From Polyangium sp. 15x6 (GTDB lineage Bacteria > Myxococcota_A > Polyangia > Polyangiales > Polyangiaceae), in assembly GCF_029960785.1 (NCBI RefSeq), contig NZ_JASBQE010000096.1, positions 1 through 45,366 on the forward strand: a DNA stretch of 45,366 bases. The letters run 5' to 3'. Shown here in pieces: positions 1 through 45,366 of this stretch; position 1 is the first letter of the stretch; each line of letters opens with the position of its first letter. The position numbers and the translations under genes are program-made. The notes below the pieces were generated by a model that was given only the letters and a program-made list of their open reading frames with translations, did no database searches and was not told the DNA's origin.

Positions 1-103
1 ATGAACTGCGCATCGCGCAGTTCATCGACCCCGAGTCCAGCGCTTGCGCTGGTCCGGGTCCAGGGGCGGATAGCCCCTGGTGGGGCCTGGGGCAACGCCC
101 CAG
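1..103 (-). repeat. Four-hairpin dispersed element, copy A
   Basis: Four hairpins follow each other. Stem 1 is 1-11/15-25 (11 bp, loop ATC). Stem 2 is 37-43/46-52 (CCAGCGC/GCGCTGG). Stem 3 is 60-67/73-80 (CCAGGGGC/GCCCCTGG, loop GGATA). Stem 4 is 87-93/97-103 (CTGGGGC/GCCCCAG). The element begins 29 bp after the stop of the minus-strand epimerase gene, so that transcript would read the stems in the order 4-3-2-1. It is almost identical to the reverse complement of copy B. Its left end may lie outside the window. The function is unknown; a 3' mRNA structure or a REP-like element is possible. Confidence 0.9.
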
Positions 104-131
104 CGAAACGCCTCTCGTTGCTAGCGGGGCC

Positions 132-1133
132 TTACCGACCGAGTTTCCCTGTCTCGCGGAGCCATGCTTCGCTCCGCCGCATGCCCTCGTCGAGCGGCAC
201 GCGCACCTGCCAGCCGAGGAGTCGCTCGGCCTTCGCCGTCGGATACTGGAGCTTCCGCACGTACCTTTCGAGTCGCTCCGCCGTGAGGGGGATCCCGAGC
301 TTGAGGAGCTCGTTCGCGCGGGCGATGAGGTATGCGATGGGCATCGGCACGCGACGCGGACGCTTGCCGCTCATCGCGCCGTAGAAGCCGAAAAAGCGCT
401 CCCACGTGATGGGCGCGTCGCTCGCGTTGAACGCCTCGCCCTGCGCTTCGGGCCGCGCCGCGACGAGGCGCACCATGTCGACCACGTCGTCCACGTAGAC
501 GGGATATGCATGGCCCTGACCGTCCCCGAAGATCACGGGCACGCCCTTCTGCACGAGCCGGAGCATGCCCACCGTCCACCCGCCCGATCGCGGCCCGTAC
601 ACCATCGCAGGCCGCACGATCGAGATCGCGAGGTTCGCCTTCGCTGCCGCCTCGCGCGCCGCCTCCTCGCCGAGCGCCTTCGTCCGGCCGTAGAGATCTG
701 CCTGCGCGACGTCGATCGGCACCGACTCGTCGATGTGATCCGTCGACGGGAGCCCGTACACCGAGATCGTACTCACGAGGACGAACCGCTCGCAGCCCGC
801 GCGCGCTGCGGCCGTGACGAGCGCGCGCGTCGCGTCCACGTTCACCGCGTACGCGTCCGCCTCGCCGCCCTTGCCACGCTCGAGCCACGCGGCCAGGTGG
901 AAGACCACGCGTTTGCCCTCGCAGAGCCGCTCCATCGCGCTGGCGTCGCGCACGTCGGCCCGGTGGATCGTCACGCCCGCGCCTCGAAGCCGCGCCTCGT
1001 CCGGAAAGGATCGCCCGGCGCCGACCACGCTTGCCTTGTCCTCGGCTGCGAGGCGCTCGGCCAGGCGTCCTCCGATGAACCCGCTCGCGCCGGTCACCAG
1101 GACCGGAGCCTCCGTCAACGACACATCACTCAT
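132..1133 (-). CDS. NAD-dependent epimerase/dehydratase (extended SDR)
   Basis: The protein has 333 residues, normal for an extended short-chain dehydrogenase. The N-terminal Rossmann motif GASGFIG is at residues 15-21. The catalytic Tyr-x3-Lys is YGRTK at 148-152, with serines at 121 and 124 as candidates for the third catalytic residue. The general layout matches nucleotide-sugar epimerases and 3-beta-hydroxysteroid dehydrogenase-like enzymes that act on a hydroxyl or keto group with NAD(P). The substrate cannot be read from the sequence. The protein has no signal peptide and should be cytoplasmic. It lies 54 bp downstream of a lipoprotein gene on the same strand and may share its transcript. 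Four-hairpin copy A follows its stop codon. Confidence 0.9.
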   Translation of the reverse strand: MSDVSLTEAPVLVTGASGFIGGRLAERLAAEDKASVVGAGRSFPDEARLRGAGVTIHRADVRDASAMERLCEGKRVVFHLAAWLERGKGGEADAYAVNVDATRALVTAAARAGCERFVLVSTISVYGLPSTDHIDESVPIDVAQADLYGRTKALGEEAAREAAAKANLAISIVRPAMVYGPRSGGWTVGMLRLVQKGVPVIFGDGQGHAYPVYVDDVVDMVRLVAARPEAQGEAFNASDAPITWERFFGFYGAMSGKRPRRVPMPIAYLIARANELLKLGIPLTAERLERYVRKLQYPTAKAERLLGWQVRVPLDEGMRRSEAWLRETGKLGR

Positions 1134-1187
1134 CGGGGCGCGAGTCTACTGCGCCGCGCCGCGCCTGGGGAGCGCTGCTCGCTCGCT

Positions 1188-1958
1188 TCAGGGCACCGTG
1201 CCGCTCGTCACCTCGAGCGCGACCTCCGGCGATACTTTCACCGTGGCCTCGCAGCTCGGCGTCCCCTCGCACGACGTGGCGGCGACCTGGACCTTTGCGT
1301 CCACGCGGAGCGTCGCCGGGCCCGCCGGCGAGCCCTCGGGGATCCGCACGACGATCTCCCTGTCCACGACGCTCACCTGCGGCGGCGCCGGCAGTTCGAG
1401 CGTCTCGTCCTCGTACGTGAACACCACGTCGATGTCCTCCTCGGCGAGCTCATCGCCGGGCGCGGACCACGCGAGCGAGAGGTCGACGCCGGGATCGATC
1501 TTGTTGTGTGGGTGGCTCGGGGTGATCGTGCGCTCGGCGAGCAGGTCCTCGAAGTCGAGCGCGATGCGGGCCGTCTCGTCGGAGACCTCGAAGTGCGTCT
1601 TGTCCTTGCCGAGGTTCTCTTCTGCGAGGGCCTTGCGGAAGGTGGGCGCGCCGCAGACCCAGCCGTCTTTCGTGGGCGTCTCGCCGCCGCGCATGAAGAG
1701 ATCCATCGGCCGATCGTCCACCTTGGCCTCGATGCTGTCCGTGATCGCCTCGCACGTCCCCCCCTCCGCCACGAGCGCGAGCGAGACGCGTGGCGACTCG
1801 CCGAGCTCCACCTCGACCCGCGCGCTGGCAGGATCGAGGTCGGCGAGGGTGGTCTCGGACTCGAACAGCTCGAAGAGGGTGCAGCCGGAAGATCCGAGGG
1901 CGAGCGTCGCGAGAAACGGCAAGGCGAGGAATCGAGGGAGGATCACGCGGGCGGGCAT
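1188..1958 (-). CDS. Lipoprotein of unknown function
   Basis: The chosen ATG gives 256 residues starting with a lipoprotein signal peptide: a basic start, a hydrophobic stretch at about 7-21, then GSSGC with the lipid-anchored Cys at 26. The reading frame stays open further upstream, but those codons do not look like protein and would bury the signal peptide. The mature part is acidic and carries a few Cys residues (including CEAITDS and CEGTPSCEA), with beta-rich stretches near the C terminus that resemble an Ig-like fold. I do not recognise a family. It probably sits in the periplasm or on the outer membrane. It is followed at 54 bp by the epimerase gene and is divergent from the AIG-repeat gene. 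Confidence 0.8.
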   Translation of the reverse strand: MPARVILPRFLALPFLATLALGSSGCTLFELFESETTLADLDPASARVEVELGESPRVSLALVAEGGTCEAITDSIEAKVDDRPMDLFMRGGETPTKDGWVCGAPTFRKALAEENLGKDKTHFEVSDETARIALDFEDLLAERTITPSHPHNKIDPGVDLSLAWSAPGDELAEEDIDVVFTYEDETLELPAPPQVSVVDREIVVRIPEGSPAGPATLRVDAKVQVAATSCEGTPSCEATVKVSPEVALEVTSGTVP

Positions 1959-2359
1959 GCTGGGCGCCAAGGGCAAACAGCGTACCCGGCGCGGACAAAC
2001 GCCCACGACGCGATTTCGCTGCGAAATGACGCGGCGCGCGCAAATGGTTTTTCGCGGCTCGTGACGCGGGAGCGTCTGGATTCGGTCGGGAACGGTGACC
2101 AAACCGGGCGGTCGCGAGCACGCGCGGGCGGATCCGAGCAGCCTCGACATCGGCGCGAGGTGCGTCGGACGGTACGCACGCGTGCGACATGTGCTCCGCA
2201 TGCGGCAGGGGATCCGCAGGGGGGTGCGCGGCCCATGCGCAGGTCCCCGTGGGCGGACGACGGCCGTTCCAGGAAAATTTCGAGCTTTGCAGATTCCTCG
2301 TGGACCGAACCGAGGCGCGCGTTGACCACACCGCGCCTCCTCGCTTAGCCTTTCTCCCG
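1959..2359. other. Divergent intergenic region
   Basis: This 401-bp stretch separates two divergent genes and shows no convincing coding sequence; the short frames across it have no family resemblance. It should hold the promoters of both genes. Two perfect short palindromes are visible, CGCACGCGTGCG at 2175-2186 and CCGCATGCGG at 2196-2205. They could be operators but are also easy to obtain by chance at this GC content. An AT-richer patch lies around 2270-2300, before the plus-strand gene. Confidence 0.5.
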
Positions 2360-3181
2360 ATGGTCCCGGATCGGCGACTGGGCCCTTTGCATGACGCACG
2401 CCCCCGGCTCGTCGCGTTCGGCAACGTCGCGGTCGGTTTCATCGCCATCGGCAACGTCGCGATCGGCGTCGTGGCCATCGGCGCGAGCGTGGCCGTCGGG
2501 CCGATCGCGATCGGCATCAACGCCGTGGGCATCCTCCTCGGGCTCGGGATGAACGCGGCCGGCACGGCTGCGATCGCGCTGATCAACGGGCTCGGGCTGT
2601 ACACGTTCGCCGGCGTGAACGGGCTCGGCGCGCGCGCGTTCGCCTACGTGAACGTGGGGCAGAGCGTGCTCGTCGCGCTGGTCTGGGCCGGCGTGCAGTT
2701 CATCGCCGCGCATCTCGTGAAGCGCCGGATGCCCGCTGCGACCAAGGACGCTCTGCCGCAAACCGTGCCGCTCGGAGAGATCACGTCGGGGGCGCGCGAG
2801 GAAGGGCTCGTCCGCGCGCGGGTCGTCTCGACGACGGAGACGAGCGTGCTCGTCGAGGAGGACACGCCCGAGGAGAACACTGCGCAGCTCGCGCTCTCGG
2901 GTGCGGCGCGCAGGTCGCTCGAAGCGGCCCAACGCGAGTCCCGTTCGGTCGCGATGCTCGTGACGGTGCGCGCCTCGCGCGAGACGCAGCCGCAAGCGGC
3001 GGAGGCGAACTACCGCAGCGCGCCCGAGGTGCAGCGCGTGCTCTGGGGCGATCATTTCGAGGCGATCCCGGCGCCGCCGCCGCTCTGGGCGCAGCCGGGC
3101 GTGGTGCATCGACTGTCGCGCACGAGCATGTTCGTCGCGGCCGCGATCGCGATCGCGGAGTTCGTGCGGTCGTGGCTCTGA
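2360..3181 (+). CDS. Membrane protein with G-x-V-A-I pentapeptide repeats
   Basis: The protein has 273 residues from the first in-frame ATG after which codon use looks normal. No clear ribosome site precedes it, so the start is uncertain. Residues ~15-65 are a run of five-residue units (GNVAV, GFIAI, GNVAI, GVVAI, GPIAI, GINAV) that turns into a hydrophobic, glycine-rich stretch up to about residue 120. The regular period could form a beta-helix-like stack or a membrane-embedded domain. The remaining ~150 residues are soluble-looking and ordinary. A final hydrophobic stretch near the C terminus (FVAAAIAIAEFV) could be another membrane segment. I do not recognise a named family. It converges with the dehydrogenase gene, with one base between the two stop codons. 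Confidence 0.75.
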   Translation: MVPDRRLGPLHDARPRLVAFGNVAVGFIAIGNVAIGVVAIGASVAVGPIAIGINAVGILLGLGMNAAGTAAIALINGLGLYTFAGVNGLGARAFAYVNVGQSVLVALVWAGVQFIAAHLVKRRMPAATKDALPQTVPLGEITSGAREEGLVRARVVSTTETSVLVEEDTPEENTAQLALSGAARRSLEAAQRESRSVAMLVTVRASRETQPQAAEANYRSAPEVQRVLWGDHFEAIPAPPPLWAQPGVVHRLSRTSMFVAAAIAIAEFVRSWL

Positions 3182-3182
3182 G

Positions 3183-4205
3183 CTAACGCCGCGCCGCCGC
3201 GATCCGCGCGAGCGCGCGCGCCTCGGCCACGTCCATCGGCGTCCGCCCGGTCGCTTTCGCCTCGTCGAGCACGAGGCGCGCCGTCTCGCCGAGTCGATCG
3301 ATGAGCGGCGTGCGGTCCGGTAGGCCCATCACGGCGAGGCCGATCCCATCGATCACCGCGCCTGCCGAGGCGATCGGATCCGGCACGTGGAGGATCCCGC
3401 GTGCGGCCAGGACCCTCGCGATCTCGGGCGAAGCGAGCACGTTGTTCGCCGCGCCGCACACGGCCCACGCGCGCATCGCGTGGACGACCTCGGCCGTGAC
3501 GACGCCGCCGACGGCACACGGCGCGACGATGTCGACGTCCTCGACGAGGATACGATCCGCCGGCGTCACGCGCGCGCCGGGGATCCTCCGAGCGACCTCC
3601 TCGGCGCGGCGTGTGTCCACGTCCGCGAGCACGATCCGGAGGCCTGCTTCGGCCAGCACCTCGGCCGCGCTCGCGCCGATCGCGCCCGCGCCCTGCACCG
3701 CCACCGAGAGCCCTTCGAGCGGCACGCCCCGCATCGCCGCGCACGCCTCGATGCAACGAAGCAGCCCCCGCGCCACCGCCGACGCGAGGCCTCGCTCGTC
3801 CGTGTGCACGTACCGCGTGTGCTCGGCCATCACCGCGAGATCCGCGGCCGTCGTCCCGAGATCGCCGGCCGTACGGAACACGCCGCCGAGCTCCTCGACC
3901 ACCTGCCCGAGCCGCGCGAACGCGGCCTTCCGATCGAGCCCGTCGGCGAGGAGCACGACCGCCTTCCCGCCGCCCGCGTCGAGCCCGGCGAGGGAGCACT
4001 TGCGCGTCATGGCCCGCGCGAGCGCGAGCACGTCGGCGAGCGCCGCGTCCGCCGACGGGTAGCGCATCGTGCGCACGCCGCCCACGGCGGGCCCGAGCGT
4101 CGTGTCGTCGAGGGCCACGATCGCGCGCAGACCCGAGCGTGGATCCGCGACGAAAATGCACCGCGGGCCGCCCGCCGCGGCCTCCCTGAGGAAGCGTTCC
4201 GCCAT
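3183..4205 (-). CDS. Leucine/Glu/Phe/Val dehydrogenase family protein
   Basis: The 340-residue protein belongs to the amino-acid dehydrogenase family that converts branched-chain or related amino acids to 2-oxo acids with NAD. The substrate-binding lysine is in MTRK (K69) and the catalytic lysine in AGGGK (K81). The aspartate motif TAGDLGTT is at 112-119. The Rossmann motif GAGAIG is at 172-177 within [10 protein letters not shown]. Leucine dehydrogenases are usually ~360 residues, so this is slightly short. The start used gives MAERF; an ATG 36 bases further upstream is also open. It is divergent from the DUF2267 gene with 105 bp between. Leucine dehydrogenase is the most likely activity, but the exact amino acid is an inference. 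Confidence 0.88.
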
Positions 4206-4310
4206 GGATCGCAAAAACGCACCGATCGCACCACGACGCAAGCGCGTGCTCCCCTCGACCGCGCGTGGCGCGGGCCTCGCATGGTCCTCGCGCGCGCGGG
4301 AGGTGCGGGC

Positions 4311-4958
4311 ATGGACGAGTCATCCTTCCTGGACGAGGTCGCGTGGCGTGGTGGGCTCGGAGAAACGTCGCTCGCGCGAACGCTGTCCGAGGCCGTCCTC
4401 CGGGCGTTCGCCGAGACGCTCGTGCCCGACGAGGCCCGCGCCCTCGCGCACGCGCTCCCGGAGCCGCTCGCGGCCGTCCTCCTCGACGGCCCGCACCTCG
4501 GCAACCTCTCCGAGGACGCGCTCTATCGCCGCGTCGCCGACCGCGAAGGCACGCTCCTCGGCTTCGCCATCGAGCACACCCGGCTCGTCCTCGGCATCCT
4601 TGGCGAAAAGCTCCCGGAGACCACCCGCCTCCGCTTGCGCCGCCACCTGACGCCCGAGCTCGGCGAGCTCCTCGCGCCGCGCGAGCCCCTCCCGCCGCCT
4701 CCGGTCCGCCTCCGCCGGCCGCCCGAGCCCGAGCTTGGCAAGGGAAACACCCTCGCCACCGGGCGTCCCGGCAGCCAGAAGCCGCTCAGCGAGGCCCGGC
4801 CCGAGCGTGCTCATGCGGAGTCGGTCGTCCGCACCGAAAACCCCCACGGGGAGACGAAGCTCTCGTCGAGCCGCGGGCTCACGCAGGTGCGCGAGCACGA
4901 AACCCTCGCCGAGGGCGAACCCGGGCCGCGGAGGCCCGTGAGCGAAAAAGGTCGCTAG
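4311..4958 (+). CDS. DUF2267-like protein
   Basis: This 215-residue protein is preceded by a good ribosome site (GGGAGG at 4298-4303). The first ~125 residues resemble DUF2267: a [11 protein letters not shown] start, an [23 protein letters not shown] helix pair, then a second copy of the same helical pattern ending in [12 protein letters not shown]2267 proteins are small helical proteins of unknown biochemical role. The C-terminal ~90 residues are rich in Pro, Arg, Glu and Ser and look disordered. There is no signal peptide. The gene lies 132 bp upstream of a Ser/Thr kinase on the same strand, but a shared function is not shown. Confidence 0.75.
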
Positions 4959-5090
4959 AAGCAAGGCCTCCGCGGGTCGTTGGAATCTGGCACGAAGCTA
5001 CGATCCCGATCCGAAATCGTGTACGTTCCGACCGAGCCGCCCTCGCCGATGCAGACCCGGGGGGCGGGTCGTGCGGAAAGGCTCGGGCGG

Positions 5091-6521
<1,431 letters not shown>

Positions 6522-6533
6522 ACCACGGCTGCC

Positions 6534-7565
6534 ATGCGCCACACGCAAGCTCGACTCGGTGCCACAGCGACGATCGTCGCGCTCGGCTTCTCGCTCTCCG
6601 GGGCAGCGAACGCCCAGGGAAAACAGCCTTCGGCCGCCGCCAAGCAGACGGCGCGGGAGCTCCTCGTCAATTGTCGCGAAAAACTCGCCGCGAAGAAGCT
6701 CCCCGAGGCGCTCAAGGATTGCCAAGGCGCGCACGCGATCATGGGCGTGCCCTCGACCGGGCTCGAGCTCGCGCGCGTGCACGAGGCCATGGGCCACCTC
6801 GTCGACGCGCGCGAGGTCGCCCTCGAAGTGACGCGTTTCGACAACTCCGCCGGCAACGCCGCCTTCGCCACGGCCATGACCGAGGCCGAGGCCCTCGCGC
6901 AGAGCCTGGAGCCGAAGATCCCCTCGCTCGTGATCAACGTGAGCGGCCCGCCCTCCGGCGCCGAGATCACGGTGAAGGTCGACGCCGAGGTCATCCCCCA
7001 AGCGGCCGTCTCGCTGCCGTACAAGGTCAACCCGGGCGAGCACACCGTCGTCGTCTCGGCCGCGGGCTTCGGTCAGCGGGCGGAAAAAGTGCAGGTCGCA
7101 GTCGGACAAACCCGCACCGTCGACGTCACGTTGAGCCCGGCCTCGGGGGGCGGCGGGGACGTCGTGGATCCATTCGGCAATCCGGAGTCCCCGGCCGATG
7201 AGGGAGGCGGCCGGCAGATCCCGGTGTGGGCCTGGATCGCGGGCGGCGTCGGGCTCGTCGGGGCCGGCGTGGCCGTGGGCTTCGGGATCAGCTTCAGCGA
7301 CGCGCAGGAGACCGTGCGCCGCGACTGCCCGGGAAACGCCTGCAACGACACCTACACGCCCGCGGAAGCGCAAGCCCTGCAGGCGAAGTGGAACCGCACG
7401 CTCGGGCTGACGGTGGCGGGCAGCGTGGTCGGCGCCGCGGGGATCGGCGCGGCGATCTTCGGCATCGTGACGGCGCCGAAGAAGGGCGCGCCCGCGCCTT
7501 CCACGGGGTTCGTCCCGTGGATCGGCCCGTCCGGCGTCGGCGCTTCGGCGTTCGGCCATTTCTGA
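6534..7565 (+). CDS. Exported PEGA-like protein with TPR-like N terminus
   Basis: The protein has 343 residues. A Sec signal peptide ends at about ANA-QG (cleavage after 27). A helical segment at ~35-125 (AREVALEV, EALAQSL) looks like the TPR-like repeats common before PEGA domains. A PEGA-like beta domain follows at ~130-205 (PPSGAEITVKVD, PYKVNPGEHTVVVSAAGF). A Gly/Asp-rich linker leads to a membrane helix at ~226-251, a short loop with two Cys residues (RRDCPGNACND), and a second hydrophobic stretch near the C terminus. PEGA domains occur in surface or periplasmic proteins; their partner is unknown. It follows the kinase gene by 12 bp and is a plausible partner or target, which is an inference from position only. 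Confidence 0.85.
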   Translation: MRHTQARLGATATIVALGFSLSGAANAQGKQPSAAAKQTARELLVNCREKLAAKKLPEALKDCQGAHAIMGVPSTGLELARVHEAMGHLVDAREVALEVTRFDNSAGNAAFATAMTEAEALAQSLEPKIPSLVINVSGPPSGAEITVKVDAEVIPQAAVSLPYKVNPGEHTVVVSAAGFGQRAEKVQVAVGQTRTVDVTLSPASGGGGDVVDPFGNPESPADEGGGRQIPVWAWIAGGVGLVGAGVAVGFGISFSDAQETVRRDCPGNACNDTYTPAEAQALQAKWNRTLGLTVAGSVVGAAGIGAAIFGIVTAPKKGAPAPSTGFVPWIGPSGVGASAFGHF

Positions 7566-7664
7566 CCTCGCGCGCGGTCCGTCGCGCACGCGCGCGGATG
7601 TCCCGCATGGAAGCCCGCGCGCGCCGCGCCTCGGCCGCGCCCTTGTGGTACAAACGACGCCACC

Positions 7665-8714
7665 GTGCTGCTTGCTCGCATCCGCCTCGTCGGCCTCGGC
7701 CCCTTCGGCGACATCACGCTGCCCTTCTGCGACGCGGATGGCTCGCCCCGGCGCCTCTGCGTCATCTTCGGCGGCGAGGGGGTGGGCAAGACAGCAGTGC
7801 TCGCCGCCATCGCCACGACGCGCCCAGGCCACGCGGTCGCTCAGCTCCAGCGTGAACCTCGCCCCGAGGCGCCGCCGTTCGTGGTGGCGGACTGGCTCCT
7901 CGGCGACGACGACCCCGCCCGGCCGCACCCGCTCTGCGTCGCGAGCCCGAACGCGCGCCTCGACGAGCGCGACGACGAAGCGCTCCTCCGCCGTCGCGAG
8001 CAGGCGCTCTTCGATCGCCGCGCCGGCGAGCGAGGGTTCGTCCTGATCTCCCTCTCGGGCGCGCGCTGGTTCTCGCGCACGCCCGTGCTCCTCACGACGC
8101 CCGAGCGCACGCTGCTCCGCTACGACGTCCGCGCGTCCACGAGCTTCGACGACGCGAGCCGCACCGACATCGCCCGCGAGACGAAGCAGATCCTCTCGTT
8201 CGCCAGCATCACGGCCGCCCTGTCCCGCAAATCGGACAGCGCGCCGGCCGCCGCGGCCCGGCTGGAGACGGCGCTCGTCAACGTCCTCGCCGCGCTGCTC
8301 GAGGAGGACGGTTTTACCTTCGTCGGCGTCGATCCCGTGCGTCTGGAACCCCTCTTCCGCGACGCCGAGAATCGTCTGCTCGAGTTCGACGACCTGCCCC
8401 GAAGCCTGCGCCACCTCGTCGCCTTCGGCGCGCAAGCCGTGCGCTCGCTCTCCGCCGCCTTCCCGGACCGCGATCCCCGCGAGGCCGAAGGCGTCGTGCT
8501 CATCGACGACGTCGAGATCGAGCAGCCCGCCCATCGCCTGCGCACCCTCGTCCCGCGTCTCCGCCGCGCCTTGCCGCGCGTGCAGTGGATCCTGACGTCG
8601 AGCTCCCCAGACGTGGCGCTCGGCTGCGCCCCCGGCGAGATCATCGCCCTGCGCCGCCTGCCCGGCGCCGCAGCCATCGAGCTCCACGAGGGCGAGGACG
8701 CGGTCCTGCATTAG
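7665..8714 (+). CDS. P-loop ATPase of the AAA/SMC-like type
   Basis: This 349-residue protein starts with GTG (MLLARIRLVGLGPFGDITLPF). The opening resembles RecF/SMC/OLD-type ATPases, in which an N-terminal strand is followed by the Walker A loop. Walker A is FGGEGVGKT (Lys 42) and Walker B is GVVLIDDVEIE at 276-286, followed by a region ending in LTSSSPDVALG, like the sensor strand of AAA ATPases (TTHSP in related proteins). No coiled coil, nuclease or TOPRIM domain is present, so it is a short single-domain member. I do not recognise the exact family. It stands alone, with 99 bp before it and two inverted copies of the four-hairpin element after its stop. Confidence 0.8.
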   Translation: MLLARIRLVGLGPFGDITLPFCDADGSPRRLCVIFGGEGVGKTAVLAAIATTRPGHAVAQLQREPRPEAPPFVVADWLLGDDDPARPHPLCVASPNARLDERDDEALLRRREQALFDRRAGERGFVLISLSGARWFSRTPVLLTTPERTLLRYDVRASTSFDDASRTDIARETKQILSFASITAALSRKSDSAPAAAARLETALVNVLAALLEEDGFTFVGVDPVRLEPLFRDAENRLLEFDDLPRSLRHLVAFGAQAVRSLSAAFPDRDPREAEGVVLIDDVEIEQPAHRLRTLVPRLRRALPRVQWILTSSSPDVALGCAPGEIIALRRLPGAAAIELHEGEDAVLH

Positions 8715-8733
8715 TCGGCTTGGGGCCGCTGTG

Positions 8734-8838
8734 CTGGGGCGTTGCCCCAGGCCCCACCAGGGGCTGTCCGCCCCTGGACCCGGACCAGCGCAAGCGCTGG
8801 ACCCGGGGTCGATGAACTGCGCGATGCGCAGTTCATCG
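8734..8838 (+). repeat. Four-hairpin dispersed element, copy B
   Basis: Read on the plus strand this copy is in the order 4-3-2-1. Stem 4 is 8734-8740/8744-8750, stem 3 is 8757-8764/8770-8777 (loop TGTCC), stem 2 is 8785-8791/8794-8800 and stem 1 is 8810-8822/8826-8838 (13 bp, loop GAT). It starts 20 bp after the stop of the ATPase gene, in the same gene-relative orientation as copies A and D. It is nearly identical to the reverse complement of copy A; I see only a couple of substitutions in linkers and loops. Confidence 0.92.
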
Positions 8839-8920
8839 AACGGGCCGAGGCAAGACCGGCGACGACCCCGCCAGCCAAGACTGCCGCGCTGACCTTTCGA
8901 CGGGCAGCGTTGTCCCTGGT

Positions 8921-8942
8921 CTTCCAACGGGCCCGTTGGAAG
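8921..8942. repeat. 22-bp perfect palindrome overlapping copy C
   Basis: The two 11-base arms 8921-8931 and 8932-8942 (CTTCCAACGGG and its complement) form a perfect palindrome without a loop. Its right end shares bases 8938-8942 with stem 1 of copy C, so the palindrome and the copy-C stem cannot both form in full. It lies in the ~100-bp spacer between the head-to-head copies B and C. Confidence 0.85.
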
Positions 8943-9041
8943 AACTGCGCGAAGCGCAGTTCTTCCATCCCGAGTCCAGGGCTTGCCCTGGTCCGGGTCG
9001 AGGGGCGGATAGCCCCCGCGGGGACCGGGGCAGAGCCCCGG
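8938..9041 (+). repeat. Four-hairpin dispersed element, copy C
   Basis: Read on the plus strand this copy is in the order 1-2-3-4, opposite to copy B. Stem 1 is 8938-8950/8954-8966 (13 bp, loop GAA), stem 2 is 8976-8982/8985-8991 (CCAGGGC/GCCCTGG), stem 3 is 9002-9006/9012-9016 (5 bp, loop GGATA) and stem 4 is 9025-9031/9035-9041 (CCGGGGC/GCCCCGG). Compared with copies A and B, stems 2 and 4 carry changes on both arms that keep pairing. It ends 52 bp before the binding-protein gene, so this copy precedes a gene instead of following one. Confidence 0.9.
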
Positions 9042-9093
9042 CGCGGCGCCCCAAGAAGAGACCCATCCTCAGCTCGCGGGAAACCGGGAGGCA

Positions 9094-10686
9094 ATGGTAC
9101 GCTCGGGTTCTCTCATGCTTGCACGACTTCTCCGGGGAACTGGAATCCTTCTTGGTTTGCTCGTGGCTGGCGGGACCCTCGTCGCTTCCGGCGCATGCTC
9201 GCTCGGCAACGTCACGCAGGACGACTGCAAGAGTGACGACGAGTGCGTCCTTGCGATCGGCCCGAACAGCACGTGCGTCGCGGGGTACTGCACCGATCCG
9301 CCTGCGTGCTCCACGGGCCATGATTGCCGCAAGCTTGGCGGCGGCGGCGCGTGCGTCGACGGCGTCTGCGTCTCGGCGTTCCCCAAGCACCCGCAGTGCA
9401 GCACGATCCTCGAGCCGGCGGACCTCGCCGACCGGCCCCTCGCCGGCCCTGACGCGCCGCTCGTCATCGGCAGCATCTTCTCCATCGGCGAGACGAAGGA
9501 CGAGGTCCTCACGCAGTCGGTCCGCGTCGCCGTCCGCGAGATCAATGGCAGCGACAAACTCAACCGCGGACAGCGCATGGCCGTCGTCGTCTGCGACAAT
9601 GGCGGCGAGAACAACACGGCGACCGGCGCCGCGCGCGACGAGTTGAACCAGGCTGCGCTCGACTACCTCGCGGGCACGCTCGGCGTCCCGTACATCGTCG
9701 GCCCCCTCTCCTCCTCGGACTCGCTCCGGCTCATCGCGCGCATCAAGGAGAAGCAGTATCCCACGGTGATCATCTCGCCCTCGGCGACGAGCCCCGCGCT
9801 CACGGACGCCGACGATCGCCTCGAGACGAACGAGCCGGGGCTCTTCTGGCGCACCTGCCCGAGCGACACGCACCAGGGCCTCGTCATGGCGAACGACGTC
9901 ATCGCGCCCGACCCCGTCGTCGCGGGTGGCAACGTCGCCGTCGCCTACGTCAGCGACGCGTACGGCCAGGGCCTCGCCACCGTCTTCCGGGAGAGGTACG
10001 GACTCGACAAATCCCAGCTCTTCCCCATCGAGGAGGCCAAGCTCACCGATTTCGCGGCGCTCGCCAAGCTCGCCTCCGACGTCGACATGTACAACCCCGC
10101 CGGCGTCCTCGTGATCACGGTTCAGGCGGGACAAACCGTCGAGATCTTGAAGGCGATGGTCGGCAAGCCGGTCGCGGGCCGGAAGTTCTTCTTCACGGAC
10201 GGCGCCAAGGACGCGACGAAGCTCCTCGATCCGAACCTCGCCCCCGAGGTGAAGCAGATGATCGCGGGCTCCCAGGGCACCGCGCCCGCGAGCCCCTCGG
10301 GGCAGATCTACGAGACCTTCCGCGCGAACATGCAGGCGCAGTTCGACAGGGATCCGGCCGACTTCTCGTTCACCGCGCACGCCTACGACGCCACGTACGT
10401 CGGCGCGTACGGCGTCATCTGGGCCTCGCGCCAGGGCACGGACTACGACGGCCGGCAGGTGGCCGAGGGCATGGGGCGCCTGTCCACGGGAGACACGATC
10501 GAGATCACCTCGACCGCCTGGCCCAAGGGGAAAAGCACGCTCGCCGGCGGCGGCACCATCAACATCACCGGCACCTCGGGTCCGCTCAATTTCGAGCCCG
10601 CGACCGGCGAGGCCGCGGGCCGCATCGAGGTCTGGGCCGTGTCGAACGACCAGTTCGTGACGGTCATGGTCAAAGACCCCCCGTGA
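9094..10686 (+). CDS. LivJ-type substrate-binding lipoprotein
   Basis: The protein has 530 residues. A signal peptide ends in an imperfect lipobox (VASGAC, Cys 35). A short Cys-rich segment follows (about residues 40-110, with DDCKSDDEC and CSTGHDC), then a type-1 periplasmic-binding fold (APLVIGSIFSIG, then GVPYIVGPLSSSDSLRLI, YPTVIISPSAT, VAVAYVSDAYGQG). This fold is used by branched-chain amino-acid and similar uptake systems and by receptor-like sensors. No permease or ATPase gene is next to it, so it may work with a distant transporter or act as a ligand sensor. GGGAGG lies only 2-3 bases before the ATG; a second ATG at 9115 is possible. Confidence 0.85.
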   Translation: MVRSGSLMLARLLRGTGILLGLLVAGGTLVASGACSLGNVTQDDCKSDDECVLAIGPNSTCVAGYCTDPPACSTGHDCRKLGGGGACVDGVCVSAFPKHPQCSTILEPADLADRPLAGPDAPLVIGSIFSIGETKDEVLTQSVRVAVREINGSDKLNRGQRMAVVVCDNGGENNTATGAARDELNQAALDYLAGTLGVPYIVGPLSSSDSLRLIARIKEKQYPTVIISPSATSPALTDADDRLETNEPGLFWRTCPSDTHQGLVMANDVIAPDPVVAGGNVAVAYVSDAYGQGLATVFRERYGLDKSQLFPIEEAKLTDFAALAKLASDVDMYNPAGVLVITVQAGQTVEILKAMVGKPVAGRKFFFTDGAKDATKLLDPNLAPEVKQMIAGSQGTAPASPSGQIYETFRANMQAQFDRDPADFSFTAHAYDATYVGAYGVIWASRQGTDYDGRQVAEGMGRLSTGDTIEITSTAWPKGKSTLAGGGTINITGTSGPLNFEPATGEAAGRIEVWAVSNDQFVTVMVKDPP

Positions 10687-10734
10687 TCGGACGCGCGGCT
10701 TGCGTTCCCGCCGCGACCTGCTTACACGCGGCCC

Positions 10735-11721
10735 ATGCGCGCCGTCGTCATTCGTTCTCCTGGGGGACCCGAAGTCCTCGAGCTCCGCGACCTGCCCGAT
10801 CCCGAGCCGCCCCACGGCCACGTCCGTGTCCGCGTCCACCTCGCGGGCGTCAATCGCGCCGACCTCCTCCAGCGCGCCGGCTTCTACCCCGCTCCGCCCG
10901 GCGTCCCCGCCGACATCCCCGGCCTCGAATACGTCGGCACCGTCGACGCCGTCGGCCCCGGCGTCACCCGGTATTCGGGCGGCGAGCGCGTCTATGGCAT
11001 CGTCGCGGGCGGCGCCTATGCCGATCGGCTCATCGCGCACGAGCGCGAGGTCGTCCCCGCGCCCGCGAACCTCTCCGACGAGGACGCCGCGGCCGTGCCC
11101 GAGGCCTTCCTGACGGCGCTCGACGCGCTCCTCGTGCGTGGCCGCCTCGCGCCCGGCGAGCGGGTCCTCGTGCATGCGGCGGGCAGCGGCGTCGGCACGG
11201 CGGGCGTGCAGATCGCCCGCGCGCTCGGCTGCTTCGTGATCGGCACGAGCCGCACCGCGGACAAACTCGACCGATGCCGCGAGCTCGGCCTCGACGAAGG
11301 CATCGTCGTCCCGGGCGGCGTCTTCGCGGCCGAGGTCCTCGCGCGCACGGGCGGGGCCGGCGTGGACGTCGTGCTCGACCTCGTGGGCGGCGCCTACGTC
11401 CCGGAGACCATCGCCGCGGCCGCGAAGAAGGCCCGCATCGTGATCGTGGGCTTGACGGCGGGGGCGAGCGCGTCCGTTCCGCTCGGCATGCTTTTGCAGA
11501 AGCGGCTCGAGGTCATCGGCACGGTGCTTCGCTCGCGGCCGATCGAGGAGAAGATCGAGGCGGCGAAATTGCTCGAGCGCACGATGGGCCCGTGGCTCTC
11601 TCGGGGAATCGTGCGACCCGTCGTCGATCGCGTGTTTCCGCTCTCGGAGGCGGTCGAGGCGCACCGGTACGTCGCGTCGAACGTGTCGTTTGGCAAGGTC
11701 CTGCTCGACGCCCGGACCTGA
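10735..11721 (+). CDS. NAD(P)H quinone oxidoreductase, PIG3-type zinc-free MDR
   Basis: This 328-residue protein of the medium-chain dehydrogenase/reductase superfamily resembles the PIG3-type quinone oxidoreductases. The N-terminal GroES-like half has AGVNRADLLQRAGFYP and PGLEYVGTVDAVGPGV. The cofactor motif is AAGSGVGTAGVQIARALG, and the segment VDVVLDLVGGAYV follows. The usual Cys/His ligands of zinc alcohol dehydrogenases are absent, as expected for quinone reductases. It should reduce quinones or enones with NADPH in the cytoplasm. The gene starts 48 bp after the binding-protein gene on the same strand. Its stop codon abuts the stop of the converging TonB-receptor gene (shared TGATCA). 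Confidence 0.92.
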   Translation: MRAVVIRSPGGPEVLELRDLPDPEPPHGHVRVRVHLAGVNRADLLQRAGFYPAPPGVPADIPGLEYVGTVDAVGPGVTRYSGGERVYGIVAGGAYADRLIAHEREVVPAPANLSDEDAAAVPEAFLTALDALLVRGRLAPGERVLVHAAGSGVGTAGVQIARALGCFVIGTSRTADKLDRCRELGLDEGIVVPGGVFAAEVLARTGGAGVDVVLDLVGGAYVPETIAAAAKKARIVIVGLTAGASASVPLGMLLQKRLEVIGTVLRSRPIEEKIEAAKLLERTMGPWLSRGIVRPVVDRVFPLSEAVEAHRYVASNVSFGKVLLDART

Positions 11722-14595
11722 TCAATAAGTCCCGATCAAATCTACCAGGAACGTCCGCCCATTCTGGGGCATCGTCCGGCTCTGGAACGTGTCCGTCACG
11801 GGCACGAGCACGCGGCGGTCGGCGATGTTGTACACCCCCACGACGTACCGAATTCCGTACGATTTCAGTTCGCCCGACACCGTCACATCGCCGACCACCT
11901 GGGTATCCGTCGCGCCCCCGCCCACGAGCAGGCGCGGCGCCTCCAGCGTCATGCGGAGCCCGAGCGACGCGATCGAGGGCACGACCGGGATCACGCCGCG
12001 AAAGCCGGCGAGGTGCTCCGGCACGTTCGGCACCCGCGCGTCGGCGAGCGTCTCGTCGAGGTACGTCGCGCGCTGATATCCGTACGTCGCGGCGAGCATC
12101 CACCCTTTGCGCCATTCGCGCCGGATCTCGGCGTCCGCGCCGAGCACGAGCATGCCCGTGTCGCTGTTCGCGTACGCCACCGTGGGCCGCCCGGGAATCG
12201 GCTTCGTGAAGATGAGCCCGTCGATGTGGCTCCCGTGCACGGCCACGAGCGCCGCCCAGTCTTCGAGGAAACGGTGCGTGTACTCGATCTCGCCGGACCA
12301 GATCTTCTCGGCGTCGAGCTGCTGCGTTGGTTTTTCGTGGGACTGGCCGTTGTCGTTGTAGAGCTGCTCGTAAATGCTCGGCGCCCGGAATGCGCGGCCG
12401 CCCATCAGCTTGAGCGTGCCGTCTTTCACGGGCCGCGTGATGATCGCCGCCCGCGGCACGAACACCGCGCCGAACGTGCTGTACACGTCGATGCGCAGGC
12501 CGCCGGAGAGCCGGAGCCACGGGAGCGGCGCGCCCTCCGCGAGCGCATACCCCGCGGCGAATCGATAAGGCTGCCGCTCGTTCAGGTATCGCTCCGTGGT
12601 CACGCGATTGACATCTTCGCGACCCTGGAGCGTCGCCTCCGGGTGCCATTGCCCCTCGCCGCCCACCGTGACGCGGAGCCGCGGCCCCGGCGAATACACG
12701 AGCCGCGCCTCGCCGCCGAGCCACGTGCCCGCGAAATCCTCGATGTTGTCGACCTCGTTGTCGAACGCGTACGTCGCGTGATAAACGTAACGGTTCGCGT
12801 GCGCGCGGACGAGCAATTGCAGCGATTGTGTCAGGCGCGGCTCGAAGCGCGCCTCCAGCATCATGCGTGTATCGCCGAACGAGGTCCGCGGATTGCCGGC
12901 CGTCGTCGCGTAGGCGCCGACCGGGATCGACTGCGTCCGGTGGTGGACGAGCCATTGCATCGTCGCCGGGCCCCAGTACGCGCGCCCGGCCGTGCCGCCC
13001 GCCTGGAAGGCCTCGACCCCGCGCGCCCGGAATGGCTCGGCCTGGCCCGTGATCGGCACCTCCAGATCGAACCCGTCCGATTGCGCGCCCCACCCGCTCG
13101 CCCAGATCCCCTTGTCTTGCCCTTTCCGCAGGTGAAACCCGCCGCGCCCGCGCAGGACCGCGCCGTCGTAGCTCCCGACGCCCACATGCACGCCCGTGGG
13201 CTCCTCGCGCGACCGCGTCACGAGGTTCACGATGCCCGAGAATGCGCCGGCGCCGTAGAGCAGCGATCCCGGGCCGCGCACGATCTCGATGCGGTCCACG
13301 TCGTGCAGATCGCCCCGGCCGTCGGAGCCGATGTACGAGCTGTTCAGGAGGTCGTCGTTGAGCGCCTGCCCGTCCGAGAGCACGAGCACGCGGCTACCAT
13401 AATCGTTTGGCTGGCCAATCGCGCGGATCGAGGCCGACGCGTACCCCCGGTCGTTCGCGATGGCCACGCCGCGCACGCCGCGCAGCGCCTCCGCGATCGT
13501 CGGATACCCGAACGCCGAGAGCTCGCGCCGATCGATCACCGTGACCGAGCTCGGCGCGTCCTCGATCCGCTCGGCGAACCGCGACGCCGCCGTCACTTCG
13601 CGCAGCGGGACGAGGTCGAGCGTGCCGAGATCCACCTGCTCGCCCTGTCGCACCACGATGTCGCGCACCACGGGCGCGTGCCCGGGCAAACTCACGCGCA
13701 CCTGTCGCGCGCCCGCGGGCACTTCGCGAATCACCGCGGGCGAAAAACCGGCCGCGCGACCGTCGATGGTCACGAGCGCCCCCGCCTCCGTCGTCCCCAC
13801 GACGACGATGCCCACCGGCGGCCGCAGTGTGACGTTCACCTCGGTCGTCTCGCGCGCCACCACATTCACCGGTCGCGCCGGCGCCGAGGCGCCCTCGGCC
13901 GTCACGTAAAGCTCGTGCTTGCCCGGCGGCAGCGCGAGCTCGCACGGCGCGAAACACGCGGGCGGGCCCGTCTCCTCGTCGACCCGCACCGCCGCGCGCG
14001 GCGCGCCCGTCACGGCGACCTTCACCTTGCCGACGATCCGCACGAGCGAGAGCGCGACGCGTGTCTCGCTCCCGCGCTTGGCCACGACCTCCTCGCTCGT
14101 CGCGACCTCGTGACCCGGGAGCTCGGCGATGACGCGGTATTTCCCCTCGTTCACGGCGAGCGGCCGCGGCGTGCGGCCCCGCGAGCCGAGATCTTTTCGA
14201 TCGATGTAAATGGTGGCGCCGGGCGGATCCGTGACGACGTCGAGGATCGCCACGTTCGGCGCGAGGCGCGTGATCGCCGATTTCGAGGCCTCGATCGCCG
14301 TGGGATCCGTCTCCCCGGCGAGGGCGTCGACGTAGTAGCGGTGCGCGTCGGGCCATTGCTTGAGCTGCTCGAACGAACGCGCGATGTTGAACACGACACG
14401 CCGGTTCGGGACGAGCCGGTTCGACAGCAAAAAATGTTCGAGCGCGCTCGTGTAATCGCCCTTCTGGTAATCGGCGGCGCCGAGCTGGAAATGCAGCTCG
14501 GCCTCGTCGGCGAGCCCGTCGGCGGAGGCGCGCGCCGCGCCGAGGAGCACGAGCGCGGCGGCGAGGATCGGTCCGAAGACGCGAGGAGGCCTCAT
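11722..14595 (-). CDS. TPR-PEGA-TonB-dependent receptor fusion
   Basis: The protein has 957 residues. The chosen ATG follows a GTG (14604) that is also usable. The signal peptide ends near ASA-DG (about 25). Residues ~28-115 are TPR-like helices (LHFQLGAADYQKGDYTSALE). Three PEGA-like beta modules follow at about 118-185, 188-258 and 260-328. The TonB plug domain is at ~345-460 (SSVTVIDRRELSAFGY, IRGPG-type segment IEIVRGPGSLLYGAGAFSG), and a long outer-membrane barrel ends in an aromatic residue. Outer-membrane receptors with this plug take up siderophores, vitamins or glycans; the ligand is unknown. The gene follows a Ser/Thr kinase by 12 bp (3 bp if GTG), so the pair is probably one transcript. 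Confidence 0.9.
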   Translation of the reverse strand: MRPPRVFGPILAAALVLLGAARASADGLADEAELHFQLGAADYQKGDYTSALEHFLLSNRLVPNRRVVFNIARSFEQLKQWPDAHRYYVDALAGETDPTAIEASKSAITRLAPNVAILDVVTDPPGATIYIDRKDLGSRGRTPRPLAVNEGKYRVIAELPGHEVATSEEVVAKRGSETRVALSLVRIVGKVKVAVTGAPRAAVRVDEETGPPACFAPCELALPPGKHELYVTAEGASAPARPVNVVARETTEVNVTLRPPVGIVVVGTTEAGALVTIDGRAAGFSPAVIREVPAGARQVRVSLPGHAPVVRDIVVRQGEQVDLGTLDLVPLREVTAASRFAERIEDAPSSVTVIDRRELSAFGYPTIAEALRGVRGVAIANDRGYASASIRAIGQPNDYGSRVLVLSDGQALNDDLLNSSYIGSDGRGDLHDVDRIEIVRGPGSLLYGAGAFSGIVNLVTRSREEPTGVHVGVGSYDGAVLRGRGGFHLRKGQDKGIWASGWGAQSDGFDLEVPITGQAEPFRARGVEAFQAGGTAGRAYWGPATMQWLVHHRTQSIPVGAYATTAGNPRTSFGDTRMMLEARFEPRLTQSLQLLVRAHANRYVYHATYAFDNEVDNIEDFAGTWLGGEARLVYSPGPRLRVTVGGEGQWHPEATLQGREDVNRVTTERYLNERQPYRFAAGYALAEGAPLPWLRLSGGLRIDVYSTFGAVFVPRAAIITRPVKDGTLKLMGGRAFRAPSIYEQLYNDNGQSHEKPTQQLDAEKIWSGEIEYTHRFLEDWAALVAVHGSHIDGLIFTKPIPGRPTVAYANSDTGMLVLGADAEIRREWRKGWMLAATYGYQRATYLDETLADARVPNVPEHLAGFRGVIPVVPSIASLGLRMTLEAPRLLVGGGATDTQVVGDVTVSGELKSYGIRYVVGVYNIADRRVLVPVTDTFQSRTMPQNGRTFLVDLIGTY

Positions 14596-14607
14596 CAAGG
14601 ACACGCG

Positions 14608-16125
14608 TCACCGACCCAGGTAAATGTCGCTCTTGCCCGTGGGCTTCGGCGCGGCGGATCCGCGCGTCGTCGCGCGAGGCCAGGGCGCGAGGCCTCGGGA
14701 GGAGCCGCTCGCGCTCGGGCTCGCCGGCGCGGCGCTCGGCGCGGGCACGTCCCCCGCCTCGGCCTGCCCCGTCGTGACCGCGGGCTCCGCGGCCGGCGTA
14801 TTCGTGGGCGAAATGCCGGGCGATGCCTGCCCCGGTTGGGTTTGTCCTGTCGGGGTTTGTCCCGTCGTCGTTTGTCCGGGCCCCTCCGGCAACCGCAGCC
14901 CCACGAACGCGACGCTCCCGCCCACCACGAGCGCGAGCGCCGCCATGGCCACGAAGGTGAGCGCGCCCGAGCGGCGCTTCGGCGGCGTCGCCTGCGTGAT
15001 CGCCGCGGGCGCCGACGAGGGCGCGCCGATCTGCATGGCCGCCGGCGTCTCGGCCGAGATCCCGAGCGCCGCGCCCGACCAGCGCATCGTCGGAGGCTCC
15101 GCCATCAGTTGCGGGCCCGTCTCCGCCGGCAGCCGTGAAGGGGCCGGGGGCGGCTGCGAGAACGCCGGCGGGCGCGGCAGGACCGAGACCCGCGCGCGCT
15201 CCGGCTCGGGCAGCGGAACCAGCATCCCCTCGTGGATCGCGGCGTTCGCCTCGCCGGGCGGGAGCAGCGCCACGAGCGCCGCGAGCATCTCCGCGGCGCT
15301 CTGGAAACGCTGCGTGGGATCGAGATCGAGGGCGCGGTGCACGATCGCCGCCACCTCGGGCGGCACCCACGGCGCGAGCCGCTCCACGCGCTCGGCGGGC
15401 TCCGTGCAGATCGCGATGATGAGATCGCCGAGCGCGCCGCTGTCCCGGTGCGGCGTCACGCCCGTGAGGGCCTGGTAGAGCACCACGCCGAGCGACCAGA
15501 GATCGGCGCGCCCGTCGATGTGCTTGTGCCCGCGCGCCTGCTCCGGCGCCATGTAGAGCGGCGATCCGAGCATGCTGCCGGTCTGCGTCAAGCTCGTCAG
15601 CTCGCCGGCCTCGGCCATGCTCTCGGGATCGGGGGCGAGCTTCGCGATGCCGAAATCCAGGATCTTGACCGTGCGCTCGCCGGGCCCCGGGCCGCTCGCG
15701 AGGAACAGGTTCGCCGGCTTCACGTCGCGGTGCACGATGCGCTGCGCGTGGGCCACGTCGAGCCCGCGGCAGGCCTGGACCACGATGCGCACCGCGAGAT
15801 CGGGGCGGATCGGGCCGAGCCGCTTGAAGAGCGCGCGCACGTCCTCGCCCTCTAGCACCTCCATCACGAGGAAGGGCAGGCCCGCGTAGCCGTCGCGGCC
15901 CGCGTCGAGCGCGCGCACCACGTGCGGCGTGTCGAGGCCCCGCGCCGCGCGCACCTCGCGTTCGAAGCGCCCGAGCAGCACCTCGTTCCTCGCGACCTCC
16001 GCGGTCACGAGCTTCACGGCAACGCGCGCGCCGCTCTGCGTATCGGTGGCCTCGTAGACGGCCCCCATTCCGCCTGCGCCGAGCTTACGTTCGATCCGGT
16101 ATCGGCCGCCGATGAGGTCATTCAT
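14608..16125 (-). CDS. Membrane-anchored Ser/Thr protein kinase
   Basis: The 505-residue protein starts at the ATG giving MNDLIGGRYRIERKLG. The frame is open upstream, but that stretch is Arg-rich and unlike protein. The Gly-rich loop GAGGMGAV is at ~17-24, Lys 38 in VAVK, the catalytic loop HRDVKPAN at 132-139, DFG at 157-159 and MAPE after the activation segment. One membrane helix at ~387-411 separates the kinase from an outer tail of Thr-Gly-Gln-Pro repeats and Ser/Pro/Ala-rich sequence. Transcription runs on into the TPR-PEGA-TonB receptor gene 12 bp later. The gene is divergent from the GH92 gene with 88 bp between the starts, which must hold both promoters. Confidence 0.93.
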   Translation of the reverse strand: MNDLIGGRYRIERKLGAGGMGAVYEATDTQSGARVAVKLVTAEVARNEVLLGRFEREVRAARGLDTPHVVRALDAGRDGYAGLPFLVMEVLEGEDVRALFKRLGPIRPDLAVRIVVQACRGLDVAHAQRIVHRDVKPANLFLASGPGPGERTVKILDFGIAKLAPDPESMAEAGELTSLTQTGSMLGSPLYMAPEQARGHKHIDGRADLWSLGVVLYQALTGVTPHRDSGALGDLIIAICTEPAERVERLAPWVPPEVAAIVHRALDLDPTQRFQSAAEMLAALVALLPPGEANAAIHEGMLVPLPEPERARVSVLPRPPAFSQPPPAPSRLPAETGPQLMAEPPTMRWSGAALGISAETPAAMQIGAPSSAPAAITQATPPKRRSGALTFVAMAALALVVGGSVAFVGLRLPEGPGQTTTGQTPTGQTQPGQASPGISPTNTPAAEPAVTTGQAEAGDVPAPSAAPASPSASGSSRGLAPWPRATTRGSAAPKPTGKSDIYLGR

Positions 16126-16213
16126 GCCGAGCGCGAAATCCACGCTAAGGGATCTCGCGCGTCGTCGCAAGGCTCGGGTTGACGGCCGCGTCTCCTTCGT
16201 GTTCGCTGCGCGT

Positions 16214-18541
16214 ATGCGGCCTCGCCTCGCTCGATCCCTCGCGCCCCTCCTCGTGCTCGGTCTGACGAACGTCCTCGGCGGAACGGGATGCACGCTCGAG
16301 CCGCAGGACCTGCCCACGGAGAGGCCCACGCGCGTCGAGGATCCGCTGGTCTACGCCGATCCGCGCGTCGGCAGCGGCGGCTTCGGCTACGCGAATGGCA
16401 GCGCCTTCCCCGGCGCGGCGGCGCCGTTCGGTCTCGCGAAGGTCGGCCCCGACACCCGCGGGCCCTACGATACCATCAATTTTTTGCATTACTCGGGCTA
16501 CTGGGCCGGCGACGATCAGGTCCGGGCCTTTTCGCACCTGCACCTGCACGGCACGGGCGCGACCGATTACGGCGTCCTCGGGGTGATGCCGATCGACGCC
16601 TTCGAGGCGTCGCGCTTCTCGGCGCCCGGCTACGAGTCGCACTTCGACAAGGCGACGGAGAGCGCCTCGCCCGGGTATTACGAGGTCACCCTCGATCGAG
16701 GCTCGATCCACAGCGAGCTCACGGCGACGCGCCACGCGGCGCAGCACCGCCACGGGTATCCGACCGGCACGAAGGAGGGGCACGTCGTCTTCGATCTCGA
16801 TCATCACCTGAGCGGAGGCGAGGTCACGCAGGCCGAGTTCACGCTCGAGCCCGAGGCGCAACGTATCCGGGGCAAACTCCATCACGTGGGCGGGATGTCG
16901 GGCGGCTTCGGGGGCTACGACGTCTTCTTCGACGCCCGGACGCGCGCGCCGTGGAAAGCGGCGCGCGTCTGGTCGAACGGCGACGCGCCCGCCGAGGGGA
17001 CGGCCGCCAGCGGCACGAAGGTCGGCTTCGCGCTCTCCTTCGATCTCGGCGCGGACGCGGTGATCGAATTGAAGATCGGGCTCTCGTTCGTCTCGCTGGA
17101 GAACGCCACGAAAAACCTCGAAGCCGAGATCCCGGACTGGGATTTCGAGGGCACGCGGGCGAAGACGGCCACGGCCTGGAGTGATCTCCTCGGCCGCATG
17201 AAGCTCTGGGGCGGCACCGAGACCGAGCGGCGCATCTTTTATTCGGCGCTCTACCGCGCGTTCCTCATGCCCACCGCGTCGAGCGACGTCGACGGGAGTT
17301 ACCTCTACGGCGGGCAGCAGCGCACCGCGGACGGTTTTTCCTTCCTGACCGATCAATCGCTCTGGGACACCTACCGCACGGTGACCCCGTTTTATTCGCT
17401 CGTCGCGCCCGAGGCCGCGCGCGACACGGCCCGATCGCTCCATGCGATGGCCGAGATCTCCGGCTTCTTCCCGAAATGGCCCATCGCCACCGGCGAAGCC
17501 GGCACGATGATCGGGGCGAGCGCCGACATCGTTCTCGCCGACAGCTACATCAAGGGCGTGACCGATTTCGACGCCGAGGGCGCCTACGCCATCGCGCGTC
17601 GCGCCGCGGTGGATACGGTCGAGCCGCCCGGCGGGCGCGGCGGGCGTGGCCACGTCGTGCCGTACATGGAGTACGGTTACGTGCCGTCGAGCGTCGGCCG
17701 CTCGGCTTCGCACACGCTCGAATATGCGCACGACGACCTCGCGCTCGGCCTCTTCGCGAAGGCGCTCGGCAAGACGGACGACGCGGCCATGTTCGCCGAG
17801 CGCGCGAAAAACCATCGAAACCTCTTCGATCCCGTGACGGGCTTCATCCGCGCCAAGGACGAGGCTGGGGCCTTCGCCGAGAGCGCTTACGACCCGTACG
17901 CCATCTCGGACCATTACGCCGAGGCGAACGGCTGGCATAGCCTCTGGGCGCAGCACGACATCCCCGGGATCGCCGAGCTCCTCGGCGGGCAAGCGCCGTT
18001 CGTGGAGAAGCTCCAGCACTTCCTCGACGAAACCGCCGCCGACCTCGAAGTACGCCCCATCGAGGACCATCTTGCGTCGTCCGTGCCGCGGAACGACTAC
18101 TGGCACGGCAACGAGCCGGACATCCACGCGGCCTACGGCTTCGCGCAGGTCGGCCGCGCGGACCTCACGCAGAAATACGTCCGCTGGGTGGCGAACGCCC
18201 ATTACACCGACAAACCCAGCGGCCTCGCCGGCAACGACGACGGCGGCACCCTCTCCTGCTGGTACCTCTTCACGGCCGCCGGCTTCTATCCGATCCCCGG
18301 CACCGATCGGTACATCCTCGGCACGCCCTTCTTCCCTCGCCTGGAGATCGCCGTGAAGGGAGGCACGATCGTCATCGAAGCCCCCGCGGTCTCGGCCGAG
18401 AACATCTACGTGCAAGCCGCCACCTGGAAGGGTGTCGCGCTCGACAAACCCGAAATCCTCCACGGCGATCTCGCCCAGGGCGGCACGCTCCACTTCGAGA
18501 TGGGCCCCGCCCCCGGCCCCTTCGGCGTCACCACGCCCTGA
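16214..18541 (+). CDS. GH92-type alpha-mannosidase lipoprotein
   Basis: The protein has 775 residues, the usual GH92 length. It starts with a lipoprotein signal peptide (LGGTGC, Cys 26). GH92 enzymes are calcium-dependent exo-alpha-mannosidases that trim alpha-mannosides such as yeast mannan or N-glycans. Family hallmarks visible here are VGSGGFGYANGSAFPGAAAPFG near the N terminus, the HGNEPDIH motif with the expected general acid Glu at 634, and LAGNDDGGTLSCWYLFTAAG, with Asp 675/676 where the catalytic base lies in characterised members. The lipid anchor places it on the cell envelope. The start was chosen at the signal-peptide methionine. A threonine-dehydratase-like gene follows 16 bp later, unrelated in function as far as I can tell. 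Confidence 0.93.
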   Translation: MRPRLARSLAPLLVLGLTNVLGGTGCTLEPQDLPTERPTRVEDPLVYADPRVGSGGFGYANGSAFPGAAAPFGLAKVGPDTRGPYDTINFLHYSGYWAGDDQVRAFSHLHLHGTGATDYGVLGVMPIDAFEASRFSAPGYESHFDKATESASPGYYEVTLDRGSIHSELTATRHAAQHRHGYPTGTKEGHVVFDLDHHLSGGEVTQAEFTLEPEAQRIRGKLHHVGGMSGGFGGYDVFFDARTRAPWKAARVWSNGDAPAEGTAASGTKVGFALSFDLGADAVIELKIGLSFVSLENATKNLEAEIPDWDFEGTRAKTATAWSDLLGRMKLWGGTETERRIFYSALYRAFLMPTASSDVDGSYLYGGQQRTADGFSFLTDQSLWDTYRTVTPFYSLVAPEAARDTARSLHAMAEISGFFPKWPIATGEAGTMIGASADIVLADSYIKGVTDFDAEGAYAIARRAAVDTVEPPGGRGGRGHVVPYMEYGYVPSSVGRSASHTLEYAHDDLALGLFAKALGKTDDAAMFAERAKNHRNLFDPVTGFIRAKDEAGAFAESAYDPYAISDHYAEANGWHSLWAQHDIPGIAELLGGQAPFVEKLQHFLDETAADLEVRPIEDHLASSVPRNDYWHGNEPDIHAAYGFAQVGRADLTQKYVRWVANAHYTDKPSGLAGNDDGGTLSCWYLFTAAGFYPIPGTDRYILGTPFFPRLEIAVKGGTIVIEAPAVSAENIYVQAATWKGVALDKPEILHGDLAQGGTLHFEMGPAPGPFGVTTP

Positions 18542-18557
18542 CAAACCTATTTCAACG

Positions 18558-19586
18558 ATGAACGATCCCCTCCCCCCGGTCTCGCCCCGGCACGTGCTCG
18601 CCGCGGCGAAGAGGCTCGCGCCGAGCGGCCTCATTCGAAAAACCCCGCTCGATCCGAGCCTGCCGCTCTCGGCCACGATCTCGGCGGACGTCTTCCACAA
18701 GCTCGAGCTCTTCCAGCCCACGGGCTCGTTCAAGGTGCGCGGCGCGGCGAACAAGCTCCTACGATTGCGCGACGAGGAGCAGGAGGTATTTCGGCGCGGA
18801 TTCGTGGCCGCGTCCGCGGGCAATCACGGACTCGGCCTCGCCCACGCCGCGTCCGCGCTCTCCGCGCGGGCGACGCTCGTCGTGCCCCGCACGGTTTCTC
18901 CCGCCAAGCTGGAATCACTCTGGCGTTATCCCGTCGAGCTCATCGTCTCCGTGGGCAATTACGACGTCGCGGAGGCCGACGGCCGGCGCATCGAGGCCGA
19001 GCGTGGGCTCACGTTCGTCTCGCCCTACAACGACGTCGACGTCATCGCCGGCGCGGGCACGGTCGGGCTCGAGATCCTCGCCGATCTCCCCGACGTGGAC
19101 CTCGTCATCGTCCCCGTCGGCGGCGGCGGGCTCGCCGCGGGCATCGCGCTCTACGTGAAATCGATCGCGCCCCGCACCCGCGTCGTCGGCGTGCAAAGCG
19201 AGGCCTCGCCCGCCATGCACGCGAGCCTCGCCGCGGGCCACGTCACCGAGGCCGAGGAGCTGCCGAGCCTCGCGGATGGTTTGTCCGGGAATGTCGAGCG
19301 AGGCTCGATCACGTTCGACCTCTGCCGGCGCTTCCTCGACGATCTCGTCCTCGTCACGGAGGCCGACATCGCCGAGGCGATGCGCCATTTCCTGCGCGAG
19401 GAGCGCCTCGTCGTGGAGGGTTCGGCCGCCGTGGGCGCCGCGGCGCTGCTCGCCGGGAAGATCGATCTCACCCGGACCGGCGTGGCGCGGCCGCGCGTGG
19501 TGAATGTCGTTACCGGGCGCAACGTGTCGGAAGCAACGCTCCGCGCCATTCTTTCCCCTCCGGAGGCAGGACGAAATGAAGCCTGA
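18558..19586 (+). CDS. Threonine/serine dehydratase-like PLP enzyme
   Basis: This 342-residue PLP fold-type II enzyme carries the cofactor lysine K59 in GSFKVRGA. It has the ASAGNHGLGLA asparagine loop and the phosphate-binding glycine loop VGGGGLAAG near residue 190. The sequence follows catabolic threonine dehydratases and serine racemase-like enzymes, which deaminate Thr or Ser to 2-oxo acids and ammonia. No C-terminal ACT domain is present, so the feedback-regulated biosynthetic type is unlikely. The ATG lies 16 bp after the GH92 stop. No clear ribosome site is seen, so translation may depend on the upstream gene. The substrate is inferred from family, not shown. Confidence 0.88.
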   Translation: MNDPLPPVSPRHVLAAAKRLAPSGLIRKTPLDPSLPLSATISADVFHKLELFQPTGSFKVRGAANKLLRLRDEEQEVFRRGFVAASAGNHGLGLAHAASALSARATLVVPRTVSPAKLESLWRYPVELIVSVGNYDVAEADGRRIEAERGLTFVSPYNDVDVIAGAGTVGLEILADLPDVDLVIVPVGGGGLAAGIALYVKSIAPRTRVVGVQSEASPAMHASLAAGHVTEAEELPSLADGLSGNVERGSITFDLCRRFLDDLVLVTEADIAEAMRHFLREERLVVEGSAAVGAAALLAGKIDLTRTGVARPRVVNVVTGRNVSEATLRAILSPPEAGRNEA

Positions 19587-19644
19587 GCCTTGACAGGCAC
19601 GCAAAAGTTCGCCGACCATCGGATGTTATCGAGGAGGGGAGACC

Positions 19645-20811
19645 ATGATCGAGGCGTCCACGGTATCCATCGTCCACGACGACGCCCGCCGCGCGGGCCG
19701 CGACGCCGCGGACGAGCTCATCGATGTGATGGGCGGCCGGCCCGATTTCGTGTTGCTCTTCGGGTCCGCGAAATACGACGGCCGCGCCGTGCTCGACGGC
19801 CTGCGCGGCCGCCTCGGCAGCGACGTGCGGATCGCGGGGTGCTCGAGCTTCGCCGAGATCGACGATAGCGGCGGCCTCACGGAGTCCGTCACGGCCATGG
19901 GGCTCAGGCTCGGCGGCGCATTGCGCGTGACGCCGCTCGCCGACGTATCGAACGACGGAGACGATCGCGCGCTCGGGCGGCGCCTCGGCGAGCGCGCGCG
20001 GGCCCTCGATCCAAGCCTGCTCCTCGTGTTCTACGACAGCCTGCGTGTCAACGGGCCACACGTCCTCCACGGCCTGCATGACGTGCTCGGGGCGACGTTC
20101 CCCATGGTCGGCGGAGGCGCCGGGGATCTCGGGCAGTTCGTCCGGGCCTATCAGATCGCCGACGGAGAGGTGCTCTCGGGCGGCGCGTCCGTCGTGGTGT
20201 TCTCGGGGCCCATTCGGATCGCGACGGCGGCGCGCAGCGGCTGGATCCCGGTCGGCGGGGAGCACCGGATCACCGGGGTCGAGAAGGGCAACGTCGTGCG
20301 GACGATCGACGATCGCCCCGCGCTCGAGCTTTATCAGGAGTACCTCGGCGCCCGCGCGGCCGCCGTGGCCTCGGTCGCCGTCGAGTTCCCGCTCGCGGTC
20401 GTGGGCGGCCTCGAAGGCACGTGCCGGCCGGCCGAAGGCGAGATCGCCGTGCTCCGGGCCGTCGCCGGGATCGATACCCAGCGCAAAGCGCTCATCCTCG
20501 GCGGGGATTTGCCCGAGGGCACGATCGTGCGCATGACGACCGGGACGCGGGACGACGTGATCCGAGCCGCCGAGGTGGCCACGGAGCGAGCCCTGCGTGC
20601 CCTGCCAAACCCTTCGTGCGCGCTCCTCTTCGATTGCATGGCGCGCAAGCTCGTGCTGGGCACGAGGTATCGCGACGAGCTCAACAAGCCGCTCGAGCGG
20701 CTCGGGTCGATCCCGAAGGCCGGGTTTTACACGCACGGCGAGCTGTCCCCGGTGGACGGCGTCTGCATGTGCCACAACGAGACCTTCACCATCGCGCTGC
20801 TCGAGGGCTAG
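19645..20811 (+). CDS. FIST-domain sensor protein
   Basis: The protein has 388 residues, with a strong GAGGAGGGGAGA ribosome site before the ATG. The order matches FIST_N (about 20-205: FVLLFGSAKYDGRAVLDGL, IAGCSSFAEI, FPMVGGGAGDLGQFVRAYQI) followed by FIST_C (about 215-380, ending SPVDGVCMCHNETFTIALLEG). FIST domains are thought to bind small ligands, perhaps amino acids, as input modules of signalling proteins. Here the domain stands alone, without a kinase or receptor fused to it. The next gene, 5 bp later, encodes a STAS-domain protein with a Cys-rich start, so this looks like a two-gene sensory unit. The cytoplasmic location is inferred from the lack of a signal peptide. Confidence 0.88.
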   Translation: MIEASTVSIVHDDARRAGRDAADELIDVMGGRPDFVLLFGSAKYDGRAVLDGLRGRLGSDVRIAGCSSFAEIDDSGGLTESVTAMGLRLGGALRVTPLADVSNDGDDRALGRRLGERARALDPSLLLVFYDSLRVNGPHVLHGLHDVLGATFPMVGGGAGDLGQFVRAYQIADGEVLSGGASVVVFSGPIRIATAARSGWIPVGGEHRITGVEKGNVVRTIDDRPALELYQEYLGARAAAVASVAVEFPLAVVGGLEGTCRPAEGEIAVLRAVAGIDTQRKALILGGDLPEGTIVRMTTGTRDDVIRAAEVATERALRALPNPSCALLFDCMARKLVLGTRYRDELNKPLERLGSIPKAGFYTHGELSPVDGVCMCHNETFTIALLEG

Positions 20812-20816
20812 GGGCC

Positions 20817-21539
20817 ATGCGTTGCAAGTCCTGCGTCCTCGAACAGGAAGGCGCGGCAGGCTCCCTCGACGATTTCTGGGAACAGCTCGGGGACTGCGAC
20901 GAATGCCCGCTGCAATGCGGCGAAGCGGCCTCGCCGGTCGTGCGGATGCTCGTCTCGCGCCACCGCGAGGCCGCGCGGGCACACCGAAAACTCGGGCAAA
21001 GGGCGCGCGCGGCGGAGGCCGCGGTGCGGGATCTGGAGGTGGCCGCCGAGCGGAACGAGGAGCGGCTCGCCACGCTCGCGCACCTGCAAAAAGCGAGCGC
21101 CGAGGAGGCCGAGGCCGCGCTTCAGGCCGAGATGGATCTCGTCGCCGAGAAAGAAGCGGCGATCCTCGCCCTCTCGACGCCGATCATCCATGTGCTCGAC
21201 GGTGTTGTGGTGCTGCCGCTCATCGGCGAGCTCGACGCGCGGCGCGCCGAGATGATGACGAACGCGCTGCTCGACGAGGTCGCGCGGTCGTCGGCGCGGC
21301 ACGTGGTCGTCGATTTGACGGGCATTCACGCGATGACGGCCGAGACCGCGGAGCACCTGCTCCGGGTCGCGCACGCAGCGCGCCTGCTCGGCGCCGAGGT
21401 CGAGCTCTCGGGCCTGCGCGCGGACGTGGCCCGCACGGTGATCGAGCTCGGCGTGGATCTCTCGCGAATCCGCACGCGATCGAGCCTGAAGCAGGCCATC
21501 GCGCACGCCTCACGCACGCCGCGCGCGGCCCGCTCGTGA
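20817..21539 (+). CDS. RsbR-like STAS protein with Cys-rich N terminus
   Basis: The protein has 240 residues. The start is the ATG 5 bp after the FIST gene stop. The N terminus has five Cys residues (3, 6, 27, 30, 34) in a C-x2-C-x20-C-x2-C-x3-C pattern, which could bind zinc or an iron-sulfur cluster or act as a redox switch. Residues ~45-115 are a charged coiled coil. A STAS domain follows at ~120-228 (STPIIHVLDGVVVLPLIGELD, VVVDLTGIHAMTAETAEHLL), closest to RsbR/RsbS stressosome proteins. The Thr in DLTG corresponds to the kinase site of RsbR; the second usual Thr is a Ser here (ELSGLRADV). No sensor domain such as globin or PAS is fused, so the Cys region or the FIST partner may be the sensor. 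Confidence 0.85.
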   Translation: MRCKSCVLEQEGAAGSLDDFWEQLGDCDECPLQCGEAASPVVRMLVSRHREAARAHRKLGQRARAAEAAVRDLEVAAERNEERLATLAHLQKASAEEAEAALQAEMDLVAEKEAAILALSTPIIHVLDGVVVLPLIGELDARRAEMMTNALLDEVARSSARHVVVDLTGIHAMTAETAEHLLRVAHAARLLGAEVELSGLRADVARTVIELGVDLSRIRTRSSLKQAIAHASRTPRAARS

Positions 21540-21546
21540 AGTCTTT

Positions 21547-23190
21547 TTATTCGATCGCGTCCGTCGACCGCGCGCGCTCGCGCAGCAAGAATTTCTGGAT
21601 CTTGCCGGTCGAGGTCTTCGGGAGCGGACCGAAGACGACCTTCCGCGGCGCCTTGAAATGGGCGAGGTGCGTCCGGCAAAACGCGATGAGATCCGCCTCC
21701 GTGATGGCGGCCCCCTCCTTCGTCTCGACGAACGCGAGCGGGGTCTCGCCCCATTTCGGATCCGGCGCGGCCACGACAGCCGCGGCGAGCACGGCGGGGT
21801 GCCGATAGAGCGTGTCCTCCACCTCCAGCGAGGAGATGTTTTCGCCGCCCGAGATGATGACGTCCTTCGAGCGATCCTTGATCTTCACGTACCCGTCCGG
21901 CTGGAGGACGGCGAGATCCCCCGAATGGAACCAGCCGCCCCGGAAAGCCTCCTCGGTGGCGCGCGGGTTCTTCAGGTATCCCTTCATGACGATGTTGCCG
22001 CGGAACACGACCTCGCCCATGACCTCCCCATTGGCAGGCACGCGCTCCATGGCCTCGGGATCCATCACGGTGAGCCCCTCCTCGACGAGGTAACGCACGC
22101 CCTGGCGGCCCATTCGCTCCGTGCGATGGCTGATGTCGAGCGCCGCCCAGTCCTCGTGCTTCTCGCAGACGGCCGCGGGCCCGTAGGTCTCGGTCAAACC
22201 ATATACGTGCGTCAGATCGAAGCCCATCCGCTCCATGCCCTCGATCATCGCCGCCGGCGGCGCCGCCGCGGCGACCATGGCGTGGACGCGGTGCCCGATC
22301 CCCTCCCGGAGCGCGGGATCGGCGTTCACCAGCATCGCGTGCACGATCGGGGCGCCGCAATAATGCGTCACCCGGTGCTCGCGGATCGCCTCGAAGACAT
22401 GGCGCGCGTCGACCTTTCGAAGGCAAACGTTCGTCCCGGCGTTCGCCGCCACCGTCCAGGTGAAACACCAGCCATTGCAGTGGAACATGGGCAACGTCCA
22501 CAGGTACGTGGCGTGCTTCGGCATGCTCCAGGTGACGATGTTGCCGATGGCATTCAGGTACGCGCCGCGATGGTGATACACGACGCCCTTGGGATCACCC
22601 GTCGTCCCCGATGTATAGTTGAGCGAGATCGCCTCCCACTCATCCTCGGGCATGCGGGGCGAAAAGGAGGGATCTCCCTCCGCGAGGAAGGCCTCGTATT
22701 CGAGCGCGCCGATACGCTCGCCCGGCCCCTCGTACATCGGATCGTCCACGTCGATGACGAACGGCTTCGATTGCGCGAGCGCGAGCGCCTGCCGCGCCAT
22801 CCCCGAGAGCTCACGATCGACGAGGAGGACCTTCGCCTCCGCGTGATCCAGCATGAACGCGATCGTGGCCGCGTCGAGGCGCGTGTTCAGCGTGTTCAGC
22901 ACCGCGCCGGTCATCGGGACGCCGAAATGCGCGTCGAGCATGGCCGGGATGTTCGGCAGGAGCACGGCCACCGTGTCGCCCACGCCGATCCCGCGCCGCG
23001 CGAGCGCCGAGCCGAGCCGACGCGCGCGCTCGTACGCCTCGGACCAGGTAAAACGGATGCGGCCATGCACGATGGCGACGCGCTTCGGGTACACCGCAGC
23101 CGCGCGCTCGAGGAACGTGATCGGCGTCAGCGGCGCGTAGTTCGCCTTCGTTCGAGGCAATTCTTCGTAAGGGTTCGGCTTCGTGCTCAT
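21547..23190 (-). CDS. AMP-forming acyl-CoA synthetase
   Basis: The 547-residue enzyme belongs to the acyl/aryl-CoA synthetase superfamily, which activates a carboxylic acid with ATP to an acyl adenylate and then a CoA thioester. The P-loop is YTSGTTGDPKG at ~192-202, then VYGLTETYGP. The adenylate and hinge motif is GWFHSGDLAVLQPDGYVKIKDRSKDVIISGGENIS, and the C-terminal catalytic lysine is K530 in STGKIQK. The sequence is closest in feel to medium-chain and 3-methylmercaptopropionate-CoA ligase-type members, but the acid is not determined. There is no signal peptide. It converges with the STAS gene with a 7-bp gap, and the DUF2325 gene lies 18 bp upstream on the same strand. Confidence 0.92.
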   Translation of the reverse strand: MSTKPNPYEELPRTKANYAPLTPITFLERAAAVYPKRVAIVHGRIRFTWSEAYERARRLGSALARRGIGVGDTVAVLLPNIPAMLDAHFGVPMTGAVLNTLNTRLDAATIAFMLDHAEAKVLLVDRELSGMARQALALAQSKPFVIDVDDPMYEGPGERIGALEYEAFLAEGDPSFSPRMPEDEWEAISLNYTSGTTGDPKGVVYHHRGAYLNAIGNIVTWSMPKHATYLWTLPMFHCNGWCFTWTVAANAGTNVCLRKVDARHVFEAIREHRVTHYCGAPIVHAMLVNADPALREGIGHRVHAMVAAAAPPAAMIEGMERMGFDLTHVYGLTETYGPAAVCEKHEDWAALDISHRTERMGRQGVRYLVEEGLTVMDPEAMERVPANGEVMGEVVFRGNIVMKGYLKNPRATEEAFRGGWFHSGDLAVLQPDGYVKIKDRSKDVIISGGENISSLEVEDTLYRHPAVLAAAVVAAPDPKWGETPLAFVETKEGAAITEADLIAFCRTHLAHFKAPRKVVFGPLPKTSTGKIQKFLLRERARSTDAIE

Positions 23191-23208
23191 GCTCGGGCCG
23201 GGAGCCTA

Positions 23209-23541
23209 TCACGCCTCCCACTGTTCGAGCGCGCCTCGTAGCGCCGAGACCGACGCGCTCCGCAGATACACCACCTGCGCGCCGTCGATCCCGAGGTTTT
23301 GCACCTGATCCCGCAGCGCGTGCGAGACCATGGTCACCATGATGATGACGAGCGCGACCTTCCCCACGTCGCGACGAACCCCTTTCGGCACGCGCGTCTC
23401 GTAGTGCTTGAGGGTCAAGCCGTGCTTCTCGGCGACGTCACGATACCTGTCCGACATGCCGCCGCTGCCGCCGATCACGAGCACGGTCCGACCACCACGC
23501 GAATCCTTCTCGACCTCTCTGGCAAGGGCTTCTCGGCTCAT
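23209..23541 (-). CDS. DUF2325-like small protein
   Basis: The protein has 110 residues from the ATG; the frame is open to a TTG 33 bases earlier. A small Rossmann-like core is visible: TVLVIGGSGGMSDRYRDVAEKHG at ~19-41, then KVALVIIMVTMVSHALRDQVQ and a final strand AQVVYLRSASVSAL. The glycine-rich turn and the SH pair near residue 73 match DUF2325, a family of ~100-residue proteins of unknown function, some near metal or stress genes. It sits 18 bp upstream of the acyl-CoA synthetase gene on the same strand, so the two may be co-transcribed. No other clue to a role is present. Confidence 0.75.
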   Translation of the reverse strand: MSREALAREVEKDSRGGRTVLVIGGSGGMSDRYRDVAEKHGLTLKHYETRVPKGVRRDVGKVALVIIMVTMVSHALRDQVQNLGIDGAQVVYLRSASVSALRGALEQWEA

Positions 23542-23709
23542 GCCAGGCGTCCATCGCAAGCCCCGGGCCAGCAAGGACGATCGCGATTTCCCCGCATTTC
23601 GCAGGGTGACGCGCTTTATTCCCGGTCAAAATGTCGGCCCGCCCGAAGCGCGCTCTGACAAGCTGGCAAGGAGCGGGTCTCCGTGGCGGACGATACGCTC
23701 AGCGTGACG

Positions 23710-26232
<2,523 letters not shown>

Positions 26233-26330
26233 GGACGTGCTCCTCTCGATTTTCCCTGTGAAACGCGCGGCGCCGTTATACCCAGGCGCGAGCGTCGGGG
26301 GAAGCTCCGGATGCGTAGGATGCGAGGAAC

Positions 26331-26358
26331 GGAAAAACCGGCGGGGAAAAACCGGCGG
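26331..26358. repeat. Perfect 14-bp tandem duplication
   Basis: The unit GGAAAAACCGGCGG occurs twice back to back (26331-26344 and 26345-26358). On the minus strand it lies 7 bp past the rhodanese stop and gives two C/G-rich blocks, each followed by a T5 run. A weak CCGG/CCGG pairing before the second T run could act as a poor terminator, but the stem is too short to claim one. Confidence 0.8.
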
Positions 26359-26364
26359 GCGGGT

Positions 26365-26808
26365 TCAGGAGGGCTCGACGGGCTTGCCGGCCTTCTTCCA
26401 GCCGGCGAGGCCGGCGGGCATGATGAAGACCTTCTTGTAACCGAGCTTCAGGGCGCCGACCGCGCCCTCATGGCAAGCCGTTCAATGATCGTTTGCGCAA
26501 TAAAAGACGAGCGTGGCCTCCTTGTCCGCGGGGAGATCCTCGGCTCGCACGTTCTCGTGATCGACCCATTTCGCGCCGGGCAGGTGGCCCTTGTCGAAGG
26601 TCGATCGCGCGTTGTTGTCGATGACGTGGAAGGCGAGCTTGCCCTCCTTCGCCTCCTTCATCTTGGCGTCGACCTCGTCGACCGTGAGCCGACCAAATCC
26701 TTCGGCCTCGGCGCCGTGCTCGCCCGTGGATCCGCCGGGCTTCTTGCACCCGGGCAGGGCGAGGAGCATGGCGGCCGCGAGTGCGACCAACATGTGCCTG
26801 TGCTTCAT
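26365..26808 (-). CDS. Rhodanese-like lipoprotein with in-frame UGA, candidate selenoprotein
   Basis: Read through one in-frame TGA (26484-26482, codon 109), the gene encodes 147 residues. A lipoprotein signal peptide (LALPGC, Cys 21) is followed by a rhodanese domain: LTVDEVDAKM, FHVIDNNARSTFDKGHLPGAKWVDHENV, then LVFYC with the usual active Cys at 104, ANDH, the TGA, and TAC with Cys 112. So the TGA falls where UxxC or CxxC would stand. The 38 codons after it are normal: 35 of 38 end in G or C, and they carry the expected rhodanese end (GYKKVFIMPAGLAGWKKAGKPVE). A GAAGGG site precedes the ATG. A hairpin of SECIS type lies 20 nt after the TGA. Alternatives are a recent nonsense mutation or a sequencing error. 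Selenocysteine is the best reading but not proven. Confidence 0.72.
26450..26468 (-). promoter_or_regulatory. Candidate bacterial SECIS hairpin
   Basis: On the minus strand the bases after the in-frame TGA form a perfect 7-bp stem, AGGGCGC (26468-26462) with GCGCCCT (26456-26450), around the loop GGTCG (26461-26457). The loop starts 20 nt after the TGA. A lower 5-bp helix GGCTT/AAGCT (one G-U pair), with a 6/1-nt internal loop, can extend it. Known bacterial SECIS elements, such as that of E. coli fdhF, have a short stem with a GGUC-type loop at a similar distance after UGA, bound by SelB. A GC-rich stem can arise by chance here. Confidence 0.6.
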
Positions 26809-26933
26809 GATCCCTTCTTGCTTGGTTGGGCGCGCTGGAACGCGCGACTCGAAGCGTAAGGGAAATCGAGGCGCCGGGCATCGGCGCCTCGATCGAAGGG
26901 CAGGATCGTGTCGGTGTCGGTGGGCCGGCTTTG

Positions 26934-28496
26934 TCAGTCGGCGGGCCAGGGCGGCGGCGGATCGGCCGGCTCGTAGGGCGTGGTGCTCGCCTCGACGACC
27001 TGCAGGTTCTCGATGAAGAGGTCGATGTACTTGAGATCGTCCTGGATGTCCGGGTCGGGATGCTCCGCGAGCCACGTGTCGACGTTCGGCCGGAGCGCCT
27101 CGAGTGTGCGGCGCGCGGTGCGCGGATCGCTGTCGGCCGTGAGCTCGGCCGCGAGCTTGAAGCCGGCGTAGATGTTCAGCATGACGAACCCCTTCTCGAC
27201 GGTCTCGTCCGTGAAGAACTCTTGCGGATCCTCGTACACGTGCGGGGCCTTGATGTCCGTGACCTGGGACTTCGTGAAGCCCGTGAGCGGGTCCCTGTAC
27301 GAGAGGACGAGCGAACCGACCTCGTAGGGATCCGGCACGCTGATCGCACCGGAGCGCGGCACGAGCTCGAGAATCATCGCGCCGCCGCCGCCGCGCCGGC
27401 CCTCGGAAATGGGATCCTCGGAGCTCGTGCGGCCCGCGAGGAAGAGGCTCGGGATCGAGATGGTCCCGCCGCCCTCGGCCGTCTGCCAGCCGTTCGTCCC
27501 GTAGATCCCCCGCACGACGTAGCCGCCGCCGACGGTCACGTCGATGTTCACGTCGAGCGCGACGGGCACGAGGAAGGTATTCACCTCGTCGGTGAAGACC
27601 TCGACGACGGCCTTCGGATCTTCGAGGAAGTAGAAATTCCCCGCGCCGACCTCGCTGAGATCACGCATGACCTCGACGTCGAAATCCTTGCCGACGCCGA
27701 TCGTGGTCACGCCGATGCCCTTCTTCGCGTACGCCTCGGCGAGCGAGGTGAGCTTGTCGGGGTTCTGCAGGCCCGCGGTGGCCATGCCGTCCGAGAGGTA
27801 AAGCACGCGGTTCTGGTACGTCGGATCGAAATGCTGATCGGCGACGGAGAACGCGGTGAAGAGGCCGTCGTAGAGGTTCGTCGAGCCCGCGGCGAAGAGG
27901 CCCTGGAAGGCGCTCTCGAGCGCCTGGGTATCGGACGCGCTCACGTGATCGAGGACGAGCTTGGCGCTCGTCGAGTACGTCACGAGGGAGATCCGATCCG
28001 TGGGCTTCAGGGCCGGAATCATCTCGAGGAGGCCCGCCTTCATGTAATCCATGGGCTGTCCGGCCATGGATCCGCTGACGTCGACGGCGACGACGAGGTG
28101 CAAGGGCGGGCGCGCGATGTTGCTCACGTCGATCGGCGAGTTCATGCCGATCTGGACGAGGGTGCAATTCGAGCCCGTGATCATGTTGCCCATGACGCCG
28201 AGCAGGCCGTGCATGCAGACGTCGTTGCCGCAGGTCGGCGGGGCGTAATCGAGCTTGTGCTCGGCGAAGAAGCCGAGGTCGTCGAGCGCGCCGGGGCCCG
28301 GGATCTTGCCGTCCTCGAGGATCTGGCGGAAGAGGCCGAAGTCCTGGGCGCCGCCCTGCGAGACGCCGGTCGCGCCGGGTCCGGGCTCCGGAGCGGCGCT
28401 CGCGCCGCCCGACTCCGCGCTGTCGGCCGCGCAGCCCGTGAGCACGAGCGAGGCGAGCAAGGTCGAAAGGAGCGCTGTACCGATTCGATGGTCCAT
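26934..28496 (-). CDS. von Willebrand factor A lipoprotein
   Basis: The protein has 520 residues. A clear GGGAGG site precedes the ATG. A lipoprotein signal peptide ends in VLTGC (Cys 22). A ~110-residue Cys-containing lead segment (PPTCGNDVCMHG) precedes the VWA domain at ~130-320, whose metal-ion site DVSGS is at 139-143 with LYLSDGMATAG and TTIGVGKDFD further on. The C-terminal part (~320-520) is a beta-rich domain and a helical end, comparable to the domain after VWA in many YfbK-like secreted proteins. VWA domains bind protein partners through a metal ion. The gene lies 18 bp downstream of an unknown membrane protein on the same strand, which suggests a common complex. The ligand is unknown. 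Confidence 0.9.
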   Translation of the reverse strand: MDHRIGTALLSTLLASLVLTGCAADSAESGGASAAPEPGPGATGVSQGGAQDFGLFRQILEDGKIPGPGALDDLGFFAEHKLDYAPPTCGNDVCMHGLLGVMGNMITGSNCTLVQIGMNSPIDVSNIARPPLHLVVAVDVSGSMAGQPMDYMKAGLLEMIPALKPTDRISLVTYSTSAKLVLDHVSASDTQALESAFQGLFAAGSTNLYDGLFTAFSVADQHFDPTYQNRVLYLSDGMATAGLQNPDKLTSLAEAYAKKGIGVTTIGVGKDFDVEVMRDLSEVGAGNFYFLEDPKAVVEVFTDEVNTFLVPVALDVNIDVTVGGGYVVRGIYGTNGWQTAEGGGTISIPSLFLAGRTSSEDPISEGRRGGGGAMILELVPRSGAISVPDPYEVGSLVLSYRDPLTGFTKSQVTDIKAPHVYEDPQEFFTDETVEKGFVMLNIYAGFKLAAELTADSDPRTARRTLEALRPNVDTWLAEHPDPDIQDDLKYIDLFIENLQVVEASTTPYEPADPPPPWPAD

Positions 28497-28514
28497 GGTG
28501 GTTTCCTCCCGAAA

Positions 28515-30095
28515 TCAAGGCGCCGCGGGGATGACGAGGACGGATTCGTAATGACGGCTGGAGCGAGCGAAGGGCGGGCATTCCGTGTCGCGGATGGGCA
28601 TGGCCTCGGCCCGCACGAGGTGCAGCGTGCCGTAGCCGTCCGCGAGGTCGATGCTCTTGCCCGCGCGCAGGAAGGAGATCGACGGGACGTGCGCGCCGAG
28701 GAAGCTGAGCTCGAGCGGGACGAGCAGGCTGCCGCATTCGTCGTGCGCGCCGGTGCAGCCCTCGGCGAGGTCGGACTCGACGGTGGGCTCGCCGAGCGGC
28801 GCGTCCGTGCCCGTGAACCCATACCGCGCGAGGACGTTGCCGCGCACCGCGACCACGGTGTGTGTGTCGCTGTGGAGGATGAGGATCTTGCCCTCGGGCG
28901 GCTCGCCGTTCGTCTCGGGGGCAGAGCCGGCGATGCCATCACGCTCGTCGATCATGAGGCTGTCGCCGGCCTTGAACGGCATGGCCGCCTTGGGCACGCA
29001 GACGTACATCGTCGATTTGTTCTGGAGCACGAGGGCGTGGCAATCGTCGGGCGAGGAGATGATGGATTCCACCATCCAAGGCCCGCCGATGGGGACCGGC
29101 GTGGACCACTCGATGCCGACGCTCTCGTCGGGTGTGGTGCAGCCGGGGGCGACGGGCGGCTCTTCGAGCGCGGGCGCCTTGAAGACGGCCTCGTGCGGGC
29201 CGAGCGAGAGTTTGCCATTCGAATCGAGCGAGAGCGGGATCATGAGGCGGTCGTCCGAGTTCGTCACCGTGGAGACGAGCTGGGTCGGGAACGTCGAGGA
29301 GGACCAGGCGAGGAGCGTGGGCGAGAGGCCGTCGGCGTCGACGAGGTAGGCGACGCAGCCCGCCGTGTCATTGTTCTGGAGAGGCAAACCCCGGCCCGGC
29401 TGGAGGAGCCACGCCTCGGCCGGCGCGAAGAGCTCGCGCGAAAGCGCGGATTCGGGATCGGCGAGCAGGGTCTCGCAATCGACCTGGACCGAGTCCTTGA
29501 GCGGCCGCAGGCGCACGAGGCGCTCGCCGTCCGTGGTATTGCCGAGGGAGAGCGCGCCAGCCTCGGTGGGCGTGACGCCGCAGAAATCGGGGTCGCAGGT
29601 CGGCGGCGGGTCGACGGGCTCGCTGGTCGCGGCACAGGCGAGCGATCCGAACACGACGGCCGTGCGCTGGGCCAGAGGGCGCTCGGGCAGCGGGCGCTGC
29701 ATGGCCGGGACGAGGACACGCCACGCGAGGGCGAGCGCGGGCAGCGCGATCAGATCGGTGGGATCGACGGTGATTTTCCAGGGGAATGGCGTGAGCGCCG
29801 TGAACGCCTCGAAGGCGCGCGCCGCCGCGGGCGAGAGCTTGATGGCGGCGAAGACGGCGCCCGTGGCGAGGTGCGCGAGGAAAAGGCTCCGGCGGCTCCC
29901 GAGGCGGAGGAGCACCGCGAGGAGCGCGGGCGCCACCACGAGCCCGGCGAAATCACTCAGTTTGCCCGTGATCGCGCCGGGAAGGACGCCCGCGCCCTTG
30001 AGGACGTGGTCGTTCAGGGCGAGGACGGCGAGAGATCCGAGCCACAACGGGTGGAGCAGCGCGCGACGCGCCGCATAAGGTCGTTCCATCGGCAT
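28515..30095 (-). CDS. Membrane protein of unknown function
   Basis: The protein has 526 residues. The start was chosen because AGGAG lies 5 bases before this ATG. The frame is open further upstream to position 30158, without a ribosome site. Residues ~16-157 hold four or five hydrophobic segments, with a conserved-looking motif LNDHVLKGAG and ITGKLSDFAGLVVAP. A lipobox-like VVFGSLAC occurs near 148-154. The rest (~160-526) is a Cys-containing, beta-rich region (CDPDFCGVT, DDCHALVLQNKSTMYVC), predicted outside the membrane. I do not recognise a named family. It precedes the VWA lipoprotein gene by 18 bp and probably shares its transcript. Confidence 0.82.
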   Translation of the reverse strand: MPMERPYAARRALLHPLWLGSLAVLALNDHVLKGAGVLPGAITGKLSDFAGLVVAPALLAVLLRLGSRRSLFLAHLATGAVFAAIKLSPAAARAFEAFTALTPFPWKITVDPTDLIALPALALAWRVLVPAMQRPLPERPLAQRTAVVFGSLACAATSEPVDPPPTCDPDFCGVTPTEAGALSLGNTTDGERLVRLRPLKDSVQVDCETLLADPESALSRELFAPAEAWLLQPGRGLPLQNNDTAGCVAYLVDADGLSPTLLAWSSSTFPTQLVSTVTNSDDRLMIPLSLDSNGKLSLGPHEAVFKAPALEEPPVAPGCTTPDESVGIEWSTPVPIGGPWMVESIISSPDDCHALVLQNKSTMYVCVPKAAMPFKAGDSLMIDERDGIAGSAPETNGEPPEGKILILHSDTHTVVAVRGNVLARYGFTGTDAPLGEPTVESDLAEGCTGAHDECGSLLVPLELSFLGAHVPSISFLRAGKSIDLADGYGTLHLVRAEAMPIRDTECPPFARSSRHYESVLVIPAAP

Positions 30096-30191
30096 TTCAT
30101 CTCCTGCATGAGGGAAAGACGAAGGCTGGGCACGGCCAGCAAACCATGTGCCATACACGTATTCCCGGGATTCGCGAAGAGATCCTGCTAC

Positions 30192-30212
30192 CAGGGCCGG
30201 CGCGCGGCCCTG
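30192..30212 (-). terminator. Hairpin after the HAD gene
   Basis: An 8-bp stem (30192-30199 with 30205-30212) and 5-nt loop lie 28 nt past the stop of the minus-strand HAD-family gene. No T run follows, so it could be a factor-dependent terminator or a 3'-end barrier. Confidence 0.4.
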
Positions 30213-30239
30213 ACAGCGGTGTCGCGGCGGAGGCGCGAA

Positions 30240-31088
30240 TCAGAGGTGGACGCGCTCGAGGCGTCGCTCGATCACGTCGAGGATCCCGCGGGCATAACTG
30301 GCCCCGGCGGTGCGGGAGAAGCGGCGGCGGGCTTCGTCGGTAGCGTTGTCGACCAGGTAGCCGTGCTCGACAGCAGAGAGCATGTCGACGTCGCCCACGT
30401 CGTCGCCGAAGCCGAAGGCCCGGGAGCGCGGGATGCCGAGGCGCTCGAGGACGAAATCGGCGACCTGGCGTTTTCCGACGCCCCGCGGCACGAAATCCAC
30501 GTCGTAGGCGCCCTCGGGCTCGCCGAGCGCGGGGTGGCAGGGATAGACGTGGACGCCGATCCCATGGCGCTCGGCGATCTTGTGGAGGATCGAGGCGATC
30601 TCGGGGTGCCGGCCGCGGCCGTTCGGCTGAAACATGTAACTATCGATGCGTCTGCCCGCTTGCTCGCGGCGGACCAGGTGGACGCCACGGCGGAGGAGAT
30701 CGTCGAGCGCGGCGGCGACGCGGGCCCTCGAAAAGCCGCTCTGCGCGACGCGGGCGTCCCATTCGGCGACCGGGCGGCGGCCTTCCTCGCGGGTGAAGAA
30801 ATCGAGCTCGGCGCCCCAGGAGCTCGCGATGAAATGGGGCACGACGCGCAGGCCGTGGGTGCCGACCGTGGCGGCGACGACGTCGATGGGCCCGTCGGCG
30901 ACCCAGCCGAAGACGAGGCCGAGCGCGGAGGCCTCTTCGAGGAGGAGCTGCTCGAGCGAGCGCCGATCGCGGCGGCGCTCGGGCGAGCCGTCGTGCGCGA
31001 GGTAGGTCTCGTCGAAATCAGCGAAGACGACCCAGCGCGGGGCCGCGATGCGCGGCAGATACGTGCGGCGATCACCGAGCGGCGGCAT
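30240..31088 (-). CDS. HAD-superfamily phosphatase, sucrose-phosphatase/Cof-like
   Basis: This 282-residue protein starts at the methionine of MPPLGDRR; an ATG 30 bases upstream is also open and neither has a clear ribosome site. The nucleophile motif is ADFDET (Asp 24 and 26). A lysine in RGVGKRQV (K207) and the acidic motif GFGDDVGDVDML (Asp 230/231) complete the HAD active site. A large cap region lies between. The arrangement matches class IIB haloacid-dehalogenase phosphatases, such as Cof-type and sucrose-phosphate phosphatases, which hydrolyse small sugar or coenzyme phosphates. The substrate is unknown. It stands alone between two minus-strand genes, with a hairpin after its stop. Confidence 0.85.
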   Translation of the reverse strand: MPPLGDRRTYLPRIAAPRWVVFADFDETYLAHDGSPERRRDRRSLEQLLLEEASALGLVFGWVADGPIDVVAATVGTHGLRVVPHFIASSWGAELDFFTREEGRRPVAEWDARVAQSGFSRARVAAALDDLLRRGVHLVRREQAGRRIDSYMFQPNGRGRHPEIASILHKIAERHGIGVHVYPCHPALGEPEGAYDVDFVPRGVGKRQVADFVLERLGIPRSRAFGFGDDVGDVDMLSAVEHGYLVDNATDEARRRFSRTAGASYARGILDVIERRLERVHL

Positions 31089-31397
31089 GGCGCGTCCATC
31101 GCATGGCCGGCAGAACATGGCCGGGGTTCGGGTTTTTCAAGACAAGCATGGGATCCATTCCTTCGCGAACGAGGCCAAAGCCGGAAAGAAAAAGGCGGCC
31201 CCCGAGGCGCGGGACGAGGGAGGCCACGATCGGCCGCGGCGAGGCCCTCGGCCGCCAGCTCCCCGTCCATGACGCCAGCCGTAGCCGAGATTATCATGCA
31301 ATGGCAGGGGGCCGACGGAAATCGACGCCCAGATCGGACGTATCCTGTCCGATCTGGGCGCCTCGGATATTTTTCGTGTTTATCGGCTCTCTGGGGG
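31089..31397. other. Intergenic region with hairpin
   Basis: This 309-bp stretch between two minus-strand genes shows no convincing gene. It should include the promoter of the HAD gene and the 3' end of the DUF4142 transcript. The one clear structure is the 14-bp hairpin at 31326-31360. An AT-rich patch TATTTTTCGTG lies at about 31368-31378. Confidence 0.5.
31326..31360 (-). terminator. 14-bp perfect hairpin, candidate terminator
   Basis: Arms 31326-31339 and 31347-31360 pair perfectly (14 bp, 7-nt loop). The hairpin lies 38 nt past the stop of the minus-strand DUF4142 gene. No T run follows on the minus strand; on the plus strand a T5 run lies 10-14 nt beyond the stem. It is best read as a strong 3'-end structure, with an operator for a dimeric regulator as the alternative. 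Confidence 0.5.
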
Positions 31398-32000
31398 TCA
31401 GACCCCGCCGCCCGGGGGGGTCGGGAAGCGGCTGCGGAGGCGCCGCGCCTGGGTGAGGTGCTGGACCAGCGAGCCGCGCATGTCGCGCAGGAAGGTCTCG
31501 ATCTCCGTCGAGTCGGCGTTCGGGATGAGCTGCGCGTCGAGGAGCGTGATCGCGCGCTGGTGCATGGCGATCTGCGTGTCGAGGTAGGTGACGTCGAACT
31601 CGGCGGCCGGCACGGTCCGCAGTCGCTCGGCCATGCGCTCGGCCTCGCGGCGGAGGTTCGACTGCATCTCGCTCCCCTCCTGCTTGACCCGGAGCTTCTC
31701 CTGGAGCGACTGAATGCGCGTCTCGGCCTCCTCGTGCTCGTCGGCGAGGCGCTGCGCGTAGGCGCGGACCGCGTCGTTCGTGGTCCGCTGGTGCGCCGTC
31801 TTCGCGCCCTCGATCTCGGCTCGATCGATGGTCGACACGACGGCCAGAATCTGTCCGTGCGAGGGCGGCTCCCAGGGCTCCTCCGTGGCCTGACCCGGGC
31901 GGTTGTTCCCCGCCTCCGTGCCGCAGCCCCACGCGCCCACGGAACCGAGCGCGAAGAGCAGGAAGGCACGGCCGAAGGACCGATGGAATGCGTGAGCCAT
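31398..32000 (-). CDS. DUF4142-like lipoprotein
   Basis: The protein has 200 residues. A clear GAGAGGAG site lies 7 bases before the ATG. The signal peptide ends in VGAWGC (Cys 26). Residues ~48-190 are a helical domain (GQILAVVSTIDRAEIEGAKTAHQRT, QRLADEHEEAETRIQSL, TYLDTQIAMHQRAITLLDAQLI) that matches DUF4142, a ferritin-like four-helix family found in exported proteins of many bacteria. Its role is not established. The tail is Pro/Gly-rich. A 14-bp hairpin follows the stop. It is divergent from the large membrane-protein gene, with 249 bp between the starts. Confidence 0.85.
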   Translation of the reverse strand: MAHAFHRSFGRAFLLFALGSVGAWGCGTEAGNNRPGQATEEPWEPPSHGQILAVVSTIDRAEIEGAKTAHQRTTNDAVRAYAQRLADEHEEAETRIQSLQEKLRVKQEGSEMQSNLRREAERMAERLRTVPAAEFDVTYLDTQIAMHQRAITLLDAQLIPNADSTEIETFLRDMRGSLVQHLTQARRLRSRFPTPPGGGV

Positions 32001-32249
32001 GCGTCGTCTCCTCTCAAAGGCGCCGCTCGCTCGCTTCGGTCAGAGCCGAGATCCACGCGTCAGCGCCCCCATGGCCATGAAGCCCCGCGGCGCGTGGCGA
32101 GAGCCGGCCCCACCGTCTCCCGAGGTCGGGGAGCCCCGGACGGCAACATGCTTTCCGCCCGGGTCGTTGTGCCTCCGCGCTCCGTGGTGTAAGTGGGGCC
32201 GAGCGCGGCGCTCGGGATCGTCCCCGTCCCCGCCGCCTCGCTCTTCCGC

Positions 32250-35200
32250 ATGGATACGACCCCCATCGAGCGAAGCCTGCGAAGCGCGGAGACCGGCACG
32301 CTCGTGGTGGACAGTCGCCTCGTCGCCCGCGTGATCAAGCGCCACCGGCGAATCGTGGGCATCGGGCTCCTGGTGCCGCACGCGTCGTGTTACGCGCTCG
32401 GGAGGGACGAGCTCCTCGCGCTCGTGCCAGCCGCGGAGCTCGGCGAGGCCGGAAAGAGGCTGCCGGAGCACGTGGTGCTCCTGCCCAGGCCGAAGGGATC
32501 GGAGATCCTCGACGCGTCGCCGGCCGAGGTGCTGGCGCGGCTCTGGCGCGGGGCGTTCCACGGGCGCGTGCACCTCGCGCTCGAAGCCGCGCGGCGCCGC
32601 GGCGCGCTCGATGAAGCGGGGATCCGGGCGCGGATCGATCGGATCGGGCAAACGGAGTTCGACGAGATCCGGCGCGTCTTGCGGGCCGACGATCTACTCC
32701 TGCCCCCGGCCGACGACGCGGAGGTCTACACGGAGTTCGCCGCGCTCTTGCTGGAGCTCCACCACTTCGCCCCGCGCCTCGTTGCGAGGACGTTCCCCAC
32801 GCTGCGGGACACGTCGCGAGCGCTCGCGGTGATCGGCGGGGACGTGGACGCGCGCGCGCTGCTCGCGGCGTGCAGGCCCGAGGGCGCGGCGGAGCCTTCG
32901 GAGACGCCGTTCGGCAAGGAGTCGACGACACCGACGTACTCGGCGCTGCCCGCGCTCGACGTGCTGCCCGCGTTCCTGTCGCGGCGCGCGACGACGGTCG
33001 CGGGCGCGCAGAAGCTCGTGGCCCAGGCCGAGAAGGCGCGCGCCGAGGGGAACCACGTGCGGGCCGCGCTCTCGCTGCTCGCGGCGATGCCGGCGGCGGG
33101 CGAGGATCAGCAGGTGAAGCTGCGCGCCCAGGTGCAGCGGGATCTCGACGCGCTCGGCGCGCGGCTCGACGCGGCGCTCGTGGGCCCGGGCGAGAGCGCG
33201 GAGGGCGCGCCGCGGGTGCCGTGGACCTCGTCGCTGATGCCGCTCGCGGTGACGGCGAGCGAGAGGCAAGCGCTCCGGTATCCGGTCGAGGCGCGGCTGC
33301 TCTACGATCTCCAGCGGGCCTGCGTGGCGCACGAGCGTGGGGCGTCGGCGGTCGATCTCGTGACGTGGGCGCTCTCGCTCGGCGATCGCCCGATCGTGCG
33401 GAAGCTGCCGGCGACGCGGCCGCTCAAGATCGCGCGGCACCTGCGGAGCGCCCTGCAAAAGCTACGGCACGTGGAGATGCCGTCCGCGGATCGACGGCTC
33501 ATCGCGCGGCTCCTGCGCATGGCGGTGCGGCGGGCCGAGGAGAACGTGCGGAAGACGCTGCGGCCGGTCATCGAGGGGACGCTCGACGGCGTGGGCCTCC
33601 GGCCCGCGAGCGTGCCCGAGCGCGTGGCGCGGAAGAAGCTCGTGGAGGAGCTCTGCGATCAGGTGGTGGCGCGCGGGTTCTTGAGCATCGGGCAGCTCCG
33701 CGACGCGCTCTCCCGGAGCCAGCTCAAGATGGCCGACGTCGCGCTCCCGGGTGAGCTCGTGCGCGGCGATCCGCTGCTGCTCGCGGACAAGGCGCTCGAT
33801 GTCTCGCTCGACGGCGTCTACCGCCGCGGCGAGGTGTACCTGCGCGCCTTGCAGAAGGTGTCGAGCGTGTTCTTCGGGACGAAGCTCGGCCGGCTCGTGA
33901 CGCTCTTCGTGATCTTGCCGGCCGGCGGCGCGTTCGTGGTGCTGGAGGGCTTGCAGCACATGGTCGGGCCGGCCGCGAAGGCGCTCGGCTTCGTGCCGCC
34001 GCACCTCGTGAGCACGCCGTCGTTGCTCGTGATGACCGCCGTGCTCTTCGGGCTCATCCACAGCGAAGCCATCCGCGCCGGCGCGATGCGGGTTTTGTCG
34101 ATGCTCGGCCACGCGCTCGCGGCCGTCTTCGTGCGCCTGCCGCGGTGGGTCTTCTCGCTCGGGCCGATCCGGCGCGTGCTGGAGAGCGGCATGGCGCGGG
34201 CGCTCGCGCGGTACGTGCTGATGCCGCTCGTGGTCGCGACGATCCTCTACCTGGCGACGCCCCTGCGCGACGTGCCCGGCGTGATCGGGCCCCTCGGCGC
34301 GGCGGGCGTGTTCGTGGCGGCGAGCGTGCTGCTCAACACGCGGGCGGGCCTCGTCGCGCAGGAGGTCGTGTTCGACCAGATCGCGCTCGGCTGGGAGGCG
34401 CTGAAGGGGCGCGCGCTGCCGGGGCTCCTGCGGCTCGTGATGAGCATCTTCCGCGCGATGCTGGAGCTCTCGGAGCGCACGCTCTACCGGGTCGACGAAT
34501 TCCTGCGGTTCCGTGAGGGCGACAAGCGCGCCACGATCCCGCTCAAGGCGACGCTCGGGCTCGTGTGGTTCTTCGTGGCGTACGTGATCCGGCTCTACAT
34601 CACGCTGCTCATCGAGCCCGAGATCAACCCGGTGAAGCACTTCCCGGTGGTCACGGTCGCGCAGAAGATGCTGATCCAGCAGCTCGCCGAGATGCTGACG
34701 GTCATGAACCACGCGCTCGCCCCGCTCGGCCCGGTCATCGGCGGGACGATCGCGGCGACGACGGTGTTCCTGTTCCCGAGCGTGTTCGGCTTCCTCGTGT
34801 GGGAGTTCAAGGAGAACTTCCGCCTCTACCGCGAGAACCGCGCGAAAAACCTGGGGCCCGTGCCGATCGGGCATCAAGGCGAGACCGTGGGCACGCTCAT
34901 GCGGCCCGGGTTCCACTCGGGTACGTTGCCCAAGCTCTACGGAAAACTTCGGCGCGCGGCGCGGCGCGCGGAGCTCGACGAGTCGCGCGGCGTCGAGCGC
35001 GGGCACGGCTCGCTGCGCGGCCTGCAGGAGCAGCTCGACGACCTGCGCGAGACCGTGCGGCGCGCCGTCGATCGCGAGGTGAGCGGCCTGCTCGCGGCAT
35101 GCCCCCGCTTCCGCGCGGGCGCCATCACCGTGCAGAGCGTCGAGCTCGGTTCGAACCGGCTGCGCCTCGAGCTCGCCTGTGATGCGATCTCCAAGGCGAA

Positions 35201-35705
35201 GACCGTGATCGCGTTCGAGGAGCAGAGCGGGCTCGTCGTGGCGAGCGTGACCGAGCCAGGGTTCGTCGATGCGCTCGACGGCTCGGATCGGATCCTCTTC
35301 GAGAACGCGATCGCCGGGTTTTACCGCATGGCCGGCGTGGATCTCGTGCGCGAGCAGATCCGCGCGGCGCTCGGCGAGGACGTGCCGTACGACATCGCCG
35401 ACGAGGGCCTCGTGCTCTGGCCGGGCGAAGGCTACCGGACCGAGGTGATCTACGCGCTCGACGCCGGGTTCAGCGGCCCGCTCGTGCCACCCGTGGTGCG
35501 CGGCGAGCGTCCGGGCGTCGAGCCCAAGCCGCTCGATTTACGGAAGATCCTGTTCCGCGATCAGCACATCCCCTGGGCCGAGTGGGCCCTGTCGTGGCGC
35601 GAGGAGGTCGCGGGCGAGGCGCCGCGGCGGGTGCTCTTCGGCGCGTCGATCCTCCCGCCGCCGCGGCTCGAACGGGAACGCGCCGCGCGCCTGGCCTCGG
35701 CATGA
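32250..35705 (+). CDS. Large multi-domain membrane protein, function unknown
   Basis: The protein has 1151 residues from the ATG giving MDTTPIERS. Residues 1-~540 are soluble, helical and Arg-rich. A central region carries about six hydrophobic segments (about 546-568, 589-605, 653-672, 677-697, 766-790 and 829-853), with the motif EINPVKHFPVVTVAQK between the last two. Residues ~860-1151 are soluble again, with a helical charged part and a beta-rich end. The HFPVVTV motif reminds me of hypothetical membrane proteins of planctomycetes and myxobacteria, but I cannot name a function. The last codons overlap the esterase gene by four bases (ATGA), so the two are probably translated together. Confidence 0.85.
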   Translation: MDTTPIERSLRSAETGTLVVDSRLVARVIKRHRRIVGIGLLVPHASCYALGRDELLALVPAAELGEAGKRLPEHVVLLPRPKGSEILDASPAEVLARLWRGAFHGRVHLALEAARRRGALDEAGIRARIDRIGQTEFDEIRRVLRADDLLLPPADDAEVYTEFAALLLELHHFAPRLVARTFPTLRDTSRALAVIGGDVDARALLAACRPEGAAEPSETPFGKESTTPTYSALPALDVLPAFLSRRATTVAGAQKLVAQAEKARAEGNHVRAALSLLAAMPAAGEDQQVKLRAQVQRDLDALGARLDAALVGPGESAEGAPRVPWTSSLMPLAVTASERQALRYPVEARLLYDLQRACVAHERGASAVDLVTWALSLGDRPIVRKLPATRPLKIARHLRSALQKLRHVEMPSADRRLIARLLRMAVRRAEENVRKTLRPVIEGTLDGVGLRPASVPERVARKKLVEELCDQVVARGFLSIGQLRDALSRSQLKMADVALPGELVRGDPLLLADKALDVSLDGVYRRGEVYLRALQKVSSVFFGTKLGRLVTLFVILPAGGAFVVLEGLQHMVGPAAKALGFVPPHLVSTPSLLVMTAVLFGLIHSEAIRAGAMRVLSMLGHALAAVFVRLPRWVFSLGPIRRVLESGMARALARYVLMPLVVATILYLATPLRDVPGVIGPLGAAGVFVAASVLLNTRAGLVAQEVVFDQIALGWEALKGRALPGLLRLVMSIFRAMLELSERTLYRVDEFLRFREGDKRATIPLKATLGLVWFFVAYVIRLYITLLIEPEINPVKHFPVVTVAQKMLIQQLAEMLTVMNHALAPLGPVIGGTIAATTVFLFPSVFGFLVWEFKENFRLYRENRAKNLGPVPIGHQGETVGTLMRPGFHSGTLPKLYGKLRRAARRAELDESRGVERGHGSLRGLQEQLDDLRETVRRAVDREVSGLLAACPRFRAGAITVQSVELGSNRLRLELACDAISKAKTVIAFEEQSGLVVASVTEPGFVDALDGSDRILFENAIAGFYRMAGVDLVREQIRAALGEDVPYDIADEGLVLWPGEGYRTEVIYALDAGFSGPLVPPVVRGERPGVEPKPLDLRKILFRDQHIPWAEWALSWREEVAGEAPRRVLFGASILPPPRLERERAARLASA

Positions 35706-36502
35706 ACCACGCAAAGGCCGCTGCCCTCGTCGCGCTCGTGCTGCTCGCGCCCGCGTGCGGGCGGGAGACGCCACCCGAGCCTCCGCCGGCCAGCGCAGCC
35801 CCGAAGGTCGAAGCGAAGGCCACGTCCGGGCCGCCCGAAGCGGCGGGGATCCGGTACCTCGAACGCGTGACGGGCGGCGCCGCCGCGACCGAACGTCTGC
35901 CGCTCGTGGTGGCGATCCACGGGCTCGGAGATCGTCCGGAGTCGTTCGTTCGGCTGTTCGATCGGATCGAAGCGCGCATGCGGGTCGTCGTTCCGTACGG
36001 GACCTCGCCGCACGGCGACGGCTTCTCGTGGTTCCCGCTCGCGCGTCGAGATCCTGCGAAGCTCGGGGAAGGCACGGCGCTCGCGGCCGACGGGCTCGCC
36101 GCGATGCTGGAGGAGCTCGAACGGACGCGGCCCACGCACGGCCGGCCGATCGTGACGGGGTTTTCCCAGGGAGGGATGCTGAGCTTCACGCTCGCGGTCA
36201 AACACCCCGAGCGCATCGGCGAGGCGCTTCCCCTCGCCGGCCTGCTCGCGCCGCCGCTCTACCCGAGCTCGTGGCCGATGGGAAAGTTCGCCCCGCTCGT
36301 CCACGCGTTCCACGGCGACGCGGACACGATGGTGCCGCTCGCCGGCGCGACCGAGACCGTGCGCGCGCTCGTCGCGGCGGGCTTTTCGGCGGAGCTCACC
36401 ACCTACCCCGGCGTGGGGCACACGGTGAACGCTTCGATGCGGGGGGATTGGCAGAAGGCGCTGGAGGCAGCGGCCCAGCGGGCCGCCGCCTCGAGGCCGT
36501 GA
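35702..36502 (+). CDS. Alpha/beta-hydrolase esterase lipoprotein
   Basis: The protein has 266 residues. Its ATG overlaps the stop of the membrane-protein gene (ATGA), which points to coupled translation. The lipoprotein signal peptide ends in LLAPAC (Cys 19), then a short Pro/Ala-rich linker. The hydrolase core shows the oxyanion-side motif IHGLGD, the nucleophile elbow GFSQGG (Ser 155), the acid HGDADTMVP (Asp 206 or 208) and the histidine GVGHTV (His 240). It resembles phospholipase/carboxylesterase and polyhydroxybutyrate-depolymerase-type enzymes. The lipid anchor places it in the envelope. The substrate is unknown. It converges with the M36 protease gene, with 3 bp between. Confidence 0.9.
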   Translation: MNHAKAAALVALVLLAPACGRETPPEPPPASAAPKVEAKATSGPPEAAGIRYLERVTGGAAATERLPLVVAIHGLGDRPESFVRLFDRIEARMRVVVPYGTSPHGDGFSWFPLARRDPAKLGEGTALAADGLAAMLEELERTRPTHGRPIVTGFSQGGMLSFTLAVKHPERIGEALPLAGLLAPPLYPSSWPMGKFAPLVHAFHGDADTMVPLAGATETVRALVAAGFSAELTTYPGVGHTVNASMRGDWQKALEAAAQRAAASRP

Positions 36503-36505
36503 CGA

Positions 36506-39500
36506 TTACTTGCGGTTCCGACGACGCAGCCGCGCGAACACGGCGCCGAGCAAGCCGAGGGCGGCCGCCGCGGGCACGACCGGGCTCTTCTGCTCGTCAC
36601 CGACGACGGCGCAGCCGCAGCTACCTTCGTCGTCGACGAGGATCGGGCCACCGCCGACGCCGCCGGCGCCCGCGCCGGTGCCGACGCCCGCGCCGCCCTC
36701 GCCGCCGCTGCCCATGCCCGGCGTGACGGTCACCTTCACGAGGTCACTCGCCAGGCCCTTGCCGTCGGAGACGGTGAGCTGGAACGTGAGGACCGTCTCG
36801 GCCTGAACGTTCGGCGCGACGAACGTCGGCTTCGGCCCATCGTTCGGCGTGAGCGCGACCTCGGGCCCTTCCGTCTGCGTCCACTTGTACGTGAGCGTAT
36901 CGCCGTCCGGATCGCTGCTCTTCGAACCATCGAGCGTGGCCTCGTCACCACCCGACACCACGAGGTCCGCGCCGGCGTTCGCCACGGGCAGGCCCGCGCA
37001 GTTCGTGCTGTCCTCCACGATCGACGCGAACGGCTTGTTCACCGCGCCCTGCACGTCGATGTCGTCGATCTCCCAGCCGTACGCGCCGGCCGCCGGATCG
37101 GTGCCGATCCGGAAGCGCAGCTTGAACGTCTTGCCGGAGAGCGAGTTGCCGAAGTTCAGCGTCATCGTGTTGAAGTTCGGCCACGCCGCGTTCCGGTTCG
37201 TGAACCCTTGGCGGTTGCCGAGCGGGTTGTCGGAGATGTTCGTGATCGTGCCGGTGTAGGGCACCATCGCGAACTGAGCCGCGTCCTGCCAGCTCTGCCC
37301 GCCGTCCGTCGAGATCTCGATGACGGCGCCGTCGTAGTTGACGGTGCCACCGCCCTGCGGCGGCGGACCCACCTCGAACTCGTGGCGGTGCTTCAGCGTG
37401 ATCGTGAGCGGCCCGGGGCCCGCGACGATCGCCGGCGACTCGAACGCGGTGTCGCTCAAGCTGCCCGAGTCCACGCCGTGGAAGACGTGGTTCGGCGGGC
37501 CGTTCTGGATGCGGCTCCAGACCCGATCCGCGCCGTCGCCCGACCTCGTCCACGTCTCGATGTCGCTCTCGGCGCTCTCGATCGTGGCCGACTCCGGCAC
37601 GTTGTCGTAGTTGATGTACGGCACCTCGACGAGCGTCGACTTGGGCTCGCACGTCTCGGCGCTCGTCACGGCGATGTCGAGCTTGACCGAGTTGATGCCG
37701 GCGACCGAGCCGTCGAGCGCGACGTCGATCGTGGCCTTGGCCGTCCCGAAGGGCGGGACCGTGCCGAACTGCACCTGCGTGCCGTTCGGGAACGAGATGC
37801 CCGCCTGCTGCGCCGTCACGCTCGCGACGGCGTCCGTGAGCGGCGCGACGCCCGTGTTCTTGAGCTCGATCGTCACGCGGCCCGACTCCTGGGCGTCGAG
37901 GCGCCCGTCGGAGTCGCAGGACTGGACGGCGTCGTCGAGCTCGCCCGCGAGATCGGAGACCGAGGCCTTGACCTCGAAGCTCTCGACCACGCCCACGTTG
38001 TCGTTCGAGTCACGCGGCGGCGAGACCGCGCACGAGCCCGCGCCGCGCTTGGCGAAGGCCTGGGCGAGGATCTCCATGTCCTTCAGGTCGACCGTGGACG
38101 CCGCCATGAGGATCGCGTCGCGCTGCTCGAGGTACGTCGCGTCCGGCGGGACCGTCTTGAGCGACGCGACGATGTAGTCGGCCATGCGGCGGCGAGCCCC
38201 TTCGAAGTCGTAGGGCGCGCCCGGCTGCTGGCTGCGCTTGAGCAGCGCGACCGTCGCCTCGAACATCATCGTCGCCCACACCTCGCCGGCGTTGTGCACC
38301 TCGGAGTTCGGCGCGGGGATCACGGCCATCGGGTGATCCGGCAGCGCCTGGTCGTCGGCGATGTGCCGGAAGGTCAGGCCGTTCTTGGTCATGTCGGTCG
38401 AGTACGGGACGCGCCGGATGCCGTAGTAGCCGCTGTCGCCGAGCGTCGCCGTGGCGTAGACGCTCATCCCGAAGACGCCGTCGAGATCGTCGCCCTCGCG
38501 CAGGGTCATGTGGAGCGCGACCGTGTCGCCCCAGCCCTCGCCCATGCCGCCGCACATGTTGGAGCCGCAGTACGCGAGCCGGTTGTGCAGGTAATGACCC
38601 CACTCGTGCGCGACGATGTGGTTGTCGATCGTGCCGTCACGCTCGACGCCCGCGGCCGAGCGGACCATCGTGGCCGTCACATCGCCGCCCATCATGGCCT
38701 GCTTGATGGCGTTGCCCGAGGCCAGCGTGACGGACAGGACGGGGATGGTCACGGCCTGGTTCGGGTCCCCGTTCGGCATGTACGGCGGGGCGGGCTCGTT
38801 CAGGTGGTTCGCGAGGATCATGCCGATCGCGCCCGCGGCCTGCGCGTTCACGGCCTTCTGCTTGAACGTGCAGGAGCCGCGATCGATGACGACGATCTTG
38901 CCGGCCACGTTGTTCTTGATGGACTGGCAGCCGTCGCGGAACGTGCCGGGCGTCTCGTTCGTCGTGGCCGTGGACTGGTCGTCGACGAGCGAGAGGGAGC
39001 CGGTCGTGTTGAAGACCTGCAGCCCGAATTCGGCGACGTCGGTGCCGTATCCCTTGCCGCCAGGGTTCGTCGTGAGGCTCCGCGCGCTCGCGCCCGACCA
39101 GAGGTACATCTGCATGATCGGCGACTCGCCGTCCGCAGGCGTCTGCATGTTCGCGTTGTTGCGGCTCTGGTTGTTGAACGCGTCGTCCTGCGCCTCGGCG
39201 AGGAGCGGATCGCCTTCCTCGCCGCCGCGGCCGTAGTTGCTCTTCTGCGCGTTGCCCGATTTCTCGTCGAAGCCCGAGTCGTACCAGTAATCGTGCAGCC
39301 AGTTCGTCACGTAGAAGAGCTGCGTGGCGGCGGCCATGATCTGGTTCGGGTTCGCCGTCGGCGCGAGGTTCACGTCGTACGTACGATCGAACGTGCCGGG
39401 CGCCGTCACGTTCGGGCGCGTGTCGCCATTGCCGAAGCCGTCCGGCTGGGCGTGGTCGGCGTACGCGTCGACATTGTTGCCGGACGTCGAGGTCGCGCCC

Positions 39501-40525
39501 GAGGCCAACCACGGATCGAACGTGCCCTGGGGGTTCTTGTTGAAGCCATCCATCGAGACCAGGACCGGCTCGATGAACGGGGGCGCGGAGCCGTCGGGCT
39601 GGCCCGTCGGGTGCGGCGTGAAATCGGCCTGCGGGCCGTCGAGGGGGCGTTTGTCGCCGTTCGCGTCGGCCCAGACCCTGTAATTGAAGGCCGCGTCGTG
39701 CGAGAGGTTCTGCCGATAGAGGACACGCCCGTCGTCGGCCGCGATCACGTAGGCGTAGAGCCCCGCGTCCTTCTCGCCCACCTCGCGCGGGCGAATTTCG
39801 AGGTAGTAAGCGGGAACGAGGCGATCCGGCAGCGGGAAGTACACCTTCTTCACGCGCGCGGGGCCGGCAAACTCGTGATCCTGCGTGGGCAGGAGATCGA
39901 AGGTCTGGTAACGACCTTTTTCACCGCGCGGAAGGAGGTTCGCCACCGGCAGATCGGTGCCGTGGAAATCCCGGAACGCGCTGGCGAGTGCGCCCTGGGG
40001 TGTCACGACGAACGTGCGCGGGACCCGCTTGTTTCCGGCAAAACCGGCCGGATGCAGGTTGTTCGAGGCGGCCACGAGGCGATGGCTGCGATCGAGCATG
40101 ACGTTCGCGCCGCCGCGGAAAACCTCGACGCCGTCGATCTCCTGGCCGAGGCGCACGACGACGCCGCCCGCGCCGCGATCGTGAATTTCACGCACGACCG
40201 TGGCCTGGATGGCGGCCTCCGGGAGCCTCAGCATCTCGGCCGCAGAGACGAGCGCCTTGCGCGCGGCGACGTCGGGCTTCGTGCTCGCGACGAGCGCCTT
40301 CGTGCCGCTCTGATCCCGCGAGGCCCAGAAAAAAGTGGGAGCGCCGGTGTGCGGGTGCACCGACGTGACGTGTCCGCCGAGGGGGGACCGTAAGACGCGC
40401 GGGCCCCCGGCGGGAGCCGGCTGCGCGCGATAATAAGCATCGAAGTTCGGCAGCTCCTTCGCATGAGCGAAGGAAGCGCCGACCAGCGCCGTGAGCATGG
40501 TGAGACAACGAACGGAGCGCTTCAT
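36506..40525 (-). CDS. Secreted M36 (fungalysin-type) metalloprotease with MYXO-CTERM-like tail
   Basis: The protein has 1339 residues. A GGAGG site lies 5 bases before the chosen ATG. A Sec signal peptide ends near SFAHA-KE, then an FTP-type propeptide. Zinc ligands are in HEWGH (His 640, Glu 641, His 644), with the third ligand in GEGWGD (Glu 663). A PA-like domain is inserted upstream (VVIDRGSCTFKQKAVNAQAAGA). After the catalytic domain come beta-rich segments, a domain with a KKL-like fold, a PKD-like domain (SGGDEATLDGSKSSDPDGD) and a Gly-rich linker. The end is CGCAVVGDEQ, a hydrophobic helix and RLRRRNRK, which is the MYXO-CTERM pattern for sorting to the cell surface. It is likely a predatory or nutritional protease. 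The full-length domain order after 800 is approximate. Confidence 0.92.
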   Translation of the reverse strand: MKRSVRCLTMLTALVGASFAHAKELPNFDAYYRAQPAPAGGPRVLRSPLGGHVTSVHPHTGAPTFFWASRDQSGTKALVASTKPDVAARKALVSAAEMLRLPEAAIQATVVREIHDRGAGGVVVRLGQEIDGVEVFRGGANVMLDRSHRLVAASNNLHPAGFAGNKRVPRTFVVTPQGALASAFRDFHGTDLPVANLLPRGEKGRYQTFDLLPTQDHEFAGPARVKKVYFPLPDRLVPAYYLEIRPREVGEKDAGLYAYVIAADDGRVLYRQNLSHDAAFNYRVWADANGDKRPLDGPQADFTPHPTGQPDGSAPPFIEPVLVSMDGFNKNPQGTFDPWLASGATSTSGNNVDAYADHAQPDGFGNGDTRPNVTAPGTFDRTYDVNLAPTANPNQIMAAATQLFYVTNWLHDYWYDSGFDEKSGNAQKSNYGRGGEEGDPLLAEAQDDAFNNQSRNNANMQTPADGESPIMQMYLWSGASARSLTTNPGGKGYGTDVAEFGLQVFNTTGSLSLVDDQSTATTNETPGTFRDGCQSIKNNVAGKIVVIDRGSCTFKQKAVNAQAAGAIGMILANHLNEPAPPYMPNGDPNQAVTIPVLSVTLASGNAIKQAMMGGDVTATMVRSAAGVERDGTIDNHIVAHEWGHYLHNRLAYCGSNMCGGMGEGWGDTVALHMTLREGDDLDGVFGMSVYATATLGDSGYYGIRRVPYSTDMTKNGLTFRHIADDQALPDHPMAVIPAPNSEVHNAGEVWATMMFEATVALLKRSQQPGAPYDFEGARRRMADYIVASLKTVPPDATYLEQRDAILMAASTVDLKDMEILAQAFAKRGAGSCAVSPPRDSNDNVGVVESFEVKASVSDLAGELDDAVQSCDSDGRLDAQESGRVTIELKNTGVAPLTDAVASVTAQQAGISFPNGTQVQFGTVPPFGTAKATIDVALDGSVAGINSVKLDIAVTSAETCEPKSTLVEVPYINYDNVPESATIESAESDIETWTRSGDGADRVWSRIQNGPPNHVFHGVDSGSLSDTAFESPAIVAGPGPLTITLKHRHEFEVGPPPQGGGTVNYDGAVIEISTDGGQSWQDAAQFAMVPYTGTITNISDNPLGNRQGFTNRNAAWPNFNTMTLNFGNSLSGKTFKLRFRIGTDPAAGAYGWEIDDIDVQGAVNKPFASIVEDSTNCAGLPVANAGADLVVSGGDEATLDGSKSSDPDGDTLTYKWTQTEGPEVALTPNDGPKPTFVAPNVQAETVLTFQLTVSDGKGLASDLVKVTVTPGMGSGGEGGAGVGTGAGAGGVGGGPILVDDEGSCGCAVVGDEQKSPVVPAAAALGLLGAVFARLRRRNRK

Positions 40526-40796
40526 CGAATCCTCCACCAACGTGGACGCGCCCGCCGCCTCCGTGTGAAGCAGGCGGGTGCCGGGCCAAGGAGGGAGGCG
40601 TACTCGCTTATCGTGCGAGAGGGAAGCGAATTTACGCTGAACGTTATGGTGTCGCCGCGGACCGGCGCGCGCTTCCGCACGTATTCGGACGATGATGCAA
40701 GATTCCGTCGACCACGGCTTGGAATTTCCCTCCGCGCCGCTTTTCTTTCGCTATTCGAGGTGCCAGGCGCGCGACTTGTGCTAATGGCGGCGCGAC
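40526..40796. other. Divergent intergenic region
   Basis: This 271-bp stretch separates the divergent M36 protease and phosphodiester-glycosidase genes and must hold both promoters. It is AT-richer than its surroundings in the middle (around 40610-40660). I see no RNA element or clear operator in it. Confidence 0.5.
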
Positions 40797-41885
40797 ATGG
40801 TCCGTCGGTTCTTCCCGTGGTTCCTTTCGATCCTCGCCTCCGGGTGCGGCGGGACGCCCCCTCCCCTCGATCATTCGGCGCCGCCGCCGCGGATCACCGC
40901 GAGTCCCGCGGCGCCGCCCGTCGTGACGCCGCCGCCGAAGCCTGCGGAACCAAGCCCTCCGGAGACCGCTGCTGCACGAGCGGTTGCTGCTCCCACGAAT
41001 TCGGGTCCTCCTTTTCCGCCGCCCGCCTTCACGCCGCCCCACGCCCGCACCGCCAAACCCGGCGACGGCGTCTTCACGCTCCTCGACGAGGGCGCCGCGC
41101 GCGGCACCGGCGCGCTCGCGCGCGCCATGGTCCATCCGCACCCGATCAAACCCCACCCGTACGTCCTCCTCGTGGCGATCGATCTGCGCCGGGTCGATCT
41201 GCGCCTCGTCGCGGGCACGGAGGAGCCCACGTCGACCGTGGTGTCGAATGATCGACGCCCCGGGCTCGTTCCGGCGGCGGATCTGCCCTCGCTGATTGCG
41301 GTGTTCAATGGCGGCTTCATGGCGAAGCACGGCAAATGGGGGATGATGGTCGACGGCGACGTCTTCCTCCCGCCGCGAGAGGATGGCTGCACGGTGGCGC
41401 TGCTCGGGGACGGATCCGTGCGTATCGCGAGCTTCCCGGCGCTCGCGCCCGTCACCGCGCAGATCCGGTCGTACCGGCAGACGCCGCCTTGCCTCCTCGA
41501 GGGCGGCGCGCTCCACCCGCGCCTGCCGAACGAGGACACGGCGCGGCTCTGGGGCGCGGCCGAGGGAGGCGATCGCGAGATTCGACGCACGGCGATCGGA
41601 TTGCACGAGGACGGAACGACGCTCCTCTTTGCGATCGGCGAGTGGGTATGGGCGCGTGACCTCGCGGCCGCGATGAAATCGGCCGGCGCCGTGTCCGCTG
41701 CGGAGCTCGACATCAACTGGTCGTATACGCGGTTCCTCCTGTACGACCATTCCACCCCGCCCGCGGTCGTGTCGACGCTGATCGAAAAGGTCGAATACAC
41801 GAAGAGCGGATATGTATCGAAGCCTGCACCTCGGGACTTTTTCTACCTGAAGCAGAAACAATCCGGCGCCCCCGCGCCCCGTTAG
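40797..41885 (+). CDS. Phosphodiester glycosidase-like (NAGPA/DUF2233) lipoprotein
   Basis: The protein has 362 residues. The signal peptide ends in LASGC (Cys 17), followed by a long Pro/Ala-rich linker to about residue 95. The rest matches the NAGPA/DUF2233 fold: VLLVAIDLRRVDLRLVAG, IAVFNGGFMAKHGKWGMMVDG, TAIGLHEDGTTLLFAIGEW and AAELDINWSYTRFLLYD. In family members the N-terminal Asp/Asn/Gly segment and the later aspartate form the active site that removes a sugar from a phosphodiester. The usual GGGSS near the end is replaced here by NWSYT, so activity is uncertain. The protein is probably in the periplasm or on the surface. Confidence 0.85.
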   Translation: MVRRFFPWFLSILASGCGGTPPPLDHSAPPPRITASPAAPPVVTPPPKPAEPSPPETAAARAVAAPTNSGPPFPPPAFTPPHARTAKPGDGVFTLLDEGAARGTGALARAMVHPHPIKPHPYVLLVAIDLRRVDLRLVAGTEEPTSTVVSNDRRPGLVPAADLPSLIAVFNGGFMAKHGKWGMMVDGDVFLPPREDGCTVALLGDGSVRIASFPALAPVTAQIRSYRQTPPCLLEGGALHPRLPNEDTARLWGAAEGGDREIRRTAIGLHEDGTTLLFAIGEWVWARDLAAAMKSAGAVSAAELDINWSYTRFLLYDHSTPPAVVSTLIEKVEYTKSGYVSKPAPRDFFYLKQKQSGAPAPR

Positions 41886-42126
41886 CCGGCGCTCGCGTCC
41901 CCCGCCTCGCCCGACGGGTTGGGTAGGGCAGACCGCAGAGTTCACGGGAGGCGGGAGCATGCGGCGGAAGGCACGTACGCCATAAGCCCCGAAAACGGCT
42001 TGCGGAGGGTGCTTCCGGGCCGATCTCCCCCTTGACCGGGTTTTTCGCCTGTGGTGAGGTCTCGCGTTGGCAAACAGCGGGCCGTTGGTCCCTCGCGCCG
42101 GCACGGCGCCGACGGGGAGAAAGGGC

Positions 42127-45100
42127 ATGTCGCCCATGAGTCGATGGAGAAGGTTCGGAATCACAAGGTACGCCGTGGCGACCTTCGCGCTCCTCGTGGC
42201 AGTGAGCGCAGGAACGGGCTGCGAGGAGACGGCTCCCCCGGACACCACCGGCGGCGCCGGCGGTGAAGGCGGGACGGGCATGGGCGGCATGGGCGCGTGC
42301 AGGACGCCCGAGGATTGCCCGGGCGCCGACACGGTCTGCCGCACGCGCACCTGCACCTCGGGCGTCTGCGGCGAAACGTTCGCCGCCATGGGCACCCCGA
42401 GCGATACGCAGATGCCCGGCGACTGCGCCCGCGAGATCTGCGACGGGAAGGGCGAGATCACGCTCGAGAACGACGACACCGACATTCTCGACGATCAGAA
42501 CGACTGCACCCAGGACGTCTGCAATGCGGGGCAGCCGGAAAACAACCCGCTCCCGGCCGGCGACACCTGCACCACGAACGACGGCAAGTTCTGCGACGGC
42601 GCGGGCACGTGCGTGGAGTGCCTCGCGCACGCGGACTGCCCCGACAATGTGTGCGCGAACAACGTTTGCGTCCCGGCCGAGTGCGCCGATACCGTGAAGA
42701 ACGGTTCCGAGACGGACGTCGACTGCGGCGGCGCCGTGTGCGCCCCCTGCGCCGACGGCCTCGTCTGCAAGGTGTCATCCGATTGCCAGAGCAGCGTGTG
42801 TGACTCCGCCACCTGCCAGACGCCCACCTGCACGGATACCGTCGAGAATGGCGCCGAGACGGACGTCGATTGCGGCGGCGGCACCTGCAGCCCCTGCGGC
42901 CCCGGCCTCGGCTGCGCAGAGGACAGCGACTGCGTGGGCGGCTCCTGCTCGGGTTCGATTTGCTTGCCGACCTGCACCGACCAGGTGACGAACCGCAACG
43001 AGACGGACGTCGACTGCGGCGGCCCGAACTGCTCGCCCTGCGGTACCGGCCTCGTCTGCTCGATCGACTCGGATTGCGCGAGCAAGGTCTGCACGGACGG
43101 CACCTGCCAGGGAGCGACCTGCGGCGATACCATCCAGAACGGCAGCGAGACCAGCGTCGACTGCGGCGGCGCGGACTGCCCCGCCTGCGCCGACGGCCTC
43201 GTCTGCAATCAGCCGACCGACTGCAAGAGCGGCGTGTGCACGGGCAACGTCTGCCAGACGGCGACGTGCACGGATACCGTGAAGAATGGCGCCGAGACGG
43301 ACGCGGATTGCGGCGGCGGCACCTGCCAGACCTGCGACCTCGGCAAGGGCTGCCTCGTGAACGGCGACTGCACGAGCAACATCTGCGCGGGGAACGTCTG
43401 CGTCGTCTCGCTCTGCGGCGACGGCCTCCTCACGGGCGCCGAGACCTGCGACGACGGCAATGCCGTGGCCGGCGACGGCTGCGACGCCGCGTGCGCGACC
43501 GAGGTGGGCTGGCTCTGCGCGGGCGCCCCGAGCGCCTGCACCGCGATCTGCAGCGACGGCCTCGTCAAGGGCCCCGAGACCTGCGACGACGCCAACACGG
43601 CGAGCGGCGACGGCTGCTCCGCGAGCTGCCAGGCCGAGCTCGGCTACGTGTGCAGCGGCGAGCCGAGCGCGTGCAAGACGGTCTGCGGCGACGGCATCCC
43701 GGCCGGCACCGAGGCGTGCGACGACGGCAACTTGAACGACGACGATGCCTGCCTGCCGGGCTGCATCGCGGCGACCTGCGGCGACGGCTTCGTGAACGCG
43801 GCGGCCGAGGGCTGCGACGACGGCAACAAGACGGCCGGCGACGGCTGCAATGCCACCTGCCAGGCCGAGCCGTTCTTCGTGTGCTTCGGCGCGCCGAGCA
43901 CCTGCGTCCTCGTCGAGTCCGAGCCGAACACGTGCGCGACGGCGACCGGCCCGCTCATGCCGCCCTTCGCGGTCACCGGCAAGATCACGCCCATCGGCGA
44001 CCATGACTACTACGCGTTCACCGTGCCCGCGGTCGCGGACGTGAAGATCGAGACCTTCGTCCCGTCGGTGGGCACCTGCCCGACGGGCAACGACACCAAG
44101 ATCTACCTCCTCGCGTCGAACTGCACGACGGTCCTCGTCGAGGACGACGACGACGGCCTCAACAGCTGCTCGGTGATCGATCCGACCACGTCGGCGGACG
44201 CGGCGGCGCGCAAGCTCGCCCCGGGCACGTACTACGTGCACGTGGAGGAGTACGCCAGCAACGCGACCATCGGCGCCTACCAGCTCCAGGTGACGTTCAC
44301 CGCGCTCTGCGGCGACGGCATCCTCGCGGGCAGCGAGGTGTGCGACGACGGCAACCTGACGAGCGGCGACGGCTGCTCCGCGAGCTGCGTCATCGAGCAG
44401 GGCTACCAGTGCGCCGGCTCGCCGAGCGTCTGCGCCCTGAGCTGCGGCGACGGTACGATCAACGGCACCGACGTCTGCGACGACGGCAACAAGAACAGCG
44501 GCGACGGCTGCTCCGCGACCTGCGCCATCGAGCAGGGTTACACCTGCACGGGCACGCCGAGCGTCTGCACGACGAGCTGCGGCAACGGCACGATCAACGG
44601 CACCGACGCCTGCGACGACGGCAACACGGTCAGCGGCGACGGCTGCTCGTCCGTGTGCCTGCTCGAGCCGAACTACAAGTGCATCGGGACCCCGAACGTG
44701 TGCACGAAGGTCGAGCAGTACTGCAACGACGGCATCGACAACGACGGCGACACGCTCATCGACGCCGCCGACTCGGACTGCACGATTCCGGCGTACTTCC
44801 CGGCCTGCGCGGCGGGCCAGCGCCTCGTCGTCGTCCGGGCGTACGACACGCCCATCGCCCTGCTCGACGGCAACACCACGGGCATCAGCAGCTATCTCGG
44901 CGTGGCGAACGTCGGCACGGTGAACCGCGCGGCGGTGCTCTTCAACGCCACGCACACCTGGTCCGGGGACATCGACGCGTACCTGCAGCCGCCGGGCCTC
45001 GGTGAGCTCGACATCACCTCGGACAACGGCAGCTCGGGCGACAACTACACGAACACGATCCTCGACTCGACCTGCTCCTCGGCGGTCAGCGGTGGCACCG

Positions 45101-45255
45101 CGCCCTTCTCGGGCTGCTATTCGCCGGAGACAGCGCTGACCCCGGTCAACGGCAAGTCGCCCGTCGGCAGGTGGAAGCTCAAAGTCATCGACGACACGAC
45201 CTCGGACCAGGGCACCCTCAATAGCTGGGCGATGATCTTCTGCGTCACGCCCTGA
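42127..45255 (+). CDS. Cys-rich surface lipoprotein with tandem repeats, PPC and P-domain-like end
   Basis: The protein has 1042 residues. The start was chosen at the ATG behind GGGGAGAAAGGG; a TTG at 42067 and an ATG at 42136 are alternatives. The signal peptide ends in SAGTGC (Cys 32), followed by Gly-rich and Cys-rich segments. Five ~48-residue repeats with DTVKNGxETDVDCGG run from about 200 to 440. Four DUF4215-type repeats (CGDG, ETCDDGN, GDGC) follow to ~600, then a PPC-type beta domain (DHDYYAFTVPAVADVKIE) and three more DUF4215 units. The C-terminal part (RWKLKVIDDTTSDQGTLNSWAMIF) resembles the P domain of proprotein convertases. No catalytic domain is seen. Probably an adhesin-like or matrix protein. 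Confidence 0.88.
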   Translation: MSPMSRWRRFGITRYAVATFALLVAVSAGTGCEETAPPDTTGGAGGEGGTGMGGMGACRTPEDCPGADTVCRTRTCTSGVCGETFAAMGTPSDTQMPGDCAREICDGKGEITLENDDTDILDDQNDCTQDVCNAGQPENNPLPAGDTCTTNDGKFCDGAGTCVECLAHADCPDNVCANNVCVPAECADTVKNGSETDVDCGGAVCAPCADGLVCKVSSDCQSSVCDSATCQTPTCTDTVENGAETDVDCGGGTCSPCGPGLGCAEDSDCVGGSCSGSICLPTCTDQVTNRNETDVDCGGPNCSPCGTGLVCSIDSDCASKVCTDGTCQGATCGDTIQNGSETSVDCGGADCPACADGLVCNQPTDCKSGVCTGNVCQTATCTDTVKNGAETDADCGGGTCQTCDLGKGCLVNGDCTSNICAGNVCVVSLCGDGLLTGAETCDDGNAVAGDGCDAACATEVGWLCAGAPSACTAICSDGLVKGPETCDDANTASGDGCSASCQAELGYVCSGEPSACKTVCGDGIPAGTEACDDGNLNDDDACLPGCIAATCGDGFVNAAAEGCDDGNKTAGDGCNATCQAEPFFVCFGAPSTCVLVESEPNTCATATGPLMPPFAVTGKITPIGDHDYYAFTVPAVADVKIETFVPSVGTCPTGNDTKIYLLASNCTTVLVEDDDDGLNSCSVIDPTTSADAAARKLAPGTYYVHVEEYASNATIGAYQLQVTFTALCGDGILAGSEVCDDGNLTSGDGCSASCVIEQGYQCAGSPSVCALSCGDGTINGTDVCDDGNKNSGDGCSATCAIEQGYTCTGTPSVCTTSCGNGTINGTDACDDGNTVSGDGCSSVCLLEPNYKCIGTPNVCTKVEQYCNDGIDNDGDTLIDAADSDCTIPAYFPACAAGQRLVVVRAYDTPIALLDGNTTGISSYLGVANVGTVNRAAVLFNATHTWSGDIDAYLQPPGLGELDITSDNGSSGDNYTNTILDSTCSSAVSGGTAPFSGCYSPETALTPVNGKSPVGRWKLKVIDDTTSDQGTLNSWAMIFCVTP

Positions 45256-45260
45256 GAGGC

Positions 45261-45366
45261 GCGGGGCTTTGCCCCGCACCCCAGCAGGGGGCTGTCCGCC
45301 CCCTGCACCCCGGACCAGGCACGGCCTGGACCGAGGGCCGAGAAACCGCGCGATGCGCGGTTTCTC
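45261..45366 (+). repeat. Four-hairpin dispersed element, copy D (runs to window end)
   Basis: Stem 4 is 45261-45267/45271-45277 (GCGGGGC/GCCCCGC), stem 3 is 45285-45292/45298-45305 (CAGGGGGC/GCCCCCTG, loop TGTCC), stem 2 is 45315-45320/45324-45329 (CCAGGC/GCCTGG) and stem 1 is 45340-45351/45355-45366 (12 bp, loop GAT). Order and gene-relative orientation match copies A and B. It starts 5 bp after the stop of the Cys-rich lipoprotein gene. Every stem differs from copy A on both arms, yet pairing is kept. The window may cut its end. Confidence 0.9.

Follow-up and report, generated by a model that had tools for sequence, protein, structure and literature searches.

A probable selenocysteine-containing rhodanese with a C-x4-U active-site loop in Polyangium sp. 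15x6 and other Myxococcota

The stretch of DNA analysed here in full (45,366 nucleotides, referred to as the window) is contig 271 of the 13.4-Mb genome of Polyangium sp. 15x6; among named relatives in the GTDB contig collection, y55x31 and 6x1 of the same genus are the nearest. On the minus strand it contains an open reading frame (ORF) of 147 amino acids, counting a candidate selenocysteine (Sec) at residue 109, which starts with an ATG at 26808-26806, has codons down to 26368 and finishes with a TGA stop at 26367-26365 (Table 1). The frame has a single internal TGA, flanked by LVFYCANDH and TACHEG. Under the standard code the product has 108 residues. The 38 codons downstream of the TGA end in G or C in 35 cases, compared with 24/37 and 18/37 in the remaining frames of the strand. 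Both the internal TGA and the G/C-ending codons that follow it had been described in a first-pass annotation of this DNA, and re-reading of the sequence agreed with that description. The Pfam rhodanese profile PF00581 matches across the TGA with 46.8-48 bits against a gathering cut-off of 22.2. On sequence grounds the in-frame TGA is more than a chance event, as PF00581 runs through it and relatives have retained the TGA together with the protein sequence downstream of it.

Table 1. Positions of the predicted features of the rhodanese gene in the window
Feature	Position	Strand	Basis
Rhodanese-domain exported protein, probably Sec-containing	26365..26808	-	PF00581 above cut-off; orthologues with the same TGA
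Putative signal peptide with lipobox-like LPGC (Cys21)	26746..26808	-	Sequence, by eye
Catalytic rhodanese Cys104 codon (FYC)	26497..26499	-	Present in 24/24 homologues; end of model strand 99-103
UGA codon, candidate Sec109	26482..26484	-	Cys opposite it in homologues
Bacterial SECIS-like stem-loop	26450..26468	-	bSECIS rules; folding; silent double changes in relatives

The gene upstream encodes a VWA-domain protein (Pfam), and the downstream frame at 23710-26232 appears by eye to be serine/threonine kinase-like. Between the VWA and rhodanese genes, at 26865-26893, there is a perfect 12-bp inverted repeat with a TTT end on the minus strand; it is weakly terminator-like, and the rhodanese gene may therefore have its own promoter. 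A 1058-aa open frame on the plus strand (23683-26859) lies antisense to the kinase-like and rhodanese genes and is probably a GC-rich shadow frame.

The product shows two hallmarks of the rhodanese superfamily, namely a PF00581 match above the gathering cut-off and a catalytic cysteine (Cys104) at the end of the strand preceding the active-site loop. The structure model has a pLDDT of ~98 over the rhodanese domain, and PDB rhodaneses were matched by the model and by the profile. Model and profile were built on 53 alignment rows, one of which (L060) is out of frame, and our counts use the other 52. In the model the candidate Sec109 is located in the active-site loop, directly N-terminal to helix 111-121. 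Cys104 and a Cys or Sec at 109 are each present in 24/24 homologues from a protein search, and both are found in 52/52 in-frame rows of the larger alignment, partly by construction of the search. Position 112 is occupied in these 52 rows by Cys (24), Ser (27) or Ala (1). When the distinct Sec and Cys proteins are counted apart, Cys112 occurs in 21/23 of the former and 9/35 of the latter. Two Sec proteins, L062 (the same gene as L014) and L092, have Ser at 112, and two Sec members read UxxS (UTAS and UNSS). The first-pass annotation had named the protein after a UxxC motif, which is indeed present in the window; because residue 112 varies and is often Ser, the conserved core is instead Cys104-x4-Sec/Cys109 (C-x4-U).

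The same annotation had called the protein an exported lipoprotein. By eye the N-terminus of the window protein does contain LPGC, which we take to be lipobox-like, and Cys is found at position 21 in 17/52 in-frame rows, where the alignment is poor. The Sec relatives L076, L077, L079 and L084 show A-x-A-like signal ends by eye, and because of these we use the broader term ‘exported’.

In order to follow the TGA through relatives we used three samples. A protein search over 59 genomes gave some match to the rhodanese in 47, and 24 homologues were read from it, weaker matches without a locus being left out. The TGA is at the same site in seven genomes, including our own (G000, G001, G002, G004, G008, G015 and G043), and the remaining 17/17 homologues have Cys there. 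Of 377 Myxococcota genomes, 13 contained the DNA pattern FYCxNxxU and none the reversed control pattern; all 13 matches proved to be in-frame rhodaneses. The two genome samples overlap and combine to 14 TGA-form genomes. The GTDB contig collection yielded 51 loci, 14 with TGA at the site (two other Polyangium strains, L072 and L073, and 12 MAG loci) and 37 with Cys, 35 of them by script and two by eye. These last two, L096 and L122, which the motif script did not pick up, have Cys at +5 and are in neither the tree nor the bSECIS rule test described below; L122 is a distant, generic rhodanese. The Cys share among these loci is inflated, since one of the two peptide patterns used demands Cys at both loop positions; the 24 loci from the protein search are free of this bias. 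Wherever a stop occupies the site in these loci (14 cases) it is TGA, never TAA or TAG. In L037, from the 59-genome search, a TGA occurs elsewhere, not at the Sec109 site. Homologues retain related C-terminal sequence beyond the site. Hence the Cys/Sec exchange suggested by the first-pass annotation is borne out in every non-TGA homologue examined, as is the relatedness of homologues after the TGA, which it had named as a check.

For 58 distinct proteins, 23 with Sec and 35 with Cys, a tree was built in which the site was masked in the Sec rows alone and L060 entered in its proper frame; it requires four Cys/Sec changes, at least three of which are forced by well supported branches, and the bootstrap range is also four. 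Repeated single-site swapping with Cys is to be expected for Sec but not for decay.

Clustering of the ORFs that flank the gene in the window and in 49 named loci, together with Pfam searches on ten neighbours, found no neighbour common to the family; the ORF caller used is crude, and in the window it chose a long antisense frame over the kinase-like gene. The largest cluster comprised nine loci at varied distances and is the directly downstream gene in L072 and L092, and in L072 its gene is the counterpart of the kinase-like gene of the window. The second cluster comprised six loci (one Sec and five Cys forms) and is by eye an OPT-like transporter. This OPT-like oligopeptide transporter is upstream of the rhodanese in L078, L082 and L083, with a GNAT-like gene (by eye) between the two, and nearby on the other strand in L086, L089 and L094. 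No operon partner of the rhodanese gene is apparent, and because no neighbour is common to the family the mechanism proposed below has no operon support.

Starting 20 nt after the UGA there is a predicted stem-loop with a 7-bp stem (arms 26462-26468 and 26450-26456) and the apical loop GGUCG (26457-26461). The bSECIS rules, as given in the excerpted text of a 2026 review (PMC13188914), are a loop of 3-9 nt, a stem of 4-16 bp, a G in the first two loop positions, a spacing of 16-37 nt and an MFE of <= -7.5. They are satisfied by 21/21 distinct TGA copies compared with 4/35 Cys copies, where the energy is that of the gap-free hairpin alone and one TGA copy is right at the -7.5 limit. Over this region the TGA copies fold with an average energy of -12.4 (synonymous-codon null, -9.9) and the Cys copies with -8.0 (null, -8.0); individually, 2/21 TGA copies and 2/35 Cys copies beat the null at 0.05. 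The single-sequence fold of the window stem-loop has a z of -1.25, and 20 of 200 shuffled sequences fold equally well. Such single-sequence tests are mostly non-significant because GC-rich code folds well regardless, and an Rfam search of the window found nothing.

Manual sorting placed the 21 TGA copies in four stem registers of 9, 5, 5 and 2 copies, and the stem sequence varies between lineages. Within one register, two stem pairs show silent double changes from C-G to T-A in which both members are third codon positions (in 2/5 and 1/5 sequences, respectively), and in another register an outer pair near the base of the stem is broken in 2/9 sequences. The assignment as a SECIS-like element is based on the rule test and on the comparison of TGA with Cys copies, the single-sequence fold and the codon null being too weak alone.

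We then turned to the Sec-decoding machinery. The genome of Polyangium sp. 15x6 contains a tRNA-Sec (71.3 bits, anticodon TCA) beside selB, and its selB (289.5 bits), selD (391.6 bits) and selA (490.4 bits) all score above cut-off. The full set of selA, selB, selC (tRNA-Sec) and selD that goes with a bacterial selenoprotein gene, and that the first-pass annotation had proposed to look for, is therefore present. Among the 59 genomes selB is above cut-off in 24, including all seven with the TGA form (Fisher 0.001, a value that kinship makes optimistic). A tRNA-Sec of at least 59 bits was found in 14/14 TGA-form genomes versus 5/17 Cys-form genomes, the latter being every genome with a non-TGA homologue read from the 59-genome search; here too kinship makes p-values optimistic, and the Cys-form count rises to 7/17 if any match above the gathering score is counted. 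Two genomes of the same genus, G003 and G005, have selB above cut-off and only weak rhodanese matches (E values of 5.7e-5 and 1.1e-4). Given that 5/17 Cys-form genomes have tRNA-Sec, and that selB occurs in G003 and G005, where the rhodanese has no close relative, the machinery appears to serve other genes as well; in the genus of G003 and G005 other selenoproteins presumably keep Sec decoding. Formate dehydrogenase gave ten TIGR01591 matches in our own genome, none with an internal stop, and these therefore do not explain the retention of Sec decoding. G000:C27 and C230 (L129 and L130), which match formate dehydrogenase alpha best, have no internal stop and by this test are not Sec forms.

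The gene, the Cys/Sec exchange, the SECIS-like element, the decoding machinery and the predicted fold were all found by computation, and collectively they lead us to regard the rhodanese gene as very probably a functional selenoprotein gene whose UGA is read as Sec109. Were the TGA instead a true stop in a truncated or decaying gene, as the 108-residue product of the standard code would have it, the last 38 codons would be a relic and over a third of the domain would be missing from the short product, because the TGA lies within the active-site loop. Set against this are the conservation of the TGA and the downstream protein over Myxococcota, the Cys at the site in the other homologues examined and the bSECIS rules, which all TGA copies and few Cys copies follow; we consider a true stop highly improbable. 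Less credible still is a sequencing or assembly error for TGC or TGT. Our reading is of the assembly sequence, and the same TGA recurs in the two other Polyangium assemblies (L072 and L073) and in the 12 MAG loci.

For the chemistry, substrate and reductant of the Cys104/Sec109 protein we infer the following scheme. SelB and tRNA-Sec would decode the in-frame UGA as Sec, guided by the downstream stem-loop, to give an exported single-domain rhodanese with the active-site loop Cys104-x4-Sec109, in which the catalytic Cys is retained and Sec stands at +5. In the periplasm Cys104 would accept sulfane sulfur, selenium or an oxidising equivalent. Attack by Sec109 on the Cys104 adduct would then give a Cys104-S-Se-Sec109 selenenylsulfide and set the reduced product free. 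A thiol donor of the periplasm, along a DsbD/CcdA-like path, would return the Cys104/Sec109 pair to its reduced state. An exported redox or persulfide-handling enzyme working through such a selenenylsulfide is our tentative proposal for the function, with a chance that we judge a little short of even. Its main support comes from the selenoprotein TsoB, in which a UxxxxU motif of the same spacing is joined to a possible electron supplier, the second part of TsoB being taken to be DsbD/CcdA-like. In our own genome G000:C231 resembles this second part (287 bits, below cut-off). Somewhat more tentatively, the C-x4-U proteins may represent a Myxococcota-centred class of selenoenzymes, in which a rhodanese has become a redox enzyme, acting as a periplasmic thiol/selenol oxidoreductase that is a stand-alone cousin of TsoB and has undergone several Cys/Sec gains or losses among the genomes of myxobacteria.

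Two other functions have to be weighed against the selenenylsulfide cycle. Sec109 could chiefly tune sulfur or selenium transfer by Cys104, as a perselenide or persulfide relay lacking that cycle; the assignment of the protein to the rhodaneses by family and predicted fold would suit this, as would the catalytic Cys in 24/24 homologues, but the equally invariant Cys/Sec109 (24/24) suits a redox pair, and the related TsoB is described in the excerpted source as rhodanese/DsbD fusion-like. We therefore regard transfer tuning as rather unlikely. A role as a peroxidase or another detoxifying selenoenzyme of the periplasm, with Sec109 attacking and Cys104 or Cys112 resolving, would account for the prevalence of Cys112 among the Sec proteins; the Ser112 of the Sec proteins L062 and L092 does not fit a resolving Cys112, and the NCBIfam and Pfam profiles gave no peroxidase family match, which makes this function improbable.

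The selenenylsulfide reading aside, the rhodanese selenoproteins probably gain a sixth subfamily here, one whose Sec occupies a defined second position in the active-site loop. The protein also draws attention to selenoproteins of myxobacteria; among the literature matches listed, no paper dealt with these. Because the standard code ends the protein at residue 108, automatic gene prediction will probably overlook it or cut it short. Furthermore, since Sec and Cys versions both occur naturally, what Sec contributes to a rhodanese can be tested directly.

Among known proteins, the single-domain rhodaneses YgaP and GlpE match the window protein in sequence and fold; to our knowledge, neither has Cys or Sec at loop position +5. 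The rhodanese loop reads CxxGxR, and hence a UxxG motif would fit Sec at the catalytic Cys. The table excerpted from PMC13188914 gives five forms of rhodanese selenoproteins (UxxS, UxxG, CxU, UxxG and UxxxxU), and C-x4-U is absent from its five motif rows. Forms 1, 2 and 4 (UxxS, UxxG and UxxG; PF00581) share with the window protein a rhodanese domain and a single Sec, and differ from it in motif. Form 1 (WP_010941598.1) could have Sec at the same position, as judged from its motif row in that excerpt, since two members of our family read UxxS. Form 3, the LYCAU family (NF041203, CxU), is likewise a rhodanese whose motif places Cys and Sec near each other, but by that motif its Sec is at +2 from the Cys rather than at +5. 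Membership of the window protein in LYCAU was rejected (31.6 bits against a cut-off of 115, and a C-x4-U spacing).

No NCBIfam model reached its cut-off with the window protein. The best match was TsoB (NF045694, form 5 in the excerpt of PMC13188914), at 42.8 bits against a cut-off of 805. As described in that excerpt and in NCBIfam, TsoB has, like the window protein, a rhodanese domain and two reactive chalcogens with x4 spacing; however, it is DsbD fusion-like, with a model of 572 positions and two Sec, whereas the window protein is a stand-alone protein with one Sec and keeps the catalytic Cys. Going by the spacing, the second U of TsoB would correspond to Sec109. We rejected the window protein as a member of TsoB on its score, its 147 aa and its one internal TGA. 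The window protein aligns to positions 79-158 of the TsoB profile; no TsoB above cut-off was found in the 377 Myxococcota genomes, and among the matches listed those to the profile in Myxococcota start at position 126 or later, mostly behind the rhodanese part.

Among the matches listed from the full-text literature on rhodanese or myxobacterial selenoproteins a C-x4-U rhodanese family is not described, and the excerpts of reviews that deal with rhodaneses do not name one. The papers drawn on in excerpt are PMC13188914, PMC9312934, PMC1088965, PMC2398784, PMC1794560, PMC5029168, PMC5877670 and PMC8318568; PMC12013277 gave no match to the term rhodanese. In the excerpted text of the 2026 review, differing Sec positions or motifs define the subfamilies of rhodanese selenoproteins. 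By that principle the C-x4-U rhodanese would be a new subfamily.
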